Assembly (NCBI RefSeq): GCF_030538655.1
Contig: NZ_JAUNTO010000009.1
Coordinates: 76,487-124,943 of the forward strand
Direction: 5' to 3'
Length of the DNA: 48,457 nt
DNA from: Paracoccus sp. (in: a-proteobacteria)
GTDB lineage: Bacteria; Pseudomonadota; Alphaproteobacteria; Rhodobacterales; Rhodobacteraceae
Shown: positions 1 to 48,457 of the stretch, one piece after another
Position numbering within the stretch: the stretch's first letter is position 1
Layout of the letters: every line of letters starts with the position of its first letter
Position numbers and translations under genes: made by a program
Notes under the pieces: model-generated
Database searches by the model: none
What the model saw: only the letters and a program-made list of their open reading frames with translations
Told to the model about the DNA's origin: nothing

Positions 1-155
1 ATATCACCCTGTTTTACCAGCGGATCGACACGGAAATCGGGTGGAAAGCCGGGGCCAAGCGCGGCCTCTTCGGTCAGGGCCGGATCGGGTTCCGGCATGG
101 CCGTGGCTGGCCCGCCAAAAGGCAAGGGCAGGCCGCTGCGGAAGATCTGCGTCAC
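1..155 (-). CDS. Partial unidentified protein, N-terminal end only, cut by window edge
   Basis: Reading the minus strand from a GTG at 155 gives 51 codons with no stop up to the window edge. The product begins VTQIFRSGLPLPFGG and is rich in Pro, Asp and Glu. Its base and codon use fit the coding style of the window. A purine-rich AAGGGAAA lies just upstream of the GTG. The same frame is open back to a TTG at 209, so the start could be there. The gene would be divergent from the cytochrome at 257. The family was not recognised. The nearby mobA and multiheme cytochrome make a molybdoenzyme-related accessory gene conceivable, but nothing in the residues proves it. Confidence 0.4.
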   Translation of the reverse strand, partial: MTQIFRSGLPLPFGGPATAMPEPDPALTEEAALGPGFPPDFRVDPLVKQGD

Positions 156-256
156 GGGCGTTTCCCTTGGGTCAGGGTTGTTCGGGCTGGCATTCTCCGT
201 TACCGTCAAGGCTAGCAAGTTCGGTCTGGCGCATCAACCTTTGGAGGCGAGCCGTG

Positions 257-1429
257 ATGACCTTTCCAGCCAAATACATGATTTATCAGGCAATCGCGAT
301 CACCGTGGCGGCGTGGCTGCCTGTCGCGGCACTTGCGCAGGATGCGGCGACGGAACAGGCGACGGATGCCGAACCCGCCCCGGCCTATACGCTGCCCAGC
401 GTGGCCCCGCTGAACCCCGAACAGATCAGGATCGGCAATGCCGCCGAAATCGCCGCATGGGCGCGGTCGGGCCATGCGGATGCGGCGTCGCGGTCATTTA
501 CCTATTGGAACGAGGCGGGCACCATTCCCCCCGTCTGCGCCGCCTGCCATTCGGGTGCCGGGTTTCGCGCCTATCACGGGCTGGACGGCAGCCCCGGCGG
601 CGAGGTGCCGCCGGTTCCGGTCGGCGGCGTGGTTGACTGCGACACCTGCCACAACCCCGGCATCGGCGCAATCCGCGAGGTGCGCCTGCCCACCGGCATG
701 ATGCACCCTGTCGGCGGCGGCGAGGCATCTTGTGTGACCTGCCATCAGGGCCGTGCCTCGGGGTCTGCCATCGCCGAGGCCGTGGCCCAAAAGGCCGAGG
801 ATCTGCCGAATGCCGACCTGTCCTTTATCAACCCGCATTACGGCACTGCGGCGGCGATGGCCCTGGGGGGCTATGCCGGGCTGGGCTATGAATATGAGGG
901 CAAGACCTATGACGGTCGCTTTACCCACGCCCCGCCGGTGCAGACCTGCGCCGCCTGCCATGATCCGCACAGTCTTGAGGTGGCGACCGACAGTTGCCAG
1001 ACCTGCCACGGCGCCGCCGATGCCATGACGATCCGCCTGTCGCGGCAAAGCCATGACGGCAGCGGTGACGTTACCAAGGGCATCGGCCATGACATCGCGG
1101 CCAATGCCTTTACGCTGAAACAGGTGATCTTTGATTATGCGCGCGAGGTGGCGGGCATGCCGATGATCTATGATGCCGGGCGGCACCCGTATTTCTTTGC
1201 CGATGCCAATGATGACGGCGTGATCGACGAGGCAGACGGGGCGCGCGTGGCCTATAACGCCTGGACGCCGCGTTTGCTGAAGGCGGCCTATAACTGGAAA
1301 TTCGTCACCTCGGACAAGGGGGCGCATGTGCATAACCCGCATTACGCCCTGCAATTGCTGTATGATTCAACCGAGGATCTAACCACTGCCATGGGCCGCG
1401 ATTTTGCCAGGCTGGGCTGGGCGCGCTGA
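257..1429 (+). CDS. Secreted five-heme c-type cytochrome
   Basis: The 390-aa product has a signal peptide (hydrophobic residues about 9-25, cleavage near ALAQ at 25-28), which suggests a periplasmic protein. Five CxxCH heme motifs start at residues 94, 128, 159, 231 and 247, so it is probably a multiheme electron-transfer protein. The C-terminal third has no heme motif but carries an EF-hand-like calcium loop, D-A-N-D-D-G-x-x-D, at residues 316-327. The ATG at 257 is preferred over an in-frame start at 41: GGAGG lies at 243-247, and the upstream codons do not look like a signal peptide. mobA follows about 95 bases downstream on the same strand. That suggests, but does not show, a link to a molybdoenzyme such as formate dehydrogenase. 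Confidence 0.85.
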   Translation: MTFPAKYMIYQAIAITVAAWLPVAALAQDAATEQATDAEPAPAYTLPSVAPLNPEQIRIGNAAEIAAWARSGHADAASRSFTYWNEAGTIPPVCAACHSGAGFRAYHGLDGSPGGEVPPVPVGGVVDCDTCHNPGIGAIREVRLPTGMMHPVGGGEASCVTCHQGRASGSAIAEAVAQKAEDLPNADLSFINPHYGTAAAMALGGYAGLGYEYEGKTYDGRFTHAPPVQTCAACHDPHSLEVATDSCQTCHGAADAMTIRLSRQSHDGSGDVTKGIGHDIAANAFTLKQVIFDYAREVAGMPMIYDAGRHPYFFADANDDGVIDEADGARVAYNAWTPRLLKAAYNWKFVTSDKGAHVHNPHYALQLLYDSTEDLTTAMGRDFARLGWAR

Positions 1430-1523
1430 GGGCCGATGTTTCGGGCCGCGCTGTCGCGGCCTGCCCCTGCTGGCTGATCCGATCCGCCGCGCCTAGATTA
1501 CGGCGACCGAAAAGGGGGCCAAG

Positions 1524-2123
1524 ATGCGCGATATTCCGGCGATGATTCTGGCAGGCGGCAAATCCAGCCGCATGGGCGGGGGCGACAAGGGGCTGCGGCT
1601 GCTGGCGGGGCAGCCGATGCTGGCCCATGTCGCGGCGCGGCTGCGCGGGCAATGCGGGCCGCTGGCGCTGAATGCCAATGGCGATCCGGCGCGCTTTGCC
1701 GGGCTGGGGCTGCCGGTGCTGGCCGATCCGGTGGCCGATCAGCCCGGCCCGTTGGCCGGGGTGCTGGCGGCGATGGACTGGGCCGCCGGGCTGGGTGCCA
1801 CGCAGGTGCTGACCGCTGCCGGGGATACGCCGTTTCTGCCCGACGATCTGGTGCAGCGGCTGGCGGGTGCCGGCGGGCTGACGCTGGCCGCCAGCCGTGA
1901 CGGTGGGCAGGTTCGGGCGCATCCGGTGTTCGGTCTGTGGCCGGTGCTGCTGCGTGATGATCTGCGCGCGGCGATCGGGGCGGGTCAGCGGCGGGTGCAG
2001 CTCTGGGCCGAATCGCAGGGCGCGCGGCTGGTGATTTGGGATGTGGCGCCGGGTCAGGCCGACCCGTTTTTCAACGTGAACCGGGTCGAGGATCTGGAGT
2101 TGGCCGAGGGGCAGTTAAATTAA
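1524..2123 (+). CDS. mobA: Molybdenum cofactor guanylyltransferase MobA
   Basis: MobA transfers GMP from GTP to molybdopterin, making the guanine dinucleotide cofactor used by DMSO-reductase-family enzymes in the cytoplasm. The 199-aa product has the family's N-terminal nucleotide-binding signature LAGGKSSRMGGGDKG at about residues 8-22. It also has the central PLAGVLAAM segment and a DTPFLP metal-binding type motif near residue 99, followed by a C-terminal FNVN segment. Length matches the family (about 190-210 aa). A purine-rich AAAAGGGGG lies just before the ATG. It follows the multiheme cytochrome on the same strand with about 95 bases between them. Confidence 0.95.
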   Translation: MRDIPAMILAGGKSSRMGGGDKGLRLLAGQPMLAHVAARLRGQCGPLALNANGDPARFAGLGLPVLADPVADQPGPLAGVLAAMDWAAGLGATQVLTAAGDTPFLPDDLVQRLAGAGGLTLAASRDGGQVRAHPVFGLWPVLLRDDLRAAIGAGQRRVQLWAESQGARLVIWDVAPGQADPFFNVNRVEDLELAEGQLN

Positions 2124-2170
2124 CGCGGGAACGTAGGGGAAACATTAACTGATTCGACCCATCCGAACCC

Positions 2171-2213
2171 GTTGCGCATATTTATTTATCGTTGGCTTTC
2201 AATATTGCGCAAC
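2171..2213. promoter_or_regulatory. Inverted repeat in AT-rich leader, possible operator
   Basis: GTTGCGCA at 2171-2178 and TGCGCAAC at 2206-2213 form a perfect 8-bp inverted repeat. The interval is rich in A and T, unlike the surrounding coding DNA. It lies between mobA and the small gene at 2315. A GATAAT sequence at 2234-2239 could act as a -10 element, but no convincing -35 is correctly spaced. There is no T-run after the repeat, so a simple terminator is less likely than a protein-binding site. The function is inferred. Confidence 0.35.
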
Positions 2214-2314
2214 GCACGCTCTCTTTTCCGGTTGATAATCTTTTAAAAACAAAACCGCTCTCCTGCTTGAAATGCGCAGGCTGTCCGCACGGGCAACCAT
2301 AACAGGAGACTGCG

Positions 2315-2761
2315 ATGCTTACCACCGTTGAACTCAAGGGTAATTTTGACCGTCAGGACGGGGTGTCCTCTGTTTCGGGGACGCTGATCTTTACCCTTTC
2401 TCAACGTGATTTCGATGGCTCGACCGTGATTGAACCGGCGGCACAGACTGTGCCCCTGGACGGCGAGGGAGAGTTTACAGGGGTCAGGTTGTGGCCCAAT
2501 GAACGGGGGCGCATGGGCAGCACCTATCGCGTGGAATATCAAAAAGCCGGTGCCGCCAAGCCCGACCTGATCGAACCGGCGCTGTTCGTGCCTGACAGCG
2601 CGGCGCCGCTGGATCTGGCCGATCTGCTGTTGATGAACACCGTCGCCCGCGAAACCCGCCTGAGCCGGATCATCCCGATCAGTGCCGATGTCTTTGCCCA
2701 ACGGCAACAGGCCGGCACGTTGGTCGAGGCGCTGTATCTGGTCGAAGGGGAAGCGGCATGA
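2315..2761 (+). CDS. Small protein resembling phage appendage or spike-base domain
   Basis: The 148-aa product has no signal peptide or membrane segment. Its pattern is a beta-rich domain (about 1-80: GTLIFTLS, then VPLDGEGEF, then LWPNERGRMGSTYRVEY). A PDSAAPLDLADLL segment at about 93-105 and a helical C-terminus follow. From memory, the combination of LWPNxRG, SxYRV and PDSxxxDLADLL resembles small N-terminal domains of phage tail or neck appendage proteins. No database search backs this. AGGAG at about 2302-2306 supports the ATG. The stop overlaps the start of the next gene (ATGA at 2758-2761), so the two are probably translationally coupled. It could be the base or adaptor for the large proteins that follow. 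Confidence 0.65.
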   Translation: MLTTVELKGNFDRQDGVSSVSGTLIFTLSQRDFDGSTVIEPAAQTVPLDGEGEFTGVRLWPNERGRMGSTYRVEYQKAGAAKPDLIEPALFVPDSAAPLDLADLLLMNTVARETRLSRIIPISADVFAQRQQAGTLVEALYLVEGEAA

Positions 2762-5652
2762 GCCTGGAACGCTTTTTCGGACAATTCGACCGTGCCGTGA
2801 TCGTGCGCGGCGGGGTGGCGGCGGATGTGGCGCTGCTGCGTCGTGACGGCAGTTCGGCGCTGCGGCGCGCGGTGGTGCCGTCGGCCCCGGTGGCCGAGGT
2901 CGGCGTGGCGCTGTCTGGCGCAGCGCTGCCCGGCGAGACGATCACCGTGGTGCCGGGCGTCTATGCCGGGTTCCCCGATGTCACGCTTAGCTATCGTCTG
3001 ATCCGCGATGGCGTTTCCGAACCGCTGGAGGTGCTGGAATTCGCCCTGACCGAGACCGATCTGGACCGCAGCATCGAGGTGATCGAACAGGCGGAAAACC
3101 CGCTGGGCACGGCGCAGACCAGCGCGTCGGTGACGGTGGCGCGGCTGGCCCCGTCGCTGGTCACGCTGAGCCATGGCGGCGCGGATGTGGCGACCGATGC
3201 CGGGCTGCCGCTGGTTCTGGCGGAACTGTCCGCCGATGGCACCCGCCCGCTGAACTGGGTGGCCGAGGGGCTGGGCGCGCATGTGGCGATTGCCACCGAT
3301 GGCGCGGTGCCGGTGCTGCAACTGGTTTCCATGCCGGACGAGGGCAGCCATGACGTGACCATCCGCGCGGTGAACGCGGCGGGTGCGGCAGAGGCGGGCT
3401 TTGTGCTGACCGTGGCGCAGCCGGAAATCCGTGCGCCGGGTCATGTCACCCTGACGGCGGCGGATGCGGTGGTGCCGGCGGATGCCGGACTGCCGCGTGT
3501 TCTGGCCGTGGTGTCGGCGGATGGCTCGGCCCCGCTGGACTGGGCGCTGGAGCAGTCGGGCGATGCCTTTGCGCTGGAACAGGGCGAGGGTGGGCTGGAA
3601 CTGCGGCTGATCGCCATGCCCGATCCGGGCGTGACGACGGTGGCGGTCAGCGCAGCCAACGCGGCGGGAACGGCGCGCGTGGTGTTTGACCTGATCGTGA
3701 CCGAAGCCACCATCGCGCCGGGGCCGGTGGTGTTGTCGGCGCAGGCCGTGCGGGTGGTGCCGGATCAGGCGCTGCCTTTGGTGCTGGCGAATGTGGCGGC
3801 GGATGGTTCGTCGCCGATGGACTGGGCCGTGACCGGCAGCGAGGCGCTGACCCTGACCGAAGAAGACGGCGTGGTGCAACTGGTTCTGGTTGCGATGCCG
3901 GAACCGGGCGATCATTCGGCACAGATCATCGCGACCAATGCAGCGGGCACGGCGCAGGCCGGGTTCACGCTGACGGTGGCGGGTGACCTGAATCCGCCCA
4001 CGACCCTGACGCTGGACGCGGTTGCGACCGAAGTGCAGCCCGACGCGGACCTGCCGCTGTTGTTGACCACGCTGGTCAGCGATGGCACCGCGCCGCTGGA
4101 CTGGTCTCTGGTGGGGGCAGACGGGTTCTGCGCGCTGGAACCGGCGGGCATGGGCGCGCGGCTGATGCTGATTGCGATGCCTGGCCCCGGCGATCATGCG
4201 GTGCGGATTCAGGTGCGCAACCCGGCTGGCGTGGCCGAGGCGGGCTTTGTGCTGACCGTCGCCGAGACGGTCGAGGCGACCCCGCTGCTGCTGTCGCAGG
4301 CCGAAGCCGGGATTGCCACGGATGCCGATCTGCCGCTGCGGCTGGCGCTGGTGTCTGGCGGGACGGGTGCCGACTGGATGCTGAGCGGCGGCGACGGCTT
4401 TGCCGAACTGATCGCCCGTGACGGTGGTGCCGAACTGGTGCTGGTGGCAATGCCGCAGGCGGGCGTCTGGCCGCTGCGGGTGCAGTCGGGCACGGCGGGT
4501 GCCGATTTCGCGCTGACCGTGACGGAGGCGATTGTTCAGCCCCCCGTGGTCATGCCGCTGAAGCTGAGCGCGGGTCAGGCGCATGACGTGCGGCAACTGG
4601 ACGGCGGCGCCATCGGCTTTTCGCTGAGCGGGACGGATCATGACGGCGAATATTCCATCGCCAGCCATCAGATCGAGGCCGGTCATCCGGTGGTCTTGCG
4701 CCTGCCGCAAGTGGTGGAAGCGCCCGCTGGCACGTTCACGTTGATGGGCGATGGCCTTTATGCCTGGCCCGAGGCTGATCCGGTGTCGGTCTTTGTCGAT
4801 TGGGAAGTGGACGGAGTCGTGGCCGGTTCGGGTGCCAGCTTTACCCGCGATCCGTTGCAGATTGATGCAAGGATCGACATGGCGCTGCGGCTGGTCAATC
4901 TGGCCAGCGTGCGGCAGCAGGCTGACCTGACGCAGCGGGTTATGGTGCAGGCGCAGACGCTGTTCGCGCCCAAGACGATGCGCTTTAATGCGAGCGAGGG
5001 CGACATGATGCGCTGGGACCGCAGCTTTGCCGATGTGCAGCAGGCGCTGGTGATGACGCGGTTCCGCTTTGACCCCGAGGCGGGCACGGCCGATTGGCGC
5101 GACAGCGTTTTCCAGTTCAGCAACAGGTTCCAGATCACCGTGTCCAGCGCCACGGGTTCGCTGCGCGCCTTCCTGCGCGCCGATGCGCCGGCCGACAGCG
5201 CCAGCACCGGCTATATACAGACCTTGCCGGCGAATATGGTGCTGGCCCCCGGCGATCTGGTCGATGTGATCCTTGGGATCGGGGCGTTTGGCGCCAATGG
5301 CACACCGGCGGCCTATTCTACGGCGCGGATCAATAACGGCGAATGGCGAAACGGTGCCGTGGTCAGTGCAAGCGATCGCGTGATCCGGGGCGAATATTCA
5401 ACCGGGGTGCGTCTGGGCTATGGCGTTGTCAGTGCGCTGGCCCGTGGCAGCCATAATCTGCATCGCACCGCGCTGTGGCTGGGCAATGCGATAGACCGCG
5501 AGACGGCGCGCGAGCTGTTTTTCCGGCCTGACGGCGGGCTTAAGCAGCCCGAGGTATCCCGGACGATTCTGGGGCAACCGCTGATCGACGTTTACGACGG
5601 TGCCAATCACGGAACCGCCGGGGCGCCCGATTTCATCACCGATCTGGCATAA
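2758..5652 (+). CDS. Large repeat protein: five Ig-like repeats plus lectin-like C-terminal domain
   Basis: The 964-aa product has no signal peptide and no RTX or membrane segment. Residues 1-134 are a lead-in region with one Ig-like stretch (about 45-130). Residues 135-596 hold five tandem repeats of 88-95 aa, each with the pattern LPxVLAxxxADGxxPLDW, then LxLxxMPxxG, then NAAGxAxxxFxLTV. Residues 597-964 are not repetitive. They include beta-rich segments (GSLRAFLRADAP, ARINNGEWRNG, DVYDGANHGTAGAPDFI) that resemble concanavalin/LamG-type lectin domains, a loose call from pattern only. The gene overlaps its small upstream partner by 4 bases and sits 11 bases before the glycosidase-like gene. 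A role as the shaft of a surface or particle-borne fibre that binds polysaccharide is an inference. Confidence 0.7.
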   Translation: MSLERFFGQFDRAVIVRGGVAADVALLRRDGSSALRRAVVPSAPVAEVGVALSGAALPGETITVVPGVYAGFPDVTLSYRLIRDGVSEPLEVLEFALTETDLDRSIEVIEQAENPLGTAQTSASVTVARLAPSLVTLSHGGADVATDAGLPLVLAELSADGTRPLNWVAEGLGAHVAIATDGAVPVLQLVSMPDEGSHDVTIRAVNAAGAAEAGFVLTVAQPEIRAPGHVTLTAADAVVPADAGLPRVLAVVSADGSAPLDWALEQSGDAFALEQGEGGLELRLIAMPDPGVTTVAVSAANAAGTARVVFDLIVTEATIAPGPVVLSAQAVRVVPDQALPLVLANVAADGSSPMDWAVTGSEALTLTEEDGVVQLVLVAMPEPGDHSAQIIATNAAGTAQAGFTLTVAGDLNPPTTLTLDAVATEVQPDADLPLLLTTLVSDGTAPLDWSLVGADGFCALEPAGMGARLMLIAMPGPGDHAVRIQVRNPAGVAEAGFVLTVAETVEATPLLLSQAEAGIATDADLPLRLALVSGGTGADWMLSGGDGFAELIARDGGAELVLVAMPQAGVWPLRVQSGTAGADFALTVTEAIVQPPVVMPLKLSAGQAHDVRQLDGGAIGFSLSGTDHDGEYSIASHQIEAGHPVVLRLPQVVEAPAGTFTLMGDGLYAWPEADPVSVFVDWEVDGVVAGSGASFTRDPLQIDARIDMALRLVNLASVRQQADLTQRVMVQAQTLFAPKTMRFNASEGDMMRWDRSFADVQQALVMTRFRFDPEAGTADWRDSVFQFSNRFQITVSSATGSLRAFLRADAPADSASTGYIQTLPANMVLAPGDLVDVILGIGAFGANGTPAAYSTARINNGEWRNGAVVSASDRVIRGEYSTGVRLGYGVVSALARGSHNLHRTALWLGNAIDRETARELFFRPDGGLKQPEVSRTILGQPLIDVYDGANHGTAGAPDFITDLA
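3160..4545 (+). repeat. Five tandem ~280-bp repeats encoding Ig-like units
   Basis: The stretch encodes residues 135-229, 230-323, 324-415, 416-508 and 509-596 of the 964-aa protein. Units share the LPxVL, ADGxxPLDW, AMPxPG and NAAGxA landmarks but have clearly diverged in sequence. They therefore look like old duplications kept for their fold, not a recent expansion. The last unit is the shortest and has lost part of the PLDW segment. Confidence 0.85.
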
Positions 5653-5663
5653 GGGGACGGCCA

Positions 5664-8459
5664 GTGACCTATCACATTTCGACCAAAGGGCTGGAAACAG
5701 CCCGCAATCTGATCTTTGTCCGCGATGATAAGGGGGCCGAACCCGAGGCGCATACGGCAACGGTGGATGTTCTGGGCAATGCGTTCACCCGCCATGCAAG
5801 GGTCATGCAGGGGCGGCTGGTGCCGCCGCTGATGGTGCAGCAGTTTCAGCCCGACTCGATCGACCATGCATCGAACACGCTGCATTTCCCGCGCAATACC
5901 GTCGCAGGCTGGGATTCGTGGAAAAGCGGCTGGCTGGATGGTGCCGAAGTGGTCGTGTTCCGTTACGAAAACGGTCGCGCCATTCAGGCGGGCACGACCA
6001 CCGTCACGCAAAGCGTAGCGCGACAGGTCAACCCGCTTCACGGTGACAAGCTGGCGATTCCGCCAGGTGTCAGCAGCTATCGCTGGTCGCCCGAAGACTG
6101 GTGGCGGCGCGGCGGCGTGGTCTGGATCGCGGTTGCGGCGGTGGATGAACAGGGCCGTCGCGGGCCGTGGTCGGCGCCGGTGGCCTTTACCGTCGGTGAG
6201 GGGCGCGGTGTGAATGACACGACCGACGCAGGCACGCTGATCGAGAGCGGCAACTTTCACCAGCACATGCCGGACGCGACGCTTCCGGTGCCTGCGGCTG
6301 TGTCGGTCGCGCCGCAGAATGGCAACCGCACCGCCGAAATCACATGGACTCCGGTGCCGGGGATGCGCCATGTCATCGGCCGGTCCTATGAACCCGAGTT
6401 CGCGCAGGTTGAAACGCTGACGGTCGCCGACGCCTCTTTCATGCGTGAAACCGATGTGCTGACCGTCCGCAAGCGGTTCGACCATCGCTATCAATTCGGG
6501 GATCTGATTACCGATCGCCTGTGGGGGGCATCGACCGTTGGCCGGTTCGGGGTTTCGGGGATCGGCGCTTTTGCCGATATGATGCCCGAAGGCGTCCGCT
6601 TTGAGTTCATGTCCGACGAAGCCGGTCCTTTCGTGCGCCTGCACGTGGCCGAGGGGCGCAGCCACACCATTCAAAGCGCGACCCATTCGGGCACGGCTGC
6701 ATCGTGGTATCATGTGCTTGACCCGGCGCGGTCGTATAACCTGCATACGGTCATGCGCGCGTCCGCGCCCGCCTCGCTGACGATGCGGGTTACCGATGCC
6801 GGGATCAGCAATATGACGCGTCATGTCACGACGGATTGGACCGCGCAGGACAACATCTTTACCCCGGCCAGCCTGTTGCGTTCGGCCGGGGCACGGATGA
6901 CGCAGATCATCGTGCGTGGGCCGGTGCAACTGGACATCCGCCAGATCACCTTTTGCGAAGCCGGGACCACGCCCTTTGCCGCCACGCCCGAGGAACGCAA
7001 GGTTCTGCTGGCCAGCGCCAGCAGTCACATCCGCTTTCATGCGTTCTGCAAGACCAATCCCTGGACCTATAGCATGGAGGATTTTCTGGCCGAGATCGGC
7101 GTGCCCGCCACCAAGGGTTGCTCTCTGCCACAGCATTTACGCATTCTCAGAGACTTGCGCGACAGCCCTGAAGGGCGCGAGATGGCGGCGCGTGTCGGCC
7201 ATTCGATCCTGAACCCGTGGATTCAGGTCGAACCGCCATGGTCGCGGGACGAGGACTGGCAGATGCTGGCCGGGTATCTTTGCACCACCTACGATGCGGG
7301 TGCGCCAGACAGCCCCGAACAACGCGGTGCCGCGCTGCGCGTCAGTCAGGGCCAGATCAGGCCGTGGCAGGATGAATTCGACAGCATCCGTATCGAGGTC
7401 GGCAACGAACCGTGGAACAGGATGGGCGCATTCTATACCCTGACCGAAGTGGGCGGCGTCGGTGGCGGCACATGGAATGGTGCGCTGCTGGATCGCGCGG
7501 CCGAAGCGATCATGGCGGCGCCCGGCTATGACGGCGACAAGTTCAGCTATTATCTGGGCGGCTGGTCGGTCAGCCAAGCGTGGAACTCTGCCAGTATCGC
7601 CGCGTCAAAGCACGCCGATTTCATTGGTTATGCCGATTATAACGGCGGTTGGGACAGCGGACTGAACGAGGCGTTGTCGGTCGATGATCCTGCTGCGGTG
7701 CTCAAGACGCTGGCCAATACGGGCGTGCAGTCGGGCACGGTGACGCCGCGGCTGCATAACATGCCGCGGCTGGTGGAACTGTGCCGTGTCGCCTCGGAAG
7801 GCCGGGCCAAGCCGATCCGCGCCATGCATTACGAGGCCGGGCCGGGCTATGTGATGAACGGGCTGAACGGGCATTCGGTGACGCCGGAACAGCACGCCGG
7901 GCAGGAACGGCTGATGAAATCCGTGGCGGCGGGCACGGCGACGCTGGATGCGTTTCTGTTTAACGCCAGCGCGGGCATCCACAGCACCAACTTTTTCACC
8001 TTGAACGAAGGCGAGCATTGGAAGGCGCGGGCAAGCTGGGATCGCGGCGGGGCGTTCAACCCGCCCTATCAATGGTTCTGCTTTGCCAACCAGTATCTGA
8101 CCGGGCGCATCAGGCTGTTGCCGCCGCAGGTCGTGCATGTGCTGAACGATGGTGGTGGCAAGGCGCATGGCGATGCGGTGCGTGTCTATATGGTGGAACG
8201 CCGCAACGGCGAACGGGCACTGGCATTTGTCAACGTCGATTCGCTGAACGCGCATGAGGTCAAGGTGCGGATGCCGCAGGGGAGCTGGCGCTGGACGCGG
8301 CATTACATGACCGGGGATATGCTGGACAGCAACATCACCGCCGAAACGGCGGACAAGGTGGCGATCCTGTCCGAGCAGATGCCCGATGGTTGGGGCGGTG
8401 CGATGCTGGATGTCACCCTGCCGCCCGGCAAGGCCGAGGTCTATATCGCCGCGGCATAA
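5664..8459 (+). CDS. Glycoside hydrolase-like protein, clan GH-A type signature
   Basis: The 931-aa product starts at GTG 5664, with AAGGGGACGG at 5651-5660 as ribosome-binding site. No signal peptide is seen. Residues 1-180 and about 205-430 look like beta-sandwich modules (fibronectin or carbohydrate-binding style). From about 445 the protein resembles a TIM-barrel hydrolase. IEVGNEPWN puts a candidate acid/base Glu at 582, and MHYEAGPG puts a candidate nucleophile Glu at 724. That spacing fits strands 4 and 7 of clan GH-A enzymes. A beta-rich tail (about 830-931) follows, as in arabinofuranosidase- or glucuronidase-like families. The exact GH family and substrate are not recognised. It is the last gene of the three-gene unit and is followed by a strong terminator. 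Confidence 0.7.
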   Translation: MTYHISTKGLETARNLIFVRDDKGAEPEAHTATVDVLGNAFTRHARVMQGRLVPPLMVQQFQPDSIDHASNTLHFPRNTVAGWDSWKSGWLDGAEVVVFRYENGRAIQAGTTTVTQSVARQVNPLHGDKLAIPPGVSSYRWSPEDWWRRGGVVWIAVAAVDEQGRRGPWSAPVAFTVGEGRGVNDTTDAGTLIESGNFHQHMPDATLPVPAAVSVAPQNGNRTAEITWTPVPGMRHVIGRSYEPEFAQVETLTVADASFMRETDVLTVRKRFDHRYQFGDLITDRLWGASTVGRFGVSGIGAFADMMPEGVRFEFMSDEAGPFVRLHVAEGRSHTIQSATHSGTAASWYHVLDPARSYNLHTVMRASAPASLTMRVTDAGISNMTRHVTTDWTAQDNIFTPASLLRSAGARMTQIIVRGPVQLDIRQITFCEAGTTPFAATPEERKVLLASASSHIRFHAFCKTNPWTYSMEDFLAEIGVPATKGCSLPQHLRILRDLRDSPEGREMAARVGHSILNPWIQVEPPWSRDEDWQMLAGYLCTTYDAGAPDSPEQRGAALRVSQGQIRPWQDEFDSIRIEVGNEPWNRMGAFYTLTEVGGVGGGTWNGALLDRAAEAIMAAPGYDGDKFSYYLGGWSVSQAWNSASIAASKHADFIGYADYNGGWDSGLNEALSVDDPAAVLKTLANTGVQSGTVTPRLHNMPRLVELCRVASEGRAKPIRAMHYEAGPGYVMNGLNGHSVTPEQHAGQERLMKSVAAGTATLDAFLFNASAGIHSTNFFTLNEGEHWKARASWDRGGAFNPPYQWFCFANQYLTGRIRLLPPQVVHVLNDGGGKAHGDAVRVYMVERRNGERALAFVNVDSLNAHEVKVRMPQGSWRWTRHYMTGDMLDSNITAETADKVAILSEQMPDGWGGAMLDVTLPPGKAEVYIAAA

Positions 8460-8475
8460 CCATGTGCCAACAGAA

Positions 8476-8502
8476 ACGCCCCGCGACAGCGGGGCGTTTT
8501 TC
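8476..8502 (+). terminator. Rho-independent terminator of the three-gene unit
   Basis: ACGCCCCGC at 8476-8484 pairs with GCGGGGCGT at 8489-8497 around a GACA loop. A T-rich tail (TTTTTCTTTT) follows. It lies 16 bases after the stop of the glycosidase-like gene. Confidence 0.9.
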
Positions 8503-8777
8503 TTTTGGGAGGGCTGCGGGGGCGGGCCGGATGGTCGATGTTGGCGGCGCAACTGTTTGTGACGTGCAGGAGGCCCCGCGAATATTTCTGTGTGCAGTGT
8601 ATTCTGGGATGACACTTGTTGCGATGCTGCCGGTATGAGGGCAGCCAGCCAGTCGCCCCAGCCTTATATCCGAACCTGCGCCACCTGCGCGCGAACCTGT
8701 CGGATCAGGCTACCGCCAGCGGGCGCGGCGACCTCCGCTGCCATCGGCTGTATCTGACCCGACCGTGCCTCTGCCGC
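8503..8777. other. Intergenic stretch between convergent genes, nothing recognised
   Basis: This GC-rich stretch separates the terminator from the end of the minus-strand RTX protease. No RNA gene, clear hairpin with T-run or conserved protein segment was recognised on either strand. Confidence 0.5.
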
Positions 8778-10604
8778 CTAAAGGATCAGCGCGTCGTCGG
8801 GCAGGGTGGTCAGGTTGCGCAGCAGGATGGCGAAATCGGCGCGGCTGTCACCGTTGAAATCCGCTGTCAGACGCAGATCTGCGTCTTCTCTTACAACGCG
8901 CAACTGGCGCAGCCCGCCGGAAAACGGATCTTCCCCGATCAGGGTCAGCCGCAGGGCTGACAGATCCAGCCTGTCCTGCGCGGGGTTGAAATCGGTGATG
9001 ACATCGGGCGCATCACTGCTGGCATCGGTGCGGGCGCGGAACAAGAATATATCCGCCCCTGCGCCGCCCGTCAGCGTATCGGCCCCGGCACCGCCGTTCA
9101 GCGTATCGTTGCCCGCGCCGCCGTTCAGCACATCATTGCCGTTGCCGCCGCTCAGGCTGTCATGCCCGCTGCTGCCCATCAGCGTGTCGTTGCCATCTCC
9201 GCCGGTCAGCGTGTCATTACCCAACCCGCCGAAAAGCTGGTCGTCGCCGGCATGGCCGTGCAGCCAGTCGTTGCCGTCATCGCCATAAAGGCTGTCGTTG
9301 CCGTTGCCGCCGCTTAGCCGGTCGTCGCCCGCTCCGCCGCGCAGGGTGTCATGGCCGGGACCGCCGTTCAGCGTATCGTTGCCCACCCCGCCCAGCAGCG
9401 TGTCATTGCCCGCCCCCCCGTTCAGCAGGTCGTCGCCGCCGCCCCCGTCCAGCCAGTCGTCGTTATTGCCGCCCCACAGCACGTCATTGCCATTGCCGCC
9501 ATAAAGATGGTCAGCATGATCCCCCCCGTGCAGCGTGTCGTTGCCGTTGCCGCCGAACAATGTGTCGCGCCCACCCTCGCCATACAGCAGATCGTTGCCC
9601 GCGCCGCCCTCGATCCGGTCCCAGCCCGCGCCGCCGCGGATGGTATCATTGCCAGCCAGCCCAAGGATGGTGTCATTGCCCGCCCCGCCCCGGATCAGGT
9701 TGGCCGCACCGTTGGCGGTGATGTGGTCATTGCCGCTGCCCGCGACATAATTCTCGATCACGGTGTCATAGGCGATGCCCATGATGCCCTTGTGGCCCAG
9801 GATGTCGGAAAACTGGTTCTGTCCCAGACGCACCACCTGATCCCTGGTATCGCCTGACAGGTTGATCGTATCCCGCCCGCCCTGATCGTAGATGGTGAAC
9901 ATGATCGGCGTGCCGTAATCGCCCGCCCTGATCCAGTTGCCCACAGCCTTGTGAATGCCGGTCGCGTTGCTGCCCCAGCCATAGGTGGTGTTGCCCGTCG
10001 CCACGCCGGTCGGTTTGCCGTAAATCTGATGGATCGCGATGATGTCGGCGGGCATCGGCGTGACCGCATAGGCGTAGGATGCGTTGACGGTGGGGTTATC
10101 ATCGGGCGCGAAATAGGACATGACCGACAATTGCCAACTGTCGTTTGCAAACCAGTTGTCGCGGCCATAGCGGGCAGTGCCATTATACAGCCCGGCGTGC
10201 CCCAGCCCAAGGGCGTGGCCGATCTCATGAACCCAGGTCTGCATGTAATAGCTGTTCAGGCGGGTGCCGTAATCCAGCGACCACCAGTAATCGACATTGA
10301 TCGTGGCCTGGGTCAGCCGCCCCGTCGCCGTCATCGTGGATTCGGTATAGGCCCCGCCACTCCAACTGGTCAGCTGTATATCTGTGCGGCCAAAATCCTC
10401 GAACTGAAATTTGATCCCGGAAACATCGGTCCAGGCTTGCAGCGCCAGTTTGATGGTGGACAGTTGGTCGCTGAAACTGATCCAATTGTCCACCTTCAGC
10501 GTCTTTGATGCGTCCAGATACCATTTGCGCGAAATCTGGCCGGTTTCCGCCCAATAGGTCGAGGTCAGATAGGTCGCAAGCTGTTGTGCGGTCAGTGTTT
10601 TCAT
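8778..10604 (-). CDS. Serralysin-type RTX metalloprotease (M10 family)
   Basis: The 608-aa product is a secreted zinc endopeptidase by family. The metzincin zinc motif HEIGHALGLGH spans residues 126-136 (His126, Glu127, His130, His136), followed by a Met-turn in SVMSYF. Residues about 300-520 are some two dozen calcium-binding RTX nonapeptides (GGxGxDxLx). The C-terminus resembles the serralysin beta-roll cap, with DVITDFNPAQDRLDLS and a hydrophobic end. There is no N-terminal signal peptide, as expected for type I secretion, but no ABC/MFP/TolC exporter genes are visible here. The ATG at 10604 is preferred to an in-frame TTG at 10613. Neither has a strong ribosome-binding site. It could be self-processing, with residues 1-25 acting as a short propeptide. 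Confidence 0.9.
   Translation of the reverse strand: MKTLTAQQLATYLTSTYWAETGQISRKWYLDASKTLKVDNWISFSDQLSTIKLALQAWTDVSGIKFQFEDFGRTDIQLTSWSGGAYTESTMTATGRLTQATINVDYWWSLDYGTRLNSYYMQTWVHEIGHALGLGHAGLYNGTARYGRDNWFANDSWQLSVMSYFAPDDNPTVNASYAYAVTPMPADIIAIHQIYGKPTGVATGNTTYGWGSNATGIHKAVGNWIRAGDYGTPIMFTIYDQGGRDTINLSGDTRDQVVRLGQNQFSDILGHKGIMGIAYDTVIENYVAGSGNDHITANGAANLIRGGAGNDTILGLAGNDTIRGGAGWDRIEGGAGNDLLYGEGGRDTLFGGNGNDTLHGGDHADHLYGGNGNDVLWGGNNDDWLDGGGGDDLLNGGAGNDTLLGGVGNDTLNGGPGHDTLRGGAGDDRLSGGNGNDSLYGDDGNDWLHGHAGDDQLFGGLGNDTLTGGDGNDTLMGSSGHDSLSGGNGNDVLNGGAGNDTLNGGAGADTLTGGAGADIFLFRARTDASSDAPDVITDFNPAQDRLDLSALRLTLIGEDPFSGGLRQLRVVREDADLRLTADFNGDSRADFAILLRNLTTLPDDALIL
9050..9700 (-). repeat. RTX nonapeptide-coding repeats
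   Basis: About 24 consecutive 27-bp units encode GGxGNDTLx-type calcium-binding nonapeptides of the metalloprotease. On the plus strand they read as repeated GCCGTTGCC- and CAGCGTGTC-like words. The units vary and have no spacer pattern, so this is protein-coding repetition, not a CRISPR array. Confidence 0.9.
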
Positions 10605-10732
10605 ATCGTGCAAAACTCGGTCTTTGGGCGGCAGATCAGAGACTTGGCCTTAACATGTGGCCCCTCGCGGGGCAACATTGCATAACCGGCGAATTTGACA
10701 CGACATTGAGCCGTGCCTTGCGATCCAGAGGG

Positions 10733-10761
10733 GTGACTTGAGCGTGAACCGGCACTATAAG
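10733..10761 (+). promoter_or_regulatory. Candidate promoter of the rfbCBDA operon
   Basis: GTGACT at 10733-10738 and TATAAG at 10756-10761 are separated by 17 bases and lie about 30 bases before the rfbC start. The -10 matches five of six consensus bases and the -35 four of six. Called by pattern only. The divergent protease promoter must also lie in this 187-base gap, where TTGACA occurs at 10695-10700. Confidence 0.4.
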
Positions 10762-10791
10762 CGCGGGCAATTGTGACGAGTAAAGGCGATC

Positions 10792-11346
10792 ATGCGTATA
10801 GAACCCACCGCCATCCCCGATGTTCTGGTCATCACCCCGGCACGCCACGGCGACGCACGCGGCTTTTTTTCCGAAAGCTGGAACCGCCGCGCGCTGGAAC
10901 AGGCCGGCGTGAGCCTGCCGGAATTCGTGCAGGACAACCATTCGATGTCATCGGCCATCGGCACGCTGCGCGGGCTGCATTATCAGGCCCCGCCCCATGC
11001 GCAGGGCAAGCTGGTGCGCTGTGGTCGTGGGCGGCTGTTCGATGTCGCGGTCGATGCACGCATCGGCAGCCCGACCTATGGGCAATGGGTGGGCGAGGAG
11101 TTGTCGTTCGATAACGGGCGGCAGTTGTGGATTCCCGCCGGGTTTCTGCACGGCTTCGTGACCCGCGAACCCGATACCGAAATCGTCTATAAATGCACCG
11201 ATCATTACAACCGCGATGCGGATGGCGCGGTGCGGTGGGATTCGCTGGGCATCGACTGGGGCGTCGATGCGCCGGTGCTGTCGGAAAAGGATGCGCTTGC
11301 GCCTGCCTTTGCTGACTGGACTTCTCCGTTCGGGGGGCAGGCATGA
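10792..11346 (+). CDS. rfbC: dTDP-4-dehydrorhamnose 3,5-epimerase
   Basis: RfbC (RmlC) is the third enzyme of dTDP-L-rhamnose synthesis and epimerises C3 and C5 of dTDP-4-keto-6-deoxyglucose in the cytoplasm. The 184-aa length fits the family. RGFFSESWN near residue 23, the catalytic-His segment GTLRGLHYQ (His63) and [11 protein letters not shown] are standard RmlC signatures. It is the first gene of the rfbC-rfbB-rfbD-rfbA operon. Its stop overlaps the start of rfbB by 4 bases (11343-11346), showing translational coupling. Confidence 0.96.
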
Positions 11347-12380
11347 AGATTCTGGTAACAGGTGGGGCAGGGTTCATCGGCTCGGCCGTGGTGCGGCTGG
11401 CGATTGCGCGCGGCCATCAGGTGGTGAATCTCGATGCGCTGACCTATGCGGCCAATCTGGAAAACGTCGCCAGCGTGGCGGATGACCCCGGCTATGCCTT
11501 TGAACAGGTCGACATCCGCGACCGTGCGGCACTGGACCGGGTGTTTCAGACCCACCGCCCCGATGCGGTGATGCACCTTGCCGCCGAAAGCCATGTGGAC
11601 CGTTCCATCGACGGGCCGGGTGCCTTTATCGAAACCAACGTGACCGGCACCTATAACCTGCTGGAAGCGGCGCGGGATTACTGGACGCGCGAGGGGCGGC
11701 CCGAGGGCTTTCGCTTTCACCATATTTCCACCGACGAGGTGTTCGGATCTCTTGGGCCGACCGGGCAGTTCATGGAAACGACGCCCTATGACCCGCGCTC
11801 GCCCTATTCCGCGTCCAAGGCGGCCAGCGATCATCTGGTGCGCGCGTGGCATGAGACCTATGGCCTGCCGGTGGTGCTGACCAATTGTTCCAACAATTAT
11901 GGGCCGTTCCATTTCCCCGAAAAGCTGGTGCCGGTGGTGATCCTGAACGCGCTGCATGGCCGCCCGATCCCGGTTTACGGCGATGGCGGCAATGTGCGCG
12001 ACTGGCTGTATGTCGAGGATCACGCCGACGCGCTGCTGCTGGTGCTGGAAAAGGGCGAGTTGGGCCGCAGCTATAACATCGGCGGCGAGAATGAGGCGAA
12101 GAACATCGACCTCGTGCGCACCATCTGCGCCCATATGGACGAACTGCACCCCGAAGGCGCCCCCCACGCCGACCTGATCCAGTTTGTCGCCGACCGCCCC
12201 GGTCACGACCGCCGCTATGCCATCGACCCGACCCGGATTCGCGAGGAACTGGGCTGGCGGCCCTCGGTCACGGTGGAACAGGGGCTGCGCAAGACGGTGG
12301 AATGGTATCTGGCCAACCGCGGCTGGTGGGAACCGCTGCTGTCGCGCGAGGGTGTGGGCCAGCGGCTGGGCAAGGCATGA
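11343..12380 (+). CDS. rfbB: dTDP-glucose 4,6-dehydratase
   Basis: RfbB (RmlB) converts dTDP-glucose to dTDP-4-keto-6-deoxyglucose using tightly bound NAD. The 345-aa protein begins with the Rossmann motif GGAGFIGS (about residues 7-14). It contains the STDEVFG segment and the catalytic YSASKA (YxxxK) of extended short-chain dehydrogenases, then [14 protein letters not shown] and the C-terminal [11 protein letters not shown] typical of RmlB. It overlaps rfbC at its start and rfbD at its stop, so the operon is tightly packed. Confidence 0.97.
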
Positions 12381-13219
12381 TGCTGGTTTTCGGCAAAACC
12401 GGGCAGGTGGCGCGCGAACTGGCGCGGCTTGCGCCTGATGCACGGTTTCTGGGGCGTGAAGATGCCGATCTGACCCGCCCGGACGCCTGCCGCGATGCGA
12501 TCATGGATCTGTCGCCCGCAGTGGTGGTCAACGCGGCCGCCTATACCGCCGTGGATCGCGCGGAAAGCGATGCCGATACCGCGATGCTGGTCAACGGCGA
12601 GGCGCCGGGCGCAATGGCCCGTGCCTGCGCCGCGCTGGGGGTGCCGTTTCTGCATGTGTCCACCGATTACGTCTTTGACGGCTCGGGCGACTGGCCTTGG
12701 CAGCCCGGCGATGCGACCGGGCCGCTGGGTGTTTACGGCGCGACGAAGCTGGCGGGTGAAGATGCTGTGCGCGCCAGCCGCGCCCGCGCCGCGATCCTGC
12801 GCACAAGCTGGGTGTTTTCCGCCCATGGCGCGAACTTCGTCAAAACCATGCTGCGGCTGGGGGCGGAACGCGACCGGCTGACCATCGTGGCCGACCAGAT
12901 CGGCGGGCCGACCCCGGCGGCGGCAATTGCCGATGCGTTGGTGTCGATGGCCGGGCAGATGCAGGCGGGCAAGGACGGCGGCGTTTACCACTTCTCGGGT
13001 GCGCCGGATGTGTCATGGGCCGATTTCGCGCGCGAGATTTTCGCGCAGGCCGGGCTTTCCCCGGTGGTCGAGGATATTCCGACCAGCGCCTATCCCACGC
13101 CCGCACGCCGTCCGGGCAATTCGCGGATGAATTGCGACAGTCTGCTGGCCGATTTTGGTGTTGCGCGCCCCGACTGGCGCGCTGGTCTGGCCAAGGTTCT
13201 GGCCGAGTTGAAAGGTTAA
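12377..13219 (+). CDS. rfbD: dTDP-4-dehydrorhamnose reductase
   Basis: RfbD (RmlD) performs the last, NAD(P)H-dependent reduction to dTDP-L-rhamnose. The start is placed at 12377, where ATGATG overlaps the rfbB stop; the longer in-frame extension to 12302 would lie inside rfbB. The 280-aa product has an N-terminal FGKTGQVA Rossmann turn, [20 protein letters not shown] and the catalytic YGATKLAGE. The C-terminal RPGNSRMNC segment is typical of the family. rfbA follows 3 bases later. Confidence 0.95.
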
Positions 13220-13222
13220 CAC

Positions 13223-14092
13223 ATGCAGCGCAAGGGCATTATTCTGGCAGGCGGTTCGGGCACGCGGCTGTATCCGATCACCATGGGCGTGTCGAAACAA
13301 CTGCTGCCGATCTATGACAAGCCGATGATCTACTATCCGATCTCGGTGCTGATGCTGGCCGGCATCCGCGAGATCGCGATCATCACCACGCCCGAGGATC
13401 AGGCCCAGTTCCAGCGCCTGTTGGGCGATGGCAGCCAGTGGGGGCTGCGGTTCGAATGGATTGTGCAGCCCAGCCCCGATGGGCTGGCGCAGGCCTATCT
13501 GCTGGCGCGCGATTTTCTGGACGGTGCGCCTTCGGCCATGGTTCTGGGCGACAACATCTTTTTCGGCGTCGGTCTGGGCAAGATGCTGAGCGAGGCCAGC
13601 GCGCAGACCTTGGGCGGCAAGGTCTTCGGCTATCACGTCGTTGACCCGGAACGTTACGGCGTCGTCGATTTCGACGCCGATGGCACGGTGCGCTCGATCA
13701 TCGAAAAGCCGCCGGTGCCGCCGTCGAACTATGCCGTGACCGGCCTGTATTTCCTCGACGGCACCGCGCCGGAACGCGCCGCACAGGTGCAACCGTCCGA
13801 AAGGGGCGAGCTGGAAATCACCACCTTGCTGGAAAGCTATCTGGCGGATGGCTCGCTGACGGTTGAACTGATGGGGCGTGGTTATGCCTGGCTGGACACC
13901 GGCACCCACGCCAGCCTGCTGGATGCGGGGAATTTCGTGCGCACGCTGGAAAACCGGCAGGGCCTGCAAACCGGCAGCCCGGACGAGATCGCTTATCAAC
14001 AGGGCTGGATCAGCGCCGATCAGTTGCGCGACCGGGCGGCGAAATTCGCCAAGAACGATTATGGCCGTTATCTGAGCGGGCTGCTGGGCTAG
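13223..14092 (+). CDS. rfbA: Glucose-1-phosphate thymidylyltransferase
   Basis: RfbA (RmlA) makes dTDP-glucose from dTTP and glucose-1-phosphate, the entry step of the pathway. The 289-aa length matches the family. The N-terminal nucleotide-binding signature GGSGTRLYPIT lies at about residues 9-19, followed by KQLLPIYDKPMIYYP, an ALVLGDN-type motif (MVLGDNIFFG) and AWLDTGTHASLLDA. It is the last gene of the rhamnose operon and a stem-loop terminator follows. All four pathway enzymes are therefore present and apparently intact. Confidence 0.97.
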   Translation: MQRKGIILAGGSGTRLYPITMGVSKQLLPIYDKPMIYYPISVLMLAGIREIAIITTPEDQAQFQRLLGDGSQWGLRFEWIVQPSPDGLAQAYLLARDFLDGAPSAMVLGDNIFFGVGLGKMLSEASAQTLGGKVFGYHVVDPERYGVVDFDADGTVRSIIEKPPVPPSNYAVTGLYFLDGTAPERAAQVQPSERGELEITTLLESYLADGSLTVELMGRGYAWLDTGTHASLLDAGNFVRTLENRQGLQTGSPDEIAYQQGWISADQLRDRAAKFAKNDYGRYLSGLLG

Positions 14093-14120
14093 GCTCTGAT
14101 CCGTTGATTTCCCATTGCAG

Positions 14121-14160
14121 CCGGATATGTTGGGCGGTGCGCCCGCAATATCCGGTCTTT
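14121..14160 (+). terminator. Terminator of the rfb operon
   Basis: CCGGATAT at 14121-14128 pairs with ATATCCGG at 14148-14155. The inner part (GGGCG against CGCCC) extends the stem. TCTTT follows. It starts 29 bases after the rfbA stop. The short T-tract makes it a moderate intrinsic terminator. Confidence 0.7.
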
Positions 14161-14304
14161 GGGAACGCATGAAGGGTCAAATGGACCAGCATGGGCCGCT
14201 TGGCCGTGGGGGCACTACGTCCCGCACGGTCCATTTTGGGTGCTCGGACGCCCCACAAGCGAGAAATGAATGGGGTCATCTCCATCAGGCACGCAGGTCG
14301 GCGG

Positions 14305-14903
14305 TCAGGGGTGGACCAGCCTGCCCGCCTGATCTGTTGTTGGCAGGGCATCGGTCAGCCGCAGATACCACAGCATCGCGATCAGCCGCTGTGCCGCCTG
14401 TCGTCGAGACAGCGCCGGGTTCGGTTCGCCCCTTTGTTGCCATGCTTGAAGATATGGCCTTGGTGCTACCGGCTTTCCTGCCGCTGCTGTTTGCATACCT
14501 GCCGGACGGTGGCGTCGGGCAGTGGGGCGGTAATCCATCGCAGCAACGGGACCAGCGGTTCCTGCCTGTCGTTACCGTTCAAGTGCCGTATCATGTCGGT
14601 CACATGCCGAGTCATATCGCCACTGCCGGGTTCGGGCAGTGCTGATTTGGCCCGCGCGGACAGCGCCAACATCAGCCGTTCCCGGCTGGGCCATCCACAG
14701 TAAAGCGCGACCTTGCCTGCACGGGCGCGGCGCGCGAGGGGTTCCGCCGCCAAGCTGGCATCGCTCTGCCCGGCGATGATCTGTATTGCTGCATCCAGAA
14801 TCGCTGTATCTGGTGCCAGATTGCGGCGGGCACGGATCAAGGCGGGCGCTGCGCCGACTGGCCGAATGTGCGCCTGCCTATCGGAACGGTCCCTTCTGTT
14901 CAT
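14305..14903 (-). pseudogene. TetR-family regulator, frameshifted
   Basis: Two overlapping minus-strand frames together look like one TetR repressor. The upstream frame (start ATG 14903, stop at 14466) has a TetR-like DNA-binding stretch: ILDAAIQIIAGQSD, then LARRARAGKVALYCGWPSRE, where functional relatives read GVGKxTIYRxWPSKE. The frame open from 14538 down to 14305 carries a plausible C-terminal ligand domain, WQQRGEPNPALS and MLWYLRL with LPTTDQAGRLV. The shift lies near 14465-14480. The conserved Gly-Val of the turn is also altered (ARAGK). It is probably a decayed gene unless the shift is a sequencing error. It sits between the rfb operon and the glycosyltransferase. The flanking stretches 14161-14304 and 14904-15095 hold nothing I recognise. 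Confidence 0.6.
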
Positions 14904-15095
14904 CAAGATCCCGCGTTTTGACAGGTGTTTGCCACGCGCCCGGCGATCACGCCGCGCTGCCCTGCTTATGTTCACCGTCGCCTGTTCTCAGGTGACGCTA
15001 GGGCTGATTGGTTCTGACCCCGCTGACGCCGGACTGGCCGCTGCCTGCGCGGGGGAGGGGGGGCGGATGGTGGTCTGCACGATGGTCCGGGGGCA

Positions 15096-16073
15096 TTATC
15101 CCGCTGATCCATCGCTGCCTGCGGCACCCGACGTGATGGGCGCGGTCCGGTGCCGCAGTCGCCCCATCGCCGCAGCCGCATACAAGGCCGCCGTTCCTGC
15201 GGTTTCGTGGCGGTAAAGCCGCAGCCGCGCCATGCACGCCGCCGCCAGCGGGCCGGGCGCGTGCAGCGCCGCGCCGAAATCGTGCAGCACCGCGCGGCTT
15301 TCCGACGTCAACAGATCGCCCGCGCCCGTCAGCGCCATATGGTTCGCCGCCAGCCAGCCGCCGAAGCTGCCGTCGAACAGCATCGCCAGCCGCTTGCGCC
15401 GGGCGGCGGCGGTATCGTTGCGGCCCATCTCGTTTGCGCCGTGCTGGCGGTATTTCAGAACCGGCGTATCGTCTTTCAGGATCGCACCGCCCGCGCCTGC
15501 GATCAACTGATAGGCCCACCAGTCATGCGCCACCACATCCGCTGCCCGCGCTGCCGCCGCCCCCGCTTGCAGGATCGTGGCGGCGGCGGGGTTAAAGACG
15601 CTGGTATTCCCCGCCGTGCAGGCCTGCACCAAGGCGTTGCGCAGCCCGAACGGCCGGGCAAAGCGCGGCGATTCGGTCAGCACGCGCAGATCCGCGTCGC
15701 AGATCAGCGTGCGCGCCGAATAATGCGCCGGGCCGGATGCGGGTGCGGTCATTGCCAGCGCGCGGTGCAGCTTGTCGGGATGCCAGTCGTCATCCTGATC
15801 GGAAAAGGCCAGCCATGCACCCGGCGGGGCCTGGGCAATCAGGTGCAGGAAATTCGCCGTGGCCCCGGCGCGCGGGCCATCAATGATCTGCACCTGCCCC
15901 GGCGCGCGGCTGGCGGCGAAATTGGCGATCACCGCGCGCGTGTCATCGCTGGAGCTGTCATCCGAACAGATCAGCCGCCAGTTTTCATGTGTCTGCGCGG
16001 CGATGCTGGCCAGTTGCCGGGGCAGGAACGCTGCCCCGTTGTAAGTGGCCATGAGGATCACGATCTGCGGCAT
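15096..16073 (-). CDS. Family 2 glycosyltransferase, rhamnosyltransferase-like
   Basis: The 325-aa product starts at ATG 16073, preceded by GAAAGGGTG; an in-frame extension to 16112 is less likely. The N-terminal GT-A fold is clear: VILMATYNGAAFLPRQLASI, then CSDDSSSDDT and FSDQDDDWHPDKL (DxD-type motif). DWWAYQLIAGAGG and LKYRQHGAN in the middle are typical of rhamnan or O-antigen rhamnosyltransferases. The donor is probably a nucleotide sugar, and with rfbCBDA next door dTDP-rhamnose is a reasonable guess. It lies 57 bases downstream of fliL on the same strand and could be read from the flagellar operon. No transmembrane segment is evident. Confidence 0.85.
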   Translation of the reverse strand: MPQIVILMATYNGAAFLPRQLASIAAQTHENWRLICSDDSSSDDTRAVIANFAASRAPGQVQIIDGPRAGATANFLHLIAQAPPGAWLAFSDQDDDWHPDKLHRALAMTAPASGPAHYSARTLICDADLRVLTESPRFARPFGLRNALVQACTAGNTSVFNPAAATILQAGAAAARAADVVAHDWWAYQLIAGAGGAILKDDTPVLKYRQHGANEMGRNDTAAARRKRLAMLFDGSFGGWLAANHMALTGAGDLLTSESRAVLHDFGAALHAPGPLAAACMARLRLYRHETAGTAALYAAAAMGRLRHRTAPITSGAAGSDGSAG

Positions 16074-16130
16074 CAGGCACCCTTTCGGTTTGCGCGGATG
16101 TGCCATTGCCACGCTTGCGCCGCAACCGGG

Positions 16131-16640
16131 TTAACCTTCCTTGCGGGCAATATCCTCGATCAGCACGGCGCGAACATCCGGTCCGGACACCTGCCGCGCC
16201 GCCGTCAGCAAGGTGGCGCGCAGCGGTTCCAGCCGCGCGTCAGCGGTAAAGTTGCCGTCAAAGCCGCCGGTATTGGCGTGGATCATCAGTGACCGCAGCA
16301 GGGCGTCGCGCAGCCGCGCCTCCATCCCCGCGATTTTGGACTGGCTGGGGGCGCTGACCTCCAGCGAGACCGAGAGGATCATGATCGAGTCGGTTTTGCC
16401 GTTGCGCACGATAGGGACAAAGAACTGGTTGGCAAAGCCGAACCACGCCAGATCGGTGGTTGCGTCATCGGTCGGAGGGGGGGCAGTTGCGGGCACGGTG
16501 GCGGCGTGTTCTTCGCCCTCATCGTCCGCTGCGGCGGTGGCGGCATCGGCCTTGGCCCCGCCGCGCAGCATGTCGCCGCCAAAAGCGCCGCCGATGAAGG
16601 CTACCAGCGGCAGCACCAGCATCAGGATTTTCTTGACCAT
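16131..16640 (-). CDS. fliL: Flagellar basal body-associated protein FliL
   Basis: FliL is an inner-membrane protein at the flagellar base that supports stator function. The 169-aa product has one N-terminal membrane helix (about residues 5-22), then a low-complexity Ala/Asp/Glu/Pro linker. The periplasmic domain reads FFVPIVRNG, then LSVSLEV, LRDALLRSLMIHANTGGFDGNF and GPDVRAVLIEDI, which matches the FliL family seen in Rhodobacteraceae. It is the last flagellar gene of the minus-strand run, 9 bases after flgH. Confidence 0.85.
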   Translation of the reverse strand: MVKKILMLVLPLVAFIGGAFGGDMLRGGAKADAATAAADDEGEEHAATVPATAPPPTDDATTDLAWFGFANQFFVPIVRNGKTDSIMILSVSLEVSAPSQSKIAGMEARLRDALLRSLMIHANTGGFDGNFTADARLEPLRATLLTAARQVSGPDVRAVLIEDIARKEG

Positions 16641-16649
16641 GGTTGAACC

Positions 16650-17396
16650 TCAGTAGGGCAGAACAATGTCGGCCAGTTGCTGGCCATAGCGCGGCTGCTG
16701 CACGTCGCTGATCTGACCGCGCCCGCCATAGGAAATCCGCGCGCCTGCGATGCGGTCATAGGCGACCTCGTTGCGGCGGCTGATGTCTTCGGGGCGGACA
16801 AAGCCGCTGACGGTCAGTTCGCGCATCTCAAAGTTCACCCGCACCTCTTGCGTGCCCTGAATTTGCAGCACGCCGTTGGGCAGGCGGTCCAGCACGGTTG
16901 CCGCCACGCGCAGCGTTACCTTGTCGCGGCGCGAGATGTTGCCGGTGCCCTTGAAGGTGGATGACGAATCCATATCGACCAGATCGGCCATGGTCGCGCC
17001 TTCAGGCAGCTTGCTGTCCAGCCGCTGCGGGATACCCGCCAGCGAGGAAATGCCAGCCGTATCCGCGGCCTTGCGCGTCCGGCCGGTGGTGTTCGACATC
17101 TCGGCCCGGTCGTCGATCTGGATCACCACGGTCAGAATGTCGCCGCGTTGCGTGGCGCGGCGATCGCCCACCAGCGAATTCTGCGAGCTTTCCCACAGCG
17201 AGGCGGCTGCCTCGGGGCGGCCGGTGCCGGGGGTGATCTCCAGCGGTGGATTGGTCATGGCGGCGAATTCGACCGAAGCCTGCGGTTCGGTCATTGTCGG
17301 CGGTTTGCCCAGATGATCGGTGCGCCCGCAGGCGGTGATGGCCAAGGTCAGGCAGATCAGTTTGATGGCAGTTTTCACGAGGATTCTTCCGTTCAT
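16650..17396 (-). CDS. flgH: Flagellar L-ring protein FlgH
   Basis: FlgH forms the outer-membrane L ring around the flagellar rod. The 248-aa product begins with a lipoprotein signal whose lipobox LAITAC gives Cys23. Conserved FlgH features are SLWESSQNSLVGDRRATQRGD, ILTVVIQI and the C-terminal QEVRVNFEMRELTVSGFVRPEDI. Length is normal. It follows flgA by 3 bases and precedes fliL by 9 bases in the same operon. Confidence 0.95.
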   Translation of the reverse strand: MNGRILVKTAIKLICLTLAITACGRTDHLGKPPTMTEPQASVEFAAMTNPPLEITPGTGRPEAAASLWESSQNSLVGDRRATQRGDILTVVIQIDDRAEMSNTTGRTRKAADTAGISSLAGIPQRLDSKLPEGATMADLVDMDSSSTFKGTGNISRRDKVTLRVAATVLDRLPNGVLQIQGTQEVRVNFEMRELTVSGFVRPEDISRRNEVAYDRIAGARISYGGRGQISDVQQPRYGQQLADIVLPY

Positions 17397-17399
17397 GGA

Positions 17400-17810
17400 T
17401 CAGTTGATGACGGTCACGCTGCCGTCGGAGTTCACGCGCGCGGTTACGGTGCTGCGCGAGGCGGTGTTCATCACGCGGATCACGTCGCCCGCAGCACCTT
17501 CGGACAGGGCGCGGCCCTCGGCCTCTATACGTAGCGCGCCGCGTTCATAGGCCAGCCGCACGATCTGGTTGCGGTCCACCAGACGTGGGGCGCGCAGGAC
17601 AGAGGCGGTCACGGGGCGGCCTTCGTAAATGGTAAAGCGGGTCTGCTGCCCGATGGCCTGTTCCGCATCGCGGATGCCGCGCGCATCGGCGGTGCGGATC
17701 AGATCGGATTCGGAAATCACCGTTCCGGCGGGCAGGGTGCGGGCAGCGGCCCAGCCTTCGGCCTGTGCCGGGCCAGCCGCCAGCAGGGCGGCAAGGATCA
17801 CCCCCCGCAT
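17400..17810 (-). CDS. flgA: Flagellar P-ring assembly chaperone FlgA
   Basis: FlgA is the periplasmic chaperone for P-ring assembly. The 136-aa product has a short signal peptide (AALLAAGPAQA, residues 7-17). A SAF-type domain follows: LPAGTVISESDLIRT, then EGRPVTASVLRAPRLVDRNQIV. The C-terminal segment GRALSEGAAGDVIRVMN is diagnostic of FlgA. It is a short, one-SAF-domain version, as is common in alphaproteobacteria. Its start overlaps the flgG stop at 17810. Confidence 0.93.
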   Translation of the reverse strand: MRGVILAALLAAGPAQAEGWAAARTLPAGTVISESDLIRTADARGIRDAEQAIGQQTRFTIYEGRPVTASVLRAPRLVDRNQIVRLAYERGALRIEAEGRALSEGAAGDVIRVMNTASRSTVTARVNSDGSVTVIN

Positions 17811-18595
17811 CAGCGCACCTGCACCGTTGCGCCCAGCATCTGGTCGGCGGCGGTAATGACCTTGGAGTTCAGCTCATAGCCGCGCTGCGCTTTAATCAGT
17901 TCGGTAATCTCGCGCACCGCATCGACCGAGCTGTCCTCAAGATAACCCTGCCGCAAGGTGCCCAGACCTTCCAGCCCCGGTGCCGCGACCATTGCAGGGC
18001 CGGATGCCATGGTTTCCAGAAACAGGTTCGAGCCGACTGCCTCAAGCCCCTTTTCGTTGACGAACCCCGCCAGCGTGATCTGGCCCAGCATTTCAGGTTC
18101 GGTCTGGTCGTTGAAATAGGCATAGACCTCGCCCTGCGCATTGATGGCGATCGACCGGGCCTCGGCGGGGATGGTGATGCCTGGCGCGACTTCGTAACCG
18201 TCGGATGTGACGATCAGCCCTTCGCCCGTGCGCTTTAGTCCGCCATCGCGGGTATAGGCAGAGATGCCGGATGGCAGCGTGACTTCCAGATAGCCCAGAC
18301 CTTCGATGGCCAGATCCAGATCATTGCCGGTATGGCTCAACGAGCCTTGTTGCAGGTTCGCCGTAACGGCGGTCGGACGCACGCCAAGGCCAAGCTGCAC
18401 GCCCGCGGGCACAATGGTGCCGTCGGATGCGGTGATGGTGCCGGGGCGCGTCACCTGCTGATAGGCCAGATCGGCGAATTCGGCGCGGCGGGCATTATAG
18501 CCGGTCGTGGACATGTTCGCGAGGTTGTGGGAAATCACATCGACGCGGGTTTGCTGGGCGCTCATGCCGGTGGCGGCGATTTGCAGGGCTTTCAT
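17810..18595 (-). CDS. flgG: Flagellar distal rod protein FlgG
   Basis: FlgG builds the distal rod that passes through the P and L rings. The 261-aa length is typical. The N-terminal rod motif SHNLANMSTTGYNARRAEF (about residues 25-43), the DLDLAIEGLGYLEV core and the C-terminal LEDSSVDAVREITELIKAQRGYELNSKVI are characteristic. flgF precedes it with a 13-base gap, and flgA follows with overlapping stop and start. Confidence 0.97.
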   Translation of the reverse strand: MKALQIAATGMSAQQTRVDVISHNLANMSTTGYNARRAEFADLAYQQVTRPGTITASDGTIVPAGVQLGLGVRPTAVTANLQQGSLSHTGNDLDLAIEGLGYLEVTLPSGISAYTRDGGLKRTGEGLIVTSDGYEVAPGITIPAEARSIAINAQGEVYAYFNDQTEPEMLGQITLAGFVNEKGLEAVGSNLFLETMASGPAMVAAPGLEGLGTLRQGYLEDSSVDAVREITELIKAQRGYELNSKVITAADQMLGATVQVR

Positions 18596-18608
18596 AGGGT
18601 TAAACCTT

Positions 18609-19325
18609 TCAGCGGCTCATGGCGGTGATGACGTTGCGGATGCGCTGATCCTCGCGGTCAAGGAAGGACTGGCCGAGTTCATAGGCGCGCTGCACCTCGA
18701 TCATGCGGCTGATTTCCTGCAATGGGTTGACGTTGGAATCTTCCAGAAAGCCTTGCAGGATGCGGGGGTTTTCCTGCGGCTCGACCTCGCCCGAGGGGAC
18801 GAACAGGGTGCCGCCGGTATAGGTGATGTCCTCGCGCGCGGGTTCGGCGAAAACGCCGATCTGTGCCAGCGGTTGTCCGTCGGCGGAAACCGTGCCGTCG
18901 GGGCCGATGGCGATGCGGTCTGCGCCGCCGGGGATCGCAATCGGGGCCTGGCCTTCGTCCAGCAGACGGTAGCCTTCGGCGTTCATCAACTCGCCTTCGG
19001 GCGACAGCATATAGGCGCCCGCGCGGGTCAGGCGATTGCCTTCGGGCGTCTGGACCATGAAAAAGCCCTCGCCTTCGATGGCGAGATCGAAGGTGCCGTT
19101 GGTCTGGCTGACGGGGGCCACGCTTAGATCGACCAGCCGTCCGCGCGCATTGGCCATCGACAGCGTATCGCCGCGTCGGTCCAGCGCGGTCAGGTGTTCG
19201 GAAAAGATCACCCCTTCGCGGCGGAAGCCGTTGGTGTTGGCGTTGGCGATGTTATTGGCGACGGTGCGCATTTCGTTCATTAGACCCGATTGGCGGGTCA
19301 GGGTGGCATAGATGGCGTTGTCCAT
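18609..19325 (-). CDS. flgF: Flagellar proximal rod protein FlgF
   Basis: FlgF is a proximal rod subunit. The 238-aa product starts MDNAIYATLTRQSGLMNEM and has the rod motif ANNIANANTNGFRREGVIF. The mid-domain DLAIEGEGFFMVQTPEG and C-terminal EDSNVNPLQEISRMIEVQRAYELGQ are shared by FlgF and FlgG. The shorter length and the N-terminus distinguish it as FlgF. It starts 3 bases after the fliQ stop. Confidence 0.95.
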   Translation of the reverse strand: MDNAIYATLTRQSGLMNEMRTVANNIANANTNGFRREGVIFSEHLTALDRRGDTLSMANARGRLVDLSVAPVSQTNGTFDLAIEGEGFFMVQTPEGNRLTRAGAYMLSPEGELMNAEGYRLLDEGQAPIAIPGGADRIAIGPDGTVSADGQPLAQIGVFAEPAREDITYTGGTLFVPSGEVEPQENPRILQGFLEDSNVNPLQEISRMIEVQRAYELGQSFLDREDQRIRNVITAMSR

Positions 19326-19328
19326 GGC

Positions 19329-19595
19329 TCAGCTTCCGGCAATCAGCGGGATGATCTGCCCGGTGTAGAAATCGGACAGGGCGGTGGTCATAAAGCTCAT
19401 CGTGACCCAGAAGACGATCAGCATCAGCCCGACCTTGGGCACGAAGGTCAGCGTCATTTCCTGAACCGAGGTCAGCGCCTGAAACAGACCGATGATGACA
19501 CCGGCCACCAACGCCACGATCAGCAGCGGGGCCGAGATGCGCACCGCCAGCAGCAGCGCCTGACGCATCATGTCAAAGAGGATCGTCTCGTCCAT
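19329..19595 (-). CDS. fliQ: Flagellar export apparatus protein FliQ
   Basis: FliQ is an inner-membrane part of the flagellar type III export gate. The start is placed at 19595 (MDETILFDMMRQALL), giving 88 aa, the usual length. An in-frame extension to 19655 would overlap fliE. Two hydrophobic helices are seen: ALLLAVRISAPLLIVALVAG (about 13-32) and a second at about 50-68. The FQALTSVQEMTLTFVPK loop between them is the FliQ signature. Its partners fliP and fliR are not in the window. Confidence 0.93.
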   Translation of the reverse strand: MDETILFDMMRQALLLAVRISAPLLIVALVAGVIIGLFQALTSVQEMTLTFVPKVGLMLIVFWVTMSFMTTALSDFYTGQIIPLIAGS

Positions 19596-19605
19596 CGGGG
19601 CGGCC

Positions 19606-19896
19606 TTACACCGGCATCCGCAGGATTTCCTGATAAGCCTCGACCACCTTGTCACGGATGGCCACCACGGTTTCCAACGCCAGTTGCGTTTCAGCCAGCG
19701 ACTGCACCAGATCGTGGGTGTCGGCCTTGCCGGTCATGGTGGCCGTGGCGGTTTTGTCTGCCTGCTGCATCATCGCGCTGAATTCGTCGGCGGCGTTGCG
19801 CAGTTGCGGGGAAACCTGTCCTTCCGTCGGGCCATCGGGGGCGGTGGCACGGCGGGCGGTGGCATAGGCATTGGCGGCGTTTACCGTCGTAATCAT
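19606..19896 (-). CDS. fliE: Flagellar hook-basal body protein FliE
   Basis: FliE joins the MS ring to the rod. The 96-aa product has the conserved C-terminal FliE pattern: Asp-rich linker, then HDLVQSLAETQLALETVVAIRDKVVEAYQEILRMPV. The length and the position between flgC and fliQ are standard. It is 11 bases from flgC and 10 bases from fliQ. Confidence 0.95.
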   Translation of the reverse strand: MITTVNAANAYATARRATAPDGPTEGQVSPQLRNAADEFSAMMQQADKTATATMTGKADTHDLVQSLAETQLALETVVAIRDKVVEAYQEILRMPV

Positions 19897-19907
19897 CTGA
19901 ACTCCTT

Positions 19908-20297
19908 TCAGCGGCGCAGCAGTTCCAGAAGGGACGATCCCATCTGGCGTGATTGTTCAAAGGCCCGCAGGTTCGCCTCATAGCTGCGGCTGGCTTCGCG
20001 GGAATCGGCGATCTCGACGATCAGATTGACGTTTGATCCGGCGTAATATCCGGCTTCGTCGGCCATCGGATGCGCGGGGTCGAACACCTGCGGCAGATCG
20101 GTCTGATCCAGCCGGGTGCGGCCCACCTGAACGCCGCCGGCGGGGCGGCCAAAGCTGACCTGTTCTTCAAAGCTGACCAGCTTGCGGCGATAGCCGGGCG
20201 TGTCGGCATTGGCGATGTTTTCGGACACGCGGCGCAGCCGTTCGGCCTGTGCCTTCATGCCGGATGCGGCCAGTTCTGTGGCGGAGATGCGATCCAT
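19908..20297 (-). CDS. flgC: Flagellar rod protein FlgC
   Basis: FlgC is a proximal rod subunit. The 129-aa product contains the rod-protein motif SENIANADTPGYRRKLVSF (about residues 25-43). It also has the central VFDPAHPMADEAGYYAGSNVN segment and a C-terminal helix (ADSREASRSYEANLRAFEQSRQ). Length is normal. It follows flgB by 3 bases. Confidence 0.96.
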   Translation of the reverse strand: MDRISATELAASGMKAQAERLRRVSENIANADTPGYRRKLVSFEEQVSFGRPAGGVQVGRTRLDQTDLPQVFDPAHPMADEAGYYAGSNVNLIVEIADSREASRSYEANLRAFEQSRQMGSSLLELLRR

Positions 20298-20300
20298 CGC

Positions 20301-20687
20301 TTAGCCCCGGCCCAGACTGGTGCGCAGCATGTCCAGCCCCGATTTGTAGATCCCCAGGGCCAGATCGTGCTGCCGCTTGACCGAGGCCGAGCGCATCATC
20401 TCGTCCTCGATGGTGACGGTGTTGCCGTTGGGCGAGGCACCTTCGGTTTCCGCGATGATACGCGGGCTGCCACCGGACCACAGCGGTGCGGTGATATGGC
20501 GCGCACGGGTCGCGTTCATGCCCGAGGTGGACGGCCTGCCATAGCTGTCGGCAAACTTTTCCAGATCCTTGGCCTGATAGCCGGGCGTGTCGGCATTGGC
20601 GATGTTGCGGGCTGTCACCACCTGTCGGGCCACAGCGTGATTCGTCATGGCCCGTGCCATTTTCAACGTCGTAATTCTTTCAAACAC
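20301..20687 (-). CDS. flgB: Flagellar rod protein FlgB
   Basis: FlgB is a proximal rod subunit and the first gene of the minus-strand flagellar run. The 128-aa product has the motif ARNIANADTPGYQAKDLEKF (about residues 27-46) and the C-terminal EDEMMRSASVKRQHDLALGIYKSGLDMLRTSLGRG helix typical of FlgB. It is divergent from fliI across a 99-base gap. Confidence 0.95.
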   Translation of the reverse strand: MFERITTLKMARAMTNHAVARQVVTARNIANADTPGYQAKDLEKFADSYGRPSTSGMNATRARHITAPLWSGGSPRIIAETEGASPNGNTVTIEDEMMRSASVKRQHDLALGIYKSGLDMLRTSLGRG

Positions 20688-20720
20688 CGAGGCTTCTCCC
20701 TGGTTCCGATAAACCCGGTC

Positions 20721-20738
20721 TTAACCCCGAATGGTTTA
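20721..20738. promoter_or_regulatory. Near-palindrome in the flgB/fliI divergent promoter region
   Basis: TTAACC at 20721-20726 and GGTTTA at 20733-20738 form an inverted repeat (five of six positions, 6-base centre). It lies mid-way between the two flagellar transcripts. The minus-strand word TAAACCAT differs by one base from the TTAACCAT-type sites reported for CtrA. CtrA controls flagellar genes in several alphaproteobacteria. Binding is inferred only. Confidence 0.35.
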
Positions 20739-20786
20739 GAAACCCTTTCGACGCGGCAGAAATTCGCAAGACAGGAGAGTGCTGAG

Positions 20787-22124
20787 ATGGAAAAACTGGA
20801 ATCTATCGCCACCCGGATCAGGGCCGCGCGTGCGGCCCGCTATCATGGGCGCGTGCAGGCGATCCGGGCTGGAACGATCAGTGTCAGCGGGCTGAACGGG
20901 CACGCTTCTGTCGGGGATCGTGTTTCGTTTTCAATGCCTTCCGGGAATGTCGGTGGCGAGGTGATCGGCCTGTCGCAGCGCCATGCCAGCATCCTGCCCG
21001 AACGCCATGTCGAGGGGTTGTCCATCGGGGCACCCACGGAATTGCTGTTCGCGCCGACGCTTGCGCCCTGCGAATCATGGGTCGGGCGAATCATTGATCC
21101 GTTCGGTCAGCCGTTGGATGGACGGGTGTTGCCGCAGGGTCTGCGACTGATGCCTTATCGCCCCGATGCGCCGCCGGCTGCCCGCCGTCGCCGTCTGGGG
21201 GCGCGGCTGGATACCGGGCTGGCGGTGTTCGATACCCTGCTGCCCATCGTGCAGGGGCAGCGGATCGGTCTGTTCGCCGGATCGGGTGTGGGCAAATCCA
21301 CGCTGCTGTCGATGCTGGCCAAAGGGGTGCAGGCCGATGTCGTGGTCATTGCGATGATCGGTGAGCGCGGCCGTGAACTGCGTGAATTCGTTGAAGAAAC
21401 GCTGGGGCCAGAGGGTATGGCGCGCGCGGTGGTGGTCGCTGCGACCTCGGATCTGTCGCCACTGGTGCGGCGGCGTTGTGCCTGGGCGGCGATGACCGTG
21501 GCCGAATATTTCCGCGATCAGGGGCGGCATGTGCTGTTTCTGGCCGATTCGATCACCCGCTTTGCCGAGGCACATCGTGAAATCGCGCTGGCCGGGGGGG
21601 AGGCGCCCAGCTATCGCGGTTTTCCGCCCTCGACCTCGAATCTGATTATGGGGCTGGCCGAACGCTCGGGGCCGGGGGTCGAGGGGACGGGTGATATTAC
21701 CGGCATCTTCAGCGTTCTGGTCGCCGGGTCGGATATGGAGGAACCCGTGGCCGACATTCTGCGCGGTGTGCTGGATGGCCATGTCGTTCTGGACCGTGCC
21801 ATCGCCGAACGCGGGCGGTTCCCGGCGGTGGATGTGGTGCGGTCGGTGTCGCGGTCACTGCCTGCGGCGGCCAGTGCGCCGGAAAACGGGCTGATCACCC
21901 ATGCCCGCGCGGCGATGGGGGCCTATACCGAATCCGAACTGATGATCCGCGCCGGACTGTATTCCCCCGGCGCTGACCCGAAACTGGACGAAGCAGTCAA
22001 GCTGTGGCCGCGGCTTGATGAATTCGTCAGCAGACGCGCGCGAAATTGTGGCGATAGTTTCGCTCTGCTGGGCGAGGCGCTGCGCCTTCCGGGGCCGGGG
22101 CATTCCACGCTTAGGAAAGGGTAA
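20787..22124 (+). CDS. fliI: Flagellum-specific ATPase FliI
   Basis: FliI is the ATPase that energises flagellar type III export. The start is placed at ATG 20787 behind ACAGGAGAG; the frame is open much further upstream but would run antisense to flgB and flgC. The 445-aa product has a Walker A AGSGVGKST at about 164-172. It continues with IGERGRELREFVEETLG, a Walker B region (VLFLADSITRFAEAHREIAL) and the SYRGFPPSTSNLIMGLAERSG segment, all typical of FliI/YscN ATPases. It is divergent from the flgB run. Confidence 0.96.
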   Translation: MEKLESIATRIRAARAARYHGRVQAIRAGTISVSGLNGHASVGDRVSFSMPSGNVGGEVIGLSQRHASILPERHVEGLSIGAPTELLFAPTLAPCESWVGRIIDPFGQPLDGRVLPQGLRLMPYRPDAPPAARRRRLGARLDTGLAVFDTLLPIVQGQRIGLFAGSGVGKSTLLSMLAKGVQADVVVIAMIGERGRELREFVEETLGPEGMARAVVVAATSDLSPLVRRRCAWAAMTVAEYFRDQGRHVLFLADSITRFAEAHREIALAGGEAPSYRGFPPSTSNLIMGLAERSGPGVEGTGDITGIFSVLVAGSDMEEPVADILRGVLDGHVVLDRAIAERGRFPAVDVVRSVSRSLPAAASAPENGLITHARAAMGAYTESELMIRAGLYSPGADPKLDEAVKLWPRLDEFVSRRARNCGDSFALLGEALRLPGPGHSTLRKG

Positions 22125-22230
22125 TCGGAACTATTATAGGCCCTTAATCATTGTTAGGATAGGCGGTGGAGGCATTGCGCCGCTTGTGATGATTTGCAAG
22201 TGTCCGTCCGGCTTAGACTAGGGGCGGAAA

Positions 22231-22962
22231 ATGGCGATCACAGAATACTTTATCCGTTTTCTCCAGCGCCGTGACACTCTGGCCGACGCGGACATCCAGC
22301 GGCTGCGTGCCATCCCGACCGAGCATGTCATCTTCGGTCCCGGCGAGGTCATCATTCCTCTCGACCGGCAGGTGCAGCGCAGTTGCATGATGCTGCGCGG
22401 CATGTCGGCGCGGTCGCATCAACTGGTCGGCCGCCCCGATGATCGCGTGATCACGGCGCTGCATGTGCCGGGCGATTTTGTCGATCTGCATGGCTTTGTT
22501 CTGGCGGGGTTGGAACATTCGGTTGTTTCGGTCGGCCCGACCGAGGTCGAATTTATCAACCACACCGAGCTGACCGAGATCACCGAAACGCATCCGCATC
22601 TGACGCGGCTGATGTGGATGTCCACCCTGATCGACGCGGCGATTCACCGGCAATGGCTGGTCGCGGCGGCCTCGTTGCGGTCCAGCGCGCATCTGGCGCA
22701 TTTGCTGTGCGAGATCTACACCCGGCTGAATGCGGTTGGTGCGGCGGATTCGATGCGTTTTACCCTGCCGCTGTTGCAGCGCGAATTGGCCGATATTCTT
22801 GGTTACTCGCCGATTCACATCAACCGGGCGGTGCGTGATCTGCGTGATCGCGGGCTGATTCGCTGGCAAGGGACCGAGATCGAGATTCTCGACTGGAATG
22901 GTCTGGCCCGGCTGGCGCGCTTTGATCCGACCTATCTGGATCTCGAACGCACGCAGCGTTGA
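22231..22962 (+). CDS. Crp/Fnr-family transcriptional regulator
   Basis: The 243-aa protein has an N-terminal cyclic-nucleotide-binding-like beta-roll (about residues 30-135). A long dimer helix and a C-terminal winged helix follow, with recognition region LPLLQRELADILGYSPIHINRAVRDLRDRGLI (about 183-214). No N-terminal cysteine cluster of FNR type is present; the only cysteines are isolated. Oxygen sensing by an Fe-S cluster is therefore unlikely, and the effector is unknown. It follows fliI by about 106 bases with its own leader. The next gene is convergent with essentially no gap. Confidence 0.9.
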   Translation: MAITEYFIRFLQRRDTLADADIQRLRAIPTEHVIFGPGEVIIPLDRQVQRSCMMLRGMSARSHQLVGRPDDRVITALHVPGDFVDLHGFVLAGLEHSVVSVGPTEVEFINHTELTEITETHPHLTRLMWMSTLIDAAIHRQWLVAAASLRSSAHLAHLLCEIYTRLNAVGAADSMRFTLPLLQRELADILGYSPIHINRAVRDLRDRGLIRWQGTEIEILDWNGLARLARFDPTYLDLERTQR

Positions 22963-23724
22963 CTACTGGCACAGCCGCCAGTCTCCACGCCGCTGTGCCA
23001 TATCCAGATGCAGGTGATCGTCATGCGCCCCGTCTGATCCGGGGCCAAGAACCGTGGTAAAGAACAGGCAGGCGGTGGCGCGGGCCGCGCGCTGAAACGC
23101 CATCTCGGGCAGGCCCGAGCCGTCGCGCGGTTCGACCGCCAGATCGGGGGCGTCGGCAAAGGTAAAGCTCGCGATGTCCAGCGCATTCCCAAAGGCATGC
23201 TCCGACATCCGCCCCGTCCCGCCATCGCCGCCAATCCGTCCCCGGCATTGATAGGTCGATCCCAGCCTGTAACCGCTTAATTGCGGCGCGCGGGGCAATC
23301 GCGCGGCGGCAGGGCGCACAAAGTCGCGCGTCCACAGCGCCAGCGACCGCGCCAGCTCGCAGCGCATCGGCGCGCCGCCGTGCAAGGCGACGCCGGGCTG
23401 AACCTCGGCTACCAGAACCGGGCGGTCGATGCCGCAGCCGGGGTTTTCCGGGTCGGTGACAGGCGGCTGTTGTTGATATGTGACGCCCAGCAGGGTCAGC
23501 GCCAGCAGGCAGGCGGAATGGTCGAAATCACTGGTTTCGAATTGCGCGCGCCCCGGTTGGTCCACCTGTGATGTGCTGGCCGGGTCAGGCGTGGTCGCGG
23601 CAGGCCGGGCAGGGGGCCGCGTGTCAGCCGCTGGATCGTCCGGGGCGGGCTTGGGCGCGGGCTGAGCCATCGCGCCGCCGGCACTGGCCAGAGCGGCGAT
23701 CAGCACCAAGGCCCGCAGCCGCAT
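22963..23724 (-). CDS. Extensin-like family protein
   Basis: The 253-aa product has a signal peptide (ALVLIAALASAGGAMAQ) and a Pro/Ala-rich linker (about 22-60). A C-terminal domain of the bacterial extensin-like family follows. Key segments are GAPMRCELARSLALW, the paired-His type motif SEHAFGNALDIASF (about 174-187) and HDDHLHLDMA near residue 237, which resembles LAS-type zinc peptidases. A periplasmic, cell-wall-related role is likely but the substrate is unknown. It is translationally coupled to the L,D-transpeptidase: the ATG at 23724 shares a base with that gene's TGA (TGATG). An alternative GTG start lies 3 bases upstream. Confidence 0.85.
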   Translation of the reverse strand: MRLRALVLIAALASAGGAMAQPAPKPAPDDPAADTRPPARPAATTPDPASTSQVDQPGRAQFETSDFDHSACLLALTLLGVTYQQQPPVTDPENPGCGIDRPVLVAEVQPGVALHGGAPMRCELARSLALWTRDFVRPAAARLPRAPQLSGYRLGSTYQCRGRIGGDGGTGRMSEHAFGNALDIASFTFADAPDLAVEPRDGSGLPEMAFQRAARATACLFFTTVLGPGSDGAHDDHLHLDMAQRRGDWRLCQ

Positions 23725-24905
23725 CACCGACCGCCCACGTCGGCGGGCACCGGCACGACGGTGATGTTATCAGGCAAAGCCCGTTCCAAGGCGCTCGACA
23801 GCGGGTCGGCCAGCTCTTCGGTGGTGTTTTCGATCACCTTGTTATCTGCGGTTGTCGCCTCTGTCGCCGCCGGGGTTTGTGCCGCCGCCGCCGCGGCACG
23901 GGGCGTGACGCCGGTGGCTTCGGCAATGGTCACACCCGGTTCCAGAAAATGCACCTTTGTCACGCCGGGCTGCACCAGATGCGCCAGTTCGCGGGCGTCC
24001 CAGTTGGTCAGCCGCACGCAGCCATAGCTCTGGTTGCGAAACAGTTGCGAGGGCGCGGGTGTGCCGTGGATGCCATAGGTCGGCTTGGACAGGTCGATCC
24101 AGACCGTGCCCACCGGCCCATTCGGCCCCGGCGGCACCACCAGCACCCGGTCATTGTTACCCTGCTTGAAATTCCGCGAGGGATTATAGGTATAGGTCGG
24201 GTCCAGCGCCACCGCCCGCACCATCACCTCACCCGAGGGCGAGGGGGTCGTGCTGGACCCCACTGTCGCTGGATAATCGGCCAGCATCCGACCATTGGCA
24301 TCATAGGCCGCGACGCGACGGGTGGCCTTGTCGATATAGATATTCGCCACCTTACCCCGCAGCGGCGGGGCGGGTGCCATCACCTTGATCGTGGCGCCCG
24401 GCACCAGATCGACGCCGGGGTTCAGAAAGGCAATGAATTTTTCGTCCATATGGAACCGTTCGCCCAGGCGTTCGGCGATGCTGGTATAGCCCATATGGCT
24501 CATCTGCGCCTTTTCGGCATAATCCGTCGGGATCGAGGCAACCAGCCCTTCGGCATCAGCCTGGGTGATGGTATAGTCCTGCGTGGCTGGGCGTTCGGCA
24601 TAGGCTTGCAGCATGGCCCAGACGGCGTGATCCATGATCCCGTCCATCGGCAGACCAGCCCGGCGTTCAAACGCCTTGATGGCGCTTTCACTCATCCCGC
24701 CCTTAAAGCCGTCGATCACACCGGGCGAGGTGCCGCTGCGGTCCAGCAGGATCTGCACCTTGGCTGTCAGCGCCGACCGGCCTGCGGGCAGATCGCCGCC
24801 GCCATAGCTCGCGGCCTCAATGTCTGCCGCCGTAAAGGGCACGTCCTGCGCCACGGCGGCCGAGGACAGCAATAGGGAACACAGGGCAATCAGGCGCAGG
24901 GACAT
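23724..24905 (-). CDS. L,D-transpeptidase (YkuD family)
   Basis: The enzyme makes 3-3 cross-links in peptidoglycan, or attaches proteins to it, in the periplasm. The 393-aa product starts at ATG 24905 with a signal peptide (ending AAVAQ at 16-20). A peptidoglycan-binding-like helical region (about 45-105) and a short LysM-like segment (FIAFLNPGVDLVPGATIKV, about 158-175) precede the catalytic domain. The YkuD motif is complete: GIHGTPAPSQ with His280, then SYGCVRL with nucleophile Cys296. A C-terminal Ala-rich tail (about 325-370) follows. The in-frame extension to 25094 looks like non-coding sequence. Its stop overlaps the extensin-like gene, so the two envelope proteins are made together. 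Confidence 0.9.
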   Translation of the reverse strand: MSLRLIALCSLLLSSAAVAQDVPFTAADIEAASYGGGDLPAGRSALTAKVQILLDRSGTSPGVIDGFKGGMSESAIKAFERRAGLPMDGIMDHAVWAMLQAYAERPATQDYTITQADAEGLVASIPTDYAEKAQMSHMGYTSIAERLGERFHMDEKFIAFLNPGVDLVPGATIKVMAPAPPLRGKVANIYIDKATRRVAAYDANGRMLADYPATVGSSTTPSPSGEVMVRAVALDPTYTYNPSRNFKQGNNDRVLVVPPGPNGPVGTVWIDLSKPTYGIHGTPAPSQLFRNQSYGCVRLTNWDARELAHLVQPGVTKVHFLEPGVTIAEATGVTPRAAAAAAQTPAATEATTADNKVIENTTEELADPLSSALERALPDNITVVPVPADVGGR

Positions 24906-25094
24906 GGCGGACTCCGGTCGGTTTTCCCGGTAATGCGGCTTTCCCGGAGCAAGCACCAGCCCCAGCCGCCGCCAGGGATTCACATTTGCATCAGCGGGAA
25001 CACGCCGACATGTCTTTCGTTTGCAAATATCCCGGGGGGAAATCCGGCAAGGCCGGATTGGGGGGCTGGCCCCCCCACCCGCCGCGGGACGCAA

Positions 25095-25781
25095 TCAGTC
25101 CTCGGAAACCAGCCGGTGACCGGGGGGATAGGACTGGCGGGAATAGGATACCGGCATGGTGTTGGACCAGTTCGTCCGTTCGATCGTCAGCAGCGGGGTG
25201 CCGGTGGGCACTTGCAGGCTGCTGGCGGCCTCGATGCTGGCGGCCTCGGCCAGAATACTGAACCGGCCATGGGTCAGCGCGACATTGCGCGCCAGCCACT
25301 CATGCGGTGAGGCGACGGTGAAATTTTCGCACTCGACCGGCGGCAGGGCCGTCAGGTTCAGCCAGACCGTTTCCGAACAATGCGGGCGACCATTGGCCAG
25401 ATACAGCAGCCGCGTCGCCATCACCCGCCGGTCGGGCGCGATTTGCAGCGCCAGCGCGACATATTCGGGCGGAATGGTGATGCCGCATTCCAGCATGGTA
25501 TAGCCATATTCCGCGCCCGTCGCCTCGATTTCCTGACGGATGACCGAGATTTCCAGCACGGTCCGGCGCGATGGCGTGGTGGCGACGCGGGTGCCGACCT
25601 TGCGGCGGCGTTCCACGATGCCGCTGTCGGCCAGTTCGCGCAGCGCGCGGTTTACGGTGGCGCGGGCGCAGCCCAGTTCCACCGCCAGTTCCTGTTCGGT
25701 CGGGATCAATTCGCCCGGCGCCCATTTGCCCGACCGGATACGGTCCAGCACCTCGGCCCGGACGGATTGCCAGGTGTTCAT
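25095..25781 (-). CDS. GntR-family regulator with UTRA effector domain (HutC type)
   Basis: The product is 228 aa from ATG 25781 (MNTWQSVRAEVL); an in-frame start at 25850 would add 23 residues of unclear value. The N-terminal winged helix is clear: GKWAPGELIPTEQELAVELGCARATVNRALRELADSGIVERRR (about 17-59). A UTRA ligand domain fills the rest, ending near TIERTNWSN and SYSRQSYPPGHR. It resembles histidine-utilisation repressors, but no hut genes are nearby, so the ligand is unknown. It is divergent from the exporter at 26094 and may control it. Confidence 0.88.
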   Translation of the reverse strand: MNTWQSVRAEVLDRIRSGKWAPGELIPTEQELAVELGCARATVNRALRELADSGIVERRRKVGTRVATTPSRRTVLEISVIRQEIEATGAEYGYTMLECGITIPPEYVALALQIAPDRRVMATRLLYLANGRPHCSETVWLNLTALPPVECENFTVASPHEWLARNVALTHGRFSILAEAASIEAASSLQVPTGTPLLTIERTNWSNTMPVSYSRQSYPPGHRLVSED

Positions 25782-26093
25782 CCGAGGTTTGGGCGCGTTG
25801 GCGTGAACCCCGCGCAATGATCTTACCACGTCCCCTGGAATGCGCGCCATGCAGTTTGATCTTTTCGTTAAGTATTTCGTTGCAAAGCATAGTGATGCGG
25901 AGTTTGCCTGCCGTGAACCTGTCCATATCTACAGGAAAATCGGACTTGACGGTTTAGTAGTTTTTTGCATTAAAGAGGTAATATACGGTGTAGGTTGTGC
26001 TGGCCAGGCAAGTGCAACCAAATGTGTCGGGATTTGCTTTGTCGTGACCGGCTGCTAAGGCAGACAGGATAAGCTGATCCGCAGGACGTTCCG
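25782..26093. other. AT-rich divergent intergenic region
   Basis: The stretch between the GntR regulator and the exporter is clearly richer in A and T (about 25850-26045) than its surroundings. TTGACG at 25946-25951 could be a -35 element for the plus-strand exporter, but no convincing -10 is correctly spaced. No RNA gene or protein remnant was recognised. It probably holds the promoters and the regulator's operator. Confidence 0.45.
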
Positions 26094-27302
26094 ATGTCTA
26101 CCACCCCTTCGCCCGCCTTGGCTGCCCGGACCACCGTCTGGCCGGTGCTGATCGCCATCAGCCTGTGCCACATGGTCAATGATGTGATGCAGTCGTTGCT
26201 GTCGGCGATCTATCCGCTGCTTCAGGCGGAATTCAGCCTCAGCTATGGCCAGATCGGGTTTCTGACCTTTGCCTTTCAGGTCACGGCGTCCTTGCTGCAA
26301 CCTGTGGTCGGCGCTGTCACCGACCGGCACCCGCAGCCGCGATCGCTGGCCTTCGGCATGGCCTCGACGCTGATCGGAGTGCTGCTGCTGGCCTTCGCGG
26401 GCAGCTATGCGATGTTACTGACCGGGGCGATGCTGATCGGGATCGGCAGTTCGGTCTTTCACCCTGAAAGCTCGCGCGTGGCGCGGACGGCCTCGGGCGG
26501 CAGGTTCGGCACGGCGCAATCGCTGTTCCAGCTGGGCGGCAATGCGGGACAGGCGGCGGGGCCGCTGTTGGCGGCCTTTGTCGTGGTGCCGCTGGGGCGC
26601 CCGGCTGTGGCATGGTTCGCCGTCGCGGCGGCGGTGGGCGTGGTCGTGCTGACCCGCGTCGGTGCATGGGCCGAAGGCCGCCGCCGCGCCGCAGCCACTG
26701 CCGCCGTGGCGCAGCCGATACCTGCGGCGGCGCGGCCGATGATTATCCGGGCGCTGATCGTGCTGGCGATTCTGGTTTTTACCAAGAACATCTATTCTGC
26801 GTTGATGAGCAGCTACTTTACCTTTTTCACCATCGAGAAATTCGGCCTTGCCCCCCGCGGGGCGCAGATCATGCTGTTTCTTTTTCTGGGCGGCATGGCG
26901 GCGGGGGTGATGTTGGGCGGCATCATCGGCGACCGGATCGGCGCGCTGCGGGTGATCTGGTTTTCGATCCTCGGCGTGCTGCCCTTTACCCTGATACTGC
27001 CGCATGTCGGGCTGGTGCCGACCGGCGCGCTGGCCTTTGTGATCGGGCTGATCCTCGCCTCGGCCTTTCCGGCGATCATTGTGTTCGCGCAGGAACTGGT
27101 GCCGGGGCGCACCGGGATGATTGCCGGGCTGTTCTTTGGCTTTGCCTTTGGCATGGGCGGGATTTCGGCGGCGGCGCTGGGGCTGTTGGCGGATGCGCGC
27201 GGGCTGATCTTTGTGTTCAATATCTGTTCGGCTTTGCCGGTGCTGGGGCTGCTGACGGTGTTGCTGCCGCGCCCGGCTGATCTGATGCAGGGGCGTGGAT
27301 GA
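26094..27302 (+). CDS. MFS exporter, fosmidomycin-resistance (Fsr) type
   Basis: The 402-aa product has about twelve hydrophobic helices. The segment ISLCHMVNDVMQSLLSAIYPLLQAEFSLSYGQIG near the N-terminus is typical of Fsr-type major facilitator proteins, and VTDRHPQPRSLAFGM fits the loop 2-3 motif. GSSVFHPESSRVAR and a second-half FLFLGGMAAGVMLGGIIGDR are also family-like. It would export small molecules using the proton gradient; the natural substrate is not known. Its stop overlaps the start of the next gene by 4 bases (27299-27302). Confidence 0.88.
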   Translation: MSTTPSPALAARTTVWPVLIAISLCHMVNDVMQSLLSAIYPLLQAEFSLSYGQIGFLTFAFQVTASLLQPVVGAVTDRHPQPRSLAFGMASTLIGVLLLAFAGSYAMLLTGAMLIGIGSSVFHPESSRVARTASGGRFGTAQSLFQLGGNAGQAAGPLLAAFVVVPLGRPAVAWFAVAAAVGVVVLTRVGAWAEGRRRAAATAAVAQPIPAAARPMIIRALIVLAILVFTKNIYSALMSSYFTFFTIEKFGLAPRGAQIMLFLFLGGMAAGVMLGGIIGDRIGALRVIWFSILGVLPFTLILPHVGLVPTGALAFVIGLILASAFPAIIVFAQELVPGRTGMIAGLFFGFAFGMGGISAAALGLLADARGLIFVFNICSALPVLGLLTVLLPRPADLMQGRG

Positions 27303-29047
27303 CGGCGCGGCCGGTCTTTTTCCATATCGGGCCTGATTGGACGGGTGAGGAACGGCTGGTGCAGATGTTCCGGCTGAACGGCCATGCCGCCGCCTGTCAT
27401 GAAGAGGGACGGCTGGCCGAAGACATCGCCTTTGCCCGTGCCACCGGCACCCCGCCCCTGACCCGCTGGGGCGGGGCGCGCCTGTTTGCCGGGCTGCACC
27501 GCATCAACCGGCTGGAACGTCCGCTGATCGAGGGCTGGCGCGCTTTTCCCTTTATCGCCGCGCAGCGTCCCGAGGCGGTGTTCATCCTGACCACCCGCGA
27601 CCCCGAGGATTGGATTGCCGACCGTCTGGCGCGTCGGGGCGGGGCGGTGGCGCGGGCCTATGCGCATCACCTGAACCGCGCCGTATCTGACCTGCCCCAG
27701 ATCTGGCTGCGCGACTGGCACGATCATCTGGCGGCTGTCGACGGCTTTTTCGCTTTGGGCGATCCGCGCCTGATCCGGCTTGATCTGGATCGCGAAACGC
27801 CGCTGGATCTGGCGCGGCATCTGGCCCCGCTGATCGACTTGCCGCGCCGCCCGCCGCGCCTGCACTGGCACCCGCCGCCCGCAGCGCAGGATGCGGGCAC
27901 GCTGTTGGCCCTGCTGGATCAGGACAGTCCGCCGGTCCTGCGCCCCTCGCCGCCGCCGGGTGTCGGGCTGGCCGAGGATATGGCCGCGTTTTGCCTGCGG
28001 GGGCTTGCCCCGGATGCCGCCGTCGGGTCAGAGGGCGTATCGCCGCTGTTCGCGCAATGGGACGGCGGCGGGCGGGTGACGCGGCTGGATGGCACGCCTT
28101 GGCCCGTGGCGATTGGCCCGCGTGACCGTGACGGCGCGCCGCGCGCGTTTGCCCAGCCCGGCCATCATAACAAGCTGGAGCGGGTCGAGGGCGTCATCAA
28201 TCAGATCCTGTCGCTGGGTCGCCGCGATCCGGTGCGCATTGATATGGAGGATGGCCGCCGCATCGGCAGCGATCAGGGGCGGCCCATCGGTCAGCCGGCG
28301 CTGGCCCATAACCGCCGCAGCGGCGCGCGCAACGTGGTGCTGTGGCCCTTGCCCGGTTTCCATCAGCCGGGCGGCGCGACCTATGCCCGGCCCGACTGCC
28401 CCGACCCGATCCCGTGGGAGGACAAGCAGGATCGCGCGGTCTGGCGCGGCAATATCTCGGGCCGGGTCGAGCCGGTGGCTGGCCGCCCCGCCGGACCGAC
28501 CTCGCATATCCTGCTGGCGCAACTGGCCGCTGCTGATGATACGGCGCGGCAGGCGATGCTGGCCGATCTGCACCGCATTCCCCGGTTCGCCTTTGTGCGC
28601 CAGCATATCGACAGCCCCGATTTCGACATCGGACTGGTGCTGGCATGGTCGCTGCGCCAGCATGCCGACGACCCGTTTCTGGCCCCGTTGATCCGGCCTG
28701 CTGCGGGGGCGGGGTATTTCAACCGCTTTCGCTATCAGATCTCGATGGCGGGCTACGACCACCCGACCGGCTTTCTGAACGCCATCAACCGCCAGTCGGT
28801 GCTGCTGTCGGAAATGGACGGGTGGGAGGTGCATTATTCCGGCCGTTTCCGCCCCTGGGAACACTATATCCCGTTGCGGCGCGGCTGCGCCGATGTGCTG
28901 GACAAGCTGGACTGGGCACGCGCCAACCCGGCCCGCTGCCGCGACATGTCCGCCGCCGCGCGGGCCGAAGTGGCGGCGCTGTCGGCCCCTTGGGTGCAGG
29001 CGCGGATGATGGGGCTGATCCTCGACGCGCTGGCGGCGCTGCGCTAG
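27299..29047 (+). CDS. Fusion of a sulfotransferase-like domain with a family 90 glycosyltransferase
   Basis: The 582-aa product joins two domains. Residues about 1-190 resemble bacterial sulfotransferases: FHIGPDWTGEERLVQMF replaces the usual PKTGTTSL-type PAPS loop, and AVFILTTRDPEDWIADRLARRGG is the following conserved strand. The altered loop makes activity doubtful. Residues about 290-582 resemble GT90 (CAP10-type, LPS or capsule) transferases: DKQDRAVWRGNISGR, FRYQISMAGYDHPTGF, and WEVHYSGRFRPWEHYIPL. The ATG overlaps the exporter stop, suggesting coupled expression. No signal peptide is seen, so it is probably cytoplasmic and acts on a surface glycan precursor. The fusion is the unusual feature. 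Confidence 0.75.
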   Translation: MTARPVFFHIGPDWTGEERLVQMFRLNGHAAACHEEGRLAEDIAFARATGTPPLTRWGGARLFAGLHRINRLERPLIEGWRAFPFIAAQRPEAVFILTTRDPEDWIADRLARRGGAVARAYAHHLNRAVSDLPQIWLRDWHDHLAAVDGFFALGDPRLIRLDLDRETPLDLARHLAPLIDLPRRPPRLHWHPPPAAQDAGTLLALLDQDSPPVLRPSPPPGVGLAEDMAAFCLRGLAPDAAVGSEGVSPLFAQWDGGGRVTRLDGTPWPVAIGPRDRDGAPRAFAQPGHHNKLERVEGVINQILSLGRRDPVRIDMEDGRRIGSDQGRPIGQPALAHNRRSGARNVVLWPLPGFHQPGGATYARPDCPDPIPWEDKQDRAVWRGNISGRVEPVAGRPAGPTSHILLAQLAAADDTARQAMLADLHRIPRFAFVRQHIDSPDFDIGLVLAWSLRQHADDPFLAPLIRPAAGAGYFNRFRYQISMAGYDHPTGFLNAINRQSVLLSEMDGWEVHYSGRFRPWEHYIPLRRGCADVLDKLDWARANPARCRDMSAAARAEVAALSAPWVQARMMGLILDALAALR

Positions 29048-29056
29048 GCTGCGGAT

Positions 29057-29539
29057 ATGACCACGATCATCGCCCGCCCAATCTCTGCCACGGCATTCGC
29101 GCCCTTTGGCGATCTGCTGACCCCGCGCGCTGCGCCCGACCGGATGATTAACGGCGGTCGCTGCGAACGGCATCACGCGCTGGCCACCGTGCAGCGCGGC
29201 GGGGGCGAAGCGATCATCTCGATCTTCCGCAGCCAGCCGGTCAGCCTGCCCTATGTCTGCACCCTGCTGGAGCGGCACCCGTTGGGCAGTCAGGCGTTTA
29301 TGCCGCTGCACCTGTCCGGCCCGTGGCTGTCGGTCGTCGCGCCAGATCAGGGTGGCCGCCCCGGTGCGCCGCTGGCCTTTCTGGTGCCTGCCGATATGGG
29401 CGTGAACCTGCGTGCGGGTGTCTGGCACGGGGTGCTTACACCGCTGGATCATGCCGCCGATTTTCTGGTTATCGACCGCGAGGGGCAGGGCCGCAACCTT
29501 GAGGAAGTGGCGTTTCCCCCCGTCACCATCACCGCATGA
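29057..29539 (+). CDS. allA: Ureidoglycolate lyase
   Basis: AllA splits ureidoglycolate into glyoxylate and urea in purine (allantoin) breakdown. The 160-aa length fits. Family features are FAPFGDLL near the N-terminus, [31 protein letters not shown], and the cupin-like [24 protein letters not shown] close to the end. No other allantoin or urease genes are in the window, so it is away from its pathway. It starts 9 bases after the fusion gene and overlaps rnhB by 4 bases. Confidence 0.92.
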
Positions 29540-30168
29540 GCCTGCCCGATTTCACTTATGAGGCGGCGGCGCGGGCCGCTGGCTATACCCGCATCGCCGG
29601 CGTGGACGAGGTGGGGCGCGGCCCGCTGGCCGGGCCGGTCACGGCGGCGGCGGTGGTGCTGGACCCCGGTAACATCCCGCCCGGCCTGAACGATTCGAAA
29701 CGGCTGACGGCGGCGCGGCGGCAGGCACTGGCCGAATGGCTGCTGGCGAATGCCGATTGCGCCGTGGCCCATGCCGATGTGGCGGAAATCGACGCGCTGA
29801 ACATCCTGAACGCCGCGCATCTGGCCATGTGCCGCGCGCTGGCCGGGCTGGCCGCCGCGCCTGATTTCGCCCTGATCGACGGCAACCGCCTGCCGCGCGA
29901 CCTGAGCTGTCCGGCGCAGGCGGTGGTCAAGGGCGACGCCCGCTGCCTGTCGATCGCGGCGGCCTCGATTCTGGCCAAGGTGGCGCGCGACCGGATCATG
30001 GTGGATTTGGCGCAACAGCATCCCGGCTATGGCTGGGATGTGAACGCCGGATACCCGACGCCTGCCCATAAAAAGGCGCTGCTGGATCTGGGGATCACCC
30101 CACACCATAGACGGTCGTTCAAACCTATCCACAACATCTTGTGGCAAGGGCAAATATCAACCTATTGA
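29536..30168 (+). CDS. rnhB: Ribonuclease HII
   Basis: RNase HII removes ribonucleotides from DNA and RNA in DNA hybrids. The 210-aa product has the family motif [15 protein letters not shown] (about 18-32) with acidic catalytic residues. It also has [23 protein letters not shown] and the C-terminal [21 protein letters not shown]. The start overlaps the allA stop. ccrM follows after a 92-base regulatory gap, an arrangement I associate with alphaproteobacteria. Confidence 0.97.
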
Positions 30169-30218
30169 TTCAAAAAAGAATTTGACGGCGAATCGCCCGC
30201 GACTCATAGTTATCCACA
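30167..30218 (+). promoter_or_regulatory. ccrM promoter with three GANTC sites and a DnaA box
   Basis: The rnhB-ccrM gap holds GATTC (30167-30171), GAATC (30190-30194) and GACTC (30201-30205), all matches to GANTC, the target of CcrM itself. TTGACG at 30182-30187 and CATAGT at 30205-30210 are 17 bases apart and form a plausible promoter. The second GANTC lies in its spacer and the third touches the -10. A perfect DnaA box, TTATCCACA, follows at 30210-30218. A one-mismatch box (CTATCCACA) lies at 30125-30133 inside rnhB. Control by methylation state and DnaA is inferred from these sites. Confidence 0.65.
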
Positions 30219-30248
30219 GGCAGACCGGCGCAAGACCGGCGCGAATGA

Positions 30249-31385
<1,137 letters not shown>

Positions 31386-31440
31386 TCCAAGGTTTCGCCA
31401 GAGTTCCGGTGCCGCCAGCCGTGCGGCCGGAACCAACTTG

Positions 31441-31475
31441 CCCCGCCATGCCGCACGTATGGCGGGGTATTTTTC
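31441..31475 (+). terminator. Rho-independent terminator of ccrM
   Basis: CCCCGCCAT at 31441-31449 pairs perfectly with ATGGCGGGG at 31459-31467, followed by TATTTTTC. It ends at the stop of the convergent HxlR gene. A second, weaker inverted repeat (TTCCGG...CCGGAA) lies just upstream. Confidence 0.9.
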
Positions 31476-31870
31476 TATTCGCCCCGTGTCGCCCAATGCG
31501 CGGCAATCCGCGGCATACTGGTCTCGATCCAATCGGCCAGCGCCCGCAGCTTTTCCGCGCCCTCGGCGCCCAAGGGTGTCAGGCTGTAATCGACATGCGG
31601 CGGCACCACCTGATGCGCCTGCCGCAGCACCAGCCCATCCTGTTCCAGCCCTTGCAGCGTCTGCGCCAGCATCCGTTCGCTGACCCCGCCAATCATCCGC
31701 CGCAATTCGGAAAACCGCATGACCCGCCCTTGCAGCGCGATCAGCACCAACACGCCCCAGCGGCTGGTCATATGTTTCATCACCGCGCGAGAGGGGCAGG
31801 CGGCGGCCATCAGATCGCCGCGTGTCATCTGTTCCGAGAGCGGGGAAATCGGGGGTAAAATTTTTTCCAT
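31475..31870 (-). CDS. HxlR-family transcriptional regulator
   Basis: The 131-aa protein has the compact winged helix of HxlR regulators. ACPSRAVMKHMTSRWGVLVLIALQGRVMRFSELRRMIGGVSERMLAQTL (about 24-72) is typical, with a Cys at 25 like the redox-sensing Cys of quinone-responsive relatives (QorR, HypR, YodB). The wing VPPHVDYSLTPLGAE follows. It is divergent from the NAD(P)H:quinone oxidoreductase gene, the arrangement seen for qorR-qorB and ytfH-ytfG. Quinone or electrophile sensing is therefore likely, though not shown. Confidence 0.92.
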   Translation of the reverse strand: MEKILPPISPLSEQMTRGDLMAAACPSRAVMKHMTSRWGVLVLIALQGRVMRFSELRRMIGGVSERMLAQTLQGLEQDGLVLRQAHQVVPPHVDYSLTPLGAEGAEKLRALADWIETSMPRIAAHWATRGE

Positions 31871-31905
31871 ACTTACATTTATGTGCGTTCTTACTATTGG
31901 TAAGT
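31871..31905. promoter_or_regulatory. Candidate HxlR operator with repeated CTTAC half-sites
   Basis: Three related half-sites lie between the divergent genes: ACTTAC (31871-31876), CTTAC (31890-31894) and GTAAGT (31900-31905). The last two form CTTAC-TATTG-GTAAG, a perfect 5-bp inverted repeat. The first and last form a second inverted repeat, ACTTAC...GTAAGT. Spacing and location fit a dimeric repressor site controlling both genes. Confidence 0.6.
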
Positions 31906-31951
31906 GTATACGCTAGATCAGGTCCAAGGTCAAATCAGAAAGGAATTTACC

Positions 31952-32782
31952 ATGACTATCGCCGTGACCGCCGCTTCGGGGCAATTGGGGCAGCTTGTTA
32001 TTGCTGACCTGCGCAAGCGGGGGGTTGATGTGATTGCGCTGGCCCGCTCGCCCGAAAAAGTGACGGGCGTGCCGGTGCGCGCCGCCGATTATGCGCGTCC
32101 TGAAACGCTTGGCCCCGCGCTGGCGGGGGTCGATACGCTGCTGCTGATTTCCTCCAGCGAGGTTGGTCAGCGTGCCGTGCAGCATCGCAATGTGATTAAC
32201 GCAGCCAAGGCGGCGGGCGTGGGGCGCATCGTCTATACCTCGCTGCTGCACGCCGACCGCTCGATCCTTGATCTGGCCAAAGAGCATCGCGAAACCGAGG
32301 CGGATCTGCGCGCATCGGGTATTCCGTTCACCATTCTGCGCAACGGCTGGTATACTGAAAACTACACCGGCTCGATCCCGGCGGCGCTGGCGCATGGTGC
32401 CTTTGCGGGCAGCGCCGGGCAGGGGCGGATTTCGTCCGCGACCCGCGCTGATCTGGCCGAAGCGGCGGCGGTTGTGTTGACCACGCCGGGGCATGAGGGC
32501 AAGACCTATGAACTGGCCGCCGATGCGCCCTATACCCTGACCGATCTGGCGGCCGAAATCTCGCGCCAGACGGGCCGCGACATCCCCTATGCCGATCTGC
32601 CGCAGGCCGATTACACCGCCGCGCTGGTCGGCGCTGGCCTGCCCGAAGGGCTGGCGCAGGCGATTGCCGGCTGGGATGTGGCTGCGGCGCAGGACGCGCT
32701 GTTCGACGACAGCCGCCAGTTGTCGGTCTTGCTGGGGCGACCGACGACTCCGCTGGCCGATGCGGTGCGGGCGGCGCTTTAA
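31952..32782 (+). CDS. NAD(P)H:quinone oxidoreductase, NmrA/QorB type
   Basis: The enzyme is predicted to reduce quinones with NAD(P)H and detoxify them. The start is placed at ATG 31952, behind AGAAAGGAA; an in-frame start at 31904 overlaps the operator. The 276-aa product has a Rossmann start (VTAASGQLGQLV), then VDTLLLISSSEVGQRAVQHRNVINAAKAAGVGRIVYTSLLHAD. FTILRNGWYTENY follows, all typical of YtfG/QorB proteins. It is regulated in all likelihood by the divergent HxlR protein. Confidence 0.92.
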   Translation: MTIAVTAASGQLGQLVIADLRKRGVDVIALARSPEKVTGVPVRAADYARPETLGPALAGVDTLLLISSSEVGQRAVQHRNVINAAKAAGVGRIVYTSLLHADRSILDLAKEHRETEADLRASGIPFTILRNGWYTENYTGSIPAALAHGAFAGSAGQGRISSATRADLAEAAAVVLTTPGHEGKTYELAADAPYTLTDLAAEISRQTGRDIPYADLPQADYTAALVGAGLPEGLAQAIAGWDVAAAQDALFDDSRQLSVLLGRPTTPLADAVRAAL

Positions 32783-32796
32783 GACGTAACCTGCGC

Positions 32797-32828
32797 GGCA
32801 CCGGCAGGGGCCCCGGTTGCAGGGTGCC
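32797..32828. terminator. Possible stem-loop between convergent genes
   Basis: GGCACC at 32797-32802 pairs with GGTGCC at 32823-32828, with further GC-rich pairing inside. It lies between the quinone oxidoreductase and the convergent lipoprotein gene. There is no T-run on either side, so intrinsic termination is uncertain. Confidence 0.35.
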
Positions 32829-32910
32829 CCTCCATAAAGGCGCGATCATATCCGGGAATAATGATTCGCCCGTTGTTGCAGCCTGATCAACAATCCGGCT
32901 ACGGCGCAGC

Positions 32911-33423
32911 TCACCTCTGCCACTTCTGCGCTATCATGATAAGCCTCTGGCCCAGCGGCGACACCGAGATATTGAGGCCGAACGGCTGCGTTTCAGTCGT
33001 AAACAGTGCCTGCTTCCGGATTGTCTCATTGCCTTCGGTTACGCTCAGCCTCCAGGCGCCGGCACCATATCGGCTGGCCAGATATTTACCCGTTATCCGT
33101 GTGACGGCATCAGCGTCGGCCCCGAGCACGCTGATATAGCAATCGCTCATCCCGTGTCTGTCGGTCGGGGTCTCGACCAGTTCGATTCCGATCACCGGCT
33201 CACGCAGCTTGCGGCCGGTCTCGTGTATACTCCAAGTCTCGGTAAAGCCCAGCTCTGTCAGCGGACGGTCAACCATCGGCCAGCTCCTCGCCCCGATATC
33301 CTGCAAACAGACGGCCGCAAAAACCTTGACCGCTTGCTGCGCGCGCGCATCATCCGCCGGGCTGGAGCCACAACCTCCGACAGCCAGTCCACCCGCCAGC
33401 AGTAACCCTAAACAGAAACGCAT
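32911..33423 (-). CDS. Hypothetical lipoprotein
   Basis: The 170-aa product starts at ATG 33423, preceded by GGAGGTGCGGG; an in-frame start at 33441 is less likely. It has a lipoprotein signal with lipobox LAVGGC (Cys18), so it is predicted to be membrane-anchored in the periplasm. The mature part has about 150 residues with two further cysteines (VCLQD and DCYISV) that could form a disulfide. No family was recognised. Base composition is somewhat less GC-rich than that of its neighbours. It lies downstream of the AlkB-like gene on the same strand with an 85-base gap. Confidence 0.7.
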   Translation of the reverse strand: MRFCLGLLLAGGLAVGGCGSSPADDARAQQAVKVFAAVCLQDIGARSWPMVDRPLTELGFTETWSIHETGRKLREPVIGIELVETPTDRHGMSDCYISVLGADADAVTRITGKYLASRYGAGAWRLSVTEGNETIRKQALFTTETQPFGLNISVSPLGQRLIMIAQKWQR

Positions 33424-33508
33424 ATCCCGCACCTCCTCCAATGACCCGATCTGAAAGCCGTCCGCGAAAGTCAGCTGATTTGCTGCCGCTCGTCATGGCA
33501 ACCGCCCC

Positions 33509-34627
33509 CTATAGTGCCGCCTTCGGCAACGGCAGGGTGCCTCGGTTATACGGCGTCCAATCCGTGATATCAGGATAGAACTGCCGCCGCCATGTCCGCA
33601 CGCGCGGGTTCATCCGTCGCCGCCACAGGGGCGGGATCATCGCCAGAAAGGTCATCGCCGGATAGCCCATGGGCAGGGCGGGGGCCTGATCGGGCGTGTA
33701 GGTCTGCAACAGCGGATAGCGGCGGTCGGGGCGGAAATGATGATCGGAATGGCGTTGCAGGTTAATCAGCAGCCAGTTCGAGGCGCGATGATCCGCGTTC
33801 CACGAATGATGCGGGCGCACGGGTTCGTAACGGCCTTCGCCCAGATGGCGGCGGGTCAGGCCGTAGTGTTCGACATAGTTGGTTAATTCAAGCTGCCAGA
33901 TCGCGACGAGGGCTTGCCAGATGAACAATGCCATCCCCAGCCAGCCGCCGATCAGCGCCGCCGTCGCAAGCATCGCCCCTTGCAACGCGGCATAGCGCCA
34001 GAACGGGTTGCGCCGATCCCACGGGCTGCGCCCGGCGCGAATCTGCCGCGCGGCCTCGGCCCGCCACGCGCTGCGCGGGCCGGTTGTCAGCACGCGCCAG
34101 AAAAAGCGGTGGAACCCCTCGTTATAGCGGGCGCTGACCGCATCGCGCGGGGTGCCGACCCATGAATGGTGGACCAGCAGATGTTCGGTGCGGAAATGGC
34201 TGTAAAGCGTCGAGGCCAGCAGCAGATCGCCCAACGCGCGTTCCCACGCGGGTTTCTGGTGCAGTAACTCATGCGCATAGACCATGCCGATGGTGCCCGA
34301 CAGAACGCCGATGCCAAAGAACAGGCCGGTCAGCTCCCACCCGCTCAGGCGTCCGCTGGTGGCAACGGCGATGGCGGCAAAGATCACCGCGATTTGCAGC
34401 GGCACCCAGATCACGGTGATGGCGCGGTGCCAGAACAACGCGGTGTCGGGCGTTTCTGGGTCGGGGTTGTCGCGGTTCTGGCCCAACAGCATGTCCAGCC
34501 CTGTGACCAGATACCAGCTATAGACCGGCAGTCCGACCCACCACCAGCCGCCGCGCCACATGGCCAGCGCGGCCAAGGGCATCAGCAGCAGCGACATGCA
34601 GAATGGCAGGGCAGAGGGGGTTTTCAT
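33509..34627 (-). CDS. AlkB-like alkane 1-monooxygenase (membrane di-iron hydroxylase)
   Basis: The 372-aa membrane protein has several hydrophobic helices (about 7-45, 70-120, 210-240). All the His-box motifs of AlkB-type hydroxylases are present: HELLHQ, then FRTEHLLVHHSWVG, NYVEHYGLTR and LQRHSDHHFRPDRRYPLLQ. These bind the di-iron centre. The family hydroxylates terminal carbons of alkanes or related fatty compounds, using rubredoxin as electron donor. No rubredoxin gene or fusion is visible here. The gene starts 9 bases after mutY and may be co-transcribed with it, an unexpected pairing. Confidence 0.92.
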   Translation of the reverse strand: MKTPSALPFCMSLLLMPLAALAMWRGGWWWVGLPVYSWYLVTGLDMLLGQNRDNPDPETPDTALFWHRAITVIWVPLQIAVIFAAIAVATSGRLSGWELTGLFFGIGVLSGTIGMVYAHELLHQKPAWERALGDLLLASTLYSHFRTEHLLVHHSWVGTPRDAVSARYNEGFHRFFWRVLTTGPRSAWRAEAARQIRAGRSPWDRRNPFWRYAALQGAMLATAALIGGWLGMALFIWQALVAIWQLELTNYVEHYGLTRRHLGEGRYEPVRPHHSWNADHRASNWLLINLQRHSDHHFRPDRRYPLLQTYTPDQAPALPMGYPAMTFLAMIPPLWRRRMNPRVRTWRRQFYPDITDWTPYNRGTLPLPKAAL

Positions 34628-34636
34628 CCGAGCAGC

Positions 34637-35665
34637 CTAACCCTTTGCATCCGGTTGTGCCAACGCCCAGACCTTGCGCATCAGGCCGGGCAGGGCGGCT
34701 GCGTCGAAATCACGCAAGGGGATCAGCGCGCCACGCTCAGCCGGGCCGGTCAGGGTGCCACGCATCACGGTCAGGTCCAGTGTGAAATGCGTGAACACAT
34801 GTCGCACCACGCCAATCTTACGCCAACCCGCGACGGCAGGCGGCGGCAGGTCTGACCCGTCCCACCCGGTCGAGGGGAAGGCCAGCACGCCGCCCAGCAG
34901 GCCCCGTTCGGGGCGGGTTTCGATCAGCACCGCGTCGCGCGTCAGACCAACCCAGACGGTGCCAGTGCGCTGTGGTTTCGCGGCTTTCGGTGCGCGGCGG
35001 GGCAGATCGGCGGCGATGCCTGCTGCCCGTGCGGCGCAATGGTCGATCAGCGGGCAGATCCCGCAGGCCGGGTTGCGCGGAGTGCAGATCGTCGCGCCCA
35101 GATCCATCATCGCCTGCGCGTAATCGCCGGGGCGCCGTGCCGGGGTCAGTGTGGCGGCCAGATCGCGCAGTTCCGCCTTGGCGGCGGGCAGGGGCGTTTC
35201 CACCGCGAACAGCCGCGCCACCACGCGTTCGACATTGCCATCGACCACCGTTTCCGGTTGTCCAAAGGCAATCGCCGCGATGGCGGCGGCGGTATAGGGA
35301 CCGATGCCGGGCAGGGCGCGCAGCCCATCGGCGGTGCCCGGAAATGTGCCGCCCGCCGCTGAAACCGCCCGCGCGCAGGCGATCAAATTGCGGGCGCGGG
35401 CGTAATAGCCAAGCCCGGCCCATTCGGCCATCACCGCCGCATCCGGGGCCGCCGCCAGATCGTGAACGGTCGGCCAAAGCGTTGTAAAGCGCAGGAAATA
35501 ACCCTTTACCGCCGCCACGGTGGTTTGCTGCAACATCACCTCGGACAGCCAGACGCGATACGGGTCGGCCTGCCCACCGCCCGGTGGCACGCGCCATGGC
35601 AATATGCGGGCATGACGATCATACCACGCCAGCAAGGTTGGTGCGATCACCGCTGCGTCACGCAT
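34637..35665 (-). CDS. mutY: A/G-specific adenine DNA glycosylase MutY
   Basis: MutY removes adenine mispaired with 8-oxoguanine. The 342-aa protein starts with LLAWYDRHARILPWR and continues through DPYRVWLSEVMLQQTTV and the helix-hairpin-helix ALPGIGPYTAAAIAAIAFG, which includes the active-site region. The iron-sulfur cluster ligands CTPRNPACGICPLIDHC (C-x6-C-x2-C-x5-C) are intact. The C-terminal NUDIX-like domain is present (about 225-342). It is divergent from the DUF721 gene and lies upstream of the AlkB-like gene. Confidence 0.96.
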   Translation of the reverse strand: MRDAAVIAPTLLAWYDRHARILPWRVPPGGGQADPYRVWLSEVMLQQTTVAAVKGYFLRFTTLWPTVHDLAAAPDAAVMAEWAGLGYYARARNLIACARAVSAAGGTFPGTADGLRALPGIGPYTAAAIAAIAFGQPETVVDGNVERVVARLFAVETPLPAAKAELRDLAATLTPARRPGDYAQAMMDLGATICTPRNPACGICPLIDHCAARAAGIAADLPRRAPKAAKPQRTGTVWVGLTRDAVLIETRPERGLLGGVLAFPSTGWDGSDLPPPAVAGWRKIGVVRHVFTHFTLDLTVMRGTLTGPAERGALIPLRDFDAAALPGLMRKVWALAQPDAKG

Positions 35666-35751
35666 AATTCAGCCATATTGCGCCTGCTTGCACTTTCATC
35701 CTGACGTTTGCGCTTTTAATGAAAAGACATTGCTTAACCCTTAAGGCACCC

Positions 35752-36285
35752 ATGCCCCGCATGAAAGACAGCACCAGCGTCCCCCCGCCCCGCCGCAAGC
35801 GCGGGTTCGAGGTTGCGGCCAGCCTGTTGTCGCGGCAGGTGCAGCGTGCGGTTGAGGGGCGCGGCTTTGCCGTGTCGCGCCTGCTGACCCAATGGGCCGA
35901 AATTGCGGGCGATGACCTTGCCACGCTGGCCCGGCCTGTGCGGATCACCCATGGCAAGGGCGGGTTCGGGGCGACTCTGGTCTTGCTGACCTCTGGTCCG
36001 GTTGCGCCGCTGGTGCAGATGCGGGCCGAGGAACTGCGCGCCCGCGTCAACGCCTGCTATGGTTATAACGCGGTGCAGCGCATCAGTATAACCCAGACGG
36101 CGGCGCAGGGCTTTGCCGAGGGGGCCGCCCCCTTTGCCCATGCGCCGCCCCAGCCGCGCGGGCCCGATGCAGCCACGCTGGCCCGCGCCGAAATCGTGGC
36201 GCAACAGTTTTCAGACCCGGCCCTTGCTGCGGCAATGGCACGCCTGACCCTTAATCACGCTGACAGATTGTCGCGCAAATCCTGA
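35752..36285 (+). CDS. DUF721-family protein (DciA-like)
   Basis: The 177-aa product is placed at ATG 35752, with AAGG upstream; ATGs at 35719 and 35761 are alternatives. The DUF721 core is seen in KRGFEVAASLLSRQVQRAVEGRGFAVSRLLTQWAEIAGDDLATLARP and VRITHGKGGFGATLVLLTSGPVAPLVQM. Distant relatives (DciA) load the replicative helicase in bacteria without DnaC, so a DNA-replication role is possible. The protein has no catalytic motif. dsbA follows 11 bases later on the same strand, and mutY is divergent. Confidence 0.82.
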   Translation: MPRMKDSTSVPPPRRKRGFEVAASLLSRQVQRAVEGRGFAVSRLLTQWAEIAGDDLATLARPVRITHGKGGFGATLVLLTSGPVAPLVQMRAEELRARVNACYGYNAVQRISITQTAAQGFAEGAAPFAHAPPQPRGPDAATLARAEIVAQQFSDPALAAAMARLTLNHADRLSRKS

Positions 36286-36296
36286 AAGGACATTTC

Positions 36297-36935
36297 ATGC
36301 TGATTCGTTCCACCCTGACCGCGCTTGCGCTGGTCTTTGCCGGTCCTGCCCTTGCCCAAGAGACCGCCCCGGCGACCGAACAGGCTGCCCCCGCGACCCT
36401 GCCCGACATCTATCTGGGGGCCGAGGATGCGCCGGTGACGATCTATGAATATGCCAGCTTTACCTGCGGTCATTGCGCGGCGTTCCACAACGACAACTTT
36501 CCCAGGCTGAAGGCGGAATATATCGATACCGGCAAGGTGCGCTTTGCACAGCGCGATGTCTATTTCGACGCCGTGGGCCTGTGGGCCGGGATTCTGGCGC
36601 GCTGCGGCGGCGATGACAAATATTATGCCGTGTCCGACATGCTGTTCGAAGAACAAAGAACCTGGCTGTCCAGCCAGTCGGGCGACGATATTGCCGCGAA
36701 CCTGCGCAAGATCGGCCTGAAAGCCGGTATGACCGAGGATCAGATGAACGCCTGCTGGGATGATACCGCCAAGGTCGAACAGCTTGTGGCCACCTTTCAG
36801 ACCAATGCCACCGCTGACGGTATCAATGCCACGCCGACCTTTATGATCGCGGGCGAGCAGGTGCCGAATCAGTCCTGGGACAGCCTGAAAGGCATTATCG
36901 ACGCCAAGCTGGCCGAGGCCGGGGCGGCGAATTGA
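36297..36935 (+). CDS. DsbA-family thiol:disulfide oxidoreductase
   Basis: The 212-aa product has a signal peptide (TLTALALVFAGPALAQ, to about residue 20) and so is periplasmic. The thioredoxin-type active site is CGHC in YASFTCGHCAAFH (about 57), where E. coli DsbA has CPHC. A helical insert and GINATPTFMIAGEQV (the cis-Pro strand) complete the fold. It could oxidise or isomerise disulfides in secreted proteins. AAGGA lies before the ATG. It follows the DUF721 gene and ends at a bidirectional stem-loop. Confidence 0.9.
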   Translation: MLIRSTLTALALVFAGPALAQETAPATEQAAPATLPDIYLGAEDAPVTIYEYASFTCGHCAAFHNDNFPRLKAEYIDTGKVRFAQRDVYFDAVGLWAGILARCGGDDKYYAVSDMLFEEQRTWLSSQSGDDIAANLRKIGLKAGMTEDQMNACWDDTAKVEQLVATFQTNATADGINATPTFMIAGEQVPNQSWDSLKGIIDAKLAEAGAAN

Positions 36936-36948
36936 TCATGTGATGTTT

Positions 36949-36980
36949 CGGTCAGGGCGCGACCAACCCCGCCCTGACCG
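36949..36980. terminator. Bidirectional stem-loop between dsbA and gst
   Basis: CGGTCAGGGCG at 36949-36959 pairs perfectly with CGCCCTGACCG at 36970-36980 around a 10-base loop. It sits between convergent genes. The flanking T-runs are short, so it is a moderate terminator on either strand. Confidence 0.65.
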
Positions 36981-36995
36981 TTGAACAGCCGTGGT

Positions 36996-37712
36996 TCAGG
37001 TGGGGGCCGCCGGAATCACCAGCCCACGCTGCACGGCGGGACGGGCAAGGAACCGTTCCTGCCAGCGGGCGACATGGGCGAAATCGTCCAGCCCCACCTG
37101 TTCTGCCGCGTCATAGCCCGTGCGCAGATTGCGCACCCAGGGGCCGATGGCGATGTCCGCGATGGAATAATCCCCCGCGATCCAGTCGCGTTCTGCCAGT
37201 TGCCCGTCGATTACGCCCAGAATCCGGCGGCTTTCGGCGTAATACCGCTCACGCGGGCGGGGGTCCTGGATCTCGCGGCCCTTGTAGCGGTGGAAAAAGC
37301 CAAGCTGCCCGAACATCGGCCCGACCCCGCCCATCTGGAACATCAGCCATTGCAGCACCTGATACCGCGCCGCCCCGGTGGTCGGCAGAAAGCGCTGATA
37401 TTTATCCGCCAGATAGATCAGGATCGCCCCCGATTCCCACAGCCCCATCGGCATCCCGTCCGGCCCGTCGGGATCAAGAATTGCTGGTATTTTGTTGTTC
37501 GGATTCAGGCTGAGAAACTCGGGCGTCATCTGGTCGGCGGGGTCGCCGATGCTGATGCGGTGAACGTCGTAAGGGGCGCCCAGTTCTTCCAGCATGATCG
37601 ACGCCTTGACCCCGTTCGGCGTCGGCAGCGAATAAAGCTGGATCACATCAGGCCGCCGTGGCGGCCAGCGGCGCGTGATCGGGAAGGATTCAAGCGTTGT
37701 CATATCAGACAT
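36996..37712 (-). CDS. Glutathione S-transferase, YghU/Nu-class like
   Basis: The 238-aa product starts at ATG 37712; a GTG at 37721 is an alternative. The N-terminal thioredoxin-like domain has IQLYSLPTPNGVKASIMLEELGAPYDVHRI and LNPNNKIPAI, with the glutathione-site WESGAILIYLADKY at about 90-104. A helical C-terminal domain follows, including QWLMFQMGGVGPMFGQLGFFHRY, typical of YghU/YfcG-type enzymes. These often have disulfide-bond reductase activity. Convergent with dsbA and divergent from mscL. Confidence 0.93.
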   Translation of the reverse strand: MSDMTTLESFPITRRWPPRRPDVIQLYSLPTPNGVKASIMLEELGAPYDVHRISIGDPADQMTPEFLSLNPNNKIPAILDPDGPDGMPMGLWESGAILIYLADKYQRFLPTTGAARYQVLQWLMFQMGGVGPMFGQLGFFHRYKGREIQDPRPRERYYAESRRILGVIDGQLAERDWIAGDYSIADIAIGPWVRNLRTGYDAAEQVGLDDFAHVARWQERFLARPAVQRGLVIPAAPT

Positions 37713-37804
37713 GCGGTTCACTTTCTTATGTTGGCGGAATTTAACCTTTATGGTATTGGCGCGCCCGCAACGTTAGCGCGTAACAGGAATGCAGGACCAA
37801 ACTC

Positions 37805-38242
37805 ATGATTCAGGAATTTAAGGACTTCATCGCCAAGGGCAATGTCATGGACATGGCCGTTGGTATCATCATCGGTGCGGCCTTCACCGCCATCGTGACC
37901 TCGCTGGTCAGCGACCTCATCAACCCGGTCATCGGCCTGATTACCGGCGGGATTGATTTCTCGAACCTGTTCATCAACCTGACCTCGACCGACTATGCCT
38001 CGCTGAAAGCGGCGCAGGATGCGGGCGCGGCGGTGTTTGCCTATGGCTCGTTCATCACTGCCGTCATCAACTTCCTCATCATCGCCTTTGTGGTGTTCCT
38101 GCTGGTTAAGGCCGTGAACCGCATCAAGGATTCGGCGATGAAAAAGGAACAAGAGGTTCCCGGCGCCCCGGAAGGCCCGACGCAGGAAGAACTGCTGGCC
38201 CAGATCCGCGACCTGCTGGCCGACCGCGGCACCCGCGTCTGA
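37805..38242 (+). CDS. mscL: Large-conductance mechanosensitive channel MscL
   Basis: MscL opens under membrane tension and protects the cell from osmotic downshock. The 145-aa protein begins [35 protein letters not shown], covering the amphipathic helix and TM1. A periplasmic loop (about 45-78), TM2 (about 80-102) and a C-terminal helix follow. All are standard. The gene ends at a strong terminator and is monocistronic as far as can be seen. Confidence 0.97.
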
Positions 38243-38263
38243 TTTTCGGACTGGCTTTTATGG

Positions 38264-38298
38264 AAAGGGCGCACCCCGCTGCGGGTGCGCCCTTTTTC
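38264..38298 (+). terminator. Rho-independent terminator of mscL
   Basis: A perfect 13-bp stem pairs AAAGGGCGCACCC (38264-38276) with GGGTGCGCCCTTT (38283-38295), with loop CGCTGC and a T-run at 38293-38297. Confidence 0.92.
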
Positions 38299-38366
38299 AT
38301 GCGGATCGCCCCAAGCGGCGCGGGCTGTTTTCTGTTTGCCCAAATACGCAAAGAAAGCGGCGCGGA

Positions 38367-39485
38367 TCACCCGGCCAGAATGTCGTCCGGCCTCACCGCC
38401 GCGATCCCAAGCGCCACGCCCACCGGGGGCGAGGTCAGCCGCCCGTCATATGTGGACAGTCCGGCGCGCAGATGCGGGTCATCGCGCAGCGCCCGCTGCC
38501 AGCCCTTATCCGCCAGAGCCAGCACAAAGGGCAGCGTCATATTCCCCAATGCCAAAGTCGAGGTGCGCGCCACCGCACCGGGCATATTGGCAACGCAGTA
38601 ATGGATGATGCCGTCCACCTCGTAGATCGGATCTTGATGTGTGGTCGGGCGCGAGGTTTCAAAGCAGCCGCCCTGATCTATCGCCACATCCACCAGCACC
38701 GCGCCCGGCTGCATCAGGCCAAGCTGCGCCCGGCTGATCAGTTTCGGTGCCGCCGCGCCGGGGATCAGCACCGCGCCGATGACCATATCGGCGGTCGGCA
38801 GCAGGTCGGCCACTGCGGCGACGGATGAATATTGAGTGGTCAGCTTGCCCATGAACACATCGTCCAGATAGGACAGGCGCGGCACTGACCGATCCAGCAC
38901 GGTGACATTCGCGCCCATGCCCACGGCTACCCGTGCCGCTGCCGTGCCAACGACTCCGCCGCCGATGATAACCACCCGCGCGGGCCGCACCCCCGGCACA
39001 CCGCCCAGCAAAACCCCGCGCCCGCCATTGGCCTTTTGCAGCGCCCAGGCACCCACCTGAGGCGCCAGCCGCCCCGCCACCTCGGACATGGGCGCCAGCA
39101 AGGGCAGGCCGCCGCGCGCGTCGGTCACGGTTTCATAGGCAATGGCGGTGACGCCTGATTCCAGCAGATCGCGGGTTTGATCGGGATCGGGCGCAAGGTG
39201 CAGATAGGTAAACAGCACTTGTCCGCGCCGCAGCATGGCGCGTTCGGCGGGTTGTGGTTCCTTGACCTTGACGATCAGATCGGCCCCATTAAACACCGCC
39301 GCTGCATCGGGGGCGATCTGCGCGCCCACTGTGCGATAGGCAGTATCGTCAAAGCCCGCCCCCAGACCCGCGCCCGTTTCGATCAGCACCTGATGGCCGT
39401 GGGCCACAGCCTCGGCCGCGGCGGCGGGGGTCAGGCCAACGCGGAATTCCTGCGGCTTGATTTCCTTGGGGCATCCAATCTTCAT
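38367..39485 (-). CDS. ald: Alanine dehydrogenase
   Basis: Ald interconverts L-alanine and pyruvate plus ammonia with NAD. The start is at ATG 39485 ([20 protein letters not shown]), giving 372 aa, the usual length. The in-frame extension to 39623 would overlap the Lrp promoter region. Features are the N-terminal [12 protein letters not shown] substrate-domain start, [28 protein letters not shown] (NAD site) and [20 protein letters not shown]. It is divergent from an Lrp/AsnC regulator, the usual arrangement for ald control by alanine. Confidence 0.96.
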
Positions 39486-39594
39486 GCTGTCCTCTGCTTG
39501 GCCTTGCTGCTTGTGACATTGTATGTTGCGAGGAGCGCGGCTCAGATGCAAGATCGTTGCGCCGGGCGCATGTCCCGACCAATTCCGGGCTGCC

Positions 39595-40053
39595 ATGGAC
39601 CTTGATGCAACAGACCGCCGCATTCTGACCCTGCTTCAGCGCGAGGGACGGATCACCAATGCCGATCTGGCCGCCCGCGTGAACCTGTCGGCCAGTGCCT
39701 GTCATCGCCGGGTGGAGCGGCTGGAACAATCCGGTCTGATCCGCGGCTATGTCGCCCTGCTGGATGAACGCAAGCTGGGCCGTCCGACGCTGGTTTTCGT
39801 GGAAATCACCCTGTCGGGGCAGGCCGATGATCTGTTAGAGGCGTTCGAGCGCGCCGTCCGCACCATCCCCGATGTGTTGGAATGTCACCTGATGGCGGGG
39901 ACAGCGGATTATCTGCTGAAAATCGTCGCGCAAGACACCGATGATTTCGCCCGTATCCACCGCCAGCACCTGACCCGCCTGCCAGGGGTGGCGCAGATGC
40001 ATTCCTCCTTTGCGCTGCGGACGGTGCAGCAAACGACGGCGCTGCCGGTTTAA
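39595..40053 (+). CDS. Lrp/AsnC-family regulator, probable ald activator
   Basis: The 152-aa product starts at ATG 39595 (MDLDATDRRILTLLQREGRITNADLAARV). An N-terminal helix-turn-helix (about 20-42, LSASACHRRVERLEQSGLI) is followed by a RAM-type ligand-binding domain (about 65-145) with GTADYLLKIVAQD, a classic Lrp signature. It is divergent from ald across a 109-base gap and probably acts on it in response to alanine, as AldR-type proteins do. Confidence 0.94.
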   Translation: MDLDATDRRILTLLQREGRITNADLAARVNLSASACHRRVERLEQSGLIRGYVALLDERKLGRPTLVFVEITLSGQADDLLEAFERAVRTIPDVLECHLMAGTADYLLKIVAQDTDDFARIHRQHLTRLPGVAQMHSSFALRTVQQTTALPV

Positions 40054-40103
40054 CGCGTGCTGTTTACCCAAATGCGCATCTTTGGGCGCAGCTGGGCAAA
40101 GGA

Positions 40104-40132
40104 AAACCCCCGCAGCCGGGGCGCGGGGGTTT
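40104..40132 (-). terminator. Terminator of rpsU
   Basis: AAACCCCCGC at 40104-40113 pairs with GCGGGGGTTT at 40123-40132. Read on the minus strand it ends in GGGGGTTTTCC, downstream of rpsU, and may also serve the convergent lrp gene. Confidence 0.8.
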
Positions 40133-40155
40133 CAAACCTTACAAGGTTCGTTGTC

Positions 40156-40362
40156 TTACAGCGCGCCTTCGCGCTGGGCCTTTTTACGGGCCAGCTTGCG
40201 GGCACGGCGGACGGCCTCGGCCTTTTCACGGGCTTTCTTGACCGACGGTTTCTCGAAATGCTGCCGAAGCTTCATCTCGCGGAACACGCCTTCACGCTGA
40301 AGCTTTTTCTTCAGTGCGCGGAGCGCCTGTTCGACGTTATTATCACGAACGTTGACCTGCAT
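40156..40362 (-). CDS. rpsU: 30S ribosomal protein S21
   Basis: S21 is a small, highly basic ribosomal protein involved in initiation. The 68-aa product reads [20 protein letters not shown], then [21 protein letters not shown], followed by a Lys/Arg-rich tail. This matches the alphaproteobacterial form. It is transcribed alone with a terminator just downstream and is divergent from coq9. Confidence 0.98.
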
Positions 40363-40459
40363 GTGGTTGTCACCACCTTCCTAGGTTAGAGTTGCAAAGA
40401 TTGCAGGAACCGTTCTTCTATCAGCAACGCGCCCGCCTGTCCAGTGACCGAGGAAAGCC

Positions 40460-41122
40460 ATGACCCAGACCGATGCCCTGATCGACGCCGCCCTGATCCA
40501 CGTCCCGTTCGAAGGGATGAACGACCGCGCTCTGACCGCCGGGGCGCGCGATCTGGGGATCGCGCCGAACCTGGCGCGGGTGCTGGTGCCGATGGGCGGG
40601 GCCGGGCTGGCGGCCAGCCTGCATCGGCGTGGCGATGCGGCGCTGGCGCGCTGGCTGACTGACACCCCGCCGCAGGGCCGGTTCCGCGACAAGGTGGCGG
40701 CGGCTGTCTGGCACCGGCTGGAGCTGGCCGACCGTGAACTGGTGCGGGCTGCCTCGGCCACGCTGGCGCTGCCGCAGAATGCGCCGCTGGCAGCGCGACT
40801 GATGTGGGAAACGGCGGATACGATCTGGACCGGGCTTGGCGACACCTCGGACGATGTGAACTGGTATTCGAAACGCGCGATTCTGGCCAGTGTTCATGGT
40901 GCTGCGGCTCTGTATTGGCTGGGCGATGACAGCGAGAGCGGGCGCGACACCCGCGACTTTATCGACCGGCGGATCGACGGGGTGATGCGGTTCGAAAAGG
41001 TCAAGGCGGCGGCGCGCAAGGTGCCCGGCGTCGCAATGCTGGCCGATCTGGCGACGGGCTGGGTCCGCGCCCCTCAGGGTGCCGCCGACCTGCCGGGCCG
41101 CGCACAAGGGGGCGAGGCATGA
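40460..41122 (+). CDS. COQ9-family ubiquinone biosynthesis protein
   Basis: COQ9 proteins are lipid-binding partners in ubiquinone synthesis, working with the COQ7-type hydroxylase. The 220-aa product has a TetR-like N-terminal helix set (ALIHVPFEGMNDRALTAGARDLGI) and the COQ9 core: FRDKVAAAVWHRLELAD, then LMWETADTIWTGLGDTSDDVNWYSKRAILASVHGAAALYWLGDDS. This is diagnostic. The start is supported by GAGGAAAG. It overlaps the next gene by 4 bases. Confidence 0.94.
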   Translation: MTQTDALIDAALIHVPFEGMNDRALTAGARDLGIAPNLARVLVPMGGAGLAASLHRRGDAALARWLTDTPPQGRFRDKVAAAVWHRLELADRELVRAASATLALPQNAPLAARLMWETADTIWTGLGDTSDDVNWYSKRAILASVHGAAALYWLGDDSESGRDTRDFIDRRIDGVMRFEKVKAAARKVPGVAMLADLATGWVRAPQGAADLPGRAQGGEA

Positions 41123-42114
41123 GCATGATCCCCGACGCCATGAATGCCATCGAAATCGCCGAACCCGGCGGCCCCGAGGTTTTGTGCCCCGTCCGCCGCC
41201 CGGTTCCGGTGCCGGCCAATGACCAGATCCTGATCCGCATCGCTTATGCCGGGGTGAACCGCCCCGATGTGCTGCAACGGCAGGGCGCCTATCGCGCCCC
41301 GCCCGGCGCATCCGACCTGCCGGGGCTGGAGGCGTCGGGCGAGGTTGTCGGCCTTGGCGCGGGCGTGACCCGCTGGCGCAAGGGGGACCGGGTGACGGCG
41401 CTGCTGCCCGGCGGCGGTTATGCCGAATATGCGGTCTGCCATCAGGATCATGCGCTGCCGATTCCCGACGGCATGTCGTTGCAACAGGCGGCCTGCCTGC
41501 CCGAAACCGCCTTCACCGTTTGGTCCACCGTGGTCATGCGCGGCGGGTTGAAGGCGGGCGAGAGGTTCCTTGTCCATGGCGGATCATCGGGCATCGGCAC
41601 CATGGCGATTCAGGTCGCCCGCAGCCTTGGCGCGCGGGTCTTCGCCACCGCCGGGTCGCCCGAAAAATGTGCGGCCTGCGCCGAACTGGGGGCCATCGCG
41701 ATCAATTACCGCGATCAGGATTTTGTCGCCGTGCTGACCGAACAGGGCGGGGCGGATCTGATCCTCGATATGGTCGGTGGCAGCTATATACCGCGCAATA
41801 TCAAGGCGCTGGCTGATGACGGGCGGCTGGTCTTCATCGCCTTTCTGGACGGGCCAAAGGCCGATCTGAACTTTGCCCAGATCATGCTGCGCCGCCTGAC
41901 CGTGACCGGCGCGACGCTGCGCCCGCAATCCGATCTGGCCAAAGCCGCTATCGCCGCAGACCTGCGCAACCATCTGTGGCCACGCGTGGAATCCGGTGCC
42001 GTGCGGGTGCTGATCGACAGCGAATTCCCCCTGTCCGATGCCGAACAGGCGCACCGCCGGATGGAGAGCGGCGATCACATTGGCAAGATCGTTCTGCGCG
42101 TCGCGAGCGGTTGA
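41119..42114 (+). CDS. NAD(P)H-quinone oxidoreductase, zinc-independent MDR type
   Basis: The 331-aa product belongs to the quinone oxidoreductase (PIG3/QOR) branch of medium-chain dehydrogenases. NRPDVLQRQGAYRAPPGASDLPGLEASGEVVGLG is the signature near residue 50. VHGGSSGIGTMAIQVARSLGARVFATAGSPEKC is the NADPH-binding loop. No zinc-binding cysteines are present. It overlaps coq9 at ATGA 41119-41122, so the two quinone-related genes are coupled. The sequence after the stop is an IS remnant. Confidence 0.93.
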   Translation: MSMIPDAMNAIEIAEPGGPEVLCPVRRPVPVPANDQILIRIAYAGVNRPDVLQRQGAYRAPPGASDLPGLEASGEVVGLGAGVTRWRKGDRVTALLPGGGYAEYAVCHQDHALPIPDGMSLQQAACLPETAFTVWSTVVMRGGLKAGERFLVHGGSSGIGTMAIQVARSLGARVFATAGSPEKCAACAELGAIAINYRDQDFVAVLTEQGGADLILDMVGGSYIPRNIKALADDGRLVFIAFLDGPKADLNFAQIMLRRLTVTGATLRPQSDLAKAAIAADLRNHLWPRVESGAVRVLIDSEFPLSDAEQAHRRMESGDHIGKIVLRVASG

Positions 42115-42149
42115 GCCTGGCGAAGCATGCCTTGTGCTAGGCCCAGAAC

Positions 42150-42524
42150 TCACAGCCAATAGATAACGGTTGTTGCGAGCGCGATGGCGGAGAGAAAGAC
42201 CTTCGGGCAGCGGTCGTAGCGGATCGCTACACGCCTCCAATCCTTGAGCCGTCCGAACATGATCTTGATGCGGTTGCCCCGCTTGTAGCGGCGCTTGTCG
42301 TATTCCATGGTCTTCTTGTGCTGTTTCCGACCGGGAATGCAGGCACGTATCCCTTTGTCTTGCAACGCTTCCCGGAGCCAGTCAGCGTCATAACCCCGGC
42401 CCCCGAACAGCCGGTTTACCTTCAGCAGGCTGGACAGGAGTGCCCGCGCACCGATGTCGTCGCTGACCTGTCCGGCGGTAACGAACAGGTCGAGCGGTCT
42501 GCCTTGGCTGTCACAGATGTCATC
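42150..42524 (-). mobile_element. IS5-family transposase remnant, C-terminal part, catalytic residues lost
   Basis: The minus-strand frame is open from 42524 to a stop at 42150 and encodes about 124 residues. They match the C-terminal half of an IS5-family (IS427-like) transposase: CDSQGRPLDLFVTAGQ, then YDADWLREALQDKGIRACIPGRK and the ending LKDWRRVAIRYDRCPKVFL. A stop lies at 42525-42527. The Asp expected in the GDRGYD motif is Gly (FGGRGYD), and the DDE Glu of NRIE is Lys (NRIKIMF). N-terminal half and inverted repeats were not found. It is an inactive fragment. Confidence 0.8.
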
Positions 42525-42532
42525 TCACAGCA

Positions 42533-42712
42533 CTTGGGCGGGCGCAAAAGCCCCGCATTGATGTCGACGTTTATGTCTCGCGACATCTCGTCGAGAGTTT
42601 ATTCCGCAAGATCAGAGGTTAAATCGTATCGGCATGCGCGCCAGCAAAGCCGACCGCATCTTTAAGAGCATGATTTGCCTCGCCGCAGCCATCATAAACT
42701 CAAAATGCCCCC
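42533..42712 (+). mobile_element. Second IS5-type transposase remnant, opposite strand, frameshifted
   Basis: On the plus strand, one frame (42533-42622) reads VDVYVSRHLVESLFRKIRG and then hits a stop. The next frame (from 42619) continues NRIGMRASKADRIFKSMICL and then AAAIINSK. Joined, they match the C-terminal region of another IS5 subgroup, where relatives read RHLVExxFxKLKxFNRIAMRAxKTDxSFxAMIxLAAAxINSR. One frameshift near 42615-42622 separates the parts. It abuts the minus-strand remnant, so insertions have accumulated here. It is too short to name the element. Confidence 0.6.
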
Positions 42713-42886
42713 CCGCGCAGGCTTCAGGGTCCGCGGCGGGTTGTGGGGCGCGCATGCATTATAAATCCTGCGCAAACAGGAACAGACCTCTGCCAAAGCT
42801 GGCAACCGGCTTTGTCGTCCCCTGCAACCACACCCGTTCCAAGACGCAGATCACTCAGATCGCCGCCGCCCGTTGCGGAACAGAAC
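42713..42886. other. Intergenic stretch next to IS remnants, nothing recognised
   Basis: No gene, RNA or clear terminator was seen between the transposase remnants and the stop of the MocR-type gene. The plus-strand frame from the second remnant stays open here but no longer resembles a transposase. Confidence 0.5.
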
Positions 42887-44260
42887 CTAAACCACCGCCC
42901 GCATGACGGCAGGGTGCTTTACAAGGCCTGCGAGTTGTTCGAGGCCGTCTTGCAATTCGTCGCGGTCGGGGACGACGCCAAGCGAGATGCGCACCGCCTG
43001 TTCGGGCGCGGGGGCGGTGGCGAAGGCGCTTGCGGGCAGGATGGATACTCCGGCGCGGTCGGCGTGATCGGCGAAGTCGCGCGCCTGCCAATGCGCGGGC
43101 AGATGCAGCCACAGATGCGAGCCATGCGGATCGGCGGCCATGTCGGTGCCGCGCAGGATGCGGGCGGCGATCTGCTGGCGGGCGATGTTTTCGGCGCGGA
43201 TCGCGCGCGTGATCCGCGCCAGCGTGCCATCACTGATCCAGCGGCTGGCCAGCCCCGCCATCAGGGGGGGCGGCATCAGCAGGGTGGCGCGCAGCACCTC
43301 GGCCAGATGCAGCGCGGCTTGGGTATCCGGGGCGGCGACATAGGCGATGCGTAGCGCGGGCGTGGCGCATTTCGACAGCGTGGCGATATGCCAGGTGATG
43401 TCCGGGGCTATGGCCGCCAGCGCGAGGGGGGGATCGGGCAGAAGGGGCGAATAGGGGTCATCCTCGATCAGCGCGACGCCGTATTTCCGCGCGATCCCGG
43501 CGATGGCGTCGCGGCGATCGGGCGGCAGGGTCGCGGTGGTCGGATTGTCGATCGCGGGCGTCACGAACAGCGCGCGCGGCGCGGCGGTCTGGCAGATATG
43601 TTCAAAGGATGCCGGGATCAGCCCGGCCTCGTCCATATGAACCGGGGCCAGCACCAGCCCTTGCTGAGCCACGACCGATTTCAGCCCCGGATAGGTCATT
43701 GCGCCTGCCGCCATCACATCGCCCCGGCGCATCAGCAGGGCCGAGATCGCGAACAGCGCCCCTTGCGCGCCCGCCGCCACCAGAACCCGGTCGGGCGTCA
43801 GGCCGGGCAGGCGCGGCGCAAGCCAGCGGCATCCGGCGGCGCGATCCTCGGTGGTGCCGGCGCTTGGCTGGTAATGCAGCAATGTCAGCCCCTGCGGCCC
43901 TGACAGGGCCTGCGTCATGCCCTGCGCGATCAGCTTGCGGAAATCCACGTCAGCCGGTTGCGGCGGAATATTCATGCTGAAATCAATCGGCGACGGGCCG
44001 GGGGCCACCGGCGCATCGGGGTCGCGCACAAAGGTGCCGCGTCCGATCTGCGCCGTAATCAGCCCGCGCCGATGCGCCTCGTTAAAGGCGCGGGTGACGG
44101 TGGTCAGATCGACGCCCAAAGCCTCGGCCACGCGGCGCTGCGTGGGCAGACGATCCCCCGGCGCGATCAGGCGGCGGCGGATGTCGGCCTCCAGCGCATC
44201 GACGATGCCCAGATATTTCAGGCGCGCGGTTTCAACCAGCCGTGGCTGCCACATGGTCAC
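42887..44260 (-). CDS. MocR-type regulator: GntR DNA-binding plus PLP aminotransferase domain
   Basis: The 457-aa protein has an N-terminal GntR winged helix (about 15-75: [41 protein letters not shown]). A fold-type I aminotransferase-like domain follows. PLP contacts are seen in [11 protein letters not shown] and [10 protein letters not shown], and the lysine in [16 protein letters not shown]. MocR proteins sense vitamin B6 compounds or amino compounds and regulate neighbouring genes. It lies 49 bases downstream of the alcohol dehydrogenase on the same strand. It probably belongs to that operon, though a MocR regulator at the operon end is less usual than a divergent one. Confidence 0.92.
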
Positions 44261-44309
44261 TTTCCTTTATGTCGGCGCGGGGCCGGATAACCCGACCCGC
44301 GCGGCCCTG

Positions 44310-45431
44310 TCAAAGCGTGCCGATGCGCAGGACGGGTTTCAGGGTGACGCCCGCCTCGCTGTCCCTGGCCGCCTGATTGATCTGGTCCAGCGGATAAAAG
44401 CGCACCAGCCGGTCAAAGGGGAAACGCCCCTGCCGGTGCAGCTCGATCAGTTGCGGGATGAACACTTGCGGCACGCTGTCGCCTTCGACGATGCCGCGAA
44501 TGGAACGCCCGCGCAGGATCAGGTTGTTCACGTCGAAATCGGATGTCGTGCCCAGTTTCGGCGCGCCGACGACGCCCATGGTGCCAAGGCTGCCAAGCGC
44601 CTCGATCCCCTGGGCCAGCACTTCGGCGCGGCCGGTGGATTCCAGCGCGTAATCCGCGCCGCCGCCGGTGATCTCAAGGATTGCCTGCACCGGGTCGGCC
44701 TCGCGGCTGTTGATCACATGCGTGGCCCCCAGTTCCATCGCCAGTTCCAGCCGTGCGGGCACGATGTCCACCGCGATGATCGTGGTGGCCCCGGCGACCC
44801 GCGCCGCCATCACCGCGCTTAGCCCCACCGCGCCCGCGCCAAAGCTGGCAAAGCTGCTGCCGGGGCGGAGGCGCAAGGAATTCAGCACCGCCCCCGCGCC
44901 GGTCTGGATGCCGCATCCCAAGGGGCCAAGCAGATCCAACGGCGCATCGGCAGGCACCTTGATCGCGTTGATTTCCTGCGCCAGCGCATAGGTCGCAAAG
45001 GACGATTGCGAAAAGAAATGATCGTGCAGCGGTGTGCCGTCCGCCGCCTGAATGGCATTGCCGCCGTCCAGATCGCTGCCGCCAAAGTTCAGCCCGAAGA
45101 AATGGTCGCAATAGGCCCCATGCCCGCCCACGCAGGGGCGGCAATGCCCGCAGGCGCCATAGGTCAGCACGACATGATCGCCGGGGGCAAGGGTCTTGAC
45201 GCCCGGCCCCACGGCCTCGATCACGCCCGCGCCTTCATGGCCCAGAACGGCGGGCAGCGGCACGGGGTAATATTGATCGCGCACGATCAGATCGGTGTGG
45301 CACAGGCCCGTGGCGATGACGCGGACCAGAACTTCGGTCCCGCGCGGTTCGCGGATGCGGGCCGGTTCAATCGTGAAGGGCGCGCCTTGCGAACGGGTGA
45401 CGGCGGCGGTGATGTCGCGAAATGCTGTCAT
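44310..45431 (-). CDS. Zinc-dependent aryl-alcohol dehydrogenase type (XylB-like)
   Basis: The 373-aa product is a zinc alcohol dehydrogenase. Catalytic-zinc ligands are in GLCHTDLI and GHEGAGVIEAVGPG, and the structural zinc site is CGHCRPCVGGHGAYC (C-x2-C-x2-C-x7-C). The NAD site is FGAGAVGLSAVMAARVAG. PLGCGIQTGAGAVLNSLRLRPG is typical of benzyl-alcohol-type enzymes. It is preceded by the aldehyde dehydrogenase on the same strand with a 9-base gap. Together they would convert an aromatic or similar alcohol to the acid. Confidence 0.9.
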   Translation of the reverse strand: MTAFRDITAAVTRSQGAPFTIEPARIREPRGTEVLVRVIATGLCHTDLIVRDQYYPVPLPAVLGHEGAGVIEAVGPGVKTLAPGDHVVLTYGACGHCRPCVGGHGAYCDHFFGLNFGGSDLDGGNAIQAADGTPLHDHFFSQSSFATYALAQEINAIKVPADAPLDLLGPLGCGIQTGAGAVLNSLRLRPGSSFASFGAGAVGLSAVMAARVAGATTIIAVDIVPARLELAMELGATHVINSREADPVQAILEITGGGADYALESTGRAEVLAQGIEALGSLGTMGVVGAPKLGTTSDFDVNNLILRGRSIRGIVEGDSVPQVFIPQLIELHRQGRFPFDRLVRFYPLDQINQAARDSEAGVTLKPVLRIGTL

Positions 45432-45440
45432 GGTCTCCCC

Positions 45441-46898
45441 CTACAGCGGATAGGCGGGGGCTTCGGCCTTGACCGTCACCCATTGCCATTGCGTGAACTC
45501 CTCCCAATTGGCGGGGCCGCCGATGCTGGTGCCGTTGCCCGATGCGCCAACGCCGCCAAAGGGGTTGATGACCTCATCATTGACGGTGGAATCGTTGATA
45601 TGCAGCAGGCCCACGCGCAGCTGATCGCCCATCGCCATGGCACGGCCGACCGAACGCGACATGATCGCCGCCGACAGCCCGTAATCGCCCTGATTGGCCA
45701 GATCGACGGCATCCTGATCGGTCTCAAACGTGGTCACGACTGCGACGGGGGCAAAGATTTCTTCATGAAAGGCCGGGTTTTCGGGCGTCACGCCCGTCAG
45801 CACCGTGGGCGGAAAGAACAGCCCCTCGGCCTGACCACCTGCCGCAAGCGTGGCCCCGGCCTTGAGCGCCGCATCGACGACTCCGCCCGCCAGATCGGCC
45901 TGATGGCGGTTGATCATCGGCCCCAAAGCGACCTGACCTGAGGCCGGATCACCCACCGGCATGGCGCGCGCATGGTCGGCCAGACGGCGCGAGAATTCAT
46001 CCGCGATGTTGGCCTGCACCAGAATCCGGCCCGCCGCCATGCAGATCTGGCCCTGATGCAGATAGGCGCTCCAGACGGCATTCTTTACCGCCAGATCAAG
46101 GTCGGCGTCGTCCAGCACGATAAAGGCGTTCTTGCCGCCCAACTCCAGCGAGACCTTCTTCAGATGCCGCCCCGCCGTTTCCCCCACGCGCCGCCCGGCA
46201 GCGGTCGAGCCGGTGAACTGGATCATGCCGATATTGGCGTCCTCGCACATGGCGGCACCTGCCGCGCCATCACCCGCCATCATCACCAGCGCACCCGCAG
46301 GCAGGCCCGCCAGTTCAAACAGCCGCGCGATGACAGTGCCGCCGCAGATCGCCGTGCGCGGATCGGGTTTCAGCAGCACGGTATTGCCCACCGCCAGCGC
46401 GGGCGCAACCGCCCGCATCGCCAGATACAGCGGAAAGTTAAAGGGCGAAATCACCCCCACCACCCCGATGGGGCGGCGCCGCGCAAGGTTCAATCGCCCC
46501 GGTTCGGCGGGCAGCACCTGCCCCGCCGCCTGCGAAGGCATGGCGGCGGCCTCGATAAGCGCCTTGATGGTGATGCCGACCTCGAAATCCGCCTTGGCCT
46601 GAACCGAGCCGGATTCGCGCACCAGCCAACGGGCGATCTCGGCGCGGTGAATCTCGGCCAGACGGGCGGCCTCGTGCAGAATCGCGGCGCGGCGGTCGTA
46701 ATGCGTCGCGGCCCAACCCGCCTGCGCGGCCCGTGCCGTGGCGGCAGCGGCGGCAATATCGGCGGGGCTGGCCATCGCGACCGAGGCCAGTTCCGCCCCC
46801 GTCGCTGGCTCAATCGCCGGGGCGGCAGAGGCCAGCGCGCGCCAGCCGCCGTCAAAACCCACGGCTTGCAGATGTTCTTGTGCAATCAAATCGGTCAT
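45441..46898 (-). CDS. Aldehyde dehydrogenase, benzaldehyde/vanillin type
   Basis: The 485-aa product starts at ATG 46898; the longer frame to 47120 runs inside the peroxidase gene and is rejected. Typical features are the NAD-binding SPFNFPLYLAMRAVAPALAVGN, the FTGSTAAGRRVGE strand and the catalytic-Glu region VSLELGGKNAFIVLDDADLD. The catalytic Cys is in GQICMA, and NPFGGVGASGNGTSIGGPANWEEFTQW closes the protein. The family oxidises aldehydes to acids with NAD(P). The ATG shares a base with the peroxidase TGA (TGATG), so the two are coupled. The C-terminal form resembles benzaldehyde and salicylaldehyde dehydrogenases. Confidence 0.92.
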   Translation of the reverse strand: MTDLIAQEHLQAVGFDGGWRALASAAPAIEPATGAELASVAMASPADIAAAAATARAAQAGWAATHYDRRAAILHEAARLAEIHRAEIARWLVRESGSVQAKADFEVGITIKALIEAAAMPSQAAGQVLPAEPGRLNLARRRPIGVVGVISPFNFPLYLAMRAVAPALAVGNTVLLKPDPRTAICGGTVIARLFELAGLPAGALVMMAGDGAAGAAMCEDANIGMIQFTGSTAAGRRVGETAGRHLKKVSLELGGKNAFIVLDDADLDLAVKNAVWSAYLHQGQICMAAGRILVQANIADEFSRRLADHARAMPVGDPASGQVALGPMINRHQADLAGGVVDAALKAGATLAAGGQAEGLFFPPTVLTGVTPENPAFHEEIFAPVAVVTTFETDQDAVDLANQGDYGLSAAIMSRSVGRAMAMGDQLRVGLLHINDSTVNDEVINPFGGVGASGNGTSIGGPANWEEFTQWQWVTVKAEAPAYPL

Positions 46899-47800
46899 CA
46901 GTTTCCCCCAAGCTGAATATTCAGCGCCGACAGATCGGCCTGTCCGCCGCGCATCGGCGGCACCCAGAAAAACGCGCCGCTGATCGGGCGGGTAAAGCGG
47001 AACAGCGCATCGGTCTGTCCGTCCTCGACCCCGGTCATACGCTGCCATTGCACCATGAAGGCCCGGAAATCGCGGCCAAAGCCCACGAACATCAGCCCGG
47101 CACGCAGCCCGTCCGACCATGGCATGGAACGGCGAACCAGATGCGCGGGCGGATCGAAGCTTTCCTGATCGGTTCGGCTGACATGGGATGTGTCGGGCGC
47201 GTCGTCCATTTCCGAATTGTCGGCGCGATGGCGGCCGATCACATCATCCATCCGGTCAGGGCCGATGGCCGCCAGTCGGTCGAAATCATGCAGCCACTGC
47301 TGAACGACCACAAAGCTGGACCCGTCGCGCCCCGGCCCTTGCCCGGTCACGGTGGCGGCGGTGACGGCCTCGTCCCCCTCGGGGTTTTCGGTGCCGTCCT
47401 CATAGCCCGACAGATCGCGATCCACCGCATCATAGCGGAACGCATCGACCGAGCTTTCCAGCGTAAATGCCGGGCGCAGGGCGGTCTGCACCGCGCGGGC
47501 GCGCAGCAGGATCTCGCCCATATCCTCGCCCCGCAGCCAGCACCATAGCGCGGCGGGGGTCGCGGGCGCATCCACCCCGGCGAATGAGGTCGGCGGATAT
47601 GCCGCCAACCCCTTGATCTCGCGTCCAAGAGCCAAAGCCAGCGACTGACCGATACCGATCACCATCGCCTCGCCATCCGTCTGGCGAGCCAGTTCCCGCA
47701 GCGCGGTCGCCACCTGCGTGACGTCATCAATCGCGAATGTCAGGTAACGCCCCGCGCTGGTGATCGGGGACAGGATGGCGGGGGCGATGGTGTCGGTCAT
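46898..47800 (-). CDS. DyP-type heme peroxidase, YfeX-like
   Basis: The 300-aa protein is a dye-decolourising peroxidase. The family motif GxxDG is in GYEDGTENPEG (Asp135), and the proximal heme ligand is His206 in TSHVSRT. The distal Arg is at 223 in LVRRSMP, with Ser at 225 where DypB has Asn, as I recall for E. coli YfeX. No signal peptide is seen, so it is probably cytoplasmic or an encapsulin cargo; no encapsulin gene is in the window. It follows the hydrolase by 3 bases and is coupled to the aldehyde dehydrogenase. Confidence 0.93.
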   Translation of the reverse strand: MTDTIAPAILSPITSAGRYLTFAIDDVTQVATALRELARQTDGEAMVIGIGQSLALALGREIKGLAAYPPTSFAGVDAPATPAALWCWLRGEDMGEILLRARAVQTALRPAFTLESSVDAFRYDAVDRDLSGYEDGTENPEGDEAVTAATVTGQGPGRDGSSFVVVQQWLHDFDRLAAIGPDRMDDVIGRHRADNSEMDDAPDTSHVSRTDQESFDPPAHLVRRSMPWSDGLRAGLMFVGFGRDFRAFMVQWQRMTGVEDGQTDALFRFTRPISGAFFWVPPMRGGQADLSALNIQLGGN

Positions 47801-47803
47801 GGC

Positions 47804-48457
47804 TTATGCCCCTGCCGCTTCGATGATCAGCGCGGTGATCTCGTCGGGGCGCGAGGCCAGCGAGGCGTGGCTGGCGTCCAGTTCGATCTTTTTCACCGGG
47901 TTCATGCGGTCGGCCATCATCTGCTGATTGGCCGGGTTGATCATGCGATCCGCCAGCGAGACCTGATAATAGCACGGCTTTTTCTTCCATGCGGGCGCGG
48001 TGACATTATCGCCGAAGGTGCTGGCGACCGGGGCTTTTTGCGTGATCGCCATGACGAAGGTCGCCTCGTCCGACATATCCTGCGCGAAACTCTCGCGGAA
48101 TTTTTCCGGGGCAACCCACAGGAAGCCGTCGCTGTCGGGCTGGATGTTTTCAAAAGCCGCAGGCGGGTTCGCCGCGCTGATCGACCCCGCGCTTTCACCC
48201 GTATCCGGCGCGAAGGCGGCCACATAGACCAGTGCCTTGACATTGGGCATGTCGCCCATCTCGGTGATGACCTTGCCGCCATAGGAATGCCCGACCAGCA
48301 CCACCGGGCGGTCGATCTGCGCCACCATCTTGCGCGTGCGTTCGGCATCGTCGGCCAGCGAGGTCAGCGGGTTTTCGACCGCATGCAGGTCGGTATAGCC
48401 CTTGGCGCGCAGGGCGGTGATGACCCCGGCCCAATGGGCGGCCCCGCCCCAGAAGCC
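47804..48457 (-). CDS. Alpha/beta hydrolase, N-terminus cut by the window edge
   Basis: The frame is open from the window's right edge to 47804, encoding at least 217 residues; the ATG at 48328 is internal. It starts GFWGGAAHWAGVITALRAKG, the usual early strand and oxyanion region of this family. Next come the nucleophile elbow VVLVGHSYGGKVI (Ser), a helical lid and the C-terminal catalytic His region ELDASHASLASRPDEIT. It resembles esterase-type hydrolases of unknown substrate. It is upstream of the DyP gene on the same strand and may be the first or second gene of the operon. Confidence 0.88.
   Translation of the reverse strand, partial: GFWGGAAHWAGVITALRAKGYTDLHAVENPLTSLADDAERTRKMVAQIDRPVVLVGHSYGGKVITEMGDMPNVKALVYVAAFAPDTGESAGSISAANPPAAFENIQPDSDGFLWVAPEKFRESFAQDMSDEATFVMAITQKAPVASTFGDNVTAPAWKKKPCYYQVSLADRMINPANQQMMADRMNPVKKIELDASHASLASRPDEITALIIEAAGA

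Follow-up and report, generated by a model that had tools for sequence, protein, structure and literature searches.

A three-gene unit beside mobA in Paracoccus, probably a receptor-binding and depolymerase module of phage origin maintained outside any prophage

Described systems close to the present locus include appendages of gene transfer agents (GTAs) and of one Anabaena phage. According to the accessible part of the published account, the RcGTA head spikes are encoded by two genes outside the main cluster (Rcc01079/Rcc01080) and bind polysaccharide; the spike fibre comprises 325 residues and starts with an Ile-Ala-Leu-Gly repeat (PMC7296036). The same text describes a tail fibre, Rcc00171, which is 371 residues long, begins with a helical rod and is also encoded outside the main cluster (PMC7296036). 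TspA (rcc02623) is a single trimeric beta-helix tailspike whose gene is adjacent to lysS, as given in the portion of the paper at hand (PMC13420450). In Anabaena phage A-1(L), the neck fibre operon gp82-gp81-gp80 encodes a small anchor, a repeated shaft and a distal protein with a carbohydrate-binding module, again as stated in the available excerpt (PMC10966104).

We describe here a unit of three genes in a Paracoccus genome, located in a stretch of 48,457 nucleotides that was analyzed as a whole (the window). To judge from its homologies, it probably represents a phage-derived receptor-binding and depolymerase module that the host has kept outside any prophage. Its features are as follows.

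2315..2761, + strand: P0001, 148 aa, a member of an anchor family of phage fibres (ORF call; family members in prophages and in a viral tail fibre)
2758..5652, + strand: P0002, a predicted shaft of 964 aa containing five Ig-like repeats and, at its C-terminus, a domain whose fold is unknown (ORF call; repeat in a prophage shaft; C-terminal homologue in the C44 remnant)
5664..8459, + strand: P0003, a hydrolase-like predicted tip of 931 aa that starts with GTG, shows FN3 and CBM4/9 type domains in the family profile, has invariant E582 and E724 and lacks a signal peptide
8477..8496, + strand: intrinsic terminator stem-loop with a 3' T run (read from the sequence and folding)
2170..2214, no strand: upstream inverted repeat with arms 2170-2182 and 2201-2214, a possible operator (sequence reading and alignment)

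The first-pass annotation had described a tightly packed trio closed by a strong terminator and free of surrounding phage genes, and all three points were reproduced, the last of them for tail genes. P0001 and P0002 overlap by the four bases ATGA (2758-2761), 11 bases separate P0002 from P0003, and third-position GC of 0.69-0.80 favours coding in the three frames, as do the dN/dS values given below. Folding of the 45-nt terminator region yields -24.7 kcal/mol, with a z-score of -5.1, a value equalled in 0 of 200 shuffles; the terminator is missing from the output of the consensus scanner. Tail-gene queries for tape measure, distal tail, hub, peptidase and J proteins matched nothing in the 48-kb window at E 1e-4; the PHROGs scan of window genes covered P0001-P0003. 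The immediate neighbour is mobA, and rmlC, rmlB and rmlA lie in the window past a protease gene. Upstream, the inverted repeat is shared with genome G014 and missing from G028, with which the region shows no conservation; given its absence there, the repeat does not count as evidence for control by GafA or CtrA, and the accessible literature on these two regulators provided no usable GafA motif.

The first-pass annotation had likened the unit in role to the RcGTA head spike GhsA/GhsB, whose jellyroll base binds capsid pentamers; equivalence with it is not supported. The unit, as a set of putative appendage genes with polysaccharide binding placed outside the main cluster, resembles these head-spike genes, but the accessible description differs from it in gene number, protein lengths and the N-terminal peptide of the fibre, the Ile-Ala-Leu-Gly start having no counterpart here (PMC7296036), and identity was rejected on this architecture. 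TspA has the same proposed role, that of an ectopic polysaccharide depolymerase helping a GTA through biofilm, as far as the available text goes (PMC13420450). It is, however, one beta-helix gene beside lysS whereas the unit consists of three genes beside mobA, and Pfam reports no beta-helix match in any of them; TspA was thus rejected as well. The A-1(L) neck fibre shares the one-operon layout of anchor, shaft and tip, but there the shaft is repeated because one protein is present in many copies, and the available part of its description gives no enzyme activity for the distal protein (PMC10966104). When the anchor profile was compared with PDB sequences, it aligned with residues 3-62 of gp82N as the second match, which is not significant (E 0.27), behind a human Dock1 domain (E 0.034).

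Relatives of P0001 are found in tail regions of Paracoccus prophages, downstream of distal-tail, hub, peptidase or J-like genes. The same family also forms the N-terminus of a viral tail fibre (L103) whose gene follows a head-closure gene. A profile of P0001 and two close kin (A2) retrieved this viral fibre (35%, E 1e-8), and model A5 retrieved prophage anchors outside its own rows with E values down to 2e-22; the score of P0001 in model A7 follows from the construction of the model, P0001 being among its 16 rows. Searches with phmmer revealed no PDB relative of P0001, and a fused 504-aa fibre used as query gave a chance match only. The anchor tree was computed after removal of duplicates (L177, L180), members from other genera (L147, L183) and pieces shorter than 95 aa. 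The likeness of the small protein to phage appendages, proposed from the sequence at first reading, is borne out by this homology.

P0002 carries five MPxxG motifs spaced by about 94 aa. Its Ig-like repeat recurs in the shaft of Paracoccus prophage L143, and its C-terminal part has a homologue in the remains of a prophage that the genome carries on contig C44. It also matches phrog_31373, a family of unknown function (E 1.4e-8), other PHROGs matches of the unit being weak. Pfam returned Ig-like matches below the cut-off only, and the five PDB matches found by sequence were all at chance level. When N-termini were compared with those of prophage shafts, the copies of the window, G028 and G014 were not reported at E 10, that of P. 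albicereus reached E 0.12, within the range of shuffles, and only C44 exceeded the shuffles. Of the initial description as a repeat and lectin-like protein, the repeats hold, and no family match above cut-off backs the lectin.

The resemblance to prophages extends to whole modules. In seven Paracoccus prophages (L131, L132, L133, L135, L136, L138 and L143), a gene of the same anchor family precedes a shaft-type gene, and the decayed prophage on C44 retains homologues of P0001, P0002 and P0003 in the same order. The large third gene of prophage modules, where present, is of another family than P0003, whose family occurs among these modules only in the C44 remnant: in L131 and L138 it shows a weak beta-helix below the Pfam cut-off, in L135 and L136 it has no Pfam match, and in L132 a SASA domain lies within the shaft gene. 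In prophages the module also follows J, hub or peptidase genes, whereas the tail-gene queries detected none of these in the 48-kb window, and for that reason we did not class the unit as a prophage. Modules that likewise stand alone, with other tips, were found at other chromosomal sites across Paracoccus. This sequence evidence identifies the unit as a receptor-binding module of phage type; a fibre-type base, shaft and tip encoded outside a phage had been proposed, and the anchor in prophage tails and a viral fibre, the repeat in L143 and the C44 trio all agree with it.

Such kinship would also be expected if the unit were the last piece of a decayed prophage carried without function, the more so as the same genome harbours a decayed prophage with homologous genes. 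We consider this unlikely, since none of the three frames is broken in the window, in G014 or in P. albicereus (in G028 the unit is spread over two contigs), and since the unit is under purifying selection: against a sister genome, dN/dS amounts to 0.07 for P0001, 0.25 for P0002 and 0.19 for P0003 at a dS similar to that of neighbour genes. The mobA-adjacent setting, with no other phage gene found, is moreover kept in four species. A further alternative sees in the unit a donor cassette that temperate phages use or capture upon recombination or induction, selection then acting through phages and not through a GTA. Phage fibres undergo exchange, and close relatives exist in prophages of the same genus; the setting common to four species nevertheless suggests vertical keeping by the host, and we regard the donor role as very unlikely.

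Alone, P0003 matches no Pfam family and nothing in PDB by sequence, and NCBIfam is silent on all unit proteins. All 34 rows of the family alignment share N581-E582 and E724, a motif in which E582 and E724 may be the catalytic glutamates; enzymes of clan GH-A have two such residues and a TIM-barrel fold. With the FN3 and CBM4/9 domains, the two glutamates suggest that P0003 may be enzymatically active. No Pfam hydrolase was detected at E 0.01 in any of the 34 members, the matches being CBM_4_9 (13) and fn3 (3). The label glycosidase-like thus has indirect support, from the invariant residues and the accessory domains of the family.

The census of relatives took in the best 80 of 85, at 77 loci. 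Among 40 of these (L028-L067), 24 have at least two exopolysaccharide (EPS) marker neighbours, with markers taken from Rhodobacterales. The host itself owns such an EPS-cluster paralogue on contig C24 (26% over the alignment, 32% in the genome search), which, like homologues on Thioclava plasmids, belongs to the family of P0003 and shares its invariant glutamates. These proteins differ from P0003 by a signal peptide, EPS neighbours and a separate clade; PslG of Pseudomonas is a possible analogue. By a hydrophobicity heuristic, the first 75 residues score 0.89 in P0003 and at least 2.0 in 31 of the 40 relatives, gene calls being those of a simple script and the nine below threshold (L039, L042, L046, L050, L053, L055, L056, L062, L064) including partial or probably mis-started ORFs. 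Relatives thus mostly carry a signal peptide, and P0003 is an offshoot without it. The module-type clade is set apart from EPS-cluster members with support of 100/100 in a tree computed without L049, L050, L057, L065 and all of L068-L101. A distant homologue with 27% identity, whose branch is very long, is encoded on viral contig L102, where its gene overlaps the preceding one by 4 bases, and tblastn of P0002, P0003, the L102 homologue and two anchor proteins other than P0001 against 50,697 phage records gave no match.

The abundance of the family in EPS clusters (the 24 of 40 loci) and the host paralogue could also suit a free enzyme that remodels or disperses the biofilm of its own producer, exported by an unrecognized route, its fibre-like neighbours attaching to the cell surface. 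That is quite unlikely: the same heuristic detects no N-terminal hydrophobic stretch or recognizable export signal in P0001, P0002 or P0003, the virion-type clade is separate from EPS-cluster members, and the anchor protein is of a family found in phage fibres. Nor is the unit always beside an EPS system, a placement that was to count against an appendage: in P. albicereus it lies between gltX with tRNA-Met on one side and mobA on the other. The EPS-cluster copy and the module were found in the same 4 of 125 Paracoccus genomes (six candidates scored per genome; at most two in a separate genome scoring), with a Fisher p of 1e-7 that overstates the case because three of the four genomes are fairly close. 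They are not all close kin, G458 ranking 79th of 123 by CcrM score.

In the phage-derived module that we favour, P0001 would attach the fibre to a particle of phage type, P0002 would form the Ig-repeat shaft between anchor and tip, and P0003 would be the tip cutting a polysaccharide, presumably a host-type exopolysaccharide; the proteins would leave the cell by lysis only. Several results weigh against this reading: P0003 and its 34 relatives show no catalytic family match, the N-terminus of P0002 is unlike those of prophage shafts, the upstream region differs from that of G028, the L102 relative is distant, and the GTA-type locus of the genome has a fibre-type gene of its own. The tip resembles an enzyme of the host's own slime-making cluster, so the unit may serve to bring a phage-like particle through the slime of kin.

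A role as GTA appendage is plausible. GTA_TIM is present in 120 of the 125 Paracoccus genomes, so that its co-occurrence with the unit (p 0.32) has no statistical power. On contig C38 of the same genome, a DUF2793 fibre-type match adjoins the GTA_TIM gene in a GTA-type locus. Rcc00171 has this domain; Pfam finds no DUF2793 in the unit, lengths differ from those in the accessible description, and equivalence with this tail fibre was rejected. It is possible, though less likely than not, that the decorated particle is host-made, most plausibly a GTA, which could then pass through the slime of its kin. A module riding such a particle would suggest, in a form open to experiment, how GTAs reach kin in biofilms and why some appendage genes sit outside the main cluster, and would constitute a second solution unrelated to TspA. 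No work was found that joins GTAs, glycoside hydrolases, exopolysaccharide, biofilm and Rhodobacterales, and searches on Paracoccus with GTAs, prophage tail-fibre depolymerases and orphan domesticated fibres gave no title on the unit among the matches listed, which is no proof of absence.

Leaving the GTA aside, the locus exemplifies phage-fibre operons that selection maintains at fixed chromosomal sites, their tips differing among relatives, and a hydrolase-like family devoid of a Pfam catalytic model and common to EPS clusters and virion-type modules. It is conceivable, if doubtful, that Paracoccus species have several times turned fibre operons of prophages into stand-alone GTA tip cassettes open to exchange, each tip matched to the exopolysaccharide of its lineage and the particles tuned to penetrate the slime of kin and bring them DNA. 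The tip at the present locus would, among such cassettes, be a virion-type member of a family encoded in the EPS cluster of the host.

The unit comprises P0001 (148 aa, the anchor), P0002 (964 aa, the shaft) and P0003 (931 aa, the tip), encoded at 2315..8459 on the forward strand. The first-pass annotation had described three packed ORFs with a 4-base overlap and an 11-base gap, and all of these match the ORF coordinates re-read from the sequence. The strong terminator placed 3' of the unit was borne out by folding (z -5.1) and is not listed by the consensus scanner. As to the surroundings, the window holds no homologue of the tail-gene queries used; a prophage is excluded on context. In another Paracoccus, G014, the corresponding proteins are 94, 85 and 82% identical, and the gene order mobA, unit, RTX protease gene and rml genes is common to both genomes, mobA, rmlC, rmlB and rmlA being identified by family models. 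The neighbouring features of the window are the following:

2170-2214, no strand: near-perfect inverted repeat (cores TTGCGCA / TGCGCAA) upstream of the unit, present in G014 and absent from a further Paracoccus, G028
8778-10613, minus strand: RTX-repeat metalloprotease of serralysin-like type, separating the unit from the rml genes
10792-14092, plus strand: rmlC, rmlB and rmlA (dTDP-rhamnose synthesis) near the unit, with an rmlD-like ORF, by reading, between them

In P. albicereus (G458), the unit is flanked by gltX and tRNA-Met on one side and by a mobA-like gene, by reading, on the other.

Searched singly, none of the three proteins returned a confident named family; their family membership emerges from comparison instead. 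The anchor family is present in 28 of 125 Paracoccus genomes with a first model and in 37 with a wider one, and 51 anchor-family loci were examined. At least one tail gene lies upstream of the anchor gene in L131, L132, L133, L135, L136, L137, L138, L139 and L143; PHROGs names for the scanned upstream genes of L131 and L143 are distal tail protein, tail protein and tail fibre protein, along with one family of unknown function. In most of these loci a shaft-type gene follows the anchor gene, and after it comes a large third gene in L131, L136 and L138 or one of 413 aa in L135. Pfam gave weak beta-helix matches only for the third genes of L131 and L138, no match for those of L135 and L136, and a SASA esterase domain inside the shaft gene itself in L132. 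On a viral contig (L103), the anchor domain forms the N-terminus of a tail fibre encoded 3' of a head-closure gene.

All three proteins have homologues in a decayed prophage of the same genome:

Contig C44, locus L016, 11695-18363: tail region of the decayed prophage, near a transposase-like ORF

Fragments of genes for distal tail, hub, peptidase and J proteins, 55-75% identical to a G028 prophage, are followed there, at the end of the contig, by homologues of the three unit genes in the same order, the second and third frame-broken. The C-terminal region of P0002 matches a C44 protein (28% over 232 aa, E 1e-24). P0002 contains five MPxxG motifs spaced by ~94 aa, and its repeat recurs in the shaft of the G028 prophage (42% over 125 aa); no match was obtained between its N-terminus and prophage shafts. 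Judging by these homologies, the unit is a phage-type receptor-binding module residing outside a phage. The first-pass observation is confirmed and its interpretation partly supported: the spike reading holds as far as a phage-type receptor-binding module is concerned and fails, on architecture, for identity with the RcGTA head spike GhsA/GhsB. The tail fibre Rcc00171 and the tailspike TspA are excluded on the same ground.

Such modules occur elsewhere in Paracoccus. The anchor tree contains 36 rows, 12 from tail-gene loci and 24 from loci without a tail gene in the fetched DNA, this stand-alone label covering flanks of up to ~10 kb, with several loci ending at contig ends beyond which phage genes are possible. 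The tree requires a change between prophage and stand-alone labels at least twice, so modules have left prophages, or entered them, no fewer than two times. Stand-alone loci are found repeatedly next to mobA (the unit), in neighbourhoods of carboxynorspermidine and of hemY-like type, and beside a transporter-like gene left unnamed by the models. In the stand-alone trios L134, L150, L168, L171 and L172 (also L160 and L167), from other Paracoccus and other chromosomal sites, the third gene is an unrelated one that reads as SGNH-like; the two scanned had no Pfam match. In G509, the stand-alone anchor loci L165 (9601-10510) and L166 (9024-9933) lie ~198 kb apart on one contig and each contain, in opposite orientation, the same 910 bp at 100% identity; comparable pairs at 95-99% exist in G490, G495, G533, G535 and G471. 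The pattern is compatible with gene conversion or with an inversion switch.

Family-level profiles place an FN3-type and a CBM4/9-type domain in the P0003 family, whose C-terminal half matches no known family. In that half, all 34 alignment rows keep N581-E582 and E724, a pattern suggestive of a retaining hydrolase of clan GH-A; the family has no match among curated hydrolase models. In named genomes, the 80 best-scoring of 85 relatives fall into 77 loci. The closest of them are two Paracoccus bins (L026, 82%; L025, 63%), which identifies the genome of the window as a Paracoccus. At loci L028-L067, a strongly hydrophobic N-terminal stretch is found in 31 of 40 relatives, and scoring of neighbouring ORFs against 17 exopolysaccharide markers gave at least two such ORFs in 24 loci, at least one in 28 and none in 12. 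The annotated setting on Thioclava plasmids is a calcium-binding protein, the P0003-family hydrolase relative and a flippase. No such stretch exists in P0003, in its kin of G014, G028 and P. albicereus, or in the homologue on the viral contig L102. This 58.6-kb contig carries at 5830-9386 two genes with a 4-base overlap, the second encoding a distant P0003 homologue (27%) that continues past the contig end. In a 45-row tree, where the L102 branch is too long for placement, P0003 groups in one clade (100/100) with its kin of the same three genomes and with the C44 copy, and a second copy from the genome of the window clusters with copies from other Paracoccus and Jannaschia:

Contig C24, locus L017, 8571-11579: P0003 paralogue with signal peptide, within a stretch read as an exopolysaccharide cluster, adjoining a flippase-family gene

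Among 125 Paracoccus genomes, long matches to the P0003 family are confined to G000 (the genome of the window), G014, G028 and G458, a single 72-residue match in G083 (E 1e-4) being left out of the count, and all four carry both the module-type and the EPS-cluster-type form (Fisher p = 1e-7 for co-occurrence, uncorrected for kinship). Ranked by CcrM score against G000, G014 is 2nd, G028 16th and G458 79th of 123; because of this spread, the co-occurrence is not all due to close kinship. Across the wider family, matches come from 4 of 394 genomes, G000 among them.

Since the unit proteins are without signal peptides, they would be expected to leave the cell only on lysis, like phage components, and anchor, Ig shaft and tip would assemble into a fibre. 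The solved A-1(L) neck fibre consists of an anchor, repeated beads and a distal carbohydrate-binding protein encoded in one operon (PMC10966104), a design precedent whose likeness to the unit is one of layout. G000 also encodes GTA_TIM, and a DUF2793 gene lies ~1.7 kb from it:

Contig C38, 244559-247445, same strand: GTA_TIM gene and DUF2793 gene

The R. capsulatus tail fibre gene rcc00171 is located outside the main GTA cluster (PMC7296036) and, as TspA illustrates, a Rhodobacterales GTA can employ an ectopic depolymerase (PMC13420450). Because of the host GTA_TIM gene and the TspA precedent, the reading ranked first for this step, a tentative and rather doubtful one, is that the unit may act as a GTA-borne or GTA-released depolymerase.

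Between the window and G028, dN/dS is 0.12 for the anchor, 0.48 for the shaft, 0.35 for the tip and 0.36 for mobA, so that shaft and tip are under no stricter constraint than mobA. Against G014, the values are 0.07, 0.25 and 0.19 for anchor, shaft and tip, and 0.15, 0.31, 0.02 and 0.16 for mobA, the RTX gene, rmlC and rmlB, with dS at 0.28-0.57 over the seven genes. The RTX metalloprotease gene is the fastest-evolving of these seven.
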